Shown here in pieces: positions 1 to 64,000 of a stretch of 64,000 bases of DNA. The position numbers were made by a program, and so were the translations under genes. A model generated the notes under the pieces. It searched no databases and was not told the origin of the DNA. It was given only the letters and a program-made list of their open reading frames with translations. The first letter of the stretch is position 1; the number at the start of each line of letters is the position of its first letter. Origin of the DNA: Pyrococcus kukulkanii (GTDB lineage: Archaea > Methanobacteriota_B > Thermococci > Thermococcales > Thermococcaceae); contig NZ_JARRIB010000005.1 of the NCBI RefSeq assembly GCF_041647995.1, forward strand, positions 62,001 through 126,000, written 5' to 3'.

Positions 1-313
1 GGACTATGGTAACGGCCGAGTATGGATCTTTTATCATTCCCATCCTCGCCATCTTTAACGGATCCAATCCAGCCGGGTTCCCCTCTTCTATTCTAAGGAC
101 GCTCTCGAAGAGCCCAGTTGGGAAGTGGCCCGAGGTGTCAAAAACAACTATAGAGTAACCTTTCTCCTTGTACTGGGCCAAGAGATATTCCATGACCTCG
201 ACGGGATCATCGTCTATCCCTATCACTTTCAGGGTCCTTCCATGATATATTGGGTCATAGTACACCACGCTCTCGTTCTCCAGAATCTTGACTGCAAGCT
301 TAGAAACCTTCAT
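1..313 (-). CDS. Partial gene of unassigned family, C-terminus beyond window edge
   Basis: Reading leftward from an ATG at 311-313, an open frame of 104 codons runs off the edge of the window, so the C-terminal part is missing. A GGTGG ribosome site sits six bases before the start. The visible part has a strand ending in VVFDTSG near residues 56-62 and a GLDPLKMARMG segment near 82-92. Strand-plus-Asp and GLDP segments of this kind recall archaeal HerA/VirB4-type ATPases, but no Walker A motif is visible and I do not assign a family. It lies 49 nt downstream of the serine kinase gene on the same strand and may share its transcript. Confidence 0.6.
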   Translation of the reverse strand, partial: MKVSKLAVKILENESVVYYDPIYHGRTLKVIGIDDDPVEVMEYLLAQYKEKGYSIVVFDTSGHFPTGLFESVLRIEEGNPAGLDPLKMARMGMIKDPYSAVTIV

Positions 314-362
314 GACGTTCCACCTAAGAAAATGTAAGGAAAGGAGGATATACGGCTTTCGC

Positions 363-1091
363 TCAGAAGAGATCCTCGAGCTTAACGTCGATCTTGTCGG
401 GAATGAATGGAAGGACGTGCCTCGTTGTCTTGGGTGAGAACACTTCACCCTTCTTTACGAGCTCCATGACCTCTTCCTTCGTTGGGGCCTTCCTAATGAA
501 GACGTAATCTATCTCCCCCTTCTCCATATCCGCTTTGGCGTCTTCTTTAAGGCCGTAGTAGACGAGCTCTATCTCCTTCGCCTGATCCATCTCGTCCAAA
601 ACCTTGCTCACCTTCTTCTGCTCCTCAAGCTTCCCTGGGATCGCATAGCTCTTCTCGCCGACGAGGGCAAAGGCTATCTCTCCCCTCTCAGCCTCTTCTT
701 CAGCCTCTGGATCCTCAATTACCTCCAGGCCCTCAGCCTTTAGCCTCTCTATGACCTTGTTAACGTCTCCCTTGAATGCCGGATACCATGTGTAGACCTT
801 AACCCCCTCATCGAAGTAGTCAAGAATTACCGAGGGGGCCCTCTTTGCACCAAGCTTCTGGAGGCCGGCCCAACGATGGTGACCGTCAACTATCAAGTAC
901 TCATCGGTTCCTGGGATCTTAGCCAGAAGCATTGGCTTCCAGAATATGCCACTACCGGTAACGCTCTCTATGAAGTCCTCAAGCTCCCTCTGAACGAGCT
1001 GCTCGTGTGGCTTCATTTTGTCAAGCTCGATGAATACGTATTCAACCTTCTTAACTGGAATGTCGTACTTAGGAACCTTCTCGACACCCAT
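363..1091 (-). CDS. serK: ADP-dependent free-serine kinase, ParB-like fold
   Basis: Predicted 242-residue cytoplasmic kinase that phosphorylates free L-serine to O-phosphoserine with ADP as donor, feeding cysteine synthesis. The sequence matches what I remember of the Thermococcus kodakarensis SerK family along its whole length, including the ParB-like DGHHRW motif at residues 69-74 and the C-terminal VFIRKAPTKEEV segment. The start was placed at the ATG at 1089-1091 (MGVEKVPKYD), which is the family N-terminus; a longer frame to 1196 adds a non-homologous extension over the promoter. It stands between the partial gene and a ferritin-like gene, all leftward. Older annotations call such proteins chromosome partitioning ParB, which would be misleading because no HTH or segregation partner is present. 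Confidence 0.88.
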   Translation of the reverse strand: MGVEKVPKYDIPVKKVEYVFIELDKMKPHEQLVQRELEDFIESVTGSGIFWKPMLLAKIPGTDEYLIVDGHHRWAGLQKLGAKRAPSVILDYFDEGVKVYTWYPAFKGDVNKVIERLKAEGLEVIEDPEAEEEAERGEIAFALVGEKSYAIPGKLEEQKKVSKVLDEMDQAKEIELVYYGLKEDAKADMEKGEIDYVFIRKAPTKEEVMELVKKGEVFSPKTTRHVLPFIPDKIDVKLEDLF

Positions 1092-1150
1092 GACGACCAC
1101 CACTATTTTAAATCCATAAAACGTATTAAAGCTTTGGGGAACGGGAGTTG

Positions 1151-1525
1151 TCATTTCGCGTACATCAGCTTGAGCCTGTAAGAGTGTCTCAAACACTCCT
1201 CACCCATGATCCTTAGAATATCCTTAACGCTACCTTCTTCTTGGGCCGAGAGTTCCAGGTACATTCTAGCTAACAGCTCCTCGGCAATTATAGCCTCCCT
1301 CATAAGCTCTTCAAGGGAAGATGGCCTATCTTTTATTTCGGGAAACACTAGCTCCCCCTTTAAGTTAAGATTAACCGTGGATAGGATTTTCTGATGCTTA
1401 AGGCTTTCCTCAGCCAAGAGTTGGAAAGTATCTACAAGAGAGGGATCCTCCTGACTCGCGAACATCTCACCAAGCTTGTACAGATTGTAGAGCTTCCTCT
1501 CTATTGCCACGAGCTCGTCCCTCAT
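1151..1525 (-). CDS. Ferritin-like (rubrerythrin-type) four-helix protein
   Basis: A 124-residue, almost all-helical protein. Two helices carry the related patterns EESLKH (about residues 39-44) and EECLRH (109-114), and a middle helix carries AEELLARMYLE, the arrangement of Glu and His ligands expected of a di-iron ferritin-like four-helix bundle. The exact iron chemistry cannot be read from the sequence. The start ATG at 1525 follows a GGTGAT ribosome site inside the end of the phosphatase gene and overlaps its stop by four bases, so the two are translationally coupled. There is no rubredoxin-like C-terminal domain, so it is not a full rubrerythrin. Confidence 0.68.
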   Translation of the reverse strand: MRDELVAIERKLYNLYKLGEMFASQEDPSLVDTFQLLAEESLKHQKILSTVNLNLKGELVFPEIKDRPSSLEELMREAIIAEELLARMYLELSAQEEGSVKDILRIMGEECLRHSYRLKLMYAK

Positions 1526-2316
1526 TCTATCACCTTCAGATAATCAATTAACCTTGCAACGCTGTCCAAGACTAAATCAGGCTTTATGTTGAGCTTTTCA
1601 ATGTCGTTCAGGGTATGAACTCCAGTTAGAACCATTATGGCCTTCATACCAAACCTCTTGGCGAAGGCTATATCCGTGTCGAGCCTATCCCCAACCATCC
1701 AGATCTCCTCCACCCCGAGCTTCTCCCTGACTATCTCGTACATGGGCTCGTTGGGCTTGCCGATTATCAGGGGTTCCCTCTCGGTGGAGGCCCTCAAAGC
1801 GGCAATTATTGAGCCTGCCCCAGGATAAATACCTTCTTCCCCCGGGAACGTCGTGTCAGGGTTCGTCCCTATGAACTTAGCTCCATTCCTTATCGCAAGG
1901 GTTCCGTACTTGAGCTTCTCGTATGTTAGCCCAGGATCGAGGCCAACTACCACGTACTTAACTTCCCTCCATTCCCCCTTTCGGGCATCTTCCACCGTAA
2001 CGAGACCCCAGCCAAGCTCATCCATCTCCTTAACTAAGCCCTCACCACCGATAACAAACACCTTTCCTGGGGTAAAGTGCCTCTCCATGTATAGCCTAGT
2101 GGCCAAGCCGGATGTAACAATTCTATCCGCAGAGACCTCTATTCCCATCTTAGCCAATTTTTCTCTGTACATCTCCGGCGTTTTCGTTGAATTATTTGTG
2201 AGGAAAAGAAAGGGTACATTTTTTTCTTTCAAGAACTCCACAACTTCCTTGGCTCCAGGTATCGGCTTGTTGCCCCTGTACAAAACCCCATCCATATCGA
2301 AGATTATCCCTATCAT
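1522..2316 (-). CDS. HAD-superfamily phosphatase, NagD/class IIA type
   Basis: A 264-residue HAD hydrolase, close to the P. horikoshii structural-genomics protein PH1952 as I remember it. Motif I is DMDGV at residues 7-11, motif II is LTNNST, the Lys motif is GKPNEPMYE and motif IV is VGDRLDTD. The cap insertion between motifs II and III is of the class IIA kind. The substrate is unknown; relatives dephosphorylate small phosphate esters such as nitrophenyl phosphate, glycerol phosphate or AMP. The start chosen is the ATG at 2314-2316, which puts motif I at the normal distance from the N-terminus; the longer frame to 2364 would run through the divergent promoter. Its stop overlaps the ferritin-like gene start. 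Confidence 0.85.
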   Translation of the reverse strand: MIGIIFDMDGVLYRGNKPIPGAKEVVEFLKEKNVPFLFLTNNSTKTPEMYREKLAKMGIEVSADRIVTSGLATRLYMERHFTPGKVFVIGGEGLVKEMDELGWGLVTVEDARKGEWREVKYVVVGLDPGLTYEKLKYGTLAIRNGAKFIGTNPDTTFPGEEGIYPGAGSIIAALRASTEREPLIIGKPNEPMYEIVREKLGVEEIWMVGDRLDTDIAFAKRFGMKAIMVLTGVHTLNDIEKLNIKPDLVLDSVARLIDYLKVIE

Positions 2317-2364
2317 CCTTAACTCCCAAAGGCTTTTCTTTGGTCTACTTTTAAACATGAACAT

Positions 2365-2429
2365 TGCGAAATACTTTTAAGTCACCCTCCGCTAAGGTGA
2401 ACAGGCATTCTAATTATGGAGGGATCAAA
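2365..2429. promoter_or_regulatory. Promoter of the ribosomal operon
   Basis: The interval holds CGAAATACTTTTAAG, which reads as a BRE plus TATA box on the + strand at about 2367-2382, roughly 25 nt before a start region near 2400. A GGAGGGATC ribosome site precedes the L39e ATG at 2430. The HAD gene on the other strand starts only 50 nt to the left, so this is a compact divergent promoter. Assignment is by pattern only. Confidence 0.5.
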
Positions 2430-2585
2430 ATGGCGAGGAACAAGCCACTCGCAAAGAAGCTCAGGCTCGCGAAGGCCCTTAAGCAGAATAGGAGAGTTCC
2501 AGTTTGGGTTATAGTTAAAACCAACAGGAGAGTTCTCACTCATCCAAAGAGGAGGTACTGGAGGAGAACAAAGCTGAAGGAGTGA
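2430..2585 (+). CDS. rpl39e: 50S ribosomal protein L39e
   Basis: A 51-residue, extremely basic protein of the large subunit that lies in the exit tunnel. The sequence begins [20 protein letters not shown] and ends with the RRYWRRTKL pattern typical of L39e. A longer in-frame start at 2364 is rejected because the ATG at 2430 has the ribosome site GGAGGGATC and the normal family N-terminus. It opens the rightward operon L39e, L31e, aIF6, LX, prefoldin alpha, an order I know from other Thermococcales. Confidence 0.96.
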
Positions 2586-2595
2586 GGTGAGAAAA

Positions 2596-2880
2596 ATGCC
2601 TATTGAGGCTGGTCAGGAGGTTATATTCACCGTCCCGATTAGGAAGGTAAAGAAGATAGTACCAAGGTGGAAGAGGGCACCGAGGGCAGTAAAGTTCGTT
2701 AGGGAGTTCGTGGCAAGGCACGCAAAGGCCCAAGAAGTCATCATCGACCCAAAGGTCAACGAGAAGATATGGGAGAGGGGAATTGAAAAGCCCCCAAGCA
2801 AGCTCAGGGTCAAAGTTAAGGTTGAGGAGGAAGAGAGGGAAGAGGGCAAGGTCAGGATAGCCTACGTTACCCTTGCCTGA
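2596..2880 (+). CDS. rpl31e: 50S ribosomal protein L31e
   Basis: A 94-residue large-subunit protein near the tunnel exit. Family features visible are TVPIRKVKK near residues 12-20, [14 protein letters not shown] in the middle and the C-terminal [10 protein letters not shown] acidic strand ending in AYVTLA. A GTG nine bases upstream is in frame, but GGTGAG lies over it and serves better as the ribosome site for the ATG at 2596. It follows L39e by ten bases and is certainly cotranscribed with it. Confidence 0.96.
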
Positions 2881-2909
2881 TTTTCCCCCTTTAATTTGGA
2901 GGGGAAGGG

Positions 2910-3593
2910 ATGCACATAGAGAGACTTGATTTTGAAAACTCCCCATATTTGGGCGTATTTGGAGTAGCAACCGATAGAGTAGTGTTGATTAGGGAAGGCC
3001 TTCAGGAGAAGAAGTTAGATGTTATCAGGGAAGTTTTGAAAGTTCCCGTCATTGAAGCGAGCATTATGAAGTCAAGAATTATTGGAATCCTCGCGGCCGG
3101 CAACTCGAACGCGATAATTGTCCCCTGGTACATCTGGGATACCGAGCTTGAGGAGATAAGGGGGAAGTTTAAGGAGTACGGAATTGACACTGAGATAGTC
3201 CCATTCGAGACCAAATATACAGCACTTGGAAACCTAGTCTTAGCTAATGATAAGGCTGCCCTCGTTAGCACCAAGTTCTCGAGGGAAGAGGCGAAGAAGA
3301 TAGGAGACATCCTGGGGGTTGAGGTTGAGAGGGGAGTTATAGCTGGCCTGCATGCTGTTGGAAGCGCCGGGGTTGTAACTAACAAGGGCGGATTAGTTCA
3401 CCCCGAGGCAAGCGATGAGGAGCTAAAGTGGTTAAGCGAACTCTTTAAGGTTGATGTGTACGTTGGAACCGCAAACATGGGTGTTCCCTACGTCGGCTCA
3501 TGCATGTTGGCGAACTCAAATGGTGTCGTCGTTGGTCACCTCACGACTGGTCCCGAAATAGTTAAGATTGAGGAAGCCCTTGGCTTAATCTGA
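2910..3593 (+). CDS. eif6: Translation initiation factor aIF6, anti-association factor
   Basis: A 227-residue pentein-fold protein that binds the large ribosomal subunit at the L14/SRL face and prevents premature joining of subunits. The five-fold repeat character is visible in the recurrent Gly-rich turns such as [49 protein letters not shown] and [14 protein letters not shown]. Length is normal for archaeal aIF6. GGAGGGGAAGG precedes the ATG. Third gene of the translation operon. Confidence 0.96.
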
Positions 3594-3606
3594 GGAGGTG
3601 AGGCCA

Positions 3607-3840
3607 ATGAATGTTAAGGTCTTCCGCGTCCTCGGGTACTTTGAGAAGAACGGAAAGAAGTTCAAGTTCACCAAGGAGTACAGGGCAGTTAAGGAGGAGC
3701 ACGTAAAGGAGCTCGTCTACTCCGACATAGGAAGCAAGCACAAGGTCAAGAGGAACAAGATATACATCAAGGAGATCAAGGAGATAAAGCCCGAGGAAGC
3801 CGAAGACATCGTAGTTAGGAGGCTCAGCCTCGAGCTCTAA
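3607..3840 (+). CDS. rplX: 50S ribosomal protein LX (L18Ae family)
   Basis: A 77-residue protein, the short archaeal version of eukaryotic L18a/L20. It begins [20 protein letters not shown] and contains the characteristic [27 protein letters not shown] region split by a turn. The GTG at 3598 is in frame, but GAGGTGAGG at 3594-3602 works as the ribosome site for the ATG at 3607. Gap of 13 nt to aIF6. The name LX is historical. Confidence 0.94.
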
Positions 3841-3860
3841 CATTATTTTTGGTGAGGATG

Positions 3861-4298
3861 ATGAGCCAGAAAGAGTTGGAAAAGCTAGCTTACGAATACC
3901 AAGTGTTGCAAGCCCAGGCTCAACTATTAGCTCAAAACCTTGAGCTTTTGAACTTAGCTAGGGCCGAGGTTCTGACGGTTAAGGAAACCCTTGAAAACTT
4001 GAAGAAGGTTGAGGAGGAAAGGCCGGAAATCTTGGTTCCCATAGGGGCCGGCTCCTTCCTGAAAGGCGTTATAGTTGACAAGAACAATGCGATAGTTAGC
4101 GTTGGTAGCGGGTACGCGGTAGAGAAGAACATCGACGATGCTATTGCATTCCTCGAGGAGAGGATTAGGGAGTACGATGAAGCCATAAGAAAGACCCAGG
4201 AAGCCCTAGCGGAGCTCGAAAAGAAGGTCGGAGAGGTTGCAAAGAAGGCTCAGGATCTTCAGCGGAAGCAGGCAATGAGCTTCTCCGTTAAGAAGTGA
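3861..4298 (+). CDS. pfdA: Prefoldin alpha subunit
   Basis: A 145-residue subunit of the jellyfish-shaped archaeal prefoldin (two alpha, four beta), which captures unfolded proteins and hands them to the thermosome. Two long coiled-coil arms (about residues 1-55 and 90-135) flank a central beta hairpin region with [12 protein letters not shown]. Several starts are possible: TTG 3849, GTG 3852, ATG 3858 and ATG 3861. GGTGAGG at 3851-3857 favours one of the two ATGs; I use 3861, and 3858 differs by one residue. Last gene of the ribosomal operon. The beta subunit is not in the window. Confidence 0.93.
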
Positions 4299-4330
4299 CC
4301 CCCTTTTAGTTTCATTTCTGGGGCAGTGAA

Positions 4331-4372
4331 ATTTTTATACTTGTCAGGTATTATACCTAGCGGGTATAAATT
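4331..4372 (+). promoter_or_regulatory. Promoter with nested inverted repeats before an orphan ATPase gene
   Basis: GAAATTTTTATAC gives a BRE/TATA at about 4328-4340. Between it and the ATG at 4373 are two nested palindromes: GGTATTATACC at 4347-4357, and TTATACC-TAGCG-GGTATAA at 4351-4369 with perfect seven-base arms. They cover the expected transcription start near 4360. This is the geometry of a repressor operator; the regulator is not known, and autoregulation by the ATPase is only an inference. Confidence 0.55.
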
Positions 4373-5668
4373 ATGAAGTTCTACGATAGGGAGAAGGAGA
4401 TCAAACTATTAAGGAGGGCCTTGAGAGTCGCTGTTATTGGAAGGAGGAGGGTAGGAAAGACCAGGCTCGTGGAAGAGGCCCTTAATCCAATTACGTTATT
4501 TGTCCCAGCCGAGAAGAATGAAGCCCTTATCTGCGATGACTGGATAAGGGAAATCAGGGAGAGAAGGTACATCCCAGAGCTGAGATCAATGAGAGACATC
4601 GTTGAGTTCCTCATGAGAGAGGGGGAAACAATATTCATAGACGAATTCCAGAACATTCTAAAGGTAAATCCAAGCTTCCTGTACGACCTTCAAAGGCTAC
4701 TCGACAAATACAGGAATTCAAAGGTAGTAGTCGCTGGCTCCCTTATCAGCATGAGCAAAAAGCTACTTGAGGACTATAAATCTCCACTCTACGGAAGGTT
4801 CGACTACGTGATAAAACTCAGGGAGTTAAGCTTTGAAACAGTCCTTGAAATAATGAACGACCTGGGATATGGAGTTGAAGAGGCCGTCACAATGTGGGCA
4901 TTCTTTGGAGGCGTGCCAAAGTACTATGAGACATTCGAAAGGTTTGGGGTTGAAGTTGAGGAATTTATAAGGCTCATGTTCTTCGAGGATCCCTACCCAA
5001 TGTACCCAGAGGTCATGATGATGCTCAAGGAGGAGTTTGGAAAGGAGTACAAGATGTACTTCAGCATCCTTCAGGCGATAAGTGAGGGACATATAACCCT
5101 GGGAGAGATCTCCTCTTACTTATCAACCAAAAGCACCAACCTAACCAAGTACCTCCACGCCCTGGAGAAGGACTACGAGCTGGTGTACAAGAGGAAGGAC
5201 GTGTTTGGAAAGGGAAGGTATAGGTACTATATCTCCCAGAATCTTATCAACGCGTGGTTTAGGTTTCTTTACAGGAACTCATCCAAGGTAGAGAGGGGCG
5301 AGCTAAAGTTTGATAGGGGGGAAGTTATGGCCTTCATTGGAAAGAGGTTTGAGGAGCTCGTTGAGGTTTTTGTCCCCAGGATAGTAAGCTTTGAAGTTAT
5401 AAGAACGGGAAAGTTTTGGGGGAAGTTCCCCGATGGTAGCCCCTTCGAAATAGATGTAGTGGCTTTAGGGAAGGATGACATCGCATTCTTCGAAGTTAAA
5501 TGGGAAGAACTAGACAGAAGAGAGGCAGAAAAAGAACTTGAACTCCTCAAAAAGAAAGGCGAAGCCATAAAGAACAGGAGAAGGAAGCACTATTATCTAA
5601 TAGCCAAAAGGATAAAGGGGAAGGTCGAGAATGCTTACGAGTTCAGCGAGTTACTGCAACTATCTTGA
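4373..5668 (+). CDS. Archaeal P-loop ATPase with C-terminal DUF234 nuclease-like domain
   Basis: A 431-residue member of the archaeal ATPase (STAND-related) family. Walker A is GRRRVGKT at residues 23-30, Walker B is IFIDEFQ near 85-91, and a sensor-like GSLISMSK follows. A winged-helix part (about 225-285) precedes a C-terminal PDDEXK-like motif, FEIDVVAL followed by FFEVKW, as in DUF234. The biological role of the family is unknown; links to mobile elements or to DNA maintenance are suspected. It has its own promoter with inverted repeats, no operon partner, and its end overlaps the convergent GTPase gene by 26 nt. Two further ATPases of the same broad group lie at 7838-9136 and 9955-11280, a fourth at 61741-62811. 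Confidence 0.85.
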   Translation: MKFYDREKEIKLLRRALRVAVIGRRRVGKTRLVEEALNPITLFVPAEKNEALICDDWIREIRERRYIPELRSMRDIVEFLMREGETIFIDEFQNILKVNPSFLYDLQRLLDKYRNSKVVVAGSLISMSKKLLEDYKSPLYGRFDYVIKLRELSFETVLEIMNDLGYGVEEAVTMWAFFGGVPKYYETFERFGVEVEEFIRLMFFEDPYPMYPEVMMMLKEEFGKEYKMYFSILQAISEGHITLGEISSYLSTKSTNLTKYLHALEKDYELVYKRKDVFGKGRYRYYISQNLINAWFRFLYRNSSKVERGELKFDRGEVMAFIGKRFEELVEVFVPRIVSFEVIRTGKFWGKFPDGSPFEIDVVALGKDDIAFFEVKWEELDRREAEKELELLKKKGEAIKNRRRKHYYLIAKRIKGKVENAYEFSELLQLS

Positions 5669-6836
5669 TTATATCGTTGAACTGCAGCTCATAGTCCTCC
5701 CCAATCCTCCTCTTCGTCCTTGCGTTTATCGCATAGAGGAAGCCCTTGCCAAGATCTGTGTGAACCTTAAACGCTAAATCCCTGGGCGTTGAACCCTTCT
5801 CCATCAGGAACACGTGGGGCAGAACGTTACCGAACTGATCGGTCAGCTTATTCTCATCTTGAACCGGATAAACTGGGATTAGCTGGAGGAGCTCAAAGAC
5901 AGCCCTGTTAATGACCTCCTGAACCCCAGTAGAGCCGAACCTGTCTAGCACCTTCTCCTTGATCATCTTAAGGGCCCTCTCCTGCTTGCCGCTCATTGGC
6001 TTTAGAATCTTAAAATCGGGGCTCCCAGGGATGTAGTCAATGAAACCCGCCTTTGCGGCTTTTCTTAATGTAAGTTCAGCTGCAGCAGAAGTTGGAACCA
6101 CTATGTAGCCTCTCTTCTCCCCTTCCTTTTTCAGCCTCTCAATCTGCTCATCGCTCGCGGCATCAGCTTTATTTGCAGCTATTATCATGGGCTTGTTTAT
6201 CTTCCTTATTTCACTCGCAAACGAAAGGAGGTCTTCCTCACCCCACTTAGTTGGGTCATCGCTCAGGCCGAGCCTGTGCATGGCCTCCCAAACATCATTT
6301 TCCGTAACTCCTATTCCGCTCAAATGCTCAGCTATAGCCGTCTCAAGCTTCATCTTCTGAAGCTTTATCCTCTTAGCGAACTTATCCCATCCTTTGCTGA
6401 GTATCCCATAGATCCAGTAGTCTATCTCCTTCTCAAGGAACTCTATGTCCTCAACGGGATCGTGGTAATCCGTGGGCTGTCCCTCTGCATCGGTCTTCCC
6501 GGTGGCGTCGACGACGTGGATTAAGGCTGAAGCCATCCTCAGGTCATCAAGGAACTTGTTACCGAGTCCCCTGCCCTCGTGGGCCCCAGGGACTAAACCG
6601 GCAACATCTATCATCTTTACTGGAATGAGTGCTTTCCCATCCCTGTACTCGTAGTTCTGGGGATTTGGAGTGCAGTTCAGCTCTTTACATGGGTGATCCG
6701 CTATGGCGTACGTAACCCCAACGTTTGCATCTATAGTAGTGAATGGATAATTCGCTATGTCAACATCAACCAGCGTTGCCGCCGAGAAGAAAGTTGACTT
6801 CCCAACGTTTGGCTTACCGACGACACCTATCTCCAT
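5643..6836 (-). CDS. GTP-binding protein of the OBG/YchF family with TGS domain
   Basis: A 397-residue P-loop GTPase nearly identical in length to P. horikoshii PH0525. G1 is GKPNVGKS at residues 7-14, G3 is DVAG, G4 is NKAD and a C-terminal TGS domain ends in the [12 protein letters not shown] pattern. A helical insertion follows the G3 region (about 120-200). OBG-like GTPases act on ribosomes or translation stress responses; the precise role of this archaeal branch is unknown. The start at 6834-6836 (MEIGVVGKP) places G1 at the family position. Convergent overlap of 26 nt with the ATPase gene. Confidence 0.92.
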
Positions 6837-6875
6837 TTTATCCCCCTTCAAGAATTAACGTGGAGGTATAAAAGG

Positions 6876-7832
6876 TTAGAGCACGGGGCACCTTCTCAAA
6901 ACAACGCCAACTGAAATCCCCACAACGAGACCTATTATCAAGGCGAGGATCGAATACTGGTAGCCGTAGGAAGTTTCCCTAATAACGACTTTCTTCTCCT
7001 TAGTTAGCGCGCTTATTATAGATTTAGCGTTCTCGGTGAGAACTTGGGTGTAGGGCTTGTCAACCCACAGGACGGTTACGTTTGCGACGGGAACTCCAAG
7101 CCTCTCCGAGAGCTTGAAAGCGGCGTTCTTTAAGGTTTCTGGAGTGCCTTGGTCATAGACTACGATATCCGCCTTAACCGAGGAAAGCTCATCAACGCTC
7201 TTCGCCGGAACCTCTGCTTCAGGTTTTATTGAGGAGATGACCTCAGCGCCAAGCCACTCCAATGCATACTGCTGGGAGGGGAGCTCTATAACGGCCTTCG
7301 TCCCGTTGAGGACGCCGGCGTAGGCATCCATTATTGCCTTGAGTTTAAGCTTGAACTCGTCCAAGCTCCTCGGGTGAAGGTTTAAGGCATCTGCGGTGGC
7401 CTCGGCCATTGCCAAGGCATTCACGGGATCGAGCCATATTCCGTGGGGATTGTTCTTGCCAGTGTACCACCTCTCGGGTAGATAGTGAAAGCCGTACTTC
7501 CTGTAATCTTCAATTGTGAGGACTACCCCAGGGATCTCTCCTTCCTTTTTGAGCTCGACTATCTTCATCTCGGCTGGAAGGTGCCCCGTTGTTACGATAA
7601 CGGCTGCCCTCTTGAGCAACTTAATTTGATCGGGCGAAAGCTGGTACTGGTGAGGCTCGACTCCTGGAGGAACAAGGTAGATCACATCGACACTGTCGCC
7701 AAGGGCCTCCTTAATTATTGAAGCCAGTGGGGAGAGGCTTGTCACTACGAGAGGCTTTTCCTGAGCAGTTACCGGGGTAAGGAGGACAAAGATTAGCATG
7801 AGGATTAATATTTTCTCCTTCACCTTCACCAC
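6876..7832 (-). CDS. ZnuA-type metal ABC transporter substrate-binding protein, membrane anchored
   Basis: A 318-residue cluster A-I binding protein. An N-terminal signal peptide (hydrophobic about residues 8-22, ending VTAQ) leads to the mature domain, and a C-terminal hydrophobic helix with RRCPVL tail (about 293-318) should anchor it outside the membrane. Probable metal ligands are the His of PHQY near residue 61, the His of TTGHLP and that of NPHGIW, the usual three His of Zn/Mn-binding ZnuA/TroA proteins; the fourth ligand is not clear. The usual acidic His-rich loop is absent. No permease or ATPase gene is adjacent, so it is an orphan or uses a distant partner. Start is among GTG codons 7832, 7829 and 7823. 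A DtxR-like palindrome overlaps its promoter. Confidence 0.82.
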   Translation of the reverse strand: MVKVKEKILILMLIFVLLTPVTAQEKPLVVTSLSPLASIIKEALGDSVDVIYLVPPGVEPHQYQLSPDQIKLLKRAAVIVTTGHLPAEMKIVELKKEGEIPGVVLTIEDYRKYGFHYLPERWYTGKNNPHGIWLDPVNALAMAEATADALNLHPRSLDEFKLKLKAIMDAYAGVLNGTKAVIELPSQQYALEWLGAEVISSIKPEAEVPAKSVDELSSVKADIVVYDQGTPETLKNAAFKLSERLGVPVANVTVLWVDKPYTQVLTENAKSIISALTKEKKVVIRETSYGYQYSILALIIGLVVGISVGVVLRRCPVL

Positions 7833-7836
7833 CTGA

Positions 7837-7861
7837 GTTAGGTTGACCTAATTGATATATG
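7837..7861 (-). promoter_or_regulatory. Probable DtxR-family metalloregulator site in the znuA-like promoter
   Basis: TTAGGT-TG-ACCTAA at 7837-7850 is a perfect six-base-arm palindrome. It resembles the half-sites of the DtxR/IdeR/MDR1 metal-dependent repressor consensus (TTAGG...CCTAA). On the minus strand an ATATATCAAT TATA box lies at about 7852-7861, so the palindrome sits between TATA and the start of a metal-binding protein gene, where a metal-loaded repressor would act. Confidence 0.55.
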
Positions 7862-9136
7862 GGACTTTCGGATCTGGTAGAGAAACAGAGGGAGAGGAAT
7901 CACGGCGAGGTTCCTGGGCTCATGGAAAGCCAAATCATGCTTAGACAGGAGGATTTTCTCCCTGATTGGAACCCTGGGGAAGTCAGAGGGAGTAACGGTG
8001 GACTGCCACTTAACTTCGACACCAAAATACTTGGTTACGAAATCAACTTCCTTGCGTGCTACCAGATAGTACGTTGGATAGGCCCGGCTCAAATGCTCAC
8101 CAACTATGCCCTTAACGATCTTTGAAGTAGGGATTGCTATTCCAAACATCTCTGAAAGAGAGAAGACTACAAGAGGATCAATGAAGTAGAACTTCCTCTC
8201 CTTCCTGAATAGCGGAGTGAAGTTCTCTGGCCGGACTTGGAAGTAGTTCCTCCCAATCATTAACTCCTCAAAGAGCTCAAGGTAGTCCCTGATCGTTACA
8301 TGGGAACCTATTTCAAGCTCCTTTGCTAGCGAGTTAAGGGTTATTCTGTCTCCATACCTCCTAAGAAGGCCAAGGATTATTGAAAGTGCTATCCTCTCAC
8401 TCCTGCCAAGTTTAAGCACGTCCAAGAAAATTGATTCCCTTACTGCATCCTTCAGGTTCTTGCCCTTTATAGAACCAGGATATCCCCCGACTTCAAGGTA
8501 GACCTCAAAGGCCCTCATCAGCTCATCGAAGTAAGGATACAACTCCTCAGCATTCTCGTAGAAGTCTTTGGAGGTTGTTGGATTGGGATGGGGCAATGGA
8601 ATTTCCCTAAGCTCTGGATAAAGTAGATCTACTACATCCGAAAAGCTAAGGGGAAGAAACTCAACTATTCTTATGTTCCGCCCAGGGAAGCTCTCCCTTT
8701 TAAGGCCTGCAGAAGTGGAACCGGTAACTTGAAGGGTCATCCGGGGGGATAGGGGAGAATCCAGCAGGAATTTAATAGCCCTATCCCAATCATTCAAGAA
8801 AGTTACTTCATCCAAAAACACAAAGGCATGCCCTCTCCTCCTTCTCAGGAACCATGTTATCAGTTCAACGATTTCCCGGTAATCTTTAAGCAGATCACAA
8901 GAGAAATACAGGATGTTCCTGGGATCTACTCCCCTGCTTATCAGTTGCATAATAGCGAGCTTCATGTACGTGGTTTTTCCTACTTGTCTTGGTCCTATAA
9001 TCACGGCATTTTCCGTTAAGGGCTCAAATATTATTTTTGGATCTTTGGATGTTGCGGATTTTACTTTTTCATCTTCATATATTGCGTCTTTATCTTTCCA
9101 CCATGGGTTCTGGAGGACTGCAAGTTCTTCGATCAT
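7838..9136 (-). CDS. Orphan AAA_14/DUF4143-type ATPase
   Basis: A 432-residue ATPase. Walker A is GPRQVGKT at residues 48-55 and Walker B is FVFLDEV near 126-132, followed by a GSTSAG sensor. A helix-rich and winged-helix part (about 250-320) precedes the C-terminal RKEVDFVTKYFGVEVKW, a compact PDDEXK-like EVD...EVK signature as in DUF4143. Function of the family is unknown. It is monocistronic, with a near-perfect 18-nt palindrome between its TATA box and ATG. Its end overlaps the operator of the znuA-like gene. Confidence 0.82.
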   Translation of the reverse strand: MIEELAVLQNPWWKDKDAIYEDEKVKSATSKDPKIIFEPLTENAVIIGPRQVGKTTYMKLAIMQLISRGVDPRNILYFSCDLLKDYREIVELITWFLRRRRGHAFVFLDEVTFLNDWDRAIKFLLDSPLSPRMTLQVTGSTSAGLKRESFPGRNIRIVEFLPLSFSDVVDLLYPELREIPLPHPNPTTSKDFYENAEELYPYFDELMRAFEVYLEVGGYPGSIKGKNLKDAVRESIFLDVLKLGRSERIALSIILGLLRRYGDRITLNSLAKELEIGSHVTIRDYLELFEELMIGRNYFQVRPENFTPLFRKERKFYFIDPLVVFSLSEMFGIAIPTSKIVKGIVGEHLSRAYPTYYLVARKEVDFVTKYFGVEVKWQSTVTPSDFPRVPIREKILLSKHDLAFHEPRNLAVIPLPLFLYQIRKSHISIRST

Positions 9137-9172
9137 ATTTGATACTATAGTGTCAAGGAGTATATAAATATG
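9137..9172 (-). promoter_or_regulatory. Promoter and 18-nt palindrome of the 7838-9136 ATPase gene
   Basis: The minus-strand TATA box is TTTATATA (9161-9168). TTGATACTATAGTGTCAA at 9139-9156 is palindromic with eight of nine base pairs matching and ends three bases before the ATG. It therefore covers the expected transcription start, as with the inverted repeats before the 4373 and 61741 ATPases, though its sequence is different from theirs. Confidence 0.55.
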
Positions 9173-9364
9173 CTGTTAGCTTAATGTCAATTTGGAACAT
9201 TCAACAAACTATCACTCTACCCTTTTCCAAATTTCTTGCGATCCTTTCAAGGTCCATTCTTGCCCAACAAAACCCAGCTCACGCTTTAAAAGCATTAACT
9301 TCATCAAAGCCTAACAAAAAGTATTTTGAATAAATGGACAAATAGAGTTATGGGGGATTAGATA

Positions 9365-9639
9365 GTGGAAGAGATAAAAGTCTCAAAGAAAGACATCCTA
9401 TTCTATGAGAGATTGAGGATAATATCAGAGCTAGCCCCAATTAGGGAAAAATACGAGCATTTGAAAATAAATATGGAATGACACTTGAGGAATTTGAAAA
9501 ATGGCTTGAAAACTCAAGAGAAGAATCATTTGAGACATGGGACGACTACATAGAATGGAAAGCATATAGTAAGAAACTTGAGGAATTACAAAGAAGACTT
9601 GAGGAGATACAAAATGCTCAGAGAGTTAGAATTACTTGA
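9365..9639 (+). pseudogene. Frameshifted antitoxin of a TumE-type toxin-antitoxin pair
   Basis: A GTG at 9365 opens a frame reading VEEIKVSKKDILFYERLRI and then SELAPIREK, after which the frame breaks. In the next frame the protein resumes as IRAFENKYGMTLEEFEKWL and then a basic amphipathic helix (KKLEELQRRLEEIQ) ending at a TGA at 9637-9639. The break falls in a run of five A at 9447-9451; one more A would restore a continuous protein of about 91 residues. The reconstructed protein looks like the small helical partner found next to TumE/DUF6516 toxins in Thermococcales. Either a real one-base deletion or a sequencing error; the ruined downstream toxin favours a real lesion. Confidence 0.6.
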
Positions 9640-9966
9640 AAAGAGTCGCATAGTAACTAACTATGGAGATTTTAGATTATAAAGATGGAGAGACCTTTTA
9701 CTTCTTTAAAATTATTACTTCTTTAAAATTAGAGCAGAACTCATTGATGGAAGTGTCCTATACATTAGGGAGTTTGTATCAGAAGATGACTACAAATACT
9801 CATTTCAATGGCAAAAGGGAAATAAGATGTTAATTCGATGGGATAACGCTCCACATCATAAACAAATAGAAAACATTCCCACATCATAAACATATTGAAT
9901 CCTCTGAAAATATCTATCCATCTACAGAACTCTCCTTAGAAGATGTTCTCAAGGCTATCGAGAGGC
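9614..9966 (+). pseudogene. Degraded TumE/DUF6516-like toxin
   Basis: An ATG at 9614 inside the antitoxin end starts MLRELELLEKSRIVTNY. The frame then breaks, resumes as EILDYKDGETFYFFK, is broken again by a 17-nt tandem duplication (9698-9714 and 9715-9731), resumes as RAELIDGSVLYIREFVSEDD through QWQKGNKMLIRWDNAPHHKQ, breaks a third time near 9880, and resumes as PHHKHIESS to near 9966 without its own stop. The WDNAPHHK...PHHKH signature is typical of the TumE (DUF6516) family as I remember it. At least three independent lesions mean it is dead. Its tail overlaps the convergent ATPase gene, which may have removed the original stop. Confidence 0.68.
9698..9731 (+). repeat. 17-nt perfect tandem duplication
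   Basis: TTACTTCTTTAAAATTA occurs twice in direct succession (9698-9714, 9715-9731). Because 17 is not a multiple of three, it shifts the toxin pseudogene frame. Removing one copy restores FYFFKIRAELIDG, showing that the duplication is secondary. Confidence 0.9.
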
Positions 9967-11280
9967 AACTATATCAGAGAGATCCCAAACAAGGAAGCCC
10001 TCGCTCTTAAGCTCATCCTTCTTCTCCACGCTCCTCGCAATCAGCCCAAGCCTAATGTCACCCTCAAACTTGACTTTCTTGGCTTTCTCCTTTAAAGAAG
10101 ACAGGACTTTCTTAGCGTCCCTCTCCCTTAAATCCGACCACTTAACCTCAATTAGATAGGCAACATTTTTGTCCAACGCGAGGATATCTATCTCCTCCCC
10201 CTTGAACCACCACCTTCCAATTCTCTCAAAATCTATGGGCCTTTTTAATATCAAAAACTCCCTGGCTAAGTCTTCAAACCTCCTCGAGAGAACCTTGTAC
10301 AGATTCGCAAGGCTTGCAGTTCCCTGGGATATCTCCTCAAGTTGCGGGTACGTTAAGGTGAACCAAGTCAGCAACACAGGATCGGCTATTCTGTACAGGC
10401 TAACCCTCCTGCTACCCAGGATGGGAGTTTCCTTCTCAACGAGACCGAGCCTCATCAAGGTGTCAATGTAGGGATAAACGCTCCTAGCGGGAAGCCCAAG
10501 ATAGTTGGCGATCTCCTCAAGCCTCCTGTTCCCTTCAGCGATCGCCCTTAGAATTGAAAAGTAAACCCTAAGCTCCCTAAGTTCCTCCCCCAGGATGATG
10601 TAGGGCTCATCGTAGAAGAAGCCGTAATCACTCAAGAATTCCTCTCTAACGAACTCCTCAAGTGAGGAATATCGGGAGGCTAACCTCAGATAGGAAGGAA
10701 TTCCGCCGACCAGCATGTAGGCTTCAACACCATAGAAATTGTCCTCAAAGAATTTAAGTGAATTAACGTAGTTCAGGGGCTTTAAGTGAATACTCCTCGT
10801 CCTCCGCCCGTAAAGGGGAGAGGCATATGAGAGGACGTCATCCCACAGCATGCCGAGGAGGGAGCCAGAGAGGACGAGCATAACCTCCTTGTTGCTTAGA
10901 TAGTGATCCCAAACCTGCTGGAGGTGGCTTAAAATTGTCCTGTCAGATTTTATCGCGTACGTGAACTCATCGAGAACTATCAATACATCGTCGACTTCCT
11001 TGGCCATATACTTAAGGACGGGTAACCAGCTATCCGGTTTCATTTCCAGTACCGTCTCATCTCCCAGGAAGGCGGAGAGCTCTCTAAGGAACTCCCTAAT
11101 TTGAACCTCCTTAACGGCCTGAGGAAAAGTAAAGAAAAATGCATCCTTACCTTTTGCAAATTCTTGGAGTAGCCTCGTCTTCCCGACCCTTCTCCTTCCA
11201 TATACTACAACGAACGAGGGCTTATTCCCCCATTCCTTCTCAAGCAACTTCAGCTCAAGCTCCCTGTCAATGAACTCCAT
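9955..11280 (-). CDS. Archaeal P-loop ATPase with DUF234 nuclease-like domain
   Basis: A 441-residue paralogue of the 4373 ATPase. Walker A is GRRRVGKT at residues 28-35; Walker B is VLIVLDEF near 100-107; GSLLGML is the sensor; SPLYGRRTRSI follows as in relatives. Winged-helix region about 240-290 (IANYLGLPARSVYPYIDTLMRLG), then GEEIDILAL plus YLIEVKW as the PDDEXK-like site. Monocistronic; the upstream region holds two copies of TTATATATAA. The toxin remnant on the other strand ends inside its 3 prime end. Function unknown. Confidence 0.85.
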   Translation of the reverse strand: MEFIDRELELKLLEKEWGNKPSFVVVYGRRRVGKTRLLQEFAKGKDAFFFTFPQAVKEVQIREFLRELSAFLGDETVLEMKPDSWLPVLKYMAKEVDDVLIVLDEFTYAIKSDRTILSHLQQVWDHYLSNKEVMLVLSGSLLGMLWDDVLSYASPLYGRRTRSIHLKPLNYVNSLKFFEDNFYGVEAYMLVGGIPSYLRLASRYSSLEEFVREEFLSDYGFFYDEPYIILGEELRELRVYFSILRAIAEGNRRLEEIANYLGLPARSVYPYIDTLMRLGLVEKETPILGSRRVSLYRIADPVLLTWFTLTYPQLEEISQGTASLANLYKVLSRRFEDLAREFLILKRPIDFERIGRWWFKGEEIDILALDKNVAYLIEVKWSDLRERDAKKVLSSLKEKAKKVKFEGDIRLGLIARSVEKKDELKSEGFLVWDLSDIVASR

Positions 11281-11317
11281 CTAATCACCATTATATATAA
11301 CCATGATTATATATAAA
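11281..11317 (-). promoter_or_regulatory. Promoter with duplicated palindromic TATA-like element
   Basis: TTATATATAA, itself a perfect palindrome, occurs at 11291-11300 and again at 11307-11316, 16 nt apart. Counting from the ATG at 11280, the distal copy is at the usual TATA distance and the proximal copy lies between it and the start. Two competing TATA-like boxes, or a TATA box plus an operator of the same sequence, would both fit. Confidence 0.5.
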
Positions 11318-11331
11318 GAAGTTTCGAAAAA

Positions 11332-11841
11332 TCACTCGCGGGCATGCTTGAGGACGTGGAAGGCCTCACTCTTTATTATCTCCAGCCCGGTCTTCACCGC
11401 GTTAACGCTCCCTGGGAGGGCAAACACTACGACAATCCTGTTCCTGCCCCTAATAATGCCTGCAGTGGCCCTCGTCAGGATTGCGGCACTCCCTATCTCC
11501 TCATAGCTCTTCAGTCTGAATATCTCGCCAAAGCTAAGCTCCTTGTCGAATAGAGGTCTTATGGCCTCTATCGTTACATCTGTAGACGTTATTCCAGTTC
11601 CTCCTGTCGTCACGACGACATCTGCTCCCTTGTTCACAGCCTCAAACAAGGCTACCAGAATCTCAAGCTTGTCATCTGGGACTATCTTGTAGTGGACGTT
11701 TTCACCGAGCTTAGAGAGCTCCTCCACGATTAATGGTCCCGCCCTGTCCTCCCTTTCTCCCCTAGCTCCCTTATCGCTGACCGTTATTACTCCGAACTTA
11801 AACGTCCTGGGGGCCTCCTTTTTGTGCTCCTCAACGCCCAT
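11332..11841 (-). CDS. moaB: Molybdopterin adenylyltransferase-type protein MoaB
   Basis: A 169-residue protein of the MoaB/MogA family, which adenylylates molybdopterin during molybdenum/tungsten cofactor synthesis; Pyrococcus needs it for tungsten ferredoxin oxidoreductases. Visible are the VITVSD motif near residues 18-23, DDKLEI, the TTGGTGIT nucleotide/cofactor-binding loop and the FALPGSVNAV motif. The start at 11839-11841 (MGVEEHKKEA) gives the length I know for the P. furiosus protein. A four-codon extension to 11853 is possible but lacks a better ribosome site. No other cofactor gene is adjacent. Confidence 0.92.
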   Translation of the reverse strand: MGVEEHKKEAPRTFKFGVITVSDKGARGEREDRAGPLIVEELSKLGENVHYKIVPDDKLEILVALFEAVNKGADVVVTTGGTGITSTDVTIEAIRPLFDKELSFGEIFRLKSYEEIGSAAILTRATAGIIRGRNRIVVVFALPGSVNAVKTGLEIIKSEAFHVLKHARE

Positions 11842-11912
11842 AGAACCACCCAAAATTCCTTCATCAAAACCTTCTTATATCTCTTTTCGATGAGTATCTT
11901 AACGGTGGTTTC

Positions 11913-12917
11913 ATGAGGCCTAAGGTAGCCGTTCTTTTCAAGATGAAAAGTAGACCACTTGAGGAGTTGAAGAGGTACGCTGACGTTGACGTTCTCCTTT
12001 ACCCCAGCGAGGATGAGCTCGCCGAGAGGATAAAGGAGTACGATGGGATAATAGTTTCGCCCCTCAACAGGGTCACAAAGAGGGTTTTGGAGAGGGCTGA
12101 GAAGCTGAAGGTTATAAGCTGCCACTCCGCGGGTTACGACAACGTCGACGTTGAGGAAGCAACGAGAAGGGGAATATACGTAACCAAGGTTTCCGGGGTT
12201 CTCAGCGAGGCCGTGGCGGAGTTCACCGTTGGCCTCCTCATAAACCTCATGAGAAAGATACACTACGCCGATAAATTCATCAGGAAAGGAAAGTGGGAGA
12301 GCCACAGGGTAGTCTGGAGCGGGTTCAAGGAAATAGAAACGCTCTACGGCAAGAAAGTTGGGATAGTTGGAATGGGAGCCATCGGAAGGGCCATAGCCAA
12401 AAGGCTGATCCCCTTCGGAGTTGACCTGTATTACTGGTCGAGGCACAGGAAGGAGGAAGTTGAAAGGGAAGGCGTGAAGTATCTACCTTTAGATGATCTC
12501 TTAGAGGAAGTTGACATAGTAATCCTAGCTTTACCGCTCACCAAGGAGACGTACCATATAATAAACGCCGAGAGAATCGAGAAGCTAAAGGGAAAGTACC
12601 TCGTCAACATTGGAAGAGGAGCCTTAGTTGATGAGGAAGCACTAACGAAAGCATTGAGGGAGGGAAAGCTGAAAGGCTATGCAACTGACGTATTCGAGGA
12701 GGAACCAGTTAAGGAGCACGAACTATTTGAGTACGAATGGGAAACCGTCTTAACACCGCACTACGCCGGGCTGGCAAAGGAAGCGTTGGAGGATATGGGA
12801 TTTCAAGCAGTTAAAAACCTTCTCGCTATCCTTAGGGGAGAAATTCCCGAAGATTTAGTGAATAGGGATGTTGTTAAGGTCAGGTCCATAGAGGAGGTTA
12901 AGATGCTGGAGGGATGA
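11913..12917 (+). CDS. D-isomer-specific 2-hydroxyacid dehydrogenase
   Basis: A 334-residue NAD(P)-dependent dehydrogenase of the D-2-hydroxyacid family. The nucleotide-binding loop is VGIVGMGAIGRAIAKRL near residues 148-164; the catalytic region has NIGRGALVDE with Arg, DVFEEEP with Glu, and a terminal TPHYAGL in which His is the general acid. After the loop, YYWSRHRK carries basic residues, suggesting NADP rather than NAD. Substrate (glyoxylate, hydroxypyruvate, phosphoglycerate or a branched keto acid) is not settled by sequence. The last four bases (ATGA) overlap the aminopeptidase start, so the two are coupled. Confidence 0.85.
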   Translation: MRPKVAVLFKMKSRPLEELKRYADVDVLLYPSEDELAERIKEYDGIIVSPLNRVTKRVLERAEKLKVISCHSAGYDNVDVEEATRRGIYVTKVSGVLSEAVAEFTVGLLINLMRKIHYADKFIRKGKWESHRVVWSGFKEIETLYGKKVGIVGMGAIGRAIAKRLIPFGVDLYYWSRHRKEEVEREGVKYLPLDDLLEEVDIVILALPLTKETYHIINAERIEKLKGKYLVNIGRGALVDEEALTKALREGKLKGYATDVFEEEPVKEHELFEYEWETVLTPHYAGLAKEALEDMGFQAVKNLLAILRGEIPEDLVNRDVVKVRSIEEVKMLEG

Positions 12918-13912
12918 AGATGATAGAGTTGTTGAAAAAGCTGACCCAAACCCCAGGAATCTCAGGCTACGAAGAAAAGGTTAGGGAGGTAATTATAGAG
13001 GAGCTAAAAGATTTCGCCGATTACAAGATCGATGGAATTGGAAACCTGATAGTGGAGCTTGGGGAAGGAGAGGAGGAGATACTCTTCATGGCGCACATGG
13101 ATGAGATAGGCCTCTTAATCACGGGTGTAACCCAGGATGGAAAGCTAAGGTTCAGGAAGATCGGAGGCATAGATGACAGGCTGTTGTACGGAAGGCATGT
13201 AGATGTTATAACCGAAGATGGAAAGGTGGATGGAGTTATTGGGGCAATCCCTCCCCACCTAAACATCAAGGGAGATAAAGGGGTTAAGCCCTGGCACGAT
13301 CTGGTTATTGACGTTGGAGCTGAGAGCAGGGAAGAAGTTGATGCCCTAGGAATTAAGCCCCTCGACTACGCGGTGTTCAAGAAACACTTCGCGGTCTTGA
13401 ACGGCAAGTACGTTTCAACAAGATCCCTCGACGATAGATTTGGGGTTGTTGCATTAATTGAGGCAATAAAAGACCTCGTAGACCACGAGCTTGAAAAGAA
13501 GGTCATCTTTGCCTTTACTGTTCAGGAGGAGGTAGGGCTTAAAGGCGCGAAGTTCCTAGCGAACACTTACAGCCCCAGGTACGCCTTCGCAATAGACTCC
13601 TTCGCCTGCTGTAATGAATTGACGGGTGATGTTGCTCTCGGCAAGGGGCCGGTTATAAGGGCCGTTGATAATTCTGCAATCTACTCCAGGGATCTAGTCA
13701 AAAATGTGCTTGAGATAGCTGAGAAGAACGATATTCCAATACAGATCGGCGTTACAGGGGGAGGAACAGATGCCTCAGCGTTCCAGCACAAGGCAAAGGT
13801 TCTCGCTTTAAGCGTTCCAATAAAGTACCTTCACAGCGAGGTTGAGATGCTTCACTTAAGGGATCTTGAAGCGCTGATAAAGCTCATAGAGGCGATAACC
13901 TTCGAACTCTAG
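12914..13912 (+). CDS. M42-family TET aminopeptidase (PhTET1-like)
   Basis: A 332-residue dinuclear metallopeptidase that should assemble into the hollow tetrahedral dodecamer of the TET family and trim peptides released by the proteasome. Metal ligands visible are the His of FMAHMDEIG near residue 65, the Asp of STRSLDDRFG, the Glu pair of TVQEEVGLKGAK, the Asp of FAIDSFACC and the His of YLHSEVEMLH. It resembles P. horikoshii PH0519 (TET1, a glutamyl/aspartyl aminopeptidase). The start overlaps the dehydrogenase stop as ATGA; an alternative ATG lies six bases on. Confidence 0.88.
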   Translation: MKMIELLKKLTQTPGISGYEEKVREVIIEELKDFADYKIDGIGNLIVELGEGEEEILFMAHMDEIGLLITGVTQDGKLRFRKIGGIDDRLLYGRHVDVITEDGKVDGVIGAIPPHLNIKGDKGVKPWHDLVIDVGAESREEVDALGIKPLDYAVFKKHFAVLNGKYVSTRSLDDRFGVVALIEAIKDLVDHELEKKVIFAFTVQEEVGLKGAKFLANTYSPRYAFAIDSFACCNELTGDVALGKGPVIRAVDNSAIYSRDLVKNVLEIAEKNDIPIQIGVTGGGTDASAFQHKAKVLALSVPIKYLHSEVEMLHLRDLEALIKLIEAITFEL

Positions 13913-13923
13913 GAGGGCCACTA

Positions 13924-14688
13924 ATGATTGAGTACCTGGGCTACTTTGGAGTTGGAATTCTCGTTGGAGCCCTTGCAGCTTTATTCGGCCTCGGTGGGGG
14001 TTTCCTCCTAGTTCCAATATTGAACATAGTCGGGGTTGAAATTCACCACGCAATAGGGACTTCAAGCGCGAGCATAGTGTTTACCGCATTAAGCTCCTCC
14101 TACGCCTACCATAAGCAGCGAAGGATACACTATAAGGCAGGCCTATTACTTGCAAGCACCGCAATAGTAGGTGCATACATAGGGGCCTGGCTTACCTCCT
14201 TCATCCCGGCGAGGCAACTGAAGGTCATCTTTGGGCTCGCCCTCATTCCCGTGGCCTACAGAATTTACAAGAAGAAGCCCGTAGAACCAACTCAAATTAG
14301 AATTAGGGACGTTAAGGTAAACGAAAAAGTAATTCCCCTAGGAGGCTTCTTTGCCGGGGTAGTGAGTGGACTTTTGGGAGTTGGAGGAGGGATAATAAAC
14401 GTTCCATTCTTAACTTGGCTCGGAATGCCCATACACTACGCCGTTGCCACATCAAGCTTCACGATAGTTTTTACATCGACGAGTAGCGCAATAAAGCACT
14501 ACCTCCTTGGCAACGTTGAAGTACAATGGCTCCCCCTTCTAGTTCCTGGGTTAATAGTTGGAGCTCAGCTTGGAGCTAGGATAGCGAAGAGAATTAAGGC
14601 TAAGAGCTTAAAGAATGCCTTTGCCGTGGTAATGGTGATTCTCGCATTAAGGATGATACTAAAAGGGCTCGGCTTTGAGGTGCCATGA
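13924..14688 (+). CDS. TauE/SafE family membrane transporter
   Basis: A 254-residue polytopic membrane protein with about eight transmembrane helices in two homologous halves. Each half carries the family signature: FGLGGGFLLVPIL near residues 20-33 and LLGVGGGIINVPFL near 143-156, followed by HHAIGTSSASIVF and HYAVATSSFTIVF. Family members export sulfite or organosulfonates or take up related anions. The substrate here is unknown. It starts 11 nt after the aminopeptidase gene and the next gene begins two bases after it, so it is probably in the same operon. Confidence 0.88.
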   Translation: MIEYLGYFGVGILVGALAALFGLGGGFLLVPILNIVGVEIHHAIGTSSASIVFTALSSSYAYHKQRRIHYKAGLLLASTAIVGAYIGAWLTSFIPARQLKVIFGLALIPVAYRIYKKKPVEPTQIRIRDVKVNEKVIPLGGFFAGVVSGLLGVGGGIINVPFLTWLGMPIHYAVATSSFTIVFTSTSSAIKHYLLGNVEVQWLPLLVPGLIVGAQLGARIAKRIKAKSLKNAFAVVMVILALRMILKGLGFEVP

Positions 14689-14689
14689 G

Positions 14690-15481
14690 ATGTTCAGCAA
14701 GGAGGAGATTGAGGAGTTAGTCATTCAAATAAGAAGGGAGCATGGACTGCCGGTTACTCCCTTTGAGATAGATGAGGTGAGGTACGACAGGGAAGAGGAC
14801 AAGCTGTTCATAATAGCCCACGACAGAACGGACAAGAGCGTCATAATCGGGAGTAGCCTAGTTATAGGCAAGCTTAAGGAGATCCTGGGCGTGAAGATGG
14901 TTAGCGTTTACACGACCCTGGACTTAATACTTAAGAGAATGCAACTTGAAAAAAGTCTAAACTTTGCCGAGGAACATGGCCTCGACTTCCTTATCCCTTT
15001 TATAAAGGCTGAATTCAACTTTCCCCCCAGGAAGTGGCCCAAATCTAAGAAAACTGTTAATGGAATAGTGTTCTTGACTTTCAACGCTCAAGCCCTCCTA
15101 GGTTTTGCCAACTCATTTGGAGTCAAAGGAGATATCTATGGCGTTAGATACTCCTTCCCAAAGCTGAACTTCATCCCCGTAGATAGACCCATCAGGGAGG
15201 TGTTCTTTCCAAACGAGGAATTCCTGACTAATTTAGCCCAGGAGGGAGAGGTAATTTTATCGGAGTTTAAGTCCCCCGCAAAGGTTCAAAAGGCTATCCT
15301 CATTAACCCGATAAAGTTCCTGAGAATAGGGTACTTTGAACTTAAGTACCTCTTCGGGGAGTCAAGGCCCGCAGTATTCGATAAAGTTGATTTACTTGAG
15401 TACGTAGTTGAAATGGTCTCCGAAGGGCTTATGGAAGCAACGGATGGGGCGAGGATAATTAGATGGGGTTGGAAGAGATGA
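14690..15481 (+). CDS. Conserved-looking protein of unknown function
   Basis: A 263-residue soluble protein that I do not recognise. It starts with a helical segment (MFSKEEIEELVIQIRREHG), then alternating strands and helices including LFIIAHDRTDKSVIIGSSLVIGKL, and a middle basic stretch FPPRKWPKSKK. The hydrophobic pattern suggests an alpha/beta fold with no membrane helix and no obvious catalytic motif. The ATG at 14690 has a GAGGTG ribosome site and starts immediately after the transporter stop. Its stop overlaps the next start as ATGA, so it is made together with a UPF0200-type kinase. An upstream TTG at 14675 is less likely. Confidence 0.7.
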   Translation: MFSKEEIEELVIQIRREHGLPVTPFEIDEVRYDREEDKLFIIAHDRTDKSVIIGSSLVIGKLKEILGVKMVSVYTTLDLILKRMQLEKSLNFAEEHGLDFLIPFIKAEFNFPPRKWPKSKKTVNGIVFLTFNAQALLGFANSFGVKGDIYGVRYSFPKLNFIPVDRPIREVFFPNEEFLTNLAQEGEVILSEFKSPAKVQKAILINPIKFLRIGYFELKYLFGESRPAVFDKVDLLEYVVEMVSEGLMEATDGARIIRWGWKR

Positions 15482-16041
15482 TAGTGGGTATAGCCGGTAA
15501 AATTGCCGCTGGCAAAACCACAGTAGCGAGGTTACTTGAAGAGCGTGGTTTTTGTAGGATAAGCTGTAGTGAACCCTTAATAGACATACTCACGGGTAAC
15601 ACTAAAGATTATTCCTGGGTTCCCGAAGTGGAGTTCAAGGGAGAGCCAACGAGGGAAAACTTAATTGAGTTGGGTAGGATACTAAAGGAGAAGCACGGAG
15701 AGGATGTACTAATCAGGCTTGCCGTTGATAAGCTAAGGCACTGCAAGAACATAGCAATAGATGGAGTTAGATCCATAGGGGAGGTAAAGAAAATCAAAGA
15801 GATGAAAGGGGTACTCATATACGTCGAAGCTAGGCCTGAGATAAGGTTTGAAAGGCTGAAAAGGAGGAACGCAAAGAAGGACAAAGCTATAGAGACACTT
15901 GAAGACTTATTAAGGTTTGACGAATGGGAGGAGAAGTTATATCAGACATCAAAGCTCAAGGAAATCGCGGATTTCATAATAGTGAATGAGGGATCCATTG
16001 AAGAGTTGAGGGAAAAGTTATACAAGATTCTCCGGCTTTAA
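15478..16041 (+). CDS. UPF0200-type P-loop nucleotide kinase-like protein
   Basis: A 187-residue P-loop protein. Walker A is GIAGKIAAGKTT at residues 4-15. The IAIDGVRSIGEVKKIK region and IYVEARPEIRFERLKRRN with its Arg cluster resemble the lid and base-binding parts of dephospho-CoA and adenylate kinases, to which the UPF0200 archaeal family is related. Substrate unknown. The start codon overlaps the previous stop (ATGA at 15478-15481); an in-frame ATG at 15463 is possible. Its end overlaps the convergent epimerase-like gene by 24 nt. Confidence 0.78.
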   Translation: MIVGIAGKIAAGKTTVARLLEERGFCRISCSEPLIDILTGNTKDYSWVPEVEFKGEPTRENLIELGRILKEKHGEDVLIRLAVDKLRHCKNIAIDGVRSIGEVKKIKEMKGVLIYVEARPEIRFERLKRRNAKKDKAIETLEDLLRFDEWEEKLYQTSKLKEIADFIIVNEGSIEELREKLYKILRL

Positions 16042-17517
16042 CCCTCTTTTAACTAGGTAATCATTCCACTTTTTCGCGTACTCTAAGAACGTTTCATCCC
16101 CAGTTACCCTGTAGAGCCAGTAAAGGAGTCTTATATGGAGCCTGTGATAGAAAACACTTGAAGAATTATAAATGATGGCGTATCTGCTCCAACTCCCAGT
16201 ATCGAAGTAGGGTAGAGCTCTTTTAACTGACTCCACGTAGGTCAAGAAAAGTTCTAATGCCTTCGGATTTTTCGTTACCATATAGTAATAATAAACCCCC
16301 CGTGCCGAGATGATATGACCGTTAAGAACCAGTTGTTCGGGATAGTAGGGATACTCAAGTATCCATGGCCCAAACTTAGTTTCGGTTACAAAGCCCCCAT
16401 GCTCAAGCGGCACCTTAAACGAGTTAAAGAACAGGGTTGCAAGCCTAAGGTACCTTTCGTCCTTTGTAACATTATAAGCAATGGCGTACATACCACAGGC
16501 AACTCCCTGGGAGTATCCAGAAATCCAGGGGACGCTTGAGTTCTGAAAGTGGAAGTAAATGGGGAGATAGGCGTACTTAACTCCACGGTACTCTCTTTCC
16601 CGTATGAACGGAATTATATCGTTTAATATAGAGAGCATAACATCTATTTTCCCTCTTTTCCAGCTTTCTTCTGCCCAATGAACCGCAGAGACGGGATATA
16701 AATTAAATCCTCTCGCCCTGTAATAAACAAACGGAAGGGTTAAATTTATCGGGCCATTCACAACTTTTATCGTCCCATAGTAGGGAGACCAATTGGAGAA
16801 GACCATAGACATGTCCTTATGCCCAGGCCTTTGGAAGGCTTCATAGTAGTATGTAGTTGCTATGAGTCCCAGCGAAATGTACCTAAAACTCCTCTCATCT
16901 AATTTACCCAGCCTGTACAAGAAAACTAGCATATCTAAGTGGTAGGAGAGATCCCTGTAAGCCTGTAAATACGTAAGGTTACCAGTTTTAAGCCACAAGC
17001 CAAGGTACTTCTCCCTCAGGACTTTATTCTTCCTGAAGAAATCCTTTACCACATCATTACCGTAAGTATCTATTATCTCCTCCAACTTATTACAATCGGT
17101 AAAAAATGTCTTGGGAAGAGTTGATAACGGAACGTGACCCTCTTCCAACACGACAAATCTGCCAGGATAATGGTGAAGCTTGATAAATGTAACTGCCTTA
17201 GGATGGAAGGATAATTTTCCTACTATCTCAAACCTTACTCCGCTCCATCCAACTCCAGTTCCGGAGACAGTAACATTGCAGGCAGGTGAGCTTAAAAGAA
17301 GGGGGGTATTCACGTCAAAGGGAGTTACACTAATATTTCCAAGGGATAAATTAAAATTCGCGAGTTCAAAATACCCATCCTCACTTACTAAGACTACGTA
17401 CGCTTGACATTCTCCTCCCCCGGATGGAACGTTAGAGTGGTTTAGGCCGACGAGTGACAATGTCAAGATGACAATCGCCAGGATTAACCCAACTACCTTC
17501 CAGTTTCTTATCATCAT
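16018..17517 (-). CDS. Secreted protein with D-glucuronyl C5-epimerase-like domain
   Basis: A 499-residue protein with an N-terminal hydrophobic helix (about residues 9-25) that acts as signal peptide or anchor. The first 110 mature residues are a strand-rich, Asn-sequon-rich domain with few Cys. The rest is an alpha/alpha toroid with the C5-epimerase C-terminal signature: YYPEQLVLNGHI, TGSWSRYAI and HRLHIRLLYWLYRVTGDETFLEYA. In eukaryotes such enzymes convert D-glucuronate to L-iduronate in heparan chains; in archaea they would act on surface glycans or on N-linked sugars. Catalytic activity is inferred only from the fold. Monocistronic and convergent with the kinase-like gene. Confidence 0.72.
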   Translation of the reverse strand: MMIRNWKVVGLILAIVILTLSLVGLNHSNVPSGGGECQAYVVLVSEDGYFELANFNLSLGNISVTPFDVNTPLLLSSPACNVTVSGTGVGWSGVRFEIVGKLSFHPKAVTFIKLHHYPGRFVVLEEGHVPLSTLPKTFFTDCNKLEEIIDTYGNDVVKDFFRKNKVLREKYLGLWLKTGNLTYLQAYRDLSYHLDMLVFLYRLGKLDERSFRYISLGLIATTYYYEAFQRPGHKDMSMVFSNWSPYYGTIKVVNGPINLTLPFVYYRARGFNLYPVSAVHWAEESWKRGKIDVMLSILNDIIPFIREREYRGVKYAYLPIYFHFQNSSVPWISGYSQGVACGMYAIAYNVTKDERYLRLATLFFNSFKVPLEHGGFVTETKFGPWILEYPYYPEQLVLNGHIISARGVYYYYMVTKNPKALELFLTYVESVKRALPYFDTGSWSRYAIIYNSSSVFYHRLHIRLLYWLYRVTGDETFLEYAKKWNDYLVKRGLKPENLV

Positions 17518-17596
17518 TTTCCTTTCTCACAATGCAAACATTAAAAGCTTACTGACATAACGGGAAAATTTAATTTTCTCCATATTCGCGTAAAAT

Positions 17597-18658
17597 TTAG
17601 AGGGATTTTTCCTGAAGTATTTTCGTCAACAATACCCATTGCCTATCTTCCCACACCCCTCTCTCCGTTATTACTATCAGCGTTCCTTTATAAACAACAA
17701 CCATATCCCTCAGGGTCGCCAGGAATTTAAGTAAAGCCTCAAAGCCATTGTACAGGGCAAGGTACTCGGGACAATCAATAACGATGACCCCTCCTTTAGA
17801 CGCTTGTAGATATCTCTTTGAAAGTTCAAGCATTCTAGGGAGATCCGTAGGGCTTATGTCCTTTTCATAATTGGATACAGCCCTGGTCACGAAGTACTTA
17901 TACCAAGCGTCGGAACCCTGAATATTCCTCACAAATGCTAATACCGGAAACTCTTGGAGCTTTGGCATCATTGCTTTGTTAAAATAGTCAGAGCTAACAA
18001 GAAAAGACCCCTCCTTAAGCTCAGATGTTGTAGGAGGATGACGGCGGAAATAAATTTCGCTTTTAAAGACGGCAACAATCCCATACAAGAGCGTTAGAGT
18101 TAGTACCGTGGCTATAGTAAACCCTATCGGGGCGAACCAAGGAATTGGCCTTAAGAAGGGATAGTCCATTTGATGAAGTCCTATCAAGGCCAGGGAGCCT
18201 GAAAGCACGAGCATCTTCCTCCCAAATATCTCCTTTAACCTCCATATTATGACACCAGAGAAAAAGATGAAGAATCCCGAGATTCCATAAACAACGCCTA
18301 AGATCGTGAGCATCTTTGAATCAAAGATCTCTCCAACTATTATTGTGTAAATAATCAATATAAGCGGAGTTAGAGAGAACAATGCAAACGTGAAGAATGA
18401 TGGGAACTCTCCCTCCTCCTCTATTGTAATTACGCTTGCCATCAGCATAAATAAGGTAGATGTTATGGCTATCGATATCTCATTCATTAAAGTGGCCTCA
18501 AGTATGTCGCTTAGGGTGTGGAAAGAATACGCAAGCAACCCAAGAGCAAGAACAACAGCTGATTTCCTTCCAACTTGGCGGTATAAGCGTATCAACCAAA
18601 ATGCACCGGCCACCCTTACCAATATCGTTATTATTCTAACAATGGTTAACACGTCCAT
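17597..18658 (-). CDS. Seven-helix membrane protein with C-terminal DUF835 domain
   Basis: A 353-residue protein. The N-terminal two thirds (about residues 1-205) contain around seven transmembrane helices; the cytoplasmic rest is a DUF835-like domain with FLVSSDYFNKAMMP, AFVRNIQG and GGVIVIDCPEYLALYNGF followed by a RDMVVVYKGTLIVITE strand pair. DUF835 resembles a reduced RecA/KaiC-like (MEDS) fold and is largely confined to Thermococcales. A role as membrane sensor is plausible but unproved. A TATA-bearing gap of 114 nt separates it from the divergent rio2 gene. Confidence 0.75.
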   Translation of the reverse strand: MDVLTIVRIITILVRVAGAFWLIRLYRQVGRKSAVVLALGLLAYSFHTLSDILEATLMNEISIAITSTLFMLMASVITIEEEGEFPSFFTFALFSLTPLILIIYTIIVGEIFDSKMLTILGVVYGISGFFIFFSGVIIWRLKEIFGRKMLVLSGSLALIGLHQMDYPFLRPIPWFAPIGFTIATVLTLTLLYGIVAVFKSEIYFRRHPPTTSELKEGSFLVSSDYFNKAMMPKLQEFPVLAFVRNIQGSDAWYKYFVTRAVSNYEKDISPTDLPRMLELSKRYLQASKGGVIVIDCPEYLALYNGFEALLKFLATLRDMVVVYKGTLIVITERGVWEDRQWVLLTKILQEKSL

Positions 18659-18772
18659 ACCTACCCACCTTACGTGTTCCTCCTAAGTCAAAGGGAAACT
18701 GTAACATTTTAAACTAATAAATATTTCTGGATAAAGGGAGAGGTTTAAAACATCCCGACCGAGGTAGTACCG
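18659..18772. promoter_or_regulatory. Divergent promoter region of DUF835 gene and rio2
   Basis: On the + strand GAGAGGTTTAAAACATC gives a BRE/TATA at about 18739-18752, close to the rio2 ATG at 18773, so the messenger has a very short leader or none. The A+T-rich CATTTTAAACTAATAAATATT at 18706-18725 could hold the minus-strand box. No palindrome is seen. Confidence 0.4.
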
Positions 18773-19714
18773 ATGGTCAGCAAACTCTTAGCCCTTGAAG
18801 CTTATCCAAAGCTTAAGGACATAGACTTCAGGTTACTCAGGGGTATAGAGCTTAAGATGAGGTATTATAAATGGGTTCCCCTAGAGGAAATCGCCAAGTT
18901 TGCCAGGATGGACGTAGAAAGCGCAAGCCATAGACTTGGGAGGCTGGACAATTGGGGACTAGTAATTAGGAGGAGCGACATGGGGTACATAGGTTATCAA
19001 CTAACGATACATGGATACGATGCACTCGCCATTAGGGCCTTCGCAAAGAAGGGCGTCATCGAGGCCATATCAACCACCCAGATAGGGGTTGGAAAGGATG
19101 CAGACGTATACGTTGCCCTAACTCCCTCCGGAGAGAAGGTTGCTGTTAAGTTCAACCGGATAGGGGAGAGGACGAGCGCAAGGAAAGCAGGCTACCACAG
19201 TGATGTATTCGCGGATAAGCATCATAAGAGCTGGCTGTACGTTTCAAGGTTGATAGCAAAGAAGGAGCACGAGGCCCTCGTCCTATTAAGCCCATTCGCG
19301 AAGGTTCCAAAGCCGATAGCTTGGAACAGACATGCAATAGTTATGGAGTTCATCAGCGGAGTTGAACTTGCGGATCTAAGGGATACCGACCTTACGAGAG
19401 AGGAAGCAAGTGAAATCCTGGGGAAAGTTCTTGATGAGTATGAAAAGATAGTCAGGTTCGGGATAGTCCACGGGGATATGAGTGAGTTCAACGTTGTGCT
19501 AACCGACGATAATGATATCCTGATAATAGATTGGGCCCAATACTTAAGTTGCGCAAATCCCGAAAGCTTAAATCTGCTAAAGAGGGACATAACCGTCCTG
19601 TTAAATGCCTTCAGGAGAAGATGGGGAGTGAAGAGGGAGTTTGAGGAAGAATGGAAAAGATTTTATGAAGCATGGCTAACTGGAAGGAAAGAGGTTAGCG
19701 AAGGAGAAGGGTAA
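18773..19714 (+). CDS. rio2: RIO2-type atypical serine kinase/ATPase
   Basis: A 313-residue RIO2 protein, which in archaea and eukaryotes acts in late maturation of the small ribosomal subunit. An N-terminal winged helix (about residues 8-85) is followed by the RIO kinase: flexible loop GVGKDADVY near 105-113, lysine in VAVKFNRIG, hinge VMEFISG, catalytic loop VHGDMSEFN and metal-binding IIDWAQ. The specific RIO2 loop TSARKAGYHSDVF is present. The gene is monocistronic and overlaps the convergent glmA by 20 nt. Confidence 0.95.
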   Translation: MVSKLLALEAYPKLKDIDFRLLRGIELKMRYYKWVPLEEIAKFARMDVESASHRLGRLDNWGLVIRRSDMGYIGYQLTIHGYDALAIRAFAKKGVIEAISTTQIGVGKDADVYVALTPSGEKVAVKFNRIGERTSARKAGYHSDVFADKHHKSWLYVSRLIAKKEHEALVLLSPFAKVPKPIAWNRHAIVMEFISGVELADLRDTDLTREEASEILGKVLDEYEKIVRFGIVHGDMSEFNVVLTDDNDILIIDWAQYLSCANPESLNLLKRDITVLLNAFRRRWGVKREFEEEWKRFYEAWLTGRKEVSEGEG

Positions 19715-22040
19715 ATTCGCCGGAGTGCCTAATGACTATCGTTGTGATGCCATCTTCCCTCTTCTCCTTTAGCACCTCCCCGCTTTCTATACCCACAACC
19801 TCCGCTTTAATGGCGACTTCGGAAGTGTCGCTTAGGTGGTTCCTGAACGTTATCTTGTCATCTTCGTAACCAACGACCGTAGCGGTTGAGTAGACGATCT
19901 CGTAATTACCGTGCTTAACGTTCACGGGAAGGAAAAGCACGCCCCTATTCCTCATCTCAAGCTCCGTAAGCTTGGGAAACTCGATGCCGTTGTAGCTTAT
20001 CCTGCCCTTAACGGTGTGGCCCCTCGGATTGATAACTGCAAGGTAGTTACCCCTTGGAATGACTATGATATCCCTATCCGTAACTTTAAAGTCCCTCTCA
20101 ACTCCCTGCAACTCTAGGATCTTGTCAACGAACTTCCTGTGCATGTCATGATAGCTTGAGTAGTACTGAAGCCTGAAACCCAGGATCACAGCGGAACCTT
20201 TCCCCTTCTTGACGAGGGCACCTACGACCTTATCCCCAACCCAAGCTATTGGCTCCCCTCCCTTGACCTCCCTAACGACGTTCCTAACGATCATCCTCTC
20301 TATTCCTTCGGCGTCAACGCTTACGAAGGGGATTAACCTGTAGTTGTCCCTTGCAACCTCCCCTCCAACCTTAACTCCCAAGAACTCCTCAAGCTTCCTG
20401 TACTCGTTCATGTTCTCGTCCAAGTACGGTAGCATTGGCATGATAACTAAGTTCCCACCCTTCTCAACGTACTCCGCAAGCTTGTCCTGGGCTTCCCTGG
20501 CCATGAAGTCGAGGCTGTAAACCCAGATCTGCTCGTACTTGAGCATCTCATCAACTGTGGTATTGTCTAAGTCGATTACGTCAAAGGGGACGTTGCTCAT
20601 TGCGAGTAACGTGAGGAGGCCTCTCTCGCCGAAGAGATACTCATTTAGGTTAACGCTCTCTTTGAAGTTCTCAGGCCTATAACCCCAGAGGTTTAGGGCC
20701 TCATAAGGCTCGTACATTGCGAAGGCAACCTTTGCATGGAATGGTGAATATGCAAAGTCCTTGTTGGCCTTAAGGAACTTTCCAATCCACTTTATTGGCT
20801 CTACGTGCTGCCTCTCACTTCCATCCAAGCTAATTGGAGAGTAAACGTCCCAAGTAACTCCGTTGTGAGATTCATAACCCCTCGGATTTTCACCGCCGAC
20901 GTAGAGGTAGTAGTTTATGTTGTGGATTCCTAGGGAAGGCAACAGGCCGTAGAGGAGCTCGGCCTCATCCTTCTCTATAACGTTTGCCAATGAAGATTGG
21001 GTCTCAATGCTCAATGGGGGAGTACCTAGCTTGTCAACGTAGTATCTGTAGATTCCAACCTTGTAGTAGATGTGCCCAAGCTTGTCCTCCTTAAAGTCAA
21101 AGCTCCTGTAAAACGAATACCAGAACTCTGTCCAGAGGTGGATATCAAGCTTATTCTTCTTTACGTAGTTGTAGAAGTGCCTCCAAGCGGCTAAAAGAAG
21201 GTAGGGATCAAGTATGCTAATCGGGACATCGACGTACCCCTTAATCTTATGGTACAGTGTTTTTACGTACTCGTTGACCATCCATATCTTGAAGTGGTGC
21301 CAGTCTAATATCTTTGGCAGGGGCTCAGAGAAGGCCTTAGGTGGAGCTATCTCTACATAGTCCGAAAGCTTAACCTTGTACCTCTCCTCAAGCTGATCCA
21401 AGGTGAAATTCTCCTTAAGCCACCTATGCCAGAGACCGTTTTCCTTAACTACAACATCGTTGTAATCCGTGAGGAACGCCTGGAATATCGTCTCCCAGTA
21501 CGAGGGCTCATCATCTATCGTGACGTTAATTATCGGCCCTCCTCTCGTGTATAAATAATCCCTTATTATTGGAAGCACATGCTCGTACCAGTTCATCACA
21601 TGCTCTAGGTACGTTGGATGAAGGTAGGTGATCGGCGGATAGTAAATGTCCCTAGGTAAGGGACCGTTCGGGCTTCTAGCAAGTATTTCAGGATGTTTGT
21701 TAATGAGCCACTGTGGAATACCACCGTTCTTCCATTCAGCGCAGATATAGGGGCCAGGCCTTATAATGACATAAAAACCAAGGTTCTGGGCAAGCTCAAG
21801 AAAGCCAACCAGATCTCTCTGGGGATGCGTCTCCCCAGTGAAGTCAAATTTGTCCTCTTCGGGCTCATGCCAATTCCATGCAACGTACGTGTCAACGGTA
21901 TTAAGGCCGTGCCTCTTCATCTTCTCCAACCTATCTCGCCAGACGCCCCTGGGAACTCTAAAGAAGTGAAGGGTTCCCCCATAAATCACTATTTCTTTCC
22001 CATCTAAGAGGTATAGCTTACCGTTATGGGTAACCTGCAT
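19695..22040 (-). CDS. glmA: Exo-beta-D-glucosaminidase GlmA (GH35-related, clan GH-A)
   Basis: A 781-residue cytosolic enzyme that removes glucosamine from the non-reducing end of chito-oligosaccharides, matching the remembered P. horikoshii PH0511 and T. kodakarensis TK1754 proteins. The TIM barrel comes first, with YVAWNWHEP near residue 52-60, acid/base region IDDEPSYW (D177, E178) and nucleophile region SIETQS (E346). Normal GH35 enzymes have Asn before the acid/base Glu; here it is Asp, as in characterised GlmA, where it faces the 2-amino group. The C-terminal half holds a beta-galactosidase-trimerisation-like and a beta domain. GGTGGTGATT lies before the ATG at 22040. Last gene of the leftward amino-sugar operon. 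Confidence 0.93.
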   Translation of the reverse strand: MQVTHNGKLYLLDGKEIVIYGGTLHFFRVPRGVWRDRLEKMKRHGLNTVDTYVAWNWHEPEEDKFDFTGETHPQRDLVGFLELAQNLGFYVIIRPGPYICAEWKNGGIPQWLINKHPEILARSPNGPLPRDIYYPPITYLHPTYLEHVMNWYEHVLPIIRDYLYTRGGPIINVTIDDEPSYWETIFQAFLTDYNDVVVKENGLWHRWLKENFTLDQLEERYKVKLSDYVEIAPPKAFSEPLPKILDWHHFKIWMVNEYVKTLYHKIKGYVDVPISILDPYLLLAAWRHFYNYVKKNKLDIHLWTEFWYSFYRSFDFKEDKLGHIYYKVGIYRYYVDKLGTPPLSIETQSSLANVIEKDEAELLYGLLPSLGIHNINYYLYVGGENPRGYESHNGVTWDVYSPISLDGSERQHVEPIKWIGKFLKANKDFAYSPFHAKVAFAMYEPYEALNLWGYRPENFKESVNLNEYLFGERGLLTLLAMSNVPFDVIDLDNTTVDEMLKYEQIWVYSLDFMAREAQDKLAEYVEKGGNLVIMPMLPYLDENMNEYRKLEEFLGVKVGGEVARDNYRLIPFVSVDAEGIERMIVRNVVREVKGGEPIAWVGDKVVGALVKKGKGSAVILGFRLQYYSSYHDMHRKFVDKILELQGVERDFKVTDRDIIVIPRGNYLAVINPRGHTVKGRISYNGIEFPKLTELEMRNRGVLFLPVNVKHGNYEIVYSTATVVGYEDDKITFRNHLSDTSEVAIKAEVVGIESGEVLKEKREDGITTIVIRHSGEFTLLLR

Positions 22041-22045
22041 ACGAA

Positions 22046-23020
22046 TCACCACCTAACAACTTTCTCCAAAAACCTTGGATTATCGGGGTTCATCCCCCTC
22101 TTAACGGCCTTATAATAGGCCAAAAGCTGAATTATCGGCAGGGTAACGACAGGCATTAAGAGTTCATCCACCTTAGGCACTTGGAGATAATATTCCGAGC
22201 CCAGCTCTTTCTCGCTTACCACCATGACCTTGGCCCCTTGACCCTGGAACTCCCGCACGAGTTTTTCATGCCACTCAAAGGGATCGCTAACGAGCATGAC
22301 GACAAGGGAGTTGTCGTCGGCTATGGACTTGAATCCGTGTCTCACCTCGAACATTGGGTAGGCTTCACTCCAGAATATTGCCATCTCCTTCATCTTCAGC
22401 ATTGCCTCAAGGGCCACGGGGTAAAGAATTCCCGAACCCAGGAATATAACATTGGAGAATTCAAATTCATCAACGAGCTTCCTAATGTACCCCTCATTCT
22501 TCAAGACATCTCTAGTTAACTTCGAGACTTCTTTGGCATTGAACACCTGAAGGCCGTAAGATTCCCTTAACAGCTGGAGGTACGAAAAGTAAAAAGCGGT
22601 GAATGAGTGAGTCATAACAACGCTGTCTTCAGGCGTGTCCACGATCAAAGCATAGTCAGCTTTCTTGGAGAGAGTGCTCTCGTAGGCCGTTAGACCCAGT
22701 TTTTTAACGTTGAGGACATCCATAGCCTTTAGAACTTCCGTTGTTTCCCCAGACCTTGATATCGCGACGATAAGCTCTGGGGAGTTTATTGCATAGTAAT
22801 TCCTTGAGTACATCAGCTCAGAGCACGGAAGGGCTATTCCCTTGCCCCCCAAGGCGTTCGTTGCCATTGCCAGCAATTGAGATAGGAAGTGAGAGGAGCC
22901 ACAGCCAGTATAGAGGATGTTCCTGGGCAGTGTTACTTCTTCCTTTATCCTTTCAAATGCTTCCTGGGCCTTGAGTATTCCTTCAGGAGTCTTTCTAATT
23001 TCCCTTAACGTGGCATGCAT
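22046..23020 (-). CDS. glmD: Glucosamine-6-phosphate deaminase GlmD (SIS domain)
   Basis: A 324-residue protein with two SIS (sugar isomerase) domains. It converts glucosamine-6-phosphate to fructose-6-phosphate and ammonia, the archaeal replacement for NagB, as shown for T. kodakarensis TK1755. Phosphate-binding motifs are [12 protein letters not shown] near residues 36-47, SRSGETTEV near 89-97 and FLGSG. The region [12 protein letters not shown] holds the expected catalytic Glu/His. GGAGGTGG precedes the ATG at 23020. There is no N-terminal glutaminase domain, so it is a deaminase rather than a GlmS synthase. It lies between the transporter ATPase genes and glmA. Confidence 0.92.
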
Positions 23021-23037
23021 TTTAACCACCTCCTGAT

Positions 23038-24000
23038 TCAAGCCTTTGCATAGAGCCAGCATGCTACCCAATGATTCTTTTCGGCTTCAACCATTGGGGG
23101 TCTTAGTTTGAAGCACTTGTCCATAACCTTAGAACACCTAGGAGCATACCTACAACCCTTAATCTCATACACTCTCCCCTCTTCTCTTTCAGGCTCAATC
23201 CCCCTAAACTCCCACTTCACACTCAAATCAGGAACACTCTCCAACAACATCCGCGTATAAGGGTGCAAAGGATTACGAAACACCCTCTCAGTATCCCCCC
23301 ACTCTACCACCGTCCCCCTATACATTATGATAGCCTTATCACTAATGTAATAACCCAAGCCCAAATCATGCGTGATGAACAAGACTGACGTACCATACTT
23401 ATCCCTAAATTCCCCTAAGAGGTTCAGAATATCAATCCTCGTCGAAGCATCAAGCATTGACACAGCCTCATCAGCAATCAACAGGGAAGGCCTAACCAAA
23501 AGCGCTCTAGCAATTAAGATCCTCTGTAACTGCCCACCACTCAACTGGTGAGGATACTTACCCAAAACCTCCCCAGGATTAAGACCAACACCCTCCAAAG
23601 CCCTCTCCACCAGTTCTTTCCGCTCATCCCCCGAAACACCCCTCAAAAAAGTCCTAAAGACCAAGTCAAAGGCACGATCAACCTTGTGTAATGGATTAAA
23701 CGAGGCAAAGGGATCCTGGAATACTGCTTGTACTTGCTTGTAATAATAATTCTTGAGCCTCCTCTTGTCAAACTTTAAAATGTCTTCACCCTTAAAGTAA
23801 ATCCTACCCGAAGTTGGCTGGATCAACCTCAAGATAAGTTTTCCTATAGTAGTCTTACCACTACCACTCTCCCCCACTAATGCGACGATTTCACCCTCAT
23901 TAATAGTGAAGGAAACATCATCAACAGCCCTAACCTCAAAACCACCAATAAGGCCAGAGGTAAAGATTTTAGTCAAGTGTTCAACCTTCACAAGCTCCAC
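23038..24000 (-). CDS. ABC transporter ATP-binding protein, DppF type (chito-oligosaccharide uptake)
   Basis: A 320-residue ATPase of the oligopeptide/opine family. Walker A is GESGSGKTT near residues 43-51, the ABC signature is LSGGQLQRI, Walker B is [12 protein letters not shown] and the switch His is in ITHDLGLGY. The C-terminal [14 protein letters not shown] with four Cys is the conserved tail of this family. The GTG at 24000 is used as start because it follows the preceding stop by one base and gives the usual N-terminus [17 protein letters not shown] lies just before it. Substrate specificity is inferred from the neighbouring glmD and glmA. Confidence 0.9.
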
Positions 24001-24001
24001 A

Positions 24002-24967
24002 CTAACCACCCCCAAGCATGTGACAAGCAGCATAGTGGTTTTCACCAACCCTAATCATCTTAGGCTCTTTTTCTGGGCAGATATCCATAGCATAAGGACA
24101 CCGTGTATAGAATCTACAACCCTTTGGCGGGTTGAGGAGGCTTATTGGATAACCACTGATCCCATGGAGTTTTTGCCTCTTGTAATGAACACCCATCCTT
24201 GGCAGAGAGTTTAGCAGCATTTGCGTGTATGGATGGGCTGGATCGTCAATCACCTCCTCCATTGGCCCAATCTCCACGACCTTCCCAGCGTACATTATCA
24301 TCACAGTATCAGCAATCTGCTTTAGAAGTGCTAGGTCATGGGTAACGAAGATAATTGACTTTACAATGCCCTCTTGCATGAAGTAGTGTAATAACTCAAT
24401 CACAACCCTCTGGGTTGTAACGTCCAAGGCTGATGTTATTTCATCGGCAATTAATAAATCTGGGTTTAATAGTGTGGAGACGACCATTGTTGCCCTCTGC
24501 CTCATTCCACCAGACAATTCTACGGGGTACATGTCAGCAACCCTAGGCGAGAGTTTAACCATAGCAAGCCTCTCCCTCAAGAGTTTCTCGACCTCCCCCC
24601 TGTCAGTATACCCATGCTCCCTAGCAAGATCCCAGACAATATCCCTAATCCTCTTCGTGGGGTTTAACGCGTTCATTGCATACTGTGGGATGATGGAGAG
24701 TTCGGTATACTGGATTCTCCTTGCCTCCTCCCTAGAAAGTTTCATTAAATCCCTGCCCTTGAATATTGCTTCCCCTGAAATGTGTCTCATTGGAGGTTTT
24801 CTCAGGATTAGGGAGTGGACTAGGGTTGACTTACCACAACCGGATTCACCAGCAATGCCAAAAACCTCACCCTCTTTAACCTCAAACGAAACACCATCCA
24901 CTGCTTTCACAAAACCCAACGGGGTAGAGTAGTAAACACGAAGACCCCTAACATCAAGCAAAACCAT
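24002..24967 (-). CDS. ABC transporter ATP-binding protein, DppD type (chito-oligosaccharide uptake)
   Basis: A 321-residue ATPase. Walker A is GESGCGKST, signature LSGGMRQRAT, Walker B LLIADEITSALD, switch His in VTHDLALLK, and the family Cys tail GCRFYTRCPYAMDIC. It pairs with the DppF-type subunit to energise the two permeases. An in-frame GTG at 24976 is an alternative start; the ATG at 24967 has GGTGAG at proper spacing. It lies one base past the DppC stop. Confidence 0.9.
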   Translation of the reverse strand: MVLLDVRGLRVYYSTPLGFVKAVDGVSFEVKEGEVFGIAGESGCGKSTLVHSLILRKPPMRHISGEAIFKGRDLMKLSREEARRIQYTELSIIPQYAMNALNPTKRIRDIVWDLAREHGYTDRGEVEKLLRERLAMVKLSPRVADMYPVELSGGMRQRATMVVSTLLNPDLLIADEITSALDVTTQRVVIELLHYFMQEGIVKSIIFVTHDLALLKQIADTVMIMYAGKVVEIGPMEEVIDDPAHPYTQMLLNSLPRMGVHYKRQKLHGISGYPISLLNPPKGCRFYTRCPYAMDICPEKEPKMIRVGENHYAACHMLGGG

Positions 24968-24968
24968 A

Positions 24969-25889
24969 TCACTCACCCCTCAAACGAGGATTGAACACTT
25001 CTTCCATTCCGAGGTTGATGAAGAACAATGCCGTGATTATCAGGGTGATAATTAACCCCGGTGGAATGAACCACCACCACCAGCCGAACTGGAGGGCGTT
25101 GTGCATTATTGCCTTCTGCAGAATTGTTCCCAGAGAGATCATTGTCGTTGGGCCTAAACCTATGAAGTCAAGGGTTGCAGAGGCTAGGATAGCTCCACTG
25201 ATCTGGAGAATACCAACCATGACTATGTACGATATCATGTTGGGCATTATCTCTTCGAAGATTATCCTGAGATCTGAGAGACCTGCAAGCTTTGAGAGGT
25301 TGACGAATTCCCTGTTTTTCAGGGAGAGAGTTTGGGCCCTTACTGACCTCGCTACCCAGGGCCAGTTCGTTAGACCTATAATCAGGGCCTGAACCGCTGG
25401 GCTTCTTGCTTCAAGGTACGCTGCAACCAAGATCAGCAGAACGATTGAAGGAATGACGAGCATTATGTTGACGAACATCATCAATAGCTCATCTACGAGT
25501 CCACCCTTGTAACCGGAGACGAAACCTATCGTTATTCCCAGGGTTGTTCCAATTATTGCCGCAAGGAATGCTATCCACAGTGACGTCCTCAAGCCATAAA
25601 CGAGCTCCGTATAGACGTCCCTCCCTTCCTTATCCGTTCCCAGGATGTGAAGGACTTCAACGGTCTTCCCAGTGTACGTTGTTATGTTCTCCCTGGTCAT
25701 TGGAGGGAGGGTCTTTGTTGAATACGATGCAAGCTTGATTTTACCCACTTGTTCGTAGTACAGGCCATCGCTAGCAAAAGGCGTGAACAGAGGCCCAATT
25801 AAGCCGAAGAGTATGAAAAACACGATAAGACCGAATCCAAATTTGAACTTGTTGTTCTTGAATGCGAGCTTTATGAGTTCCATCTTCAT
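24969..25889 (-). CDS. ABC transporter permease, DppC type
   Basis: A 306-residue inner-membrane permease with about six transmembrane helices. A first helix (about 16-36), a large extracytoplasmic loop with the typical HILGTDKEGRDVYTELVYGLR motif split between strands, and the C-terminal permease core with EAA-like ENIMP region (RIIFEEIMPN) are visible. It forms the channel with the DppB-type protein. The ATG at 25889 overlaps the DppB stop (ATGA); another ATG two codons later has a better-spaced GGAGGG. Confidence 0.92.
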   Translation of the reverse strand: MKMELIKLAFKNNKFKFGFGLIVFFILFGLIGPLFTPFASDGLYYEQVGKIKLASYSTKTLPPMTRENITTYTGKTVEVLHILGTDKEGRDVYTELVYGLRTSLWIAFLAAIIGTTLGITIGFVSGYKGGLVDELLMMFVNIMLVIPSIVLLILVAAYLEARSPAVQALIIGLTNWPWVARSVRAQTLSLKNREFVNLSKLAGLSDLRIIFEEIMPNMISYIVMVGILQISGAILASATLDFIGLGPTTMISLGTILQKAIMHNALQFGWWWWFIPPGLIITLIITALFFINLGMEEVFNPRLRGE

Positions 25890-26878
25890 CCCTCCGTGTA
25901 GCTAACCCTAACACGCGGATCAATGAGGGCGTAGACTATGTCTATCACGAAGTTGGCCACTAGGACGGCAATGACGATCATCAGAAATCCACCCTGTAAG
26001 AGGAAGTAGTCCTGACTTAAAGCCGCACGCATCAGCAGAACTCCAACTCCAGGGTAGTTGAAGACTATTTCAGTTGCAATTGCCCCAGCAACCATTAGGC
26101 CCAACTGCAAGGCGAGTCCGGTTATCTGGGGGAGGATTGCGTTCCTGTAGGCGTGCTTAGTCATTAGTTTTTCACTTGCACCTAGGGCCTCGAGGTACCT
26201 GACGTAGTCAGCCTCAAGCTCATAGATTATCATGTTTCTCATCCCTATGGCCCAGCTACCGATCATGACTATGAACAGACTTAGGAACGGGAGTATCCAA
26301 TGCTTCAAGAAATCTACAATGAACGTTAAAGAAAATCTCGGAACTAAGTCCGGGCTATAGGCTCCCTGATATGGCAACCAGCCGAGCTTAACTCCGATTA
26401 CGTACACGAGGAGCATGGCAAACCAGAAGTACGGTATGCTCGCCAAGAAGTAAAAGAGGGGCATCACGTACCTGTCGTACTTCTTGTTCTTCCCTGCCAA
26501 TGCACCGAGCCAATTGCCTATGATCCAACTCAGAACTATAGCGGGGAATAGGATCGCTATGTCATATGGAAGCGCGTGCTTGATTAAATCCGAAACCGGG
26601 GCTCTGTAAAGTATGCTATACCCAAGGTTACCGGTTAGCAGGGATTTCCAAAAGCTTATGAACTGAACGTAAAGTGGCTTATTTAATCCGTACAGCTCTT
26701 CATAAAATTGTAACAGAGTTTCCCTCTCCTGGGGGGATAAGCCCAGGGCGGAGTTTATCATGATCTCTATAGGGTTACCGGGCATTAATCTAGGCAACAA
26801 CCAGTTCAGGGTTACAGCAAATATGAACGTTAAAAAATAAATGAGAATTTTCCTCTTTAGGTACTGCTTAAATCCCAT
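25886..26878 (-). CDS. ABC transporter permease, DppB type
   Basis: A 330-residue permease with an N-terminal helix (about 12-30) followed by PRLMPGNPIE, the standard DppB motif, and about five further helices. The EAA loop ALGASEKLMTKHAYRNAILP is clear. It starts 45 nt downstream of the binding-protein gene and overlaps dppC by four bases. Confidence 0.92.
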   Translation of the reverse strand: MGFKQYLKRKILIYFLTFIFAVTLNWLLPRLMPGNPIEIMINSALGLSPQERETLLQFYEELYGLNKPLYVQFISFWKSLLTGNLGYSILYRAPVSDLIKHALPYDIAILFPAIVLSWIIGNWLGALAGKNKKYDRYVMPLFYFLASIPYFWFAMLLVYVIGVKLGWLPYQGAYSPDLVPRFSLTFIVDFLKHWILPFLSLFIVMIGSWAIGMRNMIIYELEADYVRYLEALGASEKLMTKHAYRNAILPQITGLALQLGLMVAGAIATEIVFNYPGVGVLLMRAALSQDYFLLQGGFLMIVIAVLVANFVIDIVYALIDPRVRVSYTEG

Positions 26879-26923
26879 TTCTTCCCCCTCCTCGATTTTA
26901 TCAATAAAAAAATAAGAGAAAGC

Positions 26924-28804
26924 TCAGAGTCTCCTCCTTCTCAAGATGAGTGGAACTGCCGCTAAGGTAAGGATAGCCGCTGGACCACAGATGCCGCCCT
27001 TAGTCTCGGTTGGTGAAGCCGTAACTGTAACGGTCTTCTCGACGGTCTGAGTCTTTTCTACTGTCTGTGTCTTCTCGACAGTCTGGGTCTGGACTACGGT
27101 GGTTGTCCCTGGACCAACGGCCTTAGCCGGCCTGACACCAAGGAATGCAAGTGCTGTACCCCAGGTACCGAAGCCTGGCCAGAAGATTGGAACACCGTAT
27201 GGATTCTCCTCGTTTGGCCAGTTAGCCCAGTACTGGGTGTTTGCTTCATAGAATAAGGTACCCATGTAGAGTGGAACTGCTGGAACGTCCTTAAGCCAGA
27301 TCTTGGTTAGCTCCCTGAGGAGCTCAACCTGCTTAGCCTCATCAGATGTCTTTGCAAGTTCGTCCAGTAACTTATTAGCCTCTGGGTTGTAGTAGTTACC
27401 GAAGTTTGCCCCACCCTTGTTATTCTCATCCTTATAGTACATTAAATCGTAGTAGACACTATAGGGATCTGGCTTGAATGTTCCAGCCCAGTGCATTGTT
27501 AAGTCGAACTCTCCAGCCTGTTGCTTGCTGACCATTGTAGCCCAGTCGTACTTCTTAACGTCAACCTTAATTCCGATAGCCTTGAGCTGGTTGACTACGA
27601 TCTCTACCGCCTGCATCCAGTCACTACATGGACCACATGCAGCGAACGTTAGGACGAGATCCTTACCGTTGTACTCCCTCCAGCCATCTCCATCGGTGTC
27701 CTTAATTCCAGCCTCGTCGAGGAGCTTTGCTGCATCAACTGGGTCACAGTACTTCCATCCGTACTCCTTGATTAGCTGGTTAACTCCAATCTTCTCCTTC
27801 CATGGCTTCATGACGTTACCGAGTGGGGTCTGGTCTGGGAGGTCGCTTATTGGTCCCTGCTTGACGATCTGTGCTGGACAGATTGCCTCGGCTATGGCCT
27901 TCCTGACGAGTGGGTCGTCAAGTGGCTTGTGCTTGGTGTTGAAGTACATTATAACTGGAACGACAGGTGGGAAGTACGGTGGCCTGTCAAGCCAACTAAC
28001 TATGTTCGGGTTCTTCTTCTTGAGCTCGACTATATCGACGTAGTAGGTACCTACGTCAAGGTCACCCTTGAGGAACATGTTTGCAGCCTGGTCGTTTGAG
28101 CCAACGTACAGCTGGACGATGTACTTTGGAGCTGGAAGGCCAAAGTACTTTGCACCCCACCACTCATCGTTCCTCACGAAAATTGCCTTCTGTTGCTGTA
28201 CAACCTTGTAGAGCTTGTAGGCACCTGAACCGACAAGGTACTTCTGCTCATCACCAAGGAATGTCATAGTCTTAACCTTCTGTGGGTCGATGTTCTTGAA
28301 TATATGCTCCGGGAGAATTAGGACGCTGTAGAGCTCATTTCTCCAAGCCCAGACGTTTGGAGTGCTCTTGAATATGAACTGAACGGTTCTCATGTCAAGA
28401 ACCTTTATTTCCTGGAGACCATATTTTGACCAGTCTTTAAGCCCTACCTTTTGGTAGTACTCAAATGAGAACTTGACATCTTCAGCTGTAAGTGGCTTTC
28501 CATCCTGCCACTTAGTGCCCTCCCTAAGTTTGACCTCAAAAACGTTTGGCTTGACCCACTTTCCGTATTCAGCAAGCCATGGAACGAGTTCGGTCTTCAT
28601 GAAGTTGAGCATGAACAATGGCTCAAAGACCAAACCAGCCATTGGGATTATGTTGCTTCCCTGAATTGGATTTGCATTTGTTGGTGGAGCGGAGTTAGCC
28701 GTGTACAAGGTTTGTTCCCTTGGAAGTTCTTCCTGGGCGGCAACTACTCCAATGGTACTAAGGAAGAACAGGGCAATCAATATTGTGGCTATGTACTTTT
28801 TCAT
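26924..28804 (-). CDS. ABC transporter substrate-binding protein (family 5) with CGP-CTERM tail
   Basis: A 626-residue extracellular binding protein. A signal peptide (about residues 2-24, ending VVAAQ) is followed by the SBP family 5 domain with WLAEYGKWVKPNVFEVKLRE and DVKFSFEYYQ motifs. Near the C-terminus is a Thr-rich spacer with VEKTQT repeated, then the Thermococcales CGP-CTERM sorting signal: CGPAAILTLAAVPLILRRRRL, shown here as a Cys-Gly-Pro box, a short hydrophobic helix and an Arg cluster. The protein should be processed and anchored outside the cell. Gene order with glmD and glmA makes chito-oligosaccharides the likely ligand. The ATG at 28804 is chosen over an upstream in-frame start at 28819. 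First gene of the operon. Confidence 0.9.
   Translation of the reverse strand: MKKYIATILIALFFLSTIGVVAAQEELPREQTLYTANSAPPTNANPIQGSNIIPMAGLVFEPLFMLNFMKTELVPWLAEYGKWVKPNVFEVKLREGTKWQDGKPLTAEDVKFSFEYYQKVGLKDWSKYGLQEIKVLDMRTVQFIFKSTPNVWAWRNELYSVLILPEHIFKNIDPQKVKTMTFLGDEQKYLVGSGAYKLYKVVQQQKAIFVRNDEWWGAKYFGLPAPKYIVQLYVGSNDQAANMFLKGDLDVGTYYVDIVELKKKNPNIVSWLDRPPYFPPVVPVIMYFNTKHKPLDDPLVRKAIAEAICPAQIVKQGPISDLPDQTPLGNVMKPWKEKIGVNQLIKEYGWKYCDPVDAAKLLDEAGIKDTDGDGWREYNGKDLVLTFAACGPCSDWMQAVEIVVNQLKAIGIKVDVKKYDWATMVSKQQAGEFDLTMHWAGTFKPDPYSVYYDLMYYKDENNKGGANFGNYYNPEANKLLDELAKTSDEAKQVELLRELTKIWLKDVPAVPLYMGTLFYEANTQYWANWPNEENPYGVPIFWPGFGTWGTALAFLGVRPAKAVGPGTTTVVQTQTVEKTQTVEKTQTVEKTVTVTASPTETKGGICGPAAILTLAAVPLILRRRRL
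27030..27105 (-). repeat. Short tandem repeats encoding the VEKTQT spacer
   Basis: Three successive near-identical 18-nt units in the binding-protein gene encode VEKTQT, VEKTQT and VEKTVT, after an initial TVVQTQT. Synonymous differences between units show that it is not a very recent duplication. It forms the flexible stalk between the binding domain and the membrane-sorting tail. Confidence 0.75.
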
Positions 28805-28819
28805 AGCAGACCACCCCAT

Positions 28820-28870
28820 TATAATTCATTTCAAATTTGTAAAATATGGCCAATATATATAAGGTTTTTG
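28820..28870 (-). promoter_or_regulatory. Promoter of the amino-sugar transport/degradation operon
   Basis: On the minus strand CAAAAACCTTATATATATT is a strong BRE/TATA (TATA at about 28854-28862), giving a transcription start near 28830 and a leader of about 26 nt before the ATG at 28804. It should drive seven genes down to glmA. No TGM-type TATCAC-N5-GTGATA motif was found here. Confidence 0.6.
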
Positions 28871-28962
28871 GTGGAAAATTTAAAGCAGTAGTGGACTTAT
28901 TTTTACATTTGCTCTGATATAATCGCCTCTATCATTAAAAAGACAAAGACTCCTTGATGAAG

Positions 28963-29012
28963 TTCCACATGTGGAAAATTATAAAAACTAAAGGATCTAT
29001 AAAATGAACTTG
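28963..29012 (+). promoter_or_regulatory. Promoter of the GH1 gene with 14-nt palindrome
   Basis: TTCCACATGTGGAA at 28963-28976 is a perfect palindrome directly followed by AAATTATAAAAACT, a likely TATA box (about 28979-28987). A second TATA-like ATCTATAAAATG lies at 28995-29006. The palindrome occupies the BRE/upstream position, where an activator or repressor could act. Confidence 0.5.
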
Positions 29013-29022
29013 GGGAGAGACG

Positions 29023-30474
29023 ATGGAATTCTATTGGGGCGTAGTCCAATCGGCATTTCAATTTGAGATGGGAGATCCCTATAGGAGGAATATAGACTCA
29101 AGAAGTGACTGGTGGGCATGGGTTCGTGACCCTTACAACATTAAAAATGAATTAGTTAGTGGAGATCTACCTGAAGAGGGGATTAACAATTACGATTTAT
29201 ACGAAATCGATCATAGACTCGCCAAGGATCTTGGTTTAAACGCCTACCAATTGACGATAGAATGGAGCAGAATATTTCCCTGCCCCACCTTTAACGTTGA
29301 AGTAAGTGTTGAACAAGATGGTTATGGATTCATAAAGAAGGTTAAGATAAAGAGAGAGCACCTGCAACAACTTGATGAATTAGCAAATAAGAGGGAAGTT
29401 CAACACTATTTAGACGTCCTTAGAAACCTAAAGAAGTTAGGATTCACAACATTCGTTACTTTGAATCATCAGACTAATCCAATATGGCTTCACGATCCCC
29501 TCGAGGTCAGGGCAAATATAGAGAAGGCCAGAGCTAAGGGATGGGTAGATGAGAGAGCAATAATAGAGTTCGCTAAGTTCGTCGCTTATATTGCTTGGAA
29601 GTTCGATGAGTACGTAGATTATTGGGCAACTTTTGACGAACCTATGGTAACGGCCGAATTAGGATATTTGGGCCCATACGTTGGATGGCCCCCAGGAATA
29701 CTCAACCCAACGGCAGCAAAAAAGGTAATCCTGAATCAAGTAATAGCGCATGCGAGAGCCTATGATTCTATTAAGAAGTTCTCCAAGAAACCCGTTGGGA
29801 TAATTCTAAATATAATACCAGCCTATCCCCTCGATCCAAACAACCCGAAAGACCAAAAAGCCGCTGAGAATTATGACCTCTTCCACAATAGGATATTCTT
29901 AGAGGCCGTAAACAGAGGAAGACTTGACATTGAGATATCCGGGGAATACGTCAAGGTAGCACACTTAAAGAGGAACGATTGGATAGGGAACAACTACTAC
30001 ACAAGGGAAGTCGTAAGGTACGTGGAACCTAAGTACGAAGAATTGCCACTTGTTACATTCGTTGGAGCCGAAGGCTATGGATATTCAGGGAATCCAAACA
30101 GCGTCTCCCCAGATAATAACCCAACAAGCGACTTTGGATGGGAAGTATTTCCTCAAGGCCTATATGATTCCACGGCAGAGGCATACGAATACTGCAAGAA
30201 CATCTTCATAACGGAAAATGGGATTGCCGACTCTAAGGACATCCTGAGGCCAAGATATATAGTGGATCATATTGGAGAAGTCAAAAACCTCATCGAGAAC
30301 GGAATAAAAGTCGGCGGATACTTCCATTGGGCCTTGACGGATAATTACGAGTGGGCGATGGGATTTAAGATAAGATTCGGGCTTTACGAAGTTGACTTGA
30401 TAACAAAGGAGAGGATACCAAGAAGAAGGAGCGTTGAAACTTATAAGAAAGTCGTTAGGGAGGGGATAGAATGA
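29023..30474 (+). CDS. GH1 family glycosidase with TFDEP acid/base motif, probably amino-sugar specific
   Basis: A 483-residue cytosolic TIM-barrel enzyme of glycoside hydrolase family 1. Conserved points are Gln13 in SAFQFE, WSRIFPCP at 81-88, His149 in TLNHQ, acid/base Glu206 in ATFDEP, nucleophile Glu398 in FITENG and the end of the barrel ALTDNYEWAMGF (437-448) with RFGLYEVD. In nearly all GH1 enzymes the acid/base motif is T(F/L)NEP; here Asn is replaced by Asp205. Since that residue contacts the C2 group of the sugar, an amino sugar is a plausible substrate. It is close to PH0501-type proteins of P. horikoshii, annotated as beta-glycosidase or mannosidase. No signal peptide. Its last four bases overlap the start of vapB. 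Confidence 0.87.
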   Translation: MEFYWGVVQSAFQFEMGDPYRRNIDSRSDWWAWVRDPYNIKNELVSGDLPEEGINNYDLYEIDHRLAKDLGLNAYQLTIEWSRIFPCPTFNVEVSVEQDGYGFIKKVKIKREHLQQLDELANKREVQHYLDVLRNLKKLGFTTFVTLNHQTNPIWLHDPLEVRANIEKARAKGWVDERAIIEFAKFVAYIAWKFDEYVDYWATFDEPMVTAELGYLGPYVGWPPGILNPTAAKKVILNQVIAHARAYDSIKKFSKKPVGIILNIIPAYPLDPNNPKDQKAAENYDLFHNRIFLEAVNRGRLDIEISGEYVKVAHLKRNDWIGNNYYTREVVRYVEPKYEELPLVTFVGAEGYGYSGNPNSVSPDNNPTSDFGWEVFPQGLYDSTAEAYEYCKNIFITENGIADSKDILRPRYIVDHIGEVKNLIENGIKVGGYFHWALTDNYEWAMGFKIRFGLYEVDLITKERIPRRRSVETYKKVVREGIE

Positions 30475-30680
30475 AGACGATAGCCGTTGACGAGAGTACT
30501 TGGAAGAAAATTAAAATGCTCAAGGATAAACTTGAAGCAAGGTCGTACGATGAAGTACTACAAAAGCTAATAGAAACATGGCATTTGGTTGAACTCGATA
30601 AAAAGGTGGACAAGGTCGTAATGAGTGATGATGAAGCTGAAACCTTAATTAATATCATTAAAAAGAAGAAGGAGAGTTGA
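30471..30680 (+). CDS. vapB: VapB-type antitoxin
   Basis: A 69-residue protein with the strand-helix-helix start MKTIAVDESTWKKIKMLKDK typical of archaeal VapB/DUF217-like antitoxins, whose N-terminal part binds DNA and C-terminal part (EAETLINIIKKKK) binds the toxin. The ATG overlaps the stop of the glycosidase gene (ATGA), an unusual coupling of a toxin-antitoxin pair to a metabolic gene. The cognate toxin gene begins four nucleotides after it. Confidence 0.82.
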   Translation: MKTIAVDESTWKKIKMLKDKLEARSYDEVLQKLIETWHLVELDKKVDKVVMSDDEAETLINIIKKKKES

Positions 30681-30683
30681 AAC

Positions 30684-31133
30684 ATGCCGTTGCCCCCTGA
30701 AATTACTTTTGATAGCGCTGCTCTTCTGAAGATGCACTCAAAGAGCAGGAAAAGGTTACTTGAGATAACCCTAGCAAAGTTCAACGTCAACATTTCAATA
30801 ATCACAATATACAGGTATTTAACGGCGAGAGCATACCTTAAGAAGAACATCGAGCTTGAATTTGACATATTAAAAGATATATATACAATAATCCCACTAA
30901 CTGAGGACATAATAATTAAAGCAGCCCAAATCGAGGCAAACTTACTCAGAAAAGGAATAATCATGGATATTGAGGATATATTAACAGCGGCAACTGCGAT
31001 CCAAACGGGCAGCCTTTTAATAGCAGATGATGCAAAGAGGTACGATCCGATTAGAAGGTTTGGGCTTGATACAATGCCACTGGAGAAATTCCTAAAAGAG
31101 GTAGAATTAATGGTAGAAAAGGAGCTCATATGA
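30684..31133 (+). CDS. vapC: VapC-type PIN-domain toxin
   Basis: A 149-residue PIN-domain ribonuclease. Acidic metal-binding residues visible are Asp in TFDSAALL near residue 10, and the [11 protein letters not shown] and [12 protein letters not shown] segments typical of VapC, which cut tRNA or rRNA. The middle Glu (in [10 protein letters not shown], where E is usual) is not clear, and Y/R replaces the common SELYYG-type motif, so activity may be reduced. It partners the adjacent VapB. Eight-base convergent overlap with dac. Confidence 0.8.
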
Positions 31134-31929
31134 GCTCAGCGAAGGGTGTGATGTGATAGAATAGGCTGGGCATTATTCTGAACCCTTCTGCATACTTGAC
31201 ACCTGCCTTTTGTCCATAATAGAGGGCCACCGTTCTAAGGAAGGGCTCCCAAATTTCCCAAATATCCTCGGGGAACTGACTTCTATGAACCCTAATGGCC
31301 TTGAGCTTTAGATCCATGATGTCGGTAATATCAACGAAGTAATTGGGTTTGTGGGTGTAGTAAAGGGCTACAAATGATACTGAATGAGGCCTTAACCCCA
31401 TGTCAAGATCTATATTTGAGAAGTTCGGGAGCTGAGAGAAAGCCACTGCATCTAAAGCCAAGAAACCAGTTGTTCTATGATCAGGGTGAGCCTCATATGG
31501 TAACCAGGGATCTGGAAGGAACACCCCATCAGGTTTCTCTTTCCTAATGATTCTAACTATATCCTTCCTAACCTCCCTCGTATATGGAAGTTCAGTATCC
31601 CTGTAGTTTAGCCAATAAATCTTTTTCACGCCCAATATTTTAGCACTCTCTTCTTCCTCCTTTCTCCTAATTTGAGCCAGCTCGTGTCCCGTCATTGTTT
31701 CATCAGTAGTCCCCATGTAACCATCGGTCATGCAGAGGTAAATTACCTCAACTCCCCTGTCTGCTAACCTCTTAATTGTTCCGCCCATTCCTATGGCACA
31801 GTCGTCCGGATGGGGTTCTATACAGAGAACCTTTTTTACATCCTTTAGAAGATTTTGGATATCAAAGTCAAGAACATCATCAAGCAACTTCCTAAACGCT
31901 GTTTCAAAATCGTTTATCTCCTCAAACAT
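31126..31929 (-). CDS. dac: Diacetylchitobiose/GlcNAc deacetylase Dac (LmbE/PIG-L family)
   Basis: A 267-residue zinc-dependent deacetylase close to PH0499. It removes the acetyl group of the non-reducing GlcNAc of diacetylchitobiose and of free GlcNAc, producing substrates for GlmA and glucosamine for phosphorylation. Zinc ligands by family alignment are His40 and Asp43 in EPHPDD and His151 in AHPDH. The adjacent Asp42 is the usual base. It has its own promoter and faces the GH1-vapBC unit. An AGGAGGTG ribosome site precedes the ATG at 31929. Confidence 0.93.
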
Positions 31930-32045
31930 TTTAGCACCTCCTACAAATTCTCCTTATTTATAAACCTAGCTATATTAATAAAACTTTTGCAGTTTATAGT
32001 TTAAGTTAAAATACCTTGAAGGATAACTTTACCTGGTGGAGATAT
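31930..32045. promoter_or_regulatory. Divergent promoters of dac and the RNA ligase gene
   Basis: On the minus strand TTTATAAAT (31952-31962) is a TATA box about 25 nt before dac leader. On the + strand AGTTTATAG (about 31990-31999) lies 25 nt before position 32020, which supports a start of the RNA ligase at the GTG 32046 rather than at the TTG 32016. Confidence 0.45.
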
Positions 32046-33188
32046 GTGGTTAGTACCAAATTTAAGGAGATCCTTTTGAAGCTTGGAGTCCCGCAGGATA
32101 GGATAGAAACTTTAGAGACAAAGGGAGGTATAGTCGAAGATGAGTTCGAGGGGATTAGATATTTAAGATTTAAAGATTCAGCGGGGAAACTCAGAAGAGG
32201 TACCGTTGTTTTCAATGAAGAAGAGATAATTCTCGGATTCCCACACATAAAGAGGGTTGTAAACTTGGAGGAAGGAATAAGGAGAGCGTTTAGAAATAGG
32301 GAATTCTACGTGGAAGAGAAAGTTGATGGTTACAATGTGAGGGTTGCCAAAGTAATGGATAGGATAGTTGCAATAACCAGAGGTGGCTTCATATGTCCAT
32401 TTACAACAGAAAGAATTACAGATTTCGTGCCCCAGGAGTTCTTCAAAGATCATCCGAACCTAGTTCTTGTTGGAGAAATGGCCGGGCCGGAGAGTCCATA
32501 TCTCGTTGAGGGACCCCCCTATGTTAAGGAGGACATAAAATTTTTCCTGTTCGACATTCAAGAGAAGATCACCGGAAAGAGTTTACCTGTAGAGGAAAGA
32601 TTAAGGCTCGCAGAAGAATACGGAATTCCACATGTGGAAGTGTTCGGAAAGTTCACGCGAAATGACTTAGGAGAGTTGCACGAGCTAATAGAAAAGCTAA
32701 GCAGGGAAGGAAGGGAAGGCATAGTCATGAAAAGTCCCGACATGAAGAAGATAGTCAAATACGTTACACCATTTGCAAACATCAACGATGTAAGGATCGG
32801 GGCCAGGGTTTTTTATGAACTATCTCCAGGATATTTCACAAGTAGGATTTCTAGGCTCGCCTTCTACGTGGCAGAGAAGAGAATCAAAGGCGAGGAGTTG
32901 AGAAAGCTCGCCGAAGACTTGGGAATGGCTCTACTTCAGCCTCTGGTTGAAAGCATATTAGATGTAGAACAGGGGGATGATATTGCAGAAATATTCAAAA
33001 TTAGGGTTAAGAAAATCGAAACGGCCTATAAAATGGTCACTCACTTTGAGAAACTTGGATTAAATATAGAGATCGTGGATATAGAAGAGCTGAACAATGG
33101 TATGTGGAGGGTCACTTTCAAAAGGGTTTACTCAGATGCAACGAGTGAAATCAGGGAGCTAATTGGAGGGAAGGCATTCGTAGATTAG
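32046..33188 (+). CDS. ATP-dependent RNA ligase, archaeal Rnl3 family
   Basis: A 380-residue ligase matching the P. abyssi PAB1020 family (homodimeric, circularises RNA, shown with box C/D RNAs). Nucleotidyltransferase motifs: I is EKVDGYNVR with the AMP-accepting Lys at residue 92, III is FFLFDIQE, IV is EGIVMKSPD, V is IVKYVTP. A Thermococcales-specific dimerisation C-terminus follows. The start GTG at 32046 has GGTGGAGAT before it and gives the expected VSTKF N-terminus; TTG 32016 is 10 codons upstream. The next gene follows after 11 nt. Confidence 0.9.
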   Translation: MVSTKFKEILLKLGVPQDRIETLETKGGIVEDEFEGIRYLRFKDSAGKLRRGTVVFNEEEIILGFPHIKRVVNLEEGIRRAFRNREFYVEEKVDGYNVRVAKVMDRIVAITRGGFICPFTTERITDFVPQEFFKDHPNLVLVGEMAGPESPYLVEGPPYVKEDIKFFLFDIQEKITGKSLPVEERLRLAEEYGIPHVEVFGKFTRNDLGELHELIEKLSREGREGIVMKSPDMKKIVKYVTPFANINDVRIGARVFYELSPGYFTSRISRLAFYVAEKRIKGEELRKLAEDLGMALLQPLVESILDVEQGDDIAEIFKIRVKKIETAYKMVTHFEKLGLNIEIVDIEELNNGMWRVTFKRVYSDATSEIRELIGGKAFVD

Positions 33189-33199
33189 GAGGTGACATT

Positions 33200-34495
33200 A
33201 TGAAGGAATTTGCCCTAGAGCTCGTTAAAGAAGCAATAAATGCAGCGGATCCATACAAAGCCGTGAAAAGAGTCGTAAAAGTTCAGGGGAATAAAATAAT
33301 AGTGGATGGAAAAGAGTTCTTAGTTAAAGGAGGCATTTATGTTATAGCCTTTGGAAAAGCCGCTTGCGAGATGGCAAGGGCCATAGAAGAAATCGTTGGA
33401 GTTGAAGACGGAGTAGCTGTAACCAAGTATGGCTATGGAAGACCCTTAAAGAAAATCAGGGTGATAGAAGCTGGCCATCCTGTCCCGGATGAAAACTCAA
33501 TTAAAGGAGCAGAAGAAGCCTTGAGGATCTTAGAGAAGACAAGCGAAGATGACATTATTTTTGTATTAATCTCGGGAGGGGGCTCAGCCCTATTTGAGCT
33601 TCCGGAAGATGGAATAACGCTTGAAGATCTAAAGAGAACAAATGAGCTCTTAATAACGAGTGGGGCAACAATACATGAGATAAACACGGTTAGGAAGCAT
33701 ATCTCCAAAGTTAAAGGTGGAAAGCTTGCAAAGAGAATTAAAGGAATAGGGATCGCCCTGATAATATCGGATGTCGTGGGAGATAACCTGGAGGCAATAG
33801 CATCTGGACCAACGGTTAAAGATCCAACAACTTTCAAAGATGCGAAGAGAATTCTTGATCTATATGGAATATGGGAGAAAGTGCCAGAGAGCGTCAGAGC
33901 TGTTATAGAAAAAGGCATAAAGGGGGAGATTGATGAAACACTAAAAGAAGATCTTCCAAATATTTATAACTTCCTAATAGCTAGTAATTCTAAATCCTGC
34001 GAGGCAATAGTCAAGAAAGCCAGGGAGAAAGGTTTTGATGCCTACATACTAACCACTGTTCTAGAAGGTGAAGCTAGGGAGGTAGGTATTTTCATAGCTT
34101 CAATAGCGAAGGAGATAGCTGAGAGGGGAAGACCATTTAGACCGCCGGTGGTTTTAGTATTCGGAGGGGAGACGACAGTGACAATTAAGGGAGAAAGCGG
34201 TAAGGGGGGCCCAAACCAGGAGATAGCACTTAGTGCATCAAGAAAAATAAGGGGGCTCAATGTCACGTTGGTTGCCTTTGATACGGATGGAACCGACGGG
34301 CCGACGGACGCCGCTGGGGGGATAGTGGATGGGAAAACTTATGAAAAGCTAAGAAGCGAAGGAATTGACGTTGAAGAATATTTATTCTCTCATAATGCGT
34401 ATGAAGCCCTCAAGAGAGTTGGAGCTCTGTTATTCACTGGACCCACGGGAACGAATGTGAATTCAATAGTTATTGCAATTATTGAGAAAACTTAA
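33200..34495 (+). CDS. gck: Glycerate 2-kinase (MOFRL family)
   Basis: A 431-residue enzyme of the archaeal class II glycerate kinase family, making 2-phosphoglycerate from glycerate in the non-phosphorylative sugar acid route; it resembles PH0495. The N-terminal domain has FGKAACEMA and GHPVPDENS, SGGGSALFE is the phosphate-binding loop, and NTVRKHISKVKGGKLA holds the conserved Lys. The C-terminal MOFRL domain contains GGETTVTIKG, GGPNQEIAL and DTDGTDGPTDAAGG. GGAGGTG precedes the ATG. Cotranscribed with the RNA ligase. Confidence 0.92.
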   Translation: MKEFALELVKEAINAADPYKAVKRVVKVQGNKIIVDGKEFLVKGGIYVIAFGKAACEMARAIEEIVGVEDGVAVTKYGYGRPLKKIRVIEAGHPVPDENSIKGAEEALRILEKTSEDDIIFVLISGGGSALFELPEDGITLEDLKRTNELLITSGATIHEINTVRKHISKVKGGKLAKRIKGIGIALIISDVVGDNLEAIASGPTVKDPTTFKDAKRILDLYGIWEKVPESVRAVIEKGIKGEIDETLKEDLPNIYNFLIASNSKSCEAIVKKAREKGFDAYILTTVLEGEAREVGIFIASIAKEIAERGRPFRPPVVLVFGGETTVTIKGESGKGGPNQEIALSASRKIRGLNVTLVAFDTDGTDGPTDAAGGIVDGKTYEKLRSEGIDVEEYLFSHNAYEALKRVGALLFTGPTGTNVNSIVIAIIEKT

Positions 34496-34531
34496 ATATA
34501 TCTTTTACCTTTAGGTTTTTCGGGGATTCTT

Positions 34532-35236
34532 ATGGAGTCAATGAATGAGCTCTTTAATTTACTTGATAACCTTAATCCGGGAGAAATAGTGGTTATGAAA
34601 GCAGAATCAAGCTCCTATGGTCCAGAATTCTTTGCAATATTGCTAAAGAAATATTCGGAGCTCAGAGGGAAGGAACTGGTTATAGTCGACATGCTTGACA
34701 CGCTACACGTGCTGTCGGAGCACCTTAGGATATTTGGATTTAAGGATGCATTTAGTGATATCCCAGTTGTAAAAGTTGGAGGAACGATTAACATTGGAAA
34801 GGTAATAAAAAGGGTTGGCATAGCAGGAGAACATATACTCTACGTGAAGAGATATAGGGAAGTTCTTGAAGATTATCTAAGGGAGAAGAAAAAGGAAATT
34901 ATCGTCTTAGTCGTAGGATGCGAAAGGTTAATGGCTCTCCTCTCGAAGTATAATGACTTTTATCAAATAATTGTGGAAATTCAGAAGTCATTAGGACACG
35001 AAAATACTATTGTGATATATATTATGGACACTAGTGTAACGAAAAGGCTACCGTTGGATCCACTCCCAGAACTAGAGAGAATAGCAACAACCGTCGTTAA
35101 AGCAGAGCCCAGGGAAGGGGCGGGTATCTTTAGGGTTGAGAAAATGCCTATAGTGGGGATAATAAAGAGGACTATAGAAATAACAACACCCACGATAATG
35201 AACCTACTCCTCACATTGAAACAAGTCCGTACTTAA
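34532..35236 (+). CDS. DUF257 family protein (RecA/KaiC-like fold)
   Basis: A 234-residue protein of the Thermococcales-specific DUF257 family. It starts with a long helix, then GEIVVMKAESSSYGPEFF and LVIVDMLDTLHVLSEHL, which correspond to the first two strands of a RecA-like core without a Walker A motif, and ends with a strand pair and MPIVGIIKRTIEI. No catalytic residue is evident. It has its own TATA region (TTAAATATATC at 34494-34504) and overlaps the convergent cheF by 26 nt. Its place at the edge of the chemotaxis locus may be chance. Confidence 0.75.
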   Translation: MESMNELFNLLDNLNPGEIVVMKAESSSYGPEFFAILLKKYSELRGKELVIVDMLDTLHVLSEHLRIFGFKDAFSDIPVVKVGGTINIGKVIKRVGIAGEHILYVKRYREVLEDYLREKKKEIIVLVVGCERLMALLSKYNDFYQIIVEIQKSLGHENTIVIYIMDTSVTKRLPLDPLPELERIATTVVKAEPREGAGIFRVEKMPIVGIIKRTIEITTPTIMNLLLTLKQVRT

Positions 35237-36236
35237 GCAACTTATTCACAAGCCTCCTTCCCTCATTAGTTAAATCAACCACTTTCCTTATCATCACAAT
35301 TTTCAGGAGCCCCTTATCTATCATCCTGTCATATATTTCCTCAATCTCCTTCTCACTAACACCTAGGAATTGATGTAGCTCAAGGGGATCTATACCAGAG
35401 TACAATGCAACAAGTATCTGCTTCTCCATTTCATCCAGGGCCTCTAACTCCCTTAACTCCCTCTCCATGAACTCCTGAAACTCCGCTTTTAAAGCTGGAA
35501 AGTCATCAGCTATTTTCATTATGAACTCCATTGTTCCTGGGTTATACTTTAATAAATACCTCAGGACGAAGAGTTGGGTCTGCTTTTCTGGGATATATAA
35601 GTAGGAGGTAACACTCTGATTTATATAGTAGTGCCTTATTTTCCAGGCCTTGACCTTTCTACCATCCATATCAACTTCCTCTACTTCTATGTCTTCAATA
35701 TCCGAGAATATTGAGATCGGTTTCTTATCCTCGGTTATGACCACAACACTCCTCTCAGTCTTTTGAGTTCTCGCAGATTTTACTTTAACTACTCTAAGCC
35801 AACCCTTCTGCCACTTAGATTCCATGTTTATAGCTCCACCAACGATTCTCGCAAGTTGTATCATGGCGGGCTTTCCATTGATTAAAGTCTCAAATATCTT
35901 GTGGATAAAGTCAAGGAACTTTTTCTCATCATATATCAGGAGATTCTCCTCTATCGTCAGTATGAGGAGTATCTCACCCCTCGTTGGGATGTAAAATTTT
36001 ATTCCAAAATGCTCCTTCTCAGGGTTCAGTTTAACTTCATCTGGAATCCTCACGCTAATGTCACTAAGAGCTGAGAATGGAAAGCTATCCTCACCAACTA
36101 CCTCTCCCATCCTTAGGTACTTAATAACTAACCTATCCGAGTCCAGCTGAGCAATAGCATCCCTCCAACTAACCCCCCTCAAGCTCTTCCAAGATGACTG
36201 AATAGCCACTTTAACTCTAGTTTCTGCTATCGCCAT
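35211..36236 (-). CDS. cheF: Archaeal taxis protein CheF
   Basis: A 341-residue protein of the CheF (DUF439) family, the archaeal adaptor that links phosphorylated CheY, and CheC/CheD, to the archaellum motor. The N-terminal two thirds are two strand-rich domains (WRDAIAQLDSDRLVIKYL; WLRVVKVKSARTQK), and the C-terminus is a winged helix (about 265-335, ILVALYSGIDPLELHQFLG). No archaellum gene is in this window. It is the last gene of the leftward chemotaxis operon, 13 nt after the TM/coiled-coil gene. Confidence 0.9.
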   Translation of the reverse strand: MAIAETRVKVAIQSSWKSLRGVSWRDAIAQLDSDRLVIKYLRMGEVVGEDSFPFSALSDISVRIPDEVKLNPEKEHFGIKFYIPTRGEILLILTIEENLLIYDEKKFLDFIHKIFETLINGKPAMIQLARIVGGAINMESKWQKGWLRVVKVKSARTQKTERSVVVITEDKKPISIFSDIEDIEVEEVDMDGRKVKAWKIRHYYINQSVTSYLYIPEKQTQLFVLRYLLKYNPGTMEFIMKIADDFPALKAEFQEFMERELRELEALDEMEKQILVALYSGIDPLELHQFLGVSEKEIEEIYDRMIDKGLLKIVMIRKVVDLTNEGRRLVNKLLKYGLVSM

Positions 36237-36249
36237 TGGTGTGCCCCCA

Positions 36250-37002
36250 TTAGAGGGCCTCTAGCTCTTGGAGCCTCGCTTCTAACTGTTCAACTTTCTT
36301 TCTTAACTTCTCAACTTCTTGACTAAGTTGGATTTCAAGTGGCGTCACGGCTGGGTTCTCACCCCTCTTCCTTATAAGGTCATCCAATATAGAGAGGGCA
36401 CTATTGATGTTTGAGGTTATCCTTATGAGAGCCTCATCAGGAGAAAGTTTTATTTTTCCCTCTTTGCCTTTCTCTCTAACTTCAATTGGCAACTTCGTTC
36501 TGGCAACGTACCCTATCATCTGATTCAACTTATCCCTATCATTTTGGGATGGAAATCTTGCTAGCCATAGCCTCTTAAACTCATCCAGCTCAGAGAGAAC
36601 CTTCATCAGGAAGGCATTGTACTCTTCCTCACTTATGAACCCCAAGGCATAACCCCTCGCAACGTCAAGTAGCATAAGTAGCCTCTCTTTCTTCTTTTTG
36701 GCTTCGTTAAGGACGTTCTGCACCTTTTCATTTATAACCTGCTTAAGCTTCTTGAGTATCTCCTCCTCATTAACTCCCTGGAATACTTTCTTCCTTTCTT
36801 TCTCAAAGCTTTCCTCGGCCTTCCTGTCCTCTGAGGTTTTAACCTGCGTTACTTCTTTTGTTGGAGTTTCTAAAGTGCTAGTGGCTATCATTGCCTGAAT
36901 TGTCCTCATTTGCTTCGAGAGCATACTAGAGACTATCATTGACGAAAGTAGCACTGCCACTACAACCACAATCACCATGAGGATTATTGTCAGGACGTCC
37001 AT
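36250..37002 (-). CDS. Single-pass membrane coiled-coil protein of the chemotaxis locus, short paralogue
   Basis: A 250-residue protein with one N-terminal transmembrane helix (about residues 4-27), a charged linker, helical segment 75-165, a conserved block and a C-terminal coiled coil (222-250). I know no named family. It is clearly related to the protein at 47564-48637: TKLP (169-172), KLSPDEALIRI (185-195) and AVTPLE (218-223) match LKLP, ELSPEKSFIRV and PVTPIE there, and the distance from the SP to the VTP motif is 32 residues in both. GGTGAGG precedes the ATG at 37002. It lies between the MCP and cheF, so a role in receptor arrays or signalling is likely. Confidence 0.8.
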   Translation of the reverse strand: MDVLTIILMVIVVVVAVLLSSMIVSSMLSKQMRTIQAMIATSTLETPTKEVTQVKTSEDRKAEESFEKERKKVFQGVNEEEILKKLKQVINEKVQNVLNEAKKKKERLLMLLDVARGYALGFISEEEYNAFLMKVLSELDEFKRLWLARFPSQNDRDKLNQMIGYVARTKLPIEVREKGKEGKIKLSPDEALIRITSNINSALSILDDLIRKRGENPAVTPLEIQLSQEVEKLRKKVEQLEARLQELEAL

Positions 37003-37037
37003 AACCCTCACCCCCTAAAAATTTTGATGAAAGAGGA

Positions 37038-39284
37038 CTAAAGCTTGAACTTAGATATAACCTTCTCCACCCTCTCAACAATATCCTTAAGATCCTGGGA
37101 TGCCCTTCTTAGCTCTTCAATGGCAGCAGTCTGCTCCTCCATTGCAGAACTAACCTCTTCAGCGCTAGCTGTAGTCTCTTCAGCACTCGCAGCGAGGTTT
37201 TCAAGGGCCCTAAGGGCCTTTTCAATTTCTTCTTGGGTTCTGAGGACCTGAGATTTAACATTGCTCATCCTTTCACTTGTTTCCTGTAGTAGTTCGGCTA
37301 TGTGGCTGAGGTAGCTTATAGAATCCTTAAGAGTGTCAGAGGACTCTCCTATAACCTGCACTCCCTTCTTAGTGGTTTCAACGGCCTCTCTTATCTCATC
37401 CGTTATTTGGTCAATTATGTTCTTAATATTGTCAGCAGCCTGCTTGCTCTCTTCAGCTAGCTTTCTAATCTCTTGGGCAACAACTGCAAATCCCCTTCCA
37501 GCTTCTCCAGCCCTTGCAGCTTCAATTGCTGCGTTCAATGCAAGTAGGTTAGTCTGCTCTGCTATATTCGTGATGACGTTAGTGATCTCCTCAATGTTTC
37601 TACTCATCTCCGCGACCTTGCTTACCGACTCTTCTATGGCACTCATCATCTCTTGAATGTCCGTGATTCTCTGCAATGCCTCATCACCCTTCTTACTTCC
37701 TTCGTTGGCTATGTTAACAACTTCATTAACCGCGGCCTCGAACTCATCCATTGCCCTGACATTTTCTTCGCTAACTTGGGACATTAACCTAACACCCTCT
37801 GTAATCTCGTTGATCGTCTCCTGTTGCCTCTGGGCCTCTGTGCTAACCTGCTGAATGGCCTCCGTGACTTGGTTAATAGCCTCGGTAACGTCATTAGCTA
37901 CCTGGGCAAGAACGTTCGCCTTCTTCTCGAGTTCGTTCGTCATTTCAACGAGAGTACCCACAGTCTCCTTGAGCTTCTTGGTTACAGTCTTAACGTCCTC
38001 TATTATCTCCCTAAGCTCACCCTTGACTTCAACACTTAGACCGTTGCTCAAGTCACCCTCAGCTAATCTCTCAAGCCTCTTGCTTATCGCCTGCAAAGCA
38101 CCGATCATATCTTTGCCTACAGCCTCAAACGCCCTTATGAGGGCTCCTATCTCGTCATTCTCTAAATACCTTATCTTGGCAAGTCTCTCTCTGACTTCAC
38201 TCAGCCTACCCTCAGCCAATGCCTGAGCTACATAAGCTAAGCTCACTAAGGGTCCTAGGGATGATGAAATGACCTTATAAATTACCACTACAAACGCTAT
38301 TGCAAGGATCACTGATATTATAACAGTCGTAAACGAGCTCCTCTCCAAGTCCTTCTCCATTAGAGAGATTGCCTCAATGATAGGCCCTGTGATTTCTGCC
38401 TCCGGGACTCTAACAAATACATACCAGCCCGGCCCTTTTATTTTTCTAGCTGCTGCTATTACTTTTGCTCCTTGCCATTCGTATGTTATAAGACCTTCTT
38501 CCTTCCCACTCTTAAGAAACTCTGCTATTGGCTTCAGTTGAGGGTTGTCGTTTACGTTTAGTTTCATTATGTAATCTTCATTTGGATGCGCTATTGTAAG
38601 ACCATCCTCATTAAGAATAAATGCGTATCCAGTCTTACCAACTTTAGACTGTTTTATTGCCTCTACCAAGGTGTCGATGAAAACATCTAGACCAACTACT
38701 CCAATCAATTTGCCATCTTGGTATATTGGAATAGCATACGTTATAACCCATTTTCCAGTTGTTGCATCCGGATAAGGATCAGTGAATACAGCGTGTCCCT
38801 CCTCGCTTGCCTGCTTATACCAAGGTCTAACCCTCGGGTCATACCCTTCAGGAAGCTCTTCCTCCGGATACATATACATGTTGCCGTTAATGTCCCCGAA
38901 GTACACATAGTACACCCTAGGCTCAGCCTTCTGAATTACTTCAAACTTTTTTAGTAGAAACGCTTTGAGAAAGCGCTCATATCCTGGGTCACCGAACTTC
39001 ACCCTATATATTGAGTACATCTCATCAATCGAGCTTATTACTGCCCCCTGAGCTACCCTGCCCAAAGCCATGATCTCCTCAAAGAATGCATCAAACTGTC
39101 CACTAACGCTGTTAGCCTGCGCAATAACTTCCTTTTGTGCAAACCCCTGCATTATTGGAAGTATATCCTCAGCTGCGCTCTTCGCTGCCTTCTTTGAATT
39201 GTACACCATCAAGATTCCCGATATCACAGCTAAAAGAAGCATTCCTATAACAACGGTTCCTATAATTTTCTTCTTGAATTCCAT
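37038..39284 (-). CDS. Transmembrane methyl-accepting chemotaxis protein with Cache sensor
   Basis: A 748-residue receptor: transmembrane helix about 8-28; extracellular double-Cache ligand domain about 35-305 with [15 protein letters not shown] and [12 protein letters not shown]; second transmembrane helix about 318-340; HAMP about 343-400; long cytoplasmic four-helix signalling part with the hairpin tip [21 protein letters not shown]-terminal heptads ending VISKFKL. It senses an external small molecule, controls CheA through CheW and is tuned by CheR/CheB/CheD. Ligand unknown. GGAGGTGG precedes the ATG. Confidence 0.95.
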
Positions 39285-39295
39285 TTTTCCACCTC

Positions 39296-39787
39296 CTAGT
39301 AGACTTTCTCGATAACCTTACCTTCCAAGACTTTTCTCATTCGAACCTTTCCTGTGGATAAATCTAGATAGATTGTTCTACCCCCCTTTCCTCCCGTATC
39401 TTCAGCCACAAGCCTTATTCCGAGCCTCTTTAGCTCTCGCTTTGCAACTTCAATGTTCTTTTCTCCGATCTTTAATTCTTCACTCCTAACGTTCTCAAAC
39501 ATGTGAGCCCCTCCAAAGAGCTTAGCTTCAAGTCTGAATTTTGAAGCTCCGAGCTTAAGAACATCTTTAAGTAGTAATTGTAGCCCAGTATCAACGTACT
39601 TCGCTGGATTACCTCTCCCTCCATATCTGGAGGCCTCAGGGAGGAGAGCGTGGAGCAATCCACCAACCTTAGTCACCTTATCGTACAGGGTAATTCCTAC
39701 ACAGCTACCTAACCCGTACGTGCTTATTATCCCCCTACCTTTTCCTACCGCATAATCTCCAATCCCAACCTTAATCTCCTGCATCAT
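39296..39787 (-). CDS. cheD: Chemoreceptor glutamine deamidase CheD
   Basis: A 163-residue enzyme that deamidates receptor glutamines and interacts with CheC. Catalytic Cys29 in GLGSCVGI and His46 in LLHALLP are in the standard arrangement; Thr in the STYG segment completes the triad region. C-terminal part ends with [14 protein letters not shown]. Its first codons overlap the cheC stop. Placed between cheC and the receptor gene. Confidence 0.95.
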
Positions 39788-41037
39788 TGCTTCTCAACCT
39801 CTTCGATTACCTGGCTTTCTAGTTTCTTCACGAGCTTAGTGAAGGATTCTGGAGTTGGTACAATGTAGAAGTAGCTCTCAACGCCAATATCCTGCTTGTG
39901 AAAGCTAGATTTGAAGACTATAATACTCTCAACATCCCTTAAATCAGGCCTCCCTAATTCCTTCTCTATATCATAAAGTGATTCAGCAGGCTTTGGGGGA
40001 CTTAAAGAGACAGACTCACCCATGAGATTTGAAAGAATATCTGTGTACACGGATATCAGAATATTACCTACTTCCATTAGCGCTGATTTGCCCATATCAT
40101 CGAGTTCCGTAACGCTCCCAGGTTCCATGCCCATTAAGACGGCACTTATGTTTAGTGCACTCTGCTTGGGGAATTGGAGTATGGCTAAACCCGAAAGACC
40201 CTCAGTAATATCAAACATGACTGTGAAGCTGTTTGAAACTCCTCTCTCTGCCAATCTTTTGAGGAATTCAACTCTTGATACTATTTCCACTTCGGGGGGC
40301 TTCACTTCTATTGGCCCGCCAATCATCTGTGATAATGCCGTTAGGGCATGGGAGATCGCTATGTTTGAGGCCTCTCTGAATATGTCCTTATACCACTCGC
40401 TCTTCTTCATGCCAATCCCCCCCATCAGCTTCTCAAGGATCCTCTTCATATCTTCAGGCTTCGGGAAAAGGAGAAAATGCTCCTCAAATTCCACACCACT
40501 TATCGTGATCTTAGTTTCGAGGATTATCGTGTAGTCGCAATACTTCCCTATGTCTGCCAAGGCAACGTCCAAAATAGCGGGGAGGAAGTCTATTGCCAAG
40601 TTAGGGGGGCTTTGTTCAATCGTAATCCCGAGGAATTCACTGAGGGCATTGGCAAAAGCTGAGATTAAGATATTCCCCATCTCCATGAATGAAGATTTTA
40701 CCATTTCATCCATTTCCTTTGTAGTGCCTGGGGGATTACCTATCATCATGTCGAACATCTTTAGGGCATCATCATAGTCAGCTATGAAGAAGGCATGGCT
40801 ACTGAAGTCCTTGCCAAGTTCTATATATACCGCAACCTTAACGTCCTCACCAACTACCTCTGGAACGGTTTTTATGGCCACTATCCTTAAGTTTGGGACT
40901 GAGACGTCGACCTCTTTCCCCGTCATTTGACTTAATGCAGTTGCAGCGTGGGAAGCTCCTATGTTGAAGGTTTCGACTAATGCACTTTTGGCGAATTCAT
41001 CTAAATTCTTAATGTACTCCTCAAAGTTTTCAGCCAT
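39784..41037 (-). CDS. cheC: CheY-P phosphatase family protein with two fused CheC modules
   Basis: A 417-residue protein made of two CheC-like modules in tandem. Module 1 (about 1-205) has the helices EFAKSALVETFNIGASHA and MVKSSFMEMGNILISAF; module 2 (about 210-405) has WYKDIFREASNIAISHA and MGKSALMEVGNILISVY. Each helix holds the E-x2-N pattern of CheC/CheX/FliY active sites followed by Pro about 22 residues later, so up to four sites may exist. Single modules of about 200 residues are usual, and other Thermococcales seem to have separate genes. The ATG at 41037 is chosen; a longer frame overlaps cheA more. Stop overlaps cheD. Confidence 0.9.
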   Translation of the reverse strand: MAENFEEYIKNLDEFAKSALVETFNIGASHAATALSQMTGKEVDVSVPNLRIVAIKTVPEVVGEDVKVAVYIELGKDFSSHAFFIADYDDALKMFDMMIGNPPGTTKEMDEMVKSSFMEMGNILISAFANALSEFLGITIEQSPPNLAIDFLPAILDVALADIGKYCDYTIILETKITISGVEFEEHFLLFPKPEDMKRILEKLMGGIGMKKSEWYKDIFREASNIAISHALTALSQMIGGPIEVKPPEVEIVSRVEFLKRLAERGVSNSFTVMFDITEGLSGLAILQFPKQSALNISAVLMGMEPGSVTELDDMGKSALMEVGNILISVYTDILSNLMGESVSLSPPKPAESLYDIEKELGRPDLRDVESIIVFKSSFHKQDIGVESYFYIVPTPESFTKLVKKLESQVIEEVEKQ

Positions 41038-43360
41038 GATATCCACCTCCAAGGAGACCGCCAATGTCTATGATGAGAACTACACTTCCATCTCCGAGTA
41101 TTGTAGCTCCTGCAAAGCCCCTGATATTTGATAGGAACTTTCCTAAGTTCTTGATTACGATGTCCCTCTTGTGGAGCAACTCATCGACCCCTATTGCAAC
41201 CTTCTGTGCCCCATAGTCAACGATTATAGCGGGGAATCTCTCAACTTCAGGTATCGGAAGGCCGAAGAGTTCATGCAGCATTACAACTGGAATTATCTCA
41301 CCTCTCAGGACTATAACGTGCCTACCCCCAATAGTCTTGAGAATTGAGGGATCGACTTCAATTGTCTCAAGAATGTTATTGATTGGTATTGCATAGACCT
41401 CATTTTGTACCCTAATTAGAAGTGCCTGGATTATCGCCATGCTTATTGGCAACTTGAGGATAAATGTAGTTCCCTTTCCAACTTCCGTTTGAACGCTAAT
41501 TGTACCGTTCATCGACTTCACGACTTCCTTAACGACGTCCATCCCGACTCCCCTTCCAGAAACATCAGTGACTTTGTCAGCAGTGCTGAACCCAGGGAGA
41601 AAGATTAAGTTAATTGCCTCCTCGTCACTCAAGCTTGCAGCTTCCTCTGGAGAAATCAAGCCCCTTTCTATTGCCTTTCTCTTGACCTTCTCAGGGTCTA
41701 TACCTCTACCATCGTCCCTTACAATTATAACTACGTGATTCCTTTCCCTCTTTGCTATCAACTCAACTCTACCAGTCCTTGGTTTGCCTTTAGCTACCCT
41801 CTCCTCCGGGGGTTCTATACCGTGGTCAATGGCATTCCTAAGTAGGTGAACTAGAGCATCTCCAAGCTTTTCCAAGATCGTTCTGTCAACTTCTATGTCG
41901 GCACCTTCCATTATGAACTCAACTTCCTTACCCATCTTCCTTGCCAGCTCACGGACCATCCTGGGGAATTTATTGAAGACTTCTGCTATTGGTGTTAGCC
42001 TCATCGTCATTATCTCGTCCTGCAGCTCAGTAAGAAGCCTTGATAGGGTGGAAAGGGTCTCAAGAAGTTCCCTATCACCAAGCCTTTCGGCTATCTGCTC
42101 CAGTCTACCCTTCGTGATTACAAGCTCACCAACTAAGTTCATCAGCTTATCTAAGTGACTTACATCGATTTTTATTATCTTCGAGACTTTAACCTTAGGA
42201 GTCTCTATTCTCTGTGGCTTCTTCGGTTGCTTAGGTGGTTGAGGAGCTACTGCAGGTTTCTTTTCTTCTTTTTCTTTCTTCTCCTCCACTTTTTCTTTTC
42301 CAGAAGATATATCAAAGTTCACAACATCAGGATGTTTCTTCAAGATCTCCCTTATCTTCTCAACGTTCTCTTGGGTTCTAAGTTTCACTTCGAAGTACTT
42401 GTTTTCAATAAAGTTGCCATTCTCTATATCCTGTCTACTTGGGTTAGCCTCAATTACTGTCCCTATTTTCTCAAGATCCTGGAGAATTAAGAATCCTCTT
42501 GGGCCCTTAAGGGGAGCGTCAGGCTGAAAGTAGACTCTAATTATGTACTCCCTCCCAACTCCTTCCTCTACTCTCTCCTCACCCTCCTCAAGTATCTCGA
42601 CTTTCTCGACCTCTGGATGTCTCTTTATTACATTCTCAAGCTCTTCCTTAGGGACTTCTGTTGAGACCTTAAATTCTATGACATCTTGATTTGCATTCCC
42701 CTCCTCGATGACCCTCCTCTCAGGGTTCGTCCAAAGAACTTCTCCCCTCTCCTCTAAGTCAGAGAGTATCAGAAATGCTCTCACTCCCTTGAGTGGGGCA
42801 TCCTTCTGGAAGTAAACCTTGATGTGGTATACCTTCCCTCCTGTAGGGAGCTTTTCCTCACGTTTCTCCTCGACTTCTTCAACTCTCTTCTCCTCTCTCT
42901 CTTTTTGTGTCTCCTCCTTCTTTTCTACTTTCTCGCCGGTAACCCCACCACTCATAAACTCGTCAGCTCTCGCAAACAAATCTGAAACGTCAACATCTCC
43001 CTCGCTACCTGTCTCCTCAATATTATCAACCATTGTCTCAATTACATCAAGGAACTCAAGAACAAGGTCAACTAGCTCGGGTGTAAGCTCAACCTGACCA
43101 TTCCTTATCGCGTCAAAGAGATTCTCCATCTTGTGAGCTGTCTCACTCAACTTCATGAAGCCCATGGTAGCAGCGGTACCCTTAAGTGTGTGGGCATCCC
43201 TGAATATCTGGTTTATTAGCTCCATTTTCTCCTCCTCGTTACCCCCCTCCTTAACTATTTTCTCTAAGGTAAGGATTGCATTGCTAAGACTGTCAATCCT
43301 GTCTCTCGCATCCGCTAGGAATTCATCTAGATACTGTGAAAGGTCTTCCAACGACACCAC
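41030..43360 (-). CDS. cheA: Chemotaxis histidine kinase CheA with two P2-like domains
   Basis: A 776-residue kinase: P1/HPt about 1-125 with phospho-acceptor His57 in DAHTLKGTA; acidic linker; two similar P2-like (CheY-binding) domains at about 165-260 and 270-355, each with VYFQ(K/P)DAPLKG and FLIL(S/Q)DLE; P3 dimerisation about 400-460; HATPase about 460-640 with [22 protein letters not shown] and [10 protein letters not shown]; CheW-like P5 to the end. Start is GTG 43360 or GTG 43357, inside the end of cheB. It phosphorylates CheY and CheB in response to receptors. Confidence 0.95.
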
Positions 43361-44429
43361 CCCCTCGTATCTTGTTCACGGCCATAACCACTGTCTCGGG
43401 GATTTTATCCAAGGGGACTACGTAATCAACCATTCCAGTTTCTATAGCAGCTTTGGGCATTCCGAAGATTATCGATGTCTCCTTATCTTGAGCTATCGTT
43501 ATTCCACCCCTCTTCTTTATTTCCACAATTCCCTGGGCCCCATCCCTCCCCATCCCAGTCATCACGACTCCAACTGTCCTTCTGCCAAACACTTGAGCTG
43601 CGGTAATCATCATGGGATCCGCTGCAGGTCTAACTCCATGAATCTTGGGCTTCTTGTTCAGGGTTATCACGGGCTTTCCATTTCGCAAAGTTACCTCCAT
43701 GTGGTAATCTCCAGGAGCTACGTAAGCCTTCCCCTCCTCAACCACATCTCCCTCCTCGGCCTCCTTGACGTCAATCTTAGAAACATTGTCAAGCCTCTTC
43801 GCGAAAGATCTGGTGAACCCTGGGGGCATGTGCTGCACAAGTAGTATTCCGGCCTTCAAGTCTTCAGGGAACTTAGGGAAGATCCTTAAGAGGGACTGAG
43901 GACCCCCTGTTGATGCTGCAATTGCAACCGCTATTCTTGCCGGCACTGAGGGCTTAGCTCTCTTGACTTTCTGGGCCCTCAGCAGTCTTATCCTCTTAAG
44001 CTCAAGGAACCTCCTTGGAACCTTTGCTGCCTCTTTGATCTTTGCTATGATCTCATCTTTCATTTCACGCATGTTTATGGATATTGAGGAGGAAGGCTTG
44101 GGGATGAAATCAATCGCCCCATATTCTAGGGCTTTAATTGTTGCCTCAGCCCCTTCCTGGGTTAATGCACTGATCATAATTACAGGAGTGGGGTACTTCT
44201 TCATGATTATCCTGAGGGCATCAAGACCGTTCATCCTGGGCATTTCGATGTCCAAGGTTATTACGTCAGGCCTGTGCTTCTGGACCATCTCAATTGCCTC
44301 AACACCATCCCTTGCTTCACAGCAAACTTCAAGCTCTGGGTCGGAGTTTATGATGTCCTTGAGTATCTTTCTCATGAACGCTGAGTCATCTACGACTAAC
44401 ACCCTGATTTTCTTGTTAAGCAGGGGCAT
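43323..44429 (-). CDS. cheB: Chemotaxis response regulator and methylesterase CheB
   Basis: A 368-residue protein. Receiver domain about 7-125 with VVDDSAF and phospho-acceptor Asp in [10 protein letters not shown]; linker about 130-170; methylesterase domain with the catalytic Ser in [10 protein letters not shown], His in [13 protein letters not shown] and Asp in GMGRDGAQG. It removes methyl groups from receptor glutamates and, with CheD, can deamidate. GGTGGT precedes the ATG; the end overlaps cheA by 38 nt. Confidence 0.96.
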
Positions 44430-44442
44430 ACTACCACCGTTA

Positions 44443-44805
44443 TTACGATGATAACACCCTGTTAACTTCCTCTATAACCTTCTGAGCTTGGAAGGGCTTG
44501 ACTATGTATCCCTTGGCCCCGCTCTTCAGGGCCTCCATGACCTTAGCTTCCTGTCCAACTGCGGTGATCATGATTATCTTCGCGTTTGGATCGATCTTCA
44601 TGATCTCCTTTACTGCCGTTATTCCGTCCATTTCAGGCATAACTATGTCCATAGTCACTAGATCAGGCTTTAACTGCTTGTACTTTTCAACTGCCTCCTT
44701 TCCATTGCTTGCTTCTCCCACAATCTCGTGTCCTGCCTGGGTCAGTATTTTCTTTAGGAGCATTCTCATAAAGGCTGCATCGTCAACTATTAATATCCTA
44801 GCCAT
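44443..44805 (-). CDS. cheY: Chemotaxis response regulator CheY
   Basis: A 120-residue single receiver domain. Acidic pocket Asp8-Asp9, phospho-acceptor Asp53 in [10 protein letters not shown], Thr in MITAVGQ and Lys in YIVKPF are all present, so it should be active. In archaea CheY-P works on the archaellum through CheF. The ATG overlaps the cheR end by eight bases. Confidence 0.96.
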
Positions 44806-45637
44806 GCCCTTTCACCTCCAAATTCTTCTTATACACCCTAGCGACGAGATCGTAAAGCTTAAACAGCTTTGTAGCATCTCCCAAGATAGTCTCGGTTTTG
44901 CCAAGGATTAGGTAACCATGATCCTCGAGGGAATCATATAATTTTTTGAATATCTCCTCTTGAGCCCCCCTGTTCATATAAATTAACACGTTCCGAATGA
45001 ATATCACGTCAAAGCCCTTTGGATAAGGGGATGAAAGTAAGTTGAGCCATCTAAAGGTCACGAGCCTTTTCACAAACGGTTTTATCCTATACCTCTCCTC
45101 ACTTATTCTATCGAAGTACTTGAGGATCATATGCTTGGGAACCTGCTTCTCAACGGCATCCACGGGGTACTCCCCTCGCATAGCGGCCTGAAGTGCCTCT
45201 TTGTCTATATCGGTTGCAAGTATTGAAACTCTAAACCCGCCAAGGTTCTGACCCAGGACCTCATACAACGTCATGGCAATAGAGTAGGGCTCTTGACCGG
45301 TTGAGCAAGCGGCACTCCATATCTTTATTGATCTCGATCCATACTTTTTCTTGAAATCTATTAGCTCTGGAAGTATCTTATTTTGGAAAGTTTTCCAAAC
45401 GATTGGATCTCTGAAAAATTCGGTAACGTTTATCGCTATAGTGAACAAGAGTTCCTCGAATTCATCCTTGTTAGTTTTTAACAATTTGTAGTATTCCATG
45501 TAGTCAGTAATTCCAAGCTTCCTCATCCTAGCCCTAATCCTCCTTTGGAGGTAGGAATCTTTATAAGCCTCCATACTAACTCCTAACCGCTTGAAAATTT
45601 CAGCTTTAATTAGCTCATATCCTTTCTGAGATTGCAT
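44798..45637 (-). CDS. cheR: Chemoreceptor methyltransferase CheR
   Basis: A 279-residue SAM-dependent enzyme that methylates receptor glutamates. The N-terminal helical domain carries YKDSYLQRRIRARMRKLGI, typical of CheR, and the C-terminal Rossmann part has IKIWSAACSTGQEPYSIAM and the DVIFIRNVLIYM motif. The start at the ATG 45637 is preferred to a TTG at 45673, which is 12 codons upstream. First gene of the leftward chemotaxis operon; no beta-flap truncation is seen. Confidence 0.92.
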   Translation of the reverse strand: MQSQKGYELIKAEIFKRLGVSMEAYKDSYLQRRIRARMRKLGITDYMEYYKLLKTNKDEFEELLFTIAINVTEFFRDPIVWKTFQNKILPELIDFKKKYGSRSIKIWSAACSTGQEPYSIAMTLYEVLGQNLGGFRVSILATDIDKEALQAAMRGEYPVDAVEKQVPKHMILKYFDRISEERYRIKPFVKRLVTFRWLNLLSSPYPKGFDVIFIRNVLIYMNRGAQEEIFKKLYDSLEDHGYLILGKTETILGDATKLFKLYDLVARVYKKNLEVKGHG

Positions 45638-45930
45638 CACCAGCCCCTCTCCGAGTTGTTGAGGGATATCCAAGAGCTTAAAGAGGTTCTCGTTCCTTAT
45701 ACAATACTCGTTGATCTTTAATAAAAATATTTTTATGCATGTAGTTGTGTAGGTACCCTTGTAGGTCTTTCTAACTGCTAAATGGAGGAAGAGAACTATA
45801 CAGATCTAGGAATGTAGCATAACGAAAACTTTTTATCAGATTTTGGCCAAATATAGTCGTAGTTGCTGGAATTACGCTTGCTCCAATATTGGTAGTTATC
45901 AATTAAAAACTTTCCAAGGAGGCGAGAGGG
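45638..45930. promoter_or_regulatory. Divergent promoter region between the two chemotaxis operons
   Basis: On the minus strand GCATAAAAATATTTTTAT (45721-45739) is a TATA region with expected start near 45705, leaving a leader of about 70 nt to cheR. On the + strand CGAAAACTTTTTATCAG (45823-45839) is a BRE/TATA with start near 45862, leaving about 70 nt to the MCP. GGAGGCGAGAGGG lies before that TTG start. No palindrome or gene is seen in the region; a short frame without start codon encodes IVVVAGITLAPILVVIN at about 45850-45903 and is probably meaningless. Confidence 0.45.
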
Positions 45931-47082
45931 TTGGGATTGTTTTTTATACCACTTACCGGAATCTTCCTAGTCAACCCAGGAAAAAAGGATAGGGAAGGAT
46001 ACTTAGCTAGGGAAATTATAGAATACCTGAAACAAGTCCTTGAGGGAAAAGACCCAAAACCTCCCTTAGGATTATTAGATGAAGACATTAAAGTCCTTGA
46101 AGAGATCAAACGGAAGGTTAGAAGACCAGTATACGTTCCAAGAAAAACTGCAGAGGCAATAGAAAGAATTGAAAGGCATGTAAGAGAGGCAAAAAGAACT
46201 GCAGGAGATCTCGAGAAAGATTTTGAATCAATCCAAGTGGGAGACCTAGAAACCACCAACGAGCTAGTCTCAAGGCTAGAGAATGAGAGCACGAAAATTG
46301 CAGAGGTAAATGATTATATCCAAACGCTTTCTGCCGGAATAGAAGAAATGAACGTTCAGGCTCAGCAACTTTCAGAGTTCGCACTAGAATCAGCATCAAT
46401 GGCCGAAAAAGGTAAGGAAATATCGGATAATGCAGCCTTAAAGGTTGCAAGGATAAGTGAGGTAAGCGAGGAAATGGGACAGGCAATTAACATCCTTGCC
46501 GATTATTCAAAGAAGATAGATGAGATAGTTTATGTAATAACGTCTATAGCAGGGCAAACAAACCTTTTAGCGTTGAATGCGGCAATAGAAGCTGCAAGAG
46601 CTGGAGAAGCTGGAAAAGGATTCGCAGTAGTTGCTGAGAATATAAGGGAACTGGCTGATAGATCAAAGAGATCAGCAGAGCAGATAAGGGATCTCATAAG
46701 GGAAATGCAGGAAAATATAAAGAGGGTTATAGAGTCAATACAGGAAAACGCAAGGGTAACCCAGGAAGTTAAAGACGCAATCCAAGAGCTAATAGCGGCC
46801 TTTGACGATATAGCTAGAAGAGCCAACGAAACCGCAAACATGGTCAAGGAATTGTCTGAGGGAATAGACGAACAAGCCAATTCAGTCCAGATGCTCGTTG
46901 AGAAAATAGATTCGATATCAAAGGACGTTTCCGATAACCTGAACTTTGCAACTCAGCTTGTTGAGACAATAAAATCCTCCCTACAATCCTTAGATACAAT
47001 AAGAGATAGAGCAGAAAAGCTAAAGGAAGAGCTTGATAAGGCTATTGAGGAGATAGAGATATTGAGGGGTGGTGGAAAGTGA
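45931..47082 (+). CDS. Soluble or weakly anchored methyl-accepting chemotaxis protein
   Basis: A 383-residue receptor without a ligand domain. A short hydrophobic stretch at the N-terminus ([12 protein letters not shown]) is too short to be a confident transmembrane helix. After a linker the sequence is long coiled coil with the MCP hairpin [22 protein letters not shown], ending IEILRGGGK. It may sense an intracellular signal or rely on a partner for input. A TTG start with GGAGG nine bases upstream fits the alignment of frames, as no ATG lies near. Its stop overlaps the cheW GTG start (GTGA). Confidence 0.87.
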
Positions 47083-47516
47083 CCGAAATTCAAGTTGTTG
47101 CATTTAGATTAGGGAACGAAGAGTTCTGCTTGGAAATTTCTAAGGTTAGGGAAATAAAAGAAATGATGCCCATAACCAGAGTTCCAAACGCTCCAGACTT
47201 CGTTGAGGGAGTAATTAACCTCAGAGGACAGATAACAACTGTGATAAATCTCAAGAAGCTCCTAGGTTACTACGACGAAGGGGATCTAAGTAACAAGAAG
47301 ATAATAATCGCTGAAGTTAACGGGGAAATTGTAGGAGTAATCGTTGACGCGGTTTCTGATGTACTAACGCTAACTGAGGATCAGATAGAGCAACCACCAA
47401 AAACACTGGCATCCAAGGTTGATATGAGGTTCATTAAGGGAATCGCAAAGATAAACAATGGCGAAAGACTACTCATAATGCTTGACTTAGACAAGTTACT
47501 TGGAGAGAGCATTTAG
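47079..47516 (+). CDS. cheW: Chemotaxis coupling protein CheW
   Basis: A 145-residue SH3-like adaptor joining receptors to CheA. Typical elements are [37 protein letters not shown] and [19 protein letters not shown] start coupled to the MCP stop. The only stand-alone CheW in the window, so it must serve both receptors. Confidence 0.96.
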
Positions 47517-47563
47517 CAAAATTTTAATTTAAGTGCACCAACTATAGAGCTTGGAGGACTAAA

Positions 47564-48637
47564 ATGCTAGGGTACATTGCCTTAGTTGTACTTTTCATTG
47601 GCATCTCCGGATTCCTCATTTATTACGTTAACAGCATTACAAACAAGGTCACTTCTAAGTACTTTGAGGTCAAAGACTTAATAAATGAGCAAGAAAACGA
47701 AATTAGCAAGATAAAATCCTGGGTTCAGGATGAATTAAAAAAGTTCAAGGATAAGATAATTGAAGAAAGTAAGAAAGAAGAGAAATCTGTCGATGAATTA
47801 ATATCATGGAAGCTCAAAGGTGTGCAAGAAAAGATTTCCTCCCTTGAGAAAGAATATAGGGAATTGAGATCAAAAGTCCTTGCCTTAGAGCCCCTCCCTT
47901 CTAAGTTTGATGAGATCATGGAAAAGTTGAGAGAGTTAGATCCAGAAATATTGAGAGAACAAGTTAAAGACTCCCTCAAAGAAGAGGTTCTCAAAGAGCT
48001 ACAGGAGGAAATCGAGAAGTTTGAGCAGACGCTTGAAGAAAGAAAAGAGCAGGAACTCAAAGAGTTCCTTGATCTCCTCACCCTAACTATAGACCTTCCA
48101 CCCGAAAGAATCCAAGAAGGTCTATTACAGGCAAAAAGAGCTCTCTTATCCCTAAGAGACCTAGCTAAAGTCTATGTACTAACTGGAAAGGGTGTTGAAG
48201 AGTTTGAAAAGCTGAAAGAAACCCTAATAGAACTGCTTAAGGAACTAAGAAAGCTTGCAGTAATTTCGGTTCCGGAGGATGAAGTATACTCCACTATAAC
48301 ATCCGTCATAGTTGGAATAAAGAGGTTAAAACTACCAATGAACGAAGATGGAAAGGAATTAAGCCCAGAGAAAAGCTTTATAAGGGTGCACAAGGCAATA
48401 TATGAGCTTACAGGTCAATTAGATAGAATAGCGGAAAAAATAGAGAGTCCAATTCCAGTTACGCCAATAGAGAAAGAGTTCTATGAGAAATTAAGGAAAC
48501 AATTCGAAGAACTTAAAAGGCTTGAAAAGCAAGTGCAGGAGCTCATAACAACCCTAGGAAACATTGAAATTGAGGAAGAGAAAGAAGAAGACAAGTTAAA
48601 GGACATAGAAAAGATACTGAAAGACTTAGGGATTTGA
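47564..48637 (+). CDS. Single-pass membrane coiled-coil protein of the chemotaxis locus, long paralogue
   Basis: A 357-residue protein with one transmembrane helix at residues 4-22, a long charged coiled coil (about 30-165), a helical middle domain (165-250) and a conserved C-terminal block. No named family known to me. Middle plus C-terminal parts align with the protein at 36250-37002: AKVYVLTGKGVEEF to LKLP spans the same distance as ARGYALGFISEEEY to TKLP there, and ELSPEKSFIRV and PVTPIE follow 32 residues apart. It follows cheW by 47 nt. The longer coiled coil here would place the conserved domain deeper in the cytoplasm than in its paralogue. Confidence 0.8.
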   Translation: MLGYIALVVLFIGISGFLIYYVNSITNKVTSKYFEVKDLINEQENEISKIKSWVQDELKKFKDKIIEESKKEEKSVDELISWKLKGVQEKISSLEKEYRELRSKVLALEPLPSKFDEIMEKLRELDPEILREQVKDSLKEEVLKELQEEIEKFEQTLEERKEQELKEFLDLLTLTIDLPPERIQEGLLQAKRALLSLRDLAKVYVLTGKGVEEFEKLKETLIELLKELRKLAVISVPEDEVYSTITSVIVGIKRLKLPMNEDGKELSPEKSFIRVHKAIYELTGQLDRIAEKIESPIPVTPIEKEFYEKLRKQFEELKRLEKQVQELITTLGNIEIEEEKEEDKLKDIEKILKDLGI

Positions 48638-48768
48638 ATGTATTTAGGGAAGTTCCCCGTAGTAATCAACATTCTCCAGGTAAGCTAGAGCTTGGTGTAA
48701 TTAATTTTGAGCCCTAGGCCACGCCAACTTTTAAAATTCCACCCATGAAACCGAAAGTGGGAGGTAAA

Positions 48769-49701
48769 ATGATTGAGATAGTGATATTTGTAGTCGGGCT
48801 TATCCTTCTCATAAAGGGGAGTGATATATTTGTTGAAGCCGCAACAAGAATAGCCAGGGCGTTTGGGATTAGCGAGTTTTTAATAGCTTTAGTCTTGGCT
48901 AGCATAGCGACCACTTTACCAGAAGTTACGGTTTCAGCCATCTCCTCATATAAGGGCAACAGCGGAATAGCCCTGGGAAACGCCGTAGGAAGTGCCCTAG
49001 CAAACATAGCTCTAATTCTTGCGGTTTCTGCAATGATAATGCCTCTTAAAGTGGATAAAATTGCCAGTGAAAACTCCCTTATAATGCTAGGCGTTTCACT
49101 CTACGCCTGGCTCCTAATGGCGGATGGGGTAATATCTAGGATTGATGGCATGACCCTAATAATTCTGTACTTACTCTTCCTGGGATACCTGTACAAGAAG
49201 CATATTACCCTAGAGGAGATAGAAGGGGGCAATGGTAGCGTAGCTAAAGAGATACTTATCCTATTCCTCTCAGGAGGAATGGTAATAGCTGGGGCTGAAT
49301 TAGTTGTGGATAGTGCGGTGAAAATTGCAAGGGTTATGGGAATTCCCGAAGTCGTAATAGGTGTGACTTTGGTTTCCATAGGAACATCACTTCCTGAGTT
49401 GGCGAACTCACTTACGGCGACCCTTAAAAAGATACCCAACGTGAGCGTCGGCAACATAATCGGTGCAAACATCCTTGATATACTCATGGTTATTGGAATA
49501 GCCTCAGTTATAAGGCCTATAATTGTCGATAAATCAATAACAAGGGTTGTAATGCCAATAACGTTAATTGTAATGCTCGTCCTAACGGTTTCCTTATTTA
49601 GAAATCACAAAGTCGGAAGGAAAACCGCTACAGTACTATTAGGGATATACGCCTACTTCCTTTACCTACTGATTCAGGGAAAAGTGTATATACCTGGGTG
49701 A
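48769..49701 (+). CDS. CaCA-family sodium/calcium-type cation antiporter
   Basis: A 310-residue membrane protein with about ten helices and the two inverted alpha repeats of CaCA exchangers: LVLASIATTLPEVTVSAIS near residues 44-62 and VSIGTSLPELANSLTA near 200-215, each with the essential Glu after a Pro. GNAVGSALANIAL and GNIIGANILDIL are the accompanying loops. It exchanges Na+ or H+ for Ca2+ or a related cation. GGAGGT precedes the ATG at 48769. Confidence 0.92.
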   Translation: MIEIVIFVVGLILLIKGSDIFVEAATRIARAFGISEFLIALVLASIATTLPEVTVSAISSYKGNSGIALGNAVGSALANIALILAVSAMIMPLKVDKIASENSLIMLGVSLYAWLLMADGVISRIDGMTLIILYLLFLGYLYKKHITLEEIEGGNGSVAKEILILFLSGGMVIAGAELVVDSAVKIARVMGIPEVVIGVTLVSIGTSLPELANSLTATLKKIPNVSVGNIIGANILDILMVIGIASVIRPIIVDKSITRVVMPITLIVMLVLTVSLFRNHKVGRKTATVLLGIYAYFLYLLIQGKVYIPG

Positions 49702-49713
49702 GAACTCCAAGTG

Positions 49714-50388
49714 ATGAAGCTCATCCCTGGGATAGCATACTTGAGAGTTCAGAGGCAGGTTTATGTAGGTTACTCCATGGCCCTTGCAGGGTGGATTGGT
49801 GAGTATATCTTACACTACGACAAGTTCCCCAAACCAAACTTCATAAGAAGAGCGCTTGGCAAGCTTGGCTTTTCTTTTTCCTCCGAGGAAGAAGACGAGA
49901 GGTACTTCACAATGTTTTACATTAAAGGCAATACGGGAATTACGGCAAGCTGGGATATAGAGGAAGATAGAATCTTCCTCCAAGTGTTTCCCTTAAGAGG
50001 TAGGATAAGTAGGGGAGTTACAATCAGGGTTGAGGGAATAGAAGTTTATGATCAAGAGGTAGTTTCAATAGAGCCAGCGCAAAGGCTACCCAAGGGGGTA
50101 AGGAGCTTAGGCATAAACCCCCTTATAATAGAGGACAAAGTACCAATCTCGATACCATACTGGGGAAGCCTCTATGAAGAATGGCAGGAAGACTTAAAAT
50201 TGTTGATAATGGTCGATGAAATTTTTGATAAGCTTTATAGGGAAGAATACAGGTGCCCTATCTGCTTCTCTCCCCTGAGAGAAGAGAAAGGCATTTTAGT
50301 GTGCGATAAATGCGGATTTAAGTTTGCTCCAGTAAATGAGTTCGAGAGGGTGGTGGAAGAGTTTATCGCTGAGGAGTTCTCTTTCTGA
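49714..50388 (+). CDS. Unknown protein with C-terminal zinc ribbon
   Basis: A 224-residue protein. The first 165 residues form a strand-rich domain of unknown type ([21 protein letters not shown]). Then a helical part is followed by [22 protein letters not shown], two CxxC pairs of a zinc ribbon, and a helical tail. It may bind nucleic acid or protein, nothing more can be said. Follows the antiporter by 12 nt and may be cotranscribed. Its end overlaps the convergent nfeD-like gene by 26 nt. GTG 49711 is an alternative start. Confidence 0.7.
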
Positions 50389-50788
50389 CCTTGAGCTTTA
50401 GGCCGTCAACTTCAACCACCTCAACTTCGTCTCCAACCGTCAAATTGTCGTCGCTATATGCGATCCAGGTGTCACCCTCAAGCTCGACAAGGTAGTGATC
50501 CTTTGCCACCTTAACGACCTTACCCACCTTGCCCCTAAGCTCAAAAGTGTACTTCTCCTTCCCTAAGTCCTTGGTTTCCTTTTTAATGAAGCGGGCAAAG
50601 AGCATATAAGAGACCACTGCCGATATCAGCGATATTATAAACGACACGTAAAAGTTAACTCCAAACATTAGCAGCAGGCCAAGGACGGCGAACGCTATTC
50701 CTATGGGAGTTATAAACGCTGCAACCATCATATCTAGGATTATGACCAGCAAGCCAAGGACTAAAAGTAAAATTGGAAAGATGGGCAT
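50363..50788 (-). CDS. Short NfeD-like membrane protein
   Basis: A 141-residue protein: about three or four transmembrane helices in the first 75 residues, then an OB-fold NfeD domain ([28 protein letters not shown] and [17 protein letters not shown]). It lacks the N-terminal ClpP-like protease of long NfeD. Short NfeD proteins are partners of SPFH/stomatin proteins, and the stomatin gene is 37 nt upstream on the same strand. Confidence 0.9.
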
Positions 50789-50825
50789 AGCATCACCCCA
50801 TCAGCTTCTTAAGTTCTCGACATCT

Positions 50826-51734
50826 TCATTCTTTCTGTTTCCCTTTTTCAGATTCTTTTTGAGGCAATTTCGGAGGTTCCTCCTTTAGCTTTTGAAGTAT
50901 CCTTAGAAGGCCTATTAAGGCTTCAGTTTCATATGGAACTATCAAGTTTCCATACTTAGCAAGCTCTGGAAGCTTTTCTATGTATTGTAAAGCTAGATAC
51001 TTCTCATCGGCAAGCTTCAAGGCCTCTAAGACTTTCCTTATGGCCTCGGCTTGACCCTCTGCAATGAGTATCTGCCTCTGCTTCTCACCCTCGGCCTTTA
51101 ATATTGCGGCCTGCTTCTGCCCTTCGGCCTCCCTAATGGCAGCTTCCTTCTTACCTTCCGCAAGTAAAATCATTGCCCTCTTTTCTCTCTCGGCAGTCAT
51201 CTGTTTTGCCATTGCCTCCTGAATGTCCTTTGGCGGATCTATCCTCTGTATCTCAACCCTCGTGATCTTAACGCCCCAACGATCCGTTATCTTATCAAGC
51301 TCCTCGCGAAGACGAGCGTTGATTATATCCCTACCGCTTAAGGTTTCATCGAGCTCCATCTCACCTATAATCGCCCTCAGATTTGTCTGGGCAAGCTTAA
51401 CTATTGCCATTAAGAAGTCGCTAACGTTGTAAACTGCCTTAACGGGGTCAAGGATCTGATAGTAAACAACGGCATCTACGGTCACTACAACGTTGTCCTT
51501 ACATATGACTTCTTGGGGAGGAACATCGATAACGTGCTCCCTCATATCCACAATCTTTACCCTCTCCATGAAGGGAATTATGAAGTGTATCCCAGGGTCA
51601 AGGATCCTGTTGAACTTTCCTAGCCTTTCTACTAGGCCTTTCTGGTAAGGTCTTATCACCTTAACGCTCAGCAAGAGCATTATCAGCAAGAAAATCCCCA
51701 GGATTATGAGGGCAATACCACCTGCACCTATCAT
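50826..51734 (-). CDS. SPFH/stomatin-like membrane protein
   Basis: A 302-residue protein. N-terminal hydrophobic segment (about 4-24), then the SPFH domain (VIRPYQKGLVERLGKFNRIL, DVPPQEVICKDNVVVTVDAVVYYQI), and a long coiled coil with repeated AEG units (ILLAEGKKEAAIREAEGQKQA), ending in a charged Lys/Glu tail. Such proteins form ring-like membrane scaffolds. GGTGGT is six bases before the ATG at 51734. Operon with the short NfeD. Confidence 0.93.
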   Translation of the reverse strand: MIGAGGIALIILGIFLLIMLLLSVKVIRPYQKGLVERLGKFNRILDPGIHFIIPFMERVKIVDMREHVIDVPPQEVICKDNVVVTVDAVVYYQILDPVKAVYNVSDFLMAIVKLAQTNLRAIIGEMELDETLSGRDIINARLREELDKITDRWGVKITRVEIQRIDPPKDIQEAMAKQMTAEREKRAMILLAEGKKEAAIREAEGQKQAAILKAEGEKQRQILIAEGQAEAIRKVLEALKLADEKYLALQYIEKLPELAKYGNLIVPYETEALIGLLRILQKLKEEPPKLPQKESEKGKQKE

Positions 51735-51845
51735 GGGAACCACCACTCCAAAAGTACCACGTGGAGAATTTAAATTTATCGTAGTTAATTAAATACCATC
51801 ATGTCATTTATTGACAATAATTATTCCGATTTGGAAAAGATTAAG

Positions 51846-51880
51846 TTTAAAAAGCTAGGTGGAAGGTTTAAATTGGGAGT
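51846..51880 (+). promoter_or_regulatory. Promoter of tRNA-Gln
   Basis: AGTTTAAAAAGC at about 51844-51855 places a TATA-like box 26-35 nt before the tRNA start. A nearer TTTAAATT at 51867-51874 is too close to act for this start. Confidence 0.4.
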
Positions 51881-51956
51881 AGCCCCGTGGTGTAGCGGCC
51901 AAGCATGCGGGACTTTGGATCCCGCGACCCGGGTTCGAATCCCGGCGGGGCTACCA
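51881..51956 (+). tRNA. tRNA-Gln (anticodon TTG), CCA encoded
   Basis: The acceptor arms AGCCCCG (51881-51887) and CGGGGCT (51946-51952) pair fully, followed by A and an encoded CCA to 51956. The anticodon arm CGGGA-CTTTGGA-TCCCG gives loop positions 34-36 TTG, reading CAA glutamine codons. The T arm is CCGGG-TTCGAAT-CCCGG. No intron. High G+C as for other hyperthermophile tRNAs. Confidence 0.95.
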
Positions 51957-52057
51957 TCAATATTCTTCTTCATTAGACAGAGAGATCATCAAACTTTCTC
52001 GTACTTCTTGTTGATAAAATACTTAACAAAGGGCTTAGCTAAGTATCATACCAAGAT

Positions 52058-53071
52058 TCACTGTCCTCTCCTAGCGGTATTCTTAAATTTAAAACGACCG
52101 TATCCAAGGCTAGTTTTTGCACCAACACCATGGTACTTTAATGCTCCAACCATTAACTCCTGTGCAACTCTCTTGAGATCCTTCTTGGCTGTTGATGACT
52201 GTGCAACAGCAAACAGGAACTCAACTCCACTCTTCACTGTAAGGAATATCACAGGAACAGGATCATACCAATCCCCTGGAGGCTTGTCATTCTGCTGATA
52301 ATATGGCCCATAGTGGGGATTCATTATGTCCCATTCAAATATGCTTTTTAAGTTATCTGGGTCTGGTAGGGCATCAAAGAACACGATACTGCCTTCCTTG
52401 TCCTGGGTTCCAAATATATCAACAAGATCTTTGACTATCTTCCTAAGGTCAACATCGCTCCCAGGATCAGCACGGACACCAAAAGCACTAAGAAATTCAT
52501 TAAGTTCTTCACTTGCGTGACTGGGAACTTTGGCTTTATCTGGAAATCCATCTGCGTCCCCCTTAGAGAGCAATTCTTGAACTTCACCTGCCCTCTCAAA
52601 GAAATCCTTACTAAATCCATCAGCACCTTCAAGCAATTCTGCAAGCATTTCAATTGACCAAGCTCTTGTTACGCCTTTTATTGCAGACCCAGGGATATAT
52701 GGAACGCCATAGTTTCTCAGAAGCCTTATGCTCGTTTCGTAGATGCTCTCGTCCCCAAGGCCAACGACCAGCCTTGACTTAGTTGTTAAAACTACCCATT
52801 CAGCCTTAATCGACTTCAAAAGCCCTTCTTTGTATCTGTTGTAAAAAACTCTGTAAGTTCTGACCAGGGATTCCGGAATTTCTATCTCCCCAAGCACATC
52901 CTTTAGAACCTTTCCACCAGTTTTTGCAGTTTTCTCTTTACCTCCCTTTACAAAAGGGGCAAATCTATCGAGAAGGAGGGAAAGATTGTCTACAGTTTGC
53001 GGAGTAATTCTGCCCTTCCTATCCCTAAGGACTGAAAGAAGGTTCCTAGGAAGGAAGTAAATTGGAGTCAC
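52058..53071 (-). CDS. cmr6: Type III-B CRISPR effector subunit Cmr6
   Basis: A 337-residue RAMP-fold protein capping the belly filament of the Cmr complex near the 3 prime end of the crRNA. RAMP features are the beta strands around KAEWVVLTTKSRLVVGLG, the AIKGVTRAW helix and the C-terminal Gly-rich loop GAKTSLGYGRF. GTG start at 53069-53071 overlaps the cmr5 stop by one base. Last gene of the operon; 101 nt of apparently empty DNA separate it from tRNA-Gln. Confidence 0.93.
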   Translation of the reverse strand: MTPIYFLPRNLLSVLRDRKGRITPQTVDNLSLLLDRFAPFVKGGKEKTAKTGGKVLKDVLGEIEIPESLVRTYRVFYNRYKEGLLKSIKAEWVVLTTKSRLVVGLGDESIYETSIRLLRNYGVPYIPGSAIKGVTRAWSIEMLAELLEGADGFSKDFFERAGEVQELLSKGDADGFPDKAKVPSHASEELNEFLSAFGVRADPGSDVDLRKIVKDLVDIFGTQDKEGSIVFFDALPDPDNLKSIFEWDIMNPHYGPYYQQNDKPPGDWYDPVPVIFLTVKSGVEFLFAVAQSSTAKKDLKRVAQELMVGALKYHGVGAKTSLGYGRFKFKNTARRGQ

Positions 53072-53508
53072 TATCCTTCACCTCGCTCGTCCCCTTTAAG
53101 CATAGCATCGGCAAAACGCCTCATCCACTTGAGGAGGGCAATGACCTCTTCAGTCATCATCAAGACTTCTGTCGAGCTTGCCCTAATGTAGTATTCAATG
53201 GGATTCTCGCTGTGAATTATTTTCTTATCAAGCCACTCCGCTATGTGCTTGTAGAGGTAGGCGTGAGCCTTCTGGTCAGCCTTTTCTAGGTTGCCAGGAT
53301 CTATCTTTTCGTAGTTGCCATCGGAGTTTCCGATTTTTGAAAGGTAAAAGGCCAAGGTTTGGCCCAGACCGTTGGTTAATATCAGGGTGGGTGCACTTCT
53401 GACGTATGACCTATACTTCTTCTGAATATCTTCGCTCTTTTTGCTTACCTCCAGGACTTTATTGTAAGCAAACTCTGCCCTCTGCTGCTCGAGCGTCCTG
53501 ATGTCCAT
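53071..53508 (-). CDS. cmr5: Type III-B CRISPR small subunit Cmr5
   Basis: A 145-residue all-helical protein that stacks along the target RNA in the Cmr complex. RTLEQQRAEFAYNKVLEV at the N-terminus and SAPTLILTNGLGQTLAFYLSK are standard Cmr5 motifs. The ATG at 53508 follows GGTGGTGTCA. Overlaps cmr6 by one base. Confidence 0.94.
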   Translation of the reverse strand: MDIRTLEQQRAEFAYNKVLEVSKKSEDIQKKYRSYVRSAPTLILTNGLGQTLAFYLSKIGNSDGNYEKIDPGNLEKADQKAHAYLYKHIAEWLDKKIIHSENPIEYYIRASSTEVLMMTEEVIALLKWMRRFADAMLKGDERGEG

Positions 53509-53518
53509 TGACACCACC

Positions 53519-54400
53519 TCAGAGAACCTTTATTTTCATGAAGCCCTTTCCAACAGTCTCATCTCCACCAACTTGGAGGTAAGTCTTGCTCTCCAAGAAG
53601 CCCTGAAGTTCACTCTTAACCGCCTCAGCATCATTTAATGAACCGCCTTTGGGCTTTGATATCGCTATTATCGAGTACAGCAGGGTATCCGCCGGTAGGA
53701 ATTCCTCGTACCAAAGACCGCCCTCCTTAACTGTGCCCCTGCTTTGGTCTATAGCTATTCTAGCGAGTATTTCCGTGGAGAACTTGACGAAGGCCGTGAA
53801 TACGTTGTCGCTGACTACTACAAGCCTCTTCCCTAGATCATCTACGCCGTCTGGAATAATTTTCTCTATCGCATTGATAATCTGTGAGAGCTCATTCTCT
53901 TTAGCCGTTAAGAGGAGATCTTCCAGCACAACCAGAGTTTCATTGTTCCTGTTTATCGTAAGTATCGAGCCTTGAGGCACAACTGCTTCTTTATCTTCAA
54001 CGCTGGGAACCTCAAAGTTTGCAATATCATTCCTTCCAGCGAATTCCATATCCCTCCTAAACCTCTTCAGAACCATGGGACACGTGACGTAGGCAAAGAC
54101 GCCCCTGGCACTCCTCACCGGAAATAGCAATATCCTCGCATCTCCTACTGAAATTGCACCTGCGTGTTCGCTTGCCTTATCCGTATCTGGCCCAAAAATA
54201 GAGTATATCACTCCTTTATTCTTGCCCTCCCTCTCAAATGCACTCCTCAATGCTCCCTTAAGGCTCTGGCCCCAGATCGTTGGGAAGCCGGTGTGGCGTT
54301 CCCTCTGAATTGGCAGATCAACAACACTCAGTTCAGCCCCGCTTCCAGCGTGGACAGGAGTTATGGAATACAACCCGAGAACTAATGTCTTCTCATACAT
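53519..54400 (-). CDS. cmr4: Type III-B CRISPR backbone RNase Cmr4
   Basis: A 293-residue RAMP protein present in several copies per complex and responsible for cutting target RNA at six-nucleotide steps. The loop HAGSGAELSVVDLP contains Asp28, equivalent to the catalytic Asp26 of P. furiosus Cmr4 by alignment of the motif. GFPTIWGQSLKGALR is the typical RAMP helix, and the end carries GGDETVGKGFMKIKVL, a Gly-rich loop. Starts directly beside the csx3 stop. Confidence 0.94.
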   Translation of the reverse strand: MYEKTLVLGLYSITPVHAGSGAELSVVDLPIQRERHTGFPTIWGQSLKGALRSAFEREGKNKGVIYSIFGPDTDKASEHAGAISVGDARILLFPVRSARGVFAYVTCPMVLKRFRRDMEFAGRNDIANFEVPSVEDKEAVVPQGSILTINRNNETLVVLEDLLLTAKENELSQIINAIEKIIPDGVDDLGKRLVVVSDNVFTAFVKFSTEILARIAIDQSRGTVKEGGLWYEEFLPADTLLYSIIAISKPKGGSLNDAEAVKSELQGFLESKTYLQVGGDETVGKGFMKIKVL

Positions 54401-54700
54401 CTAGAGCACCTCCTCTATGTTGAGTTGGTAAACGTCACCAGGCTCAACCCCAGGAACATGTGATTCAACAACTACAACTCCAATCCTAGGATCATAAGTG
54501 CCGACCCAAGCGACTGGGTGATAGTGGTGAACGAGAAAGGCGTAGAGCCATATTGGGCCCCTTCCGCTGAGAACTACCCCCTTATTTGCCTTAACTTTCG
54601 GCGGATTAAGAGACTTCAGCTCCTTAGGCTCAAGAACTTCATCTATTTCGAAATGAACTACCGTGAATTCTTCGAGCTCAACTGTTTTAAATTTCAGCAT
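54401..54700 (-). CDS. csx3: Csx3, cyclic-tetra-adenylate ring nuclease (Crn3 family)
   Basis: A 99-residue protein matching the Archaeoglobus AF1864 family. GVVLSGRGPIWL at 41-52, HHYH at 58-61, TYDPRIG at 68-74 and ESH at 79-81 hold the residues (His58, His61, Asp70, Arg72, His81) that correspond to the conserved catalytic cluster as I remember it. Csx3 forms head-to-tail filaments that degrade the cA4 second messenger made by Cas10/Cmr2 and so switches off the response. No AAA-type fusion. It starts within the last codons of the CARF gene (seven-base overlap), a sign of coupled synthesis of messenger-binding and messenger-degrading proteins. Confidence 0.88.
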   Translation of the reverse strand: MLKFKTVELEEFTVVHFEIDEVLEPKELKSLNPPKVKANKGVVLSGRGPIWLYAFLVHHYHPVAWVGTYDPRIGVVVVESHVPGVEPGDVYQLNIEEVL

Positions 54701-55683
54701 GAAAACTCGACCTCCTTCATTTTATCTCCGAGGTACCTCTTGATGTCCATATTCCTCAGATTCTCCCTGTGCTCCTCGATTTTTTCAAACAGCGTCTTCA
54801 CGCGTTCAAGCATTCCTCCTGAACCGAAGACGTCTTTTCCGAGGGGGACGATGTATCTGGTGCTGATGAGCTTTGGAATGAACTCGCTGGGCCTCCCATA
54901 ACCAGCGTCCGCTATTATCTGCTCCAGCTCACTTCTTGAGATCACTTGCCTGTAGCTAAATTCATCAATTAACCTCCTCAGAATATCCCCGTAGCCCAGG
55001 TTTAGGGGAGGCAGATCGTACCAACGATTCAGTATTACATCCGCAGATCTCATGAAGTCTTCCCTTTTCCTGGGGAGCTTCTCTAGCCACTCTGGTTCCA
55101 GCCTCATCGAATTCTGAAAGACGTAATAGTATCTGGCTGGAATCATCGTGTAATCACCGGCTATCATCAACGCTAAATTTAGTTGGTTCGAGCCTCCGAT
55201 CAAGTTAACCCATACCTCTTTCCTCTCAAACCCAAGGAGTAGAGCTCCAGCAGTATCTAAGGCATTCTCAAAGTCCTGATAGTCAACGGTAACTAAATAT
55301 AGGTACTTAGGGGGACTTATACCATCGAGTCCCTGCCTCTCCAGGATGCCGTTTAGGTGCGAGAGAAGCTTGCATATGTACTTCACGATAGGCTTTTCAA
55401 TCGGCTCCTTACCATTAGACTGCATCTTGAACCAGCGAGATTCGTACCTAAGGGGTAGCCCACCTTGTATAGCTTCCTTAGAGTCCAGAACTATTATAGC
55501 CTCAGGCTCACCCTTGTGCTTCTCATAGCTTCCCTTTCTGGGGGCCTCTCCGGAGAGCTCAAAGAACTTTCTTGCCTCCTCATGTCCAAACCTTGCCGCC
55601 GCCTGGAGGATGTACACACACGTAAGGGGCATTGTTAGGGCTCCTGGGCTAAGACCCAGGCCAGAAACATGATACACGCCCAT
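54694..55683 (-). CDS. CARF-like CRISPR accessory protein with C-terminal winged helix
   Basis: A 329-residue protein. The first 195 residues look like a CARF fold: LGLSPGALT (9-17) is the first-strand loop and VNLIGGSNQLNLAL (159-172) is the second, Gly-rich ligand loop. Its LGLSP start recalls NE0113/Csx14-like CARF proteins. Residues about 238-287 read as a winged helix (helix SRSELEQIIADAG, recognition helix SEFIPKLIS, wing RYIVPLGKDVFG). No R-x4-6-H motif of HEPN ribonucleases, no PD-(D/E)XK signature and no transmembrane helix are visible, so this is not ordinary Csx1/Csm6. A cA4-responsive regulator is the best guess. The ATG overlaps the cmr3 stop (TAATG), so it is made with the complex. 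Confidence 0.75.
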   Translation of the reverse strand: MGVYHVSGLGLSPGALTMPLTCVYILQAAARFGHEEARKFFELSGEAPRKGSYEKHKGEPEAIIVLDSKEAIQGGLPLRYESRWFKMQSNGKEPIEKPIVKYICKLLSHLNGILERQGLDGISPPKYLYLVTVDYQDFENALDTAGALLLGFERKEVWVNLIGGSNQLNLALMIAGDYTMIPARYYYVFQNSMRLEPEWLEKLPRKREDFMRSADVILNRWYDLPPLNLGYGDILRRLIDEFSYRQVISRSELEQIIADAGYGRPSEFIPKLISTRYIVPLGKDVFGSGGMLERVKTLFEKIEEHRENLRNMDIKRYLGDKMKEVEFSC

Positions 55684-56684
55684 TAACCCATCACCCCAGG
55701 AAGAACTAGTCCGTAACCAAACTCCTTCATTAAGCCCGCCTTCAGGGGCTCCCCAATCTCCACGGGCCCATCAGCCTCAACCCAGACCACGGTTCCAGCT
55801 GGATACGCGTAGAGAGTCTCCTTGGGCATTTTAGCCTTCATGTCCCAGCCAGTTACGGCAATTTTCCTTCCCGTAAATACCTTTAGAATTCTTCCCTCGA
55901 TTTTTAATTCATTTAAAACTCCCTCAATTCCGCCTCTAGGTATTAGGGGCGTCGCAAAGTACAGACGGATAAGAGAACTCTTCTCATCATTCAGCCTTAC
56001 TGGAAACTCATCTCCATTGAACCTGTACGTGGCAAACTTAGACTCACCTCCCAGCCTAAGCATGCCTTTCTCCCCGATGATCTCCTTAACTTTGTCTTCA
56101 CCCCTTTCAAAGTACACTTTGAGCGAAACTCCCTCCCTGACCCTCAAGTTTACAGTACGGTACAGCAGGCCCTCCACCACGACCCTCCTGTCCCTATCGA
56201 TGCCAATCCCTATCCGCTCCTCCAATACGTATACATCTCCTGAAGGCACAGGAGTGAATGGGCCACCCTTTCCAGTTAAATAGTTGTTAAGATCATCCAA
56301 TGTAAGAAAGCCTCCAGCGGGCTTAAATCTGAGGGTTTCATTACCTTCACTTCCCGCAACTACTATAACTCTCCCAAAAACTTCCCTGGGCTTGAGGGGA
56401 TAAACTACGCCGTTATCAATAGCTACAAGATCTTTGGGAAGGGGAAATAGCGGTTTACCGCCTTTAGCGAAGAAAACACCGAGAATCGAGAAACCAGGCT
56501 TCCACCGCTTTAAATCACTGTTGTAGTTTATTAAGTCCACTCCTCCTTTTAGGTAGAGGTTTGCCATTATTGCCCCCGCTATCGTGTGAGGTAGTGGTTC
56601 CCTAGTCACGGCAACATGGTACTCGCCGGCGGAGAACTCCCTGCTTTCCCTAAACATTAGAACGTCATTTGGGAGGATCTCCAT
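55683..56684 (-). CDS. cmr3: Type III-B CRISPR subunit Cmr3
   Basis: A 333-residue RAMP protein that binds the crRNA 5 prime tag together with Cmr2. N-terminal PNDVLMFRESREFSAGE and LPHTIAGAI are standard Cmr3 motifs, and GYGLVLPG is the last loop. ATG at 56684 overlaps the cmr2 stop by one base (TAATG); ATG 56690 is also possible. The larger frame to 56741 has no family support. Confidence 0.92.
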   Translation of the reverse strand: MEILPNDVLMFRESREFSAGEYHVAVTREPLPHTIAGAIMANLYLKGGVDLINYNSDLKRWKPGFSILGVFFAKGGKPLFPLPKDLVAIDNGVVYPLKPREVFGRVIVVAGSEGNETLRFKPAGGFLTLDDLNNYLTGKGGPFTPVPSGDVYVLEERIGIGIDRDRRVVVEGLLYRTVNLRVREGVSLKVYFERGEDKVKEIIGEKGMLRLGGESKFATYRFNGDEFPVRLNDEKSSLIRLYFATPLIPRGGIEGVLNELKIEGRILKVFTGRKIAVTGWDMKAKMPKETLYAYPAGTVVWVEADGPVEIGEPLKAGLMKEFGYGLVLPGVMG

Positions 56685-59560
56685 TACCATAGGGCCCACC
56701 CCGCCTCCAAGAGAATCTTGAGGAGAACCGAAGCTCCCCAAACCTGCTTCTTGAGAACAAGTCCAGTTATCATCTTGGCCCGTTCTTCACCAAATTTCTG
56801 GATCAATTTGTTCTGCAACTCGATGAACCATGAATTTTTAATATCATGTCCATGCCATACGGCTTCTGCTACCTGTTTTATTTTCTCAAAGGAATCGTTG
56901 TTGGGGTTCTCAGGGTCATCCACTATAACCTCAGCCACGAGATCGTTAACTACCCCTACATTTACCCCAGGAACATCCCCATCTGAAACTTTCACCCTTA
57001 TGTTCCTCACGACCCACAGGAACTCAGCAAACCTATCAACTAAGGCTTCTTTTTCATTCTCCCCATAACTTGAATGCCTCGACAGTTCGTATTTGACTAA
57101 ATTCAGAACCGCCAGGGGATCGTTCGGCCATAGCTTAGTATCCAGCTCATAAAGCAACTTCCTGCTTATCTTGCCACTTCTCATCTCTCTAAGGAAATTC
57201 CTCAGGTGTTCCCCAGAGAAGACGCTCCAGTTTGCTACAACCCAATAGTAAGTACCGCTGTGCTTCCTGTATCCTATTGCAACCGCGTTTCTACCGCTTT
57301 CCTTTGCAAAATGCTCAAGCTCTGCAACCCTTCTCACCGCTATATAGAGGGGCTCCTTATAGTAGGTTATCAAAATCCCAGCGCTCATGCTCCTAGTGCT
57401 TCCTTGGAGGTACTCAAATCCATTCCAGTCCTCACGGAACTTCTTCTGGATTTCATAAGCTAGTGAGAACACCGTATCCGTCGGAGCGACGGCAAAGACA
57501 TCATCGCCACCAGCATACAGCAGCTCAGCACCATAATCCTTTGACATCTTCGGAACGTGATTCACCGCAAAGTTGCTGAGGGAGCGGGTTATTGCCACGT
57601 GAACGGTTGGCGTTGAGGGCCTCCTAACACCCAACCTGTTACCATTAATCATGTACTCGCCAACGTCTTTAACGCTCTTTGTACCGCTCAGGAGTTTGCC
57701 CATGTTGTCTCCATCCATCTTAAGCAGGGAATGGTACTTAGGGGGCTCACCCACCAGATCTTCAAGCTTAGACACCTCAGCATTCATGCCCTCAAGGTTA
57801 ATTCCAGATGGCAACGAGTACCTGTGAACGCCAAAGACCTTCGCAACAGCATCTTCACTCCTTAAGTTATCCTTGTATAAAACCTCACAGTCCGGCTCAA
57901 GCCCCTGGAACAGGGGCCTTAAGTAGCCTGCAAGCTGACCAAGGATGCCTTCGAACTCTTGTTTCCTACTTCCACCAAACTTCGGAGGCTTCACTCCTCC
58001 CCTCCACTCGCTTCTAGCGCCCGTGTAAAAGAGCTGGTGGAGGAAAATGTCATACCACGTTACAGGCCTAACCTTTGATCCAGAGTCATCTACCACGAAC
58101 AGCCCGTCTTTATTGAACCGGTCTAGAGATTCCTTTGTAATTCTTCTCATCGCAACTTCACTGACAGACATAAAGCCCTTTGGCCCCTGCTGGCCGCTCC
58201 GCTTCATTACTCCCTCAGAGATACCTTCTGCGGTTTGTTTAACCCACGAGTAATCCACCTTCCAGAGGGAGTAGAACCTCGGATAAAACCTCTTAACGAG
58301 ACATAGGGGGCATAGCCTCTCGTTTTCTTTGAGGTCATATATTCTCCTGGCCCTGAGCTTATTTCGCAGAGTATTCCAGTTGTGTTTGACTTTATCTCTA
58401 TCTCTGCCCCCCACCGCCAAGTTCTCTCCACAGAGCGTGCACTTAAAGCCCTTAGGCTGCTCAGGCGGGAAGTGCTCTGCGGACTTAAAATCAGTCAGCT
58501 GATCGAGAACTGCAAAAACCTCAGAGTAGTAGTGAACGTCATCCTTTTCCTCAATAATGCTCAGGTACTTCCTTAGGGCACTTTCAATGCCGAGAGTCTT
58601 AGAAAGCGGAAACGCTTCAACCGTTATTGAGAAGTAATTGTGAACGATTTCATTATAAACTGGATCATCCTCGAAAATGTTGCCAAGGCCATAAAAGCTC
58701 CAAGCTGCCTGGAACAACTTCTCAAGGAACCCCTTAATCTCGCACCTGATGTCTTCTTCTAGTCCCTTTACATCGACAGTTCCCGGGACTATTGCAAGGA
58801 CTTTGTTGGGCATGTTAGCTATGTCCAGCTTGTCCCTCTGTTTATCTTTCAGTATCTTAAGCTCATGCTCAAAGAACGGCTGGCCTCTAAGGTGGGGAAC
58901 TATAATGGCATTTGGGCCAAACTTCCTCCAGAGCCTGGATATAGCTAGGTACGTGAGGAAGCTTAGTATGTGACTGCCCGCCCACAGATCCCTCTCGGTT
59001 CTCGCGTTGCCTATGAATCCCTGAACGGGGGAGAGTTTAAACCTTACCAGGGTTACTTCCCCATTTCCAGCCTTTAGCTGGGCGTAGATGTCAAGTCTGC
59101 TGAGCCAGTCATGATCTGGAACAAAGGGGTCTGCCGGGAGATTAACTATTTCTTCTGCAATTTCGGGATTTAGGTTTAACTGCTTCAGTTCCTTCTCGTA
59201 GGCATCTTTAAGCATCTTGGGCAGATTATTCCACAACTTCGCGAACTCCTCCATGGAACCAGCGTTTTTCAGCTTATTGGCAACATCCTCTTCAGCTTTC
59301 CTAAGTGCATTCAAAAATTCCTCTTTTTCCTTTTGTGAGGAGTTTCTCCAGAACTTAGATAGGTGAACTAATTCCTTCTCTTTGGCACTTATTGGGTGCT
59401 TGAGAACGAACTTAGTTAAAGTGCGAGAATCCTTAGGGGAATAGCTCGAAAGCTTCTTCCACTCCTCCGGCAGGTCATTGAGGCCCAATAGAGAGCCAAG
59501 GATCCTTGAAGGAGCAACTTCTAGGAATGCATCTGAATAAACTTCCCAAGGTCTTCCCAT
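56684..59560 (-). CDS. cmr2: Type III-B Cas10 subunit Cmr2 with active-type GGDD, HD motif not seen
   Basis: A 958-residue large subunit. The second Palm domain has YAGGDDVF (GGDD at residues 684-687), so synthesis of cyclic oligoadenylates from ATP is expected. Zinc-binding CxxC pairs lie near 374-377 and 415-418. LSPVQGFIGNARTERDLWAGSHIL near residue 190 is the first Palm motif. The N-terminus begins MGRPWEVYSDAFLEV and does not contain the HDPP motif of the HD nuclease that usually opens Cmr2; the cmr1 stop two bases upstream leaves no room for a longer start. DNA cutting by an HD site is thus unlikely. C-terminal helical D4 follows. Confidence 0.92.
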   Translation of the reverse strand: MGRPWEVYSDAFLEVAPSRILGSLLGLNDLPEEWKKLSSYSPKDSRTLTKFVLKHPISAKEKELVHLSKFWRNSSQKEKEEFLNALRKAEEDVANKLKNAGSMEEFAKLWNNLPKMLKDAYEKELKQLNLNPEIAEEIVNLPADPFVPDHDWLSRLDIYAQLKAGNGEVTLVRFKLSPVQGFIGNARTERDLWAGSHILSFLTYLAISRLWRKFGPNAIIVPHLRGQPFFEHELKILKDKQRDKLDIANMPNKVLAIVPGTVDVKGLEEDIRCEIKGFLEKLFQAAWSFYGLGNIFEDDPVYNEIVHNYFSITVEAFPLSKTLGIESALRKYLSIIEEKDDVHYYSEVFAVLDQLTDFKSAEHFPPEQPKGFKCTLCGENLAVGGRDRDKVKHNWNTLRNKLRARRIYDLKENERLCPLCLVKRFYPRFYSLWKVDYSWVKQTAEGISEGVMKRSGQQGPKGFMSVSEVAMRRITKESLDRFNKDGLFVVDDSGSKVRPVTWYDIFLHQLFYTGARSEWRGGVKPPKFGGSRKQEFEGILGQLAGYLRPLFQGLEPDCEVLYKDNLRSEDAVAKVFGVHRYSLPSGINLEGMNAEVSKLEDLVGEPPKYHSLLKMDGDNMGKLLSGTKSVKDVGEYMINGNRLGVRRPSTPTVHVAITRSLSNFAVNHVPKMSKDYGAELLYAGGDDVFAVAPTDTVFSLAYEIQKKFREDWNGFEYLQGSTRSMSAGILITYYKEPLYIAVRRVAELEHFAKESGRNAVAIGYRKHSGTYYWVVANWSVFSGEHLRNFLREMRSGKISRKLLYELDTKLWPNDPLAVLNLVKYELSRHSSYGENEKEALVDRFAEFLWVVRNIRVKVSDGDVPGVNVGVVNDLVAEVIVDDPENPNNDSFEKIKQVAEAVWHGHDIKNSWFIELQNKLIQKFGEERAKMITGLVLKKQVWGASVLLKILLEAGWALW

Positions 59561-59561
59561 A

Positions 59562-60866
59562 TTAAACCCTCCCAGGCCAGACCTTATATCCAGCTAAACC
59601 TTTATCACCAATGAACTTCTCCCTATAGAAATTAACAACAGCCTCGTTATCTTCGGTTCTATGAGAAATCGGATTCTCAAGAGTTATTAGTCCAACTCTA
59701 TCCCTCTGCCTATCAATTTTCTTCCTAAAGCAGAACCTTCCTTGATATTCTGGATACAGCTGATAAGCAAAGACAGTTACCACTGGGTATACTGCGTCTC
59801 CAAACTGAGACAGAGATAACCAATAACCAGAAGCCCTTCTTCTTATAAGCCGATCACTTCTCTTGGGGCAATTACTGAGGGCTCCTCTCACGCCCTCAAC
59901 GGTAACTTTATAGTTTGCATAGATAAGAGGCAACCCCAGGTAATATCTTTTTTCCTTGCTTGAGGAGCCTCTTGTACCCCTATTAAGATCATGGGATAGA
60001 TTATAATCAGCAAACTTGAATCTGAAACCACCCACAAATTTTCTACCTACCTTCCTGCCAAGATACCATCTCCCAAAATTATCTAAGGCCCCTATCCAAT
60101 CTGTTGGACATTCATTGTCAAGCACAAAGATAGCAGCATACTTAGGGTGAAGTATAGGATATTTAGGATACCCTTCAATGGGCGTACGAGATAATTCATC
60201 TCCAAGCCCCGCGAGTGCCTGCTCACTAAATTCCAATATCGTATCAATAATATCTCTTAGCTCATCAGGAGTCTCAACAACGTAAGAGTTGCAATCATCA
60301 AAACTGCAATCTCCCGAAACTTTCGAGATCTTTAGGCTACCAGCCCCTCTTCTTGCCCTGAGGCCAAAACCACCAAGGTGTATTGCTAATAGTAGAGAGG
60401 CCTCTGCAAGTCCCAACGCTCGTCTATCTGGTGATCTAAGAATAACTCGGAATTTTGATTGTGGCGGGAAGAAACTTGATTTACTTTTAATTTTTATCGT
60501 ATTAGATTCCCTGTCTTTCTTTTTGTCGAGCATCGAAAAGAAGAAGTAGTCTACGTACTCAGACCATGCGATGGCACTTTTCCAGCTATTAGAAGTTTTA
60601 TCAATATAACTATTCGGACGACCAGATGCTGAAGCTACTACAGTGACGAGGCTTTTCCTTCCCTCACTTTCAGCACACCCAAAAATTCTGCACTCAGCTC
60701 TCTTCAGCCCAGGGATGTTATCTCCAAAGTAATTTCCAGCCAAGGCTCTGAACCACCATCTCATTACTCCCTTCACGCTGGTAGCTCGAAATTCTGCCGT
60801 GCTCTGATCGGCACCGTGCATGAAAAGGGGAGTAATATTCTCCAATTCAAACGTAACCTCGTACAT
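59562..60866 (-). CDS. cmr1: Type III-B CRISPR subunit Cmr1
   Basis: A 434-residue double-RAMP protein that caps the complex with Cmr6 and helps to bind target RNA. FELENITPLFMHGAD and RATSVKGVMRWWFRALAG are family signatures; GGFGLRARRGAGSL is the Gly-rich loop of the first RAMP half. First gene of the cmr operon. Length is normal for archaeal Cmr1. Confidence 0.94.
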   Translation of the reverse strand: MYEVTFELENITPLFMHGADQSTAEFRATSVKGVMRWWFRALAGNYFGDNIPGLKRAECRIFGCAESEGRKSLVTVVASASGRPNSYIDKTSNSWKSAIAWSEYVDYFFFSMLDKKKDRESNTIKIKSKSSFFPPQSKFRVILRSPDRRALGLAEASLLLAIHLGGFGLRARRGAGSLKISKVSGDCSFDDCNSYVVETPDELRDIIDTILEFSEQALAGLGDELSRTPIEGYPKYPILHPKYAAIFVLDNECPTDWIGALDNFGRWYLGRKVGRKFVGGFRFKFADYNLSHDLNRGTRGSSSKEKRYYLGLPLIYANYKVTVEGVRGALSNCPKRSDRLIRRRASGYWLSLSQFGDAVYPVVTVFAYQLYPEYQGRFCFRKKIDRQRDRVGLITLENPISHRTEDNEAVVNFYREKFIGDKGLAGYKVWPGRV

Positions 60867-61049
60867 TAACCATCCCCCATAAATTTGAGGGTATGGATAA
60901 CAGGAAAGAGTGTCTATTAATACTGCGGGTTAAAGTATTAAAAATTTTTCTGCAAAAGGGTTAAAATTATTTGAATATTTAGAGACATTTAATAGCATGC
61001 CAAATCCTAAAAGAAAACCGCTATAAGTAGCAACATCGAGCATGCAAGC
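60867..61049. promoter_or_regulatory. Divergent promoter region of the cmr operon and an ATP-PPase gene
   Basis: On the minus strand AGAAAAATTTTTAATAC (60936-60952) is a candidate BRE/TATA for cmr1. On the + strand AAACCGCTATAAGTAG (61015-61030) puts a TATA box about 25 nt before the ATG at 61050, so that transcript should be nearly leaderless. No CRISPR repeat, no tRNA fragment and no palindrome were seen. Confidence 0.45.
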
Positions 61050-61685
61050 ATGAAGGCGATAGCCCTGTTCTCAGGAGGAAAGGACGGCCTCTATGCTATC
61101 TATCTAGCACAAAAGCTTGGATATGACGTTATTTACCTGCTGGTATTGAAGACGACCATTGGACTATCTCCCCATTATGAGAACTTACACTCGCTGAGGA
61201 GGCTAGCCAATTCAATGGGGAAAGCTATGCTAACATTCGACATGAGCCAAGGGACGGAAAAGCTCATCGAGAACCTTAAGGCCCTCTCTGTGGAGGCGAT
61301 AATAGCAGGAGACGTGAAGATAGAGGATCACTACAGGTGGCTTGAGGGAATAGCAAGGGAGGCTGGGCTAAAGCTAGTGGAGCCACTTTTTGGAATGGAC
61401 ACCCATGAGCTGGCCAAGGAAATCCTGAAAGAGGGATTTGAATACTCGATAATAGCCGTGGATAAGAGAAAACTCCCAAGGGAGCTCCTGGGGTACACAT
61501 TCAGAAGTGAAAGAGATCTCGAAGAGTTCCTAGCCAAGAACCCAGGAATAGATCCGCTAGGAGAGTACGGGGAGTTCCATACGGTGGTTACTAAGTCTCC
61601 ACTATACACGAGGAGCTTCGAGCTGAAGCCAATAAGCATCGAGGAAGATGAGAGATACTATTGGCTGAGGTTTGACGTGATTTAG
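61050..61685 (+). CDS. ATP-PPase of the Dph6/MJ0570 family (diphthine-ammonia ligase-like)
   Basis: A 211-residue protein of the adenine nucleotide alpha-hydrolase fold. SGGKDGLYA at residues 8-16 is the PP-loop; IIAGDVKIEDHYRWLE is a variant of the AGDI...R..E motif; PLFGMDTHELAKEIL and DPLGEYGEFHT follow as in the family, whose eukaryotic member amidates diphthine in elongation factor 2. An equivalent role in archaea is likely but not demonstrated for every paralogue. It ends 55 nt before the fourth ATPase. Confidence 0.87.
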   Translation: MKAIALFSGGKDGLYAIYLAQKLGYDVIYLLVLKTTIGLSPHYENLHSLRRLANSMGKAMLTFDMSQGTEKLIENLKALSVEAIIAGDVKIEDHYRWLEGIAREAGLKLVEPLFGMDTHELAKEILKEGFEYSIIAVDKRKLPRELLGYTFRSERDLEEFLAKNPGIDPLGEYGEFHTVVTKSPLYTRSFELKPISIEEDERYYWLRFDVI

Positions 61686-61693
61686 CTTTCACC

Positions 61694-61740
61694 AAATTTA
61701 TTTAAGTAATGGCACCGTTACTAAGTAACGGGGGCATTAC
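61694..61740 (+). promoter_or_regulatory. Promoter with 35-nt palindrome abutting the ATPase start
   Basis: AAATTTATTTAAG (61694-61706) is a TATA box. From 61706 to 61740, up to the base before the ATG at 61741, runs an inverted repeat with 17-base arms around A61723; 15 of 17 pairs match. Its centre is CCGTTACT-A-AGTAACGG (61715-61731). It covers the expected transcription start near 61727 and the ribosome site, so a bound protein or an RNA hairpin would block expression. Confidence 0.7.
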
Positions 61741-62811
61741 ATGTTATTTGATCCAAGACCGAAGACAAGAAGAGAGGAGCTGTTTGACAGAGAGGAGGAG
61801 CTGGAAGAGTTAATTGAAGCAACTAAAAAGTATCCCCTAACTCTGCTTTTAGGGATCAGGAGAATTGGAAAATCGTCGATCCTCAGAGTTGCCTTAAACG
61901 AACTAAATGGCATTTACATAGATGTAAGAGAACTATACTTTGAATCTGGAGGCTGGATAAGCAGCAGTTCATTAAAAAAGGCCATAGAGAGGAGTTTAAA
62001 TGCAACAAAGCCCAAATGGAGAAAAGAGTTGGCAGAGATTCTTAAAAGGATAGAAGGGGTTAAAGTATCGGGGCTTGAGATAAAGCTGAGCAGAGAATCA
62101 TCCCTTACTGACGTACTTCTAGGCCTTAATGAAATAGGGGCAGTAATTGCAATAGATGAAGCCCAATACTTAAGGTTTTATGGAGCAAGAGGCGGTAAAG
62201 AGTTTCTAGCGTTAGTTGCATACGCCTACGACAACCTTGAGAACCTCTCCTTCATATTCTCAGGCTCGGAAGTAGGCCTGCTTCACGACTTCCTGAGAAT
62301 AGACGACTATACCTCTCCACTTTACGGAAGGGCTTACGAAGAGGTCACAGTTGAGCCTTTCTCGAGGGATCTGTCCAAGGAGTTCTTGAAGAGTGGATTT
62401 GAGGAAGCAGAAGTGAGGATTAGTGAAGGGGAAATAGAAAAGGCAGTTGAATTCCTTGATGGAATCCCCGGCTGGCTCGTTGAATTCGGCTATAGCTACA
62501 TTCACACTAAAAACTTCAAGGAGGCTATGGAGAAAGTGCTAAGAAAAGCCGAGGCAATGATCCTGGGGGAGATAAAAGAGCTAGAAAAGAAAAGCCCAAG
62601 ATACTCCTTAATCCTTAAGGCAATATCCCTAGGCCTAGACAGGTGGGAACTAATAAAGGAATACATCGAGGTTAGGGCTGGAGAAGTTCCAAACTCACGA
62701 CTTGCCAGCCTTCTTAGGAATCTCGAGAAGATGGGATGGGTAAAAAAGGAAGAAGGAAGATACAGGATAATTGATCCAGTTGTGAGGGAGGTTATTTCCA
62801 AAGCTCTATAG
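61741..62811 (+). CDS. Archaeal ATPase with C-terminal winged helix, no nuclease domain
   Basis: A 356-residue ATPase_2-type protein. Walker A is GIRRIGKS at residues 38-45; Walker B is VIAIDEAQYL near 136-145; sensor FSGSEVGLLHD near 176-186 and SPLYGRAYEEV follow. The winged helix near 290-350 (VPNSRLASLLRNLEKMGWVKKEEGRYRIIDP) ends the protein, in a layout like ORC/Cdc6-related archaeal ATPases. Unlike the three others in this window it has no PDDEXK-like end. Function unknown. The large palindrome immediately before the start suggests self-regulation. Confidence 0.87.
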   Translation: MLFDPRPKTRREELFDREEELEELIEATKKYPLTLLLGIRRIGKSSILRVALNELNGIYIDVRELYFESGGWISSSSLKKAIERSLNATKPKWRKELAEILKRIEGVKVSGLEIKLSRESSLTDVLLGLNEIGAVIAIDEAQYLRFYGARGGKEFLALVAYAYDNLENLSFIFSGSEVGLLHDFLRIDDYTSPLYGRAYEEVTVEPFSRDLSKEFLKSGFEEAEVRISEGEIEKAVEFLDGIPGWLVEFGYSYIHTKNFKEAMEKVLRKAEAMILGEIKELEKKSPRYSLILKAISLGLDRWELIKEYIEVRAGEVPNSRLASLLRNLEKMGWVKKEEGRYRIIDPVVREVISKAL

Positions 62812-62929
62812 TTAGGGTTCCTCGCTGCAGCCCGTTCACCAGCACTTCGCCGTACTACCCTTGACGGAAATCCAAGCCCATCTAATGACCAAACTAAATA
62901 TAATATAGAGACTAAGGTAGTACCCATTC
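62812..62929. other. Intergenic stretch with G+C-rich 77-nt segment
   Basis: By my count 44 of 77 bases at 62813-62889 are G or C (57 percent), above the surrounding A+T-rich DNA, and it lies between two convergent genes where a promoter is not needed. One small hairpin (AGTAC-GGCGAA-GTGCT, minus strand) can be drawn. No C/D boxes, no H/ACA end and no tRNA shape were found. It could be a noncoding RNA or a gene remnant; nothing firm. Confidence 0.25.
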
Positions 62930-63106
62930 TCATCTCCAGCCCTTAAGCCTCTCATGCCATCTTAAGGCTAGAAACAGGATTATGAAGAATACCACGATGT
63001 AGTAGGCTAGAAAGTAGGGAAGGTAGCCTAAGACGCTTAAGGTGTACACAACGGTAAGGATCAAAACCAAAACGAGGAGCAGTCTGTAAACCTTCTTTCT
63101 CTCCAT
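62930..63106 (-). CDS. Small membrane protein, 58 residues
   Basis: A frame of 58 codons starting with ATG at 63104-63106 and ending at TGA 62930-62932. It begins MERKKVYRLLLVLVLILTVV, has a first transmembrane helix (about 7-26), a short LGYLPYFL turn, a second helix (about 34-48) and a basic tail RWHERLKGWR. GGAGGTGGTGAG ahead of the ATG is one of the best ribosome sites of the window and overlaps the stop of the transporter gene at 63108. Probably an accessory of the transporter; no family recognised. Confidence 0.75.
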   Translation of the reverse strand: MERKKVYRLLLVLVLILTVVYTLSVLGYLPYFLAYYIVVFFIILFLALRWHERLKGWR

Positions 63107-63107
63107 C

Positions 63108-63986
63108 TCACCACCTCCAAGCCAATATGGAGAAGAAAGCCATAACTATTAGCGTCCACACGAAGGTCACGCTTATAGCCTCTTCAGCCTTGAGCTCGTA
63201 TTGGGCTAAGATCGCGTTAGCCGCTATAGCCGGAGGCATCGAAGATTCAACCAATATCGCATAGAATATCTCCCTGGGGTAACCATGCAGGGTTGCGTAG
63301 ACGAATACAAAGGGGATCAAGCTCCTAAAAGTTGCAACCTCTATTAACTTCCTCACAGAGAACTTACCCAGGGATATCCTAGAGCCAAAGTACACGAGGA
63401 GGAGAGGGATGTTAGTCCATCCAATGGTCTTTATTGGATTAATAAACCAGTCCGGCAACCTTATTCCGGCTATTACCAAAGTTAGAGCCAATAAGTTAGC
63501 GACCGTTGGGGGAAACCTCAAGGTTTTCTTGAAGCTCTTCCTTATTGAGGCGCCACCGGTAGAGTAATGTGCCGCTACAAAAGTGACTATGGGGAGGATT
63601 ATCAGGGAGTTCGTTGTGGAGTATAGGATTGCAGGGGTTATATCGTCCAAGAAAAGGCTCGCTATTGGGAACCCCAATGCGGCAGTATTTGGATAGGAGG
63701 AGAGGACTATTAAGGCACCTCTCCATTTTTCATCCTTGACGAATAATTTCGAATAAAGAAAAGATGTTGAGAGGCTTATCCCTATAATCAAGAAAACGTA
63801 AAGGAAAACTATCTTTATCTTTAGCAGGTAAGAGAGATCCTTACTAGCGACGTTTCCAAAGACGAATAAAGCGAAGAAAACTTCGTTTATAAGTCTCCTC
63901 AGAATATAGAAGAACCTCTCACTCTTTATCGCTCGCTTAAGTAAATAGCCCAAGAAGATTAAGGAGAGCATCTCTGGAATGTTCAT
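63108..63986 (-). CDS. AEC-family (auxin efflux carrier-like) transporter
   Basis: A 292-residue membrane protein with about ten helices. LIVLSSYPNTAALGFPIASLF in the middle is the conserved N-P-A/G motif crossover of the AEC family, and ILVESSMPPAIAANAILA the second one near the C-terminus. Family members export or take up organic acids such as malate, or amino acids. The start at 63986 is 14 nt from the window edge, so an upstream start cannot be excluded. Forms an operon with the 58-residue protein. Confidence 0.85.
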   Translation of the reverse strand: MNIPEMLSLIFLGYLLKRAIKSERFFYILRRLINEVFFALFVFGNVASKDLSYLLKIKIVFLYVFLIIGISLSTSFLYSKLFVKDEKWRGALIVLSSYPNTAALGFPIASLFLDDITPAILYSTTNSLIILPIVTFVAAHYSTGGASIRKSFKKTLRFPPTVANLLALTLVIAGIRLPDWFINPIKTIGWTNIPLLLVYFGSRISLGKFSVRKLIEVATFRSLIPFVFVYATLHGYPREIFYAILVESSMPPAIAANAILAQYELKAEEAISVTFVWTLIVMAFFSILAWRW

Positions 63987-64000
63987 GTTAGTTCATCAAG

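Follow-up and report, generated by a model that had tools for sequence, protein, structure and literature searches.

Which sugar is recognized by a glycoside hydrolase family 1 (GH1) enzyme that sits in an amino-sugar locus and lacks the asparagine normally found before its catalytic acid/base? We addressed this question for a GH1 gene in a 64,000-nucleotide stretch of Pyrococcus kukulkanii DNA (the window; Table 1). Re-reading of the open reading frame confirmed the original prediction that its acid/base site reads TFDEP, with D205 directly before E206; the motif context is WATFDEPMV. The protein belongs to GH1, as it matches the family profile and keeps both catalytic Glu motifs (xEP and TENG). 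Two family-typical residues, the Asn before the acid/base Glu and an Arg on strand beta-2, are absent (D205 and Q76). Their loss is a departure from typical rather than defining traits, as the profile match and the catalytic pair are intact. A profile search with NF041127, the GlmA equivalog model (cut-off 1500 bits), gave no match to the GH1 protein, which could act like GlmA but is no member of the GlmA family. In a same-species MAG (QMUI01000002.1, locus L001), the nucleophile motif reads TAKG instead of TENG, a matter of two base differences that is probably an assembly error.

Table 1. Features of the GH1 gene and its neighbors, in positions of the window.
Feature	Position	Strand	Evidence or remark
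glmA, exo-beta-D-glucosaminidase (EC 3.2.1.165); Asp-Glu motif D177-E178 counted from ATG at 22040	19695..22052	-	NF041127, 1555 bits; PDB relatives 8oug, 5gsl, 5gsm
glmD, glucosamine-6-phosphate deaminase	22046..23071	-	NF041128, 647 bits
ABC transporter, two ATPases and two permeases (abcF, abcD, abcC, abcB)	23038..26878	-	profile matches, conserved order
Solute-binding protein SBP_bac_5, divergent from GH1	26924..28819	-	profile matches
GH1 beta-glycosidase, Asp type, BglB/TK1761 ortholog, 483 aa	29023..30474	+	Pfam GH1 PF00232, E=4.8e-63
Q76, in place of Arg near nucleophile	29248..29250	+	alignment; Os3BGlu7 R86 is a glycone-binding residue (PMC7356692)
Q150, in place of aromatic after glycone-binding His149	29470..29472	+	alignment; Os3BGlu7 Y131 contacts glycone analogue (PMC7356692)
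D205 (Asn in other GH1) and acid/base E206	29635..29640	+	D205 codon 29635-29637, E206 codon 29638-29640
E398, presumed catalytic nucleophile, TENG motif	30214..30216	+	motif alignment
VapB-like antitoxin ORF overlapping GH1 stop	30471..30680	+	weak Pfam match
PIN/VapC-like protein, accompanies Asp-GH1 and sister clades	30684..31133	+	weak Pfam PIN match, synteny
dac, diacetylchitobiose deacetylase	31126..31929	-	PIG-L match; close to PDB 8bgn and PH0499 3we7

To place the aspartate within the family, GH1 genes were sought in 94 Thermococcaceae genomes, and those fetched were aligned and read; outside archaea, the sample consisted of 17 plasmid or phage genes together with the letter scores of family HMMs. 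Asp occupies position 205 in all 32 Thermococcaceae orthologs that cover the site (74-100% identity) and in none of 57 other GH1 proteins (40 archaeal paralogs and the 17 genes from plasmid or phage records). When a fragment of the window protein was scored with Asp, Asn or Lys at this position, the Pfam GH1 model and eight NCBIfam GH1 models preferred Asn to Asp by about 2.2-3.6 bits and scored Asp about the same as Lys; Asp is therefore at background level across these models as a whole. The near-universal Asn that the original prediction assumed for GH1 was thus borne out, both by the 57 proteins outside the clade and by the models, and no Asp turned up in the sampled GH1 proteins beyond the clade of the amino-sugar locus. 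This clade has a single origin in our tree, by one change (support 98/97, 31 rows). The D205 codon is GAC in 21 orthologs and GAT in 11, and the codons of Q76 and Q150 likewise vary silently across the readable orthologs of 74-100% identity, while the three residues stay the same. We therefore rejected neutral drift at these positions and conclude that Asp is kept by selection; its fixation is far beyond chance. A sequence error in a single isolate was also rejected, since orthologs in 32 genomes agree.

The Asn-to-Asp change, although real, does not stand alone as first described, for Q76 and Q150 go with D205. Both glutamines are invariant in the Asp clade, whereas other aligned GH1 proteins have Arg at 76, or Ser in one small group, and Phe, Trp or Tyr at 150. 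Among the residues that are fixed in the clade but hardly occur outside it are Q76, T78, T143, Q150, T210 and I450. We mapped the numbering of the rice GH1 enzyme Os3BGlu7 onto the window protein by motif, which placed positions 76, 150 and 205 at R86, Y131 and N175. All three rice residues are reported to contact the glycone, with N175 binding O2 (PMC7356692), so three sugar contacts have been altered together in the Asp clade. An AlphaFold2 model of the GH1 protein, built from eight sequences, had a mean pLDDT of 45 and was left out of the evidence. The Ser-76 group forms a second odd set (G014, G019, G026 and G078; loci L119, L120, L122 and L123) that keeps Asn at 205; its genes lie near a CelB-like gene, with a GH16 gene also present in locus L119.

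The distribution of the clade follows that of amino-sugar genes. Among the 94 genomes searched, glmA was present in 33, and Asp-GH1 occurred in 32 of these and in no genome without glmA; the sole exception, G045, is 74% complete. Strong glmD matches track nearly the same set of genomes. Fisher's exact test gives p = 2.5e-24 for Asp-GH1 against glmA, a value that is not to be taken literally, as the genes travel as a block and genomes are not independent. GH18 chitinases were found in 14 of 32 genomes with Asp-GH1 versus 3 of 62 others, and lie within a few kb of Asp-GH1 in at least five genomes (G017, G023, G051, G053 and G069). No GH18 chitinase was detected in the window's own genome at E <= 0.001, though the full chitobiose block is present, and its owner may therefore depend on imported chitobiose. 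A sister GH1 clade, which has Asn and Arg at the two positions, is found in a parallel module of importer, GH1 and PIN genes that lacks glmA, glmD and dac, and the clade shows no association with glmA (5/18, p=0.59); in G004, where the locus was checked, it adjoins a GH5 gene.

The gene order dac-PIN-GH1-SBP-ABC-glmD-glmA was kept in the complete loci that we read, except in G005 and G080. In G080, a sister GH1 module is inserted into the block. In G005 (loci L074, L075 and L131), the block is split over two chromosomal places, yet GH1, dac and glmA are all retained: glmA-glmD lies at the contig end, where a sister module adjoins it across the origin; the GH1-dac-ABC part is at 548 kb. This split is consistent with recombination between two similar ABC cassettes. 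A PIN gene accompanies GH1 in almost all loci of the sister clade and in every Asp locus long enough to include its position; it is unusual to find GH1 and VapBC conserved as a cassette. In G022, glmA (locus L083, G022:C1:1379114-1381458) falls into two overlapping frames, owing to a frameshift or to a sequencing error; the Asp-GH1 of this genome is intact.

The same locus also encodes GlmA, for which an Asp-Glu pair had been predicted. We confirmed this pair: the window GlmA reads DDEP at its acid/base site, and all 31 GlmA sequences have Asp-Glu. The Asp is disfavored by 2.9 bits in the GH35 model and by 2.3 bits in the GH42 model. The description of the two families as unrelated did not hold, as GH1 and GH35 both belong to clan GH-A. 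No similarity between GH1 and GlmA emerged when their profiles were aligned to each other, so the equivalence of their Asp-Glu pairs is taken from what is known of the clan and from the GlmA structure paper. According to that work, a chitinase initiates the archaeal pathway, Dac removes the acetyl group at the non-reducing end of (GlcNAc)2, and GlmA splits the resulting GlcN-GlcNAc; Asp178 of GlmA hydrogen-bonds the C2 amine, and a D178N mutant is inactive (PMC6566704).

Three linked substitutions, a single origin, invariance and co-occurrence with glmA are thus observed together in Asp-GH1, and genomic context and chemistry favor a GlcN-directed beta-glycosidase, a reading well supported by genomics. 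On balance, we consider it probable that this is the physiological role of the window enzyme. It would act as a retaining beta-glycosidase on the non-reducing 2-amino-2-deoxy sugars made by Dac, alongside GlmA, with GlcN-GlcNAc, GlcN-GlcN and related oligosaccharides as candidate substrates. Judging from the motifs, E206 would serve as acid/base and E398 as nucleophile. By analogy with Asp178 of GlmA, D205 would take the place of the O2-binding Asn, its carboxylate holding the C2 amine in an ion pair. Loss of the Arg at 76 would strip a positive charge from beside the nucleophile, leaving a more net-negative subsite suited to a cationic glycone, and Q150 may form a polar wall of the pocket. 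The two enzymes may divide the work by oligosaccharide length or by aglycone, or one might simply back up the other.

Several points count against this reading. GlmA already carries out the proposed reaction, so that a second enzyme looks redundant. The co-occurrence reflects one co-inherited gene block, and the genomes are therefore not independent support. The charge argument is weakened because the pKa of the amine falls at 90-100 °C. In CelB, an N206D change reportedly suggests that Asp alone may shift specificity toward mannosides.

A mannosidase is also what a characterized ortholog has been called. The second GH1 protein of genome G006 aligns with PDB 1vff across the full 423 residues, which identifies this genome as P. 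horikoshii; its Asp-GH1 is 86% identical to the window protein and is presumably PH0501, or BglB. A study by Kaper in 2002 is said to have described Gln77 and Asp206 as unique residues of BglB on which its specificity depends, so that the odd Gln/Asp pair is prior art. Activity was reportedly low, with pNP-mannoside the best substrate (Km 0.44 mM, kcat 4.3 per s), and mutants of this ortholog have reportedly been made already, D206N being faster and tighter on glucosides. These reports would fit a true beta-mannosidase (EC 3.2.1.25) that cuts Man from mannobiose or from Man-beta-1,4-GlcNAc of the N-glycan core, with Asp and Gln accommodating the axial C2 hydroxyl and the freed GlcNAc passing to Dac and GlmD. 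However, the sister clade, which we take to be of the P. furiosus beta-mannosidase BmnA type, keeps Asn and Arg, which argues that mannosidase activity needs no Asp; moreover, the turnover reported for BglB is low and no mannose gene was found in the block. We therefore regard a mannosidase as unlikely. The BglB work is not known to have covered a GlcN substrate, the third change, Q150, or co-occurrence with glmA. Our literature search, in which subscription journals were thinly covered and which is thus weak evidence, likewise returned no GlcN-substrate assay, no amino-sugar-locus link across genomes and no report of Q150. A 2002 title by Kaper on the P. horikoshii beta-mannosidase (doi 10.1021/bi011935a) is cited in PMC7356692.

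Quite unlikely, too, is a broad beta-glycosidase of low specificity, with a pocket relaxed at C2 and a locus link that reflects operon co-inheritance rather than a common pathway step. All partner genes do move as one block, and the orthologs are said to act on multiple substrates: both BglB and the 74%-identical ortholog in G023, which we take to be TK1761/Pk-gly of T. kodakarensis, reportedly hydrolyze aryl mannosides as well as aryl glucosides. A relaxed pocket is, however, hard to square with three residues that do not change among orthologs of 74-100% identity, even though their codons carry silent differences, or with the retention of GH1, dac and glmA in the split block of G005. A role on amino sugars that carry an N-acetyl group or another N-modification (beta-GlcNAc, beta-ManNAc), or one chiefly in transglycosylation that yields GlcN-containing compounds, is very improbable: the aromatic-to-Gln change at 150 leaves a larger polar space that could fit a bigger C2 group, but the Asp of GlmA would be expected to clash with an acetamide group, GlmA leaves (GlcNAc)2 uncleaved (PMC6566704), and the PDB matches of the window protein include none from the Asp clade, the best, 7f1n, having Asn.

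The claim of a glucosamine-specific GH1 enzyme thus stands in part: Asp was unseen outside the clade, and the clade is locked to glmA, glmD and dac, but the words "rather than mannosidase" are not established, because the ortholog assays reportedly show hydrolysis of both mannosides and glucosides. For a wider reading we see the scales evenly balanced, namely that a GH1 subfamily independently evolved GlmA-like, charge-based glucosamine recognition through Asn-to-Asp, Arg-to-Gln and aromatic-to-Gln changes, a convergent rewiring within clan GH-A, and that the published "beta-mannosidase" is a mislabeled glucosaminidase. If this is true, a characterized archaeal beta-glycosidase is misnamed, the chitin pathway of archaea includes a second glucosaminidase, two same-clan enzymes of one locus came to bind the 2-amino group through the same charged contact, and Gln-Gln-Asp provides a short sequence rule with which to spot or engineer GlcN-specific GH1 enzymes.

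Among known systems, CelB-like enzymes (41-44% identity) and the sister clade (56-61%, with a similar importer-GH1-PIN module) are of the same family as the window protein, but carry Asn at 205, either Arg or Ser at 76 and an aromatic residue at 150, and glmA, glmD and dac are absent from the module. BglB is an ortholog with the same Gln/Asp pair and the same gene neighborhood (L076), and differs in its published reading as a mannosidase. TK1761/Pk-gly has reportedly been characterized as a multi-substrate beta-glycosidase. It diverges by 26% in sequence, but is likewise an ortholog, forms an operon with the next two genes (TK1761-1763; PMC3691661) and has a GH18 chitinase gene about 2 kb away. 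GlmA (GH35; 5gsl, 5gsm and 8oug) belongs to another family, with another domain make-up and undetectable profile similarity, but shares with the window GH1 its clan, the Asp before the acid/base Glu, the locus and GlcN as the expected product.
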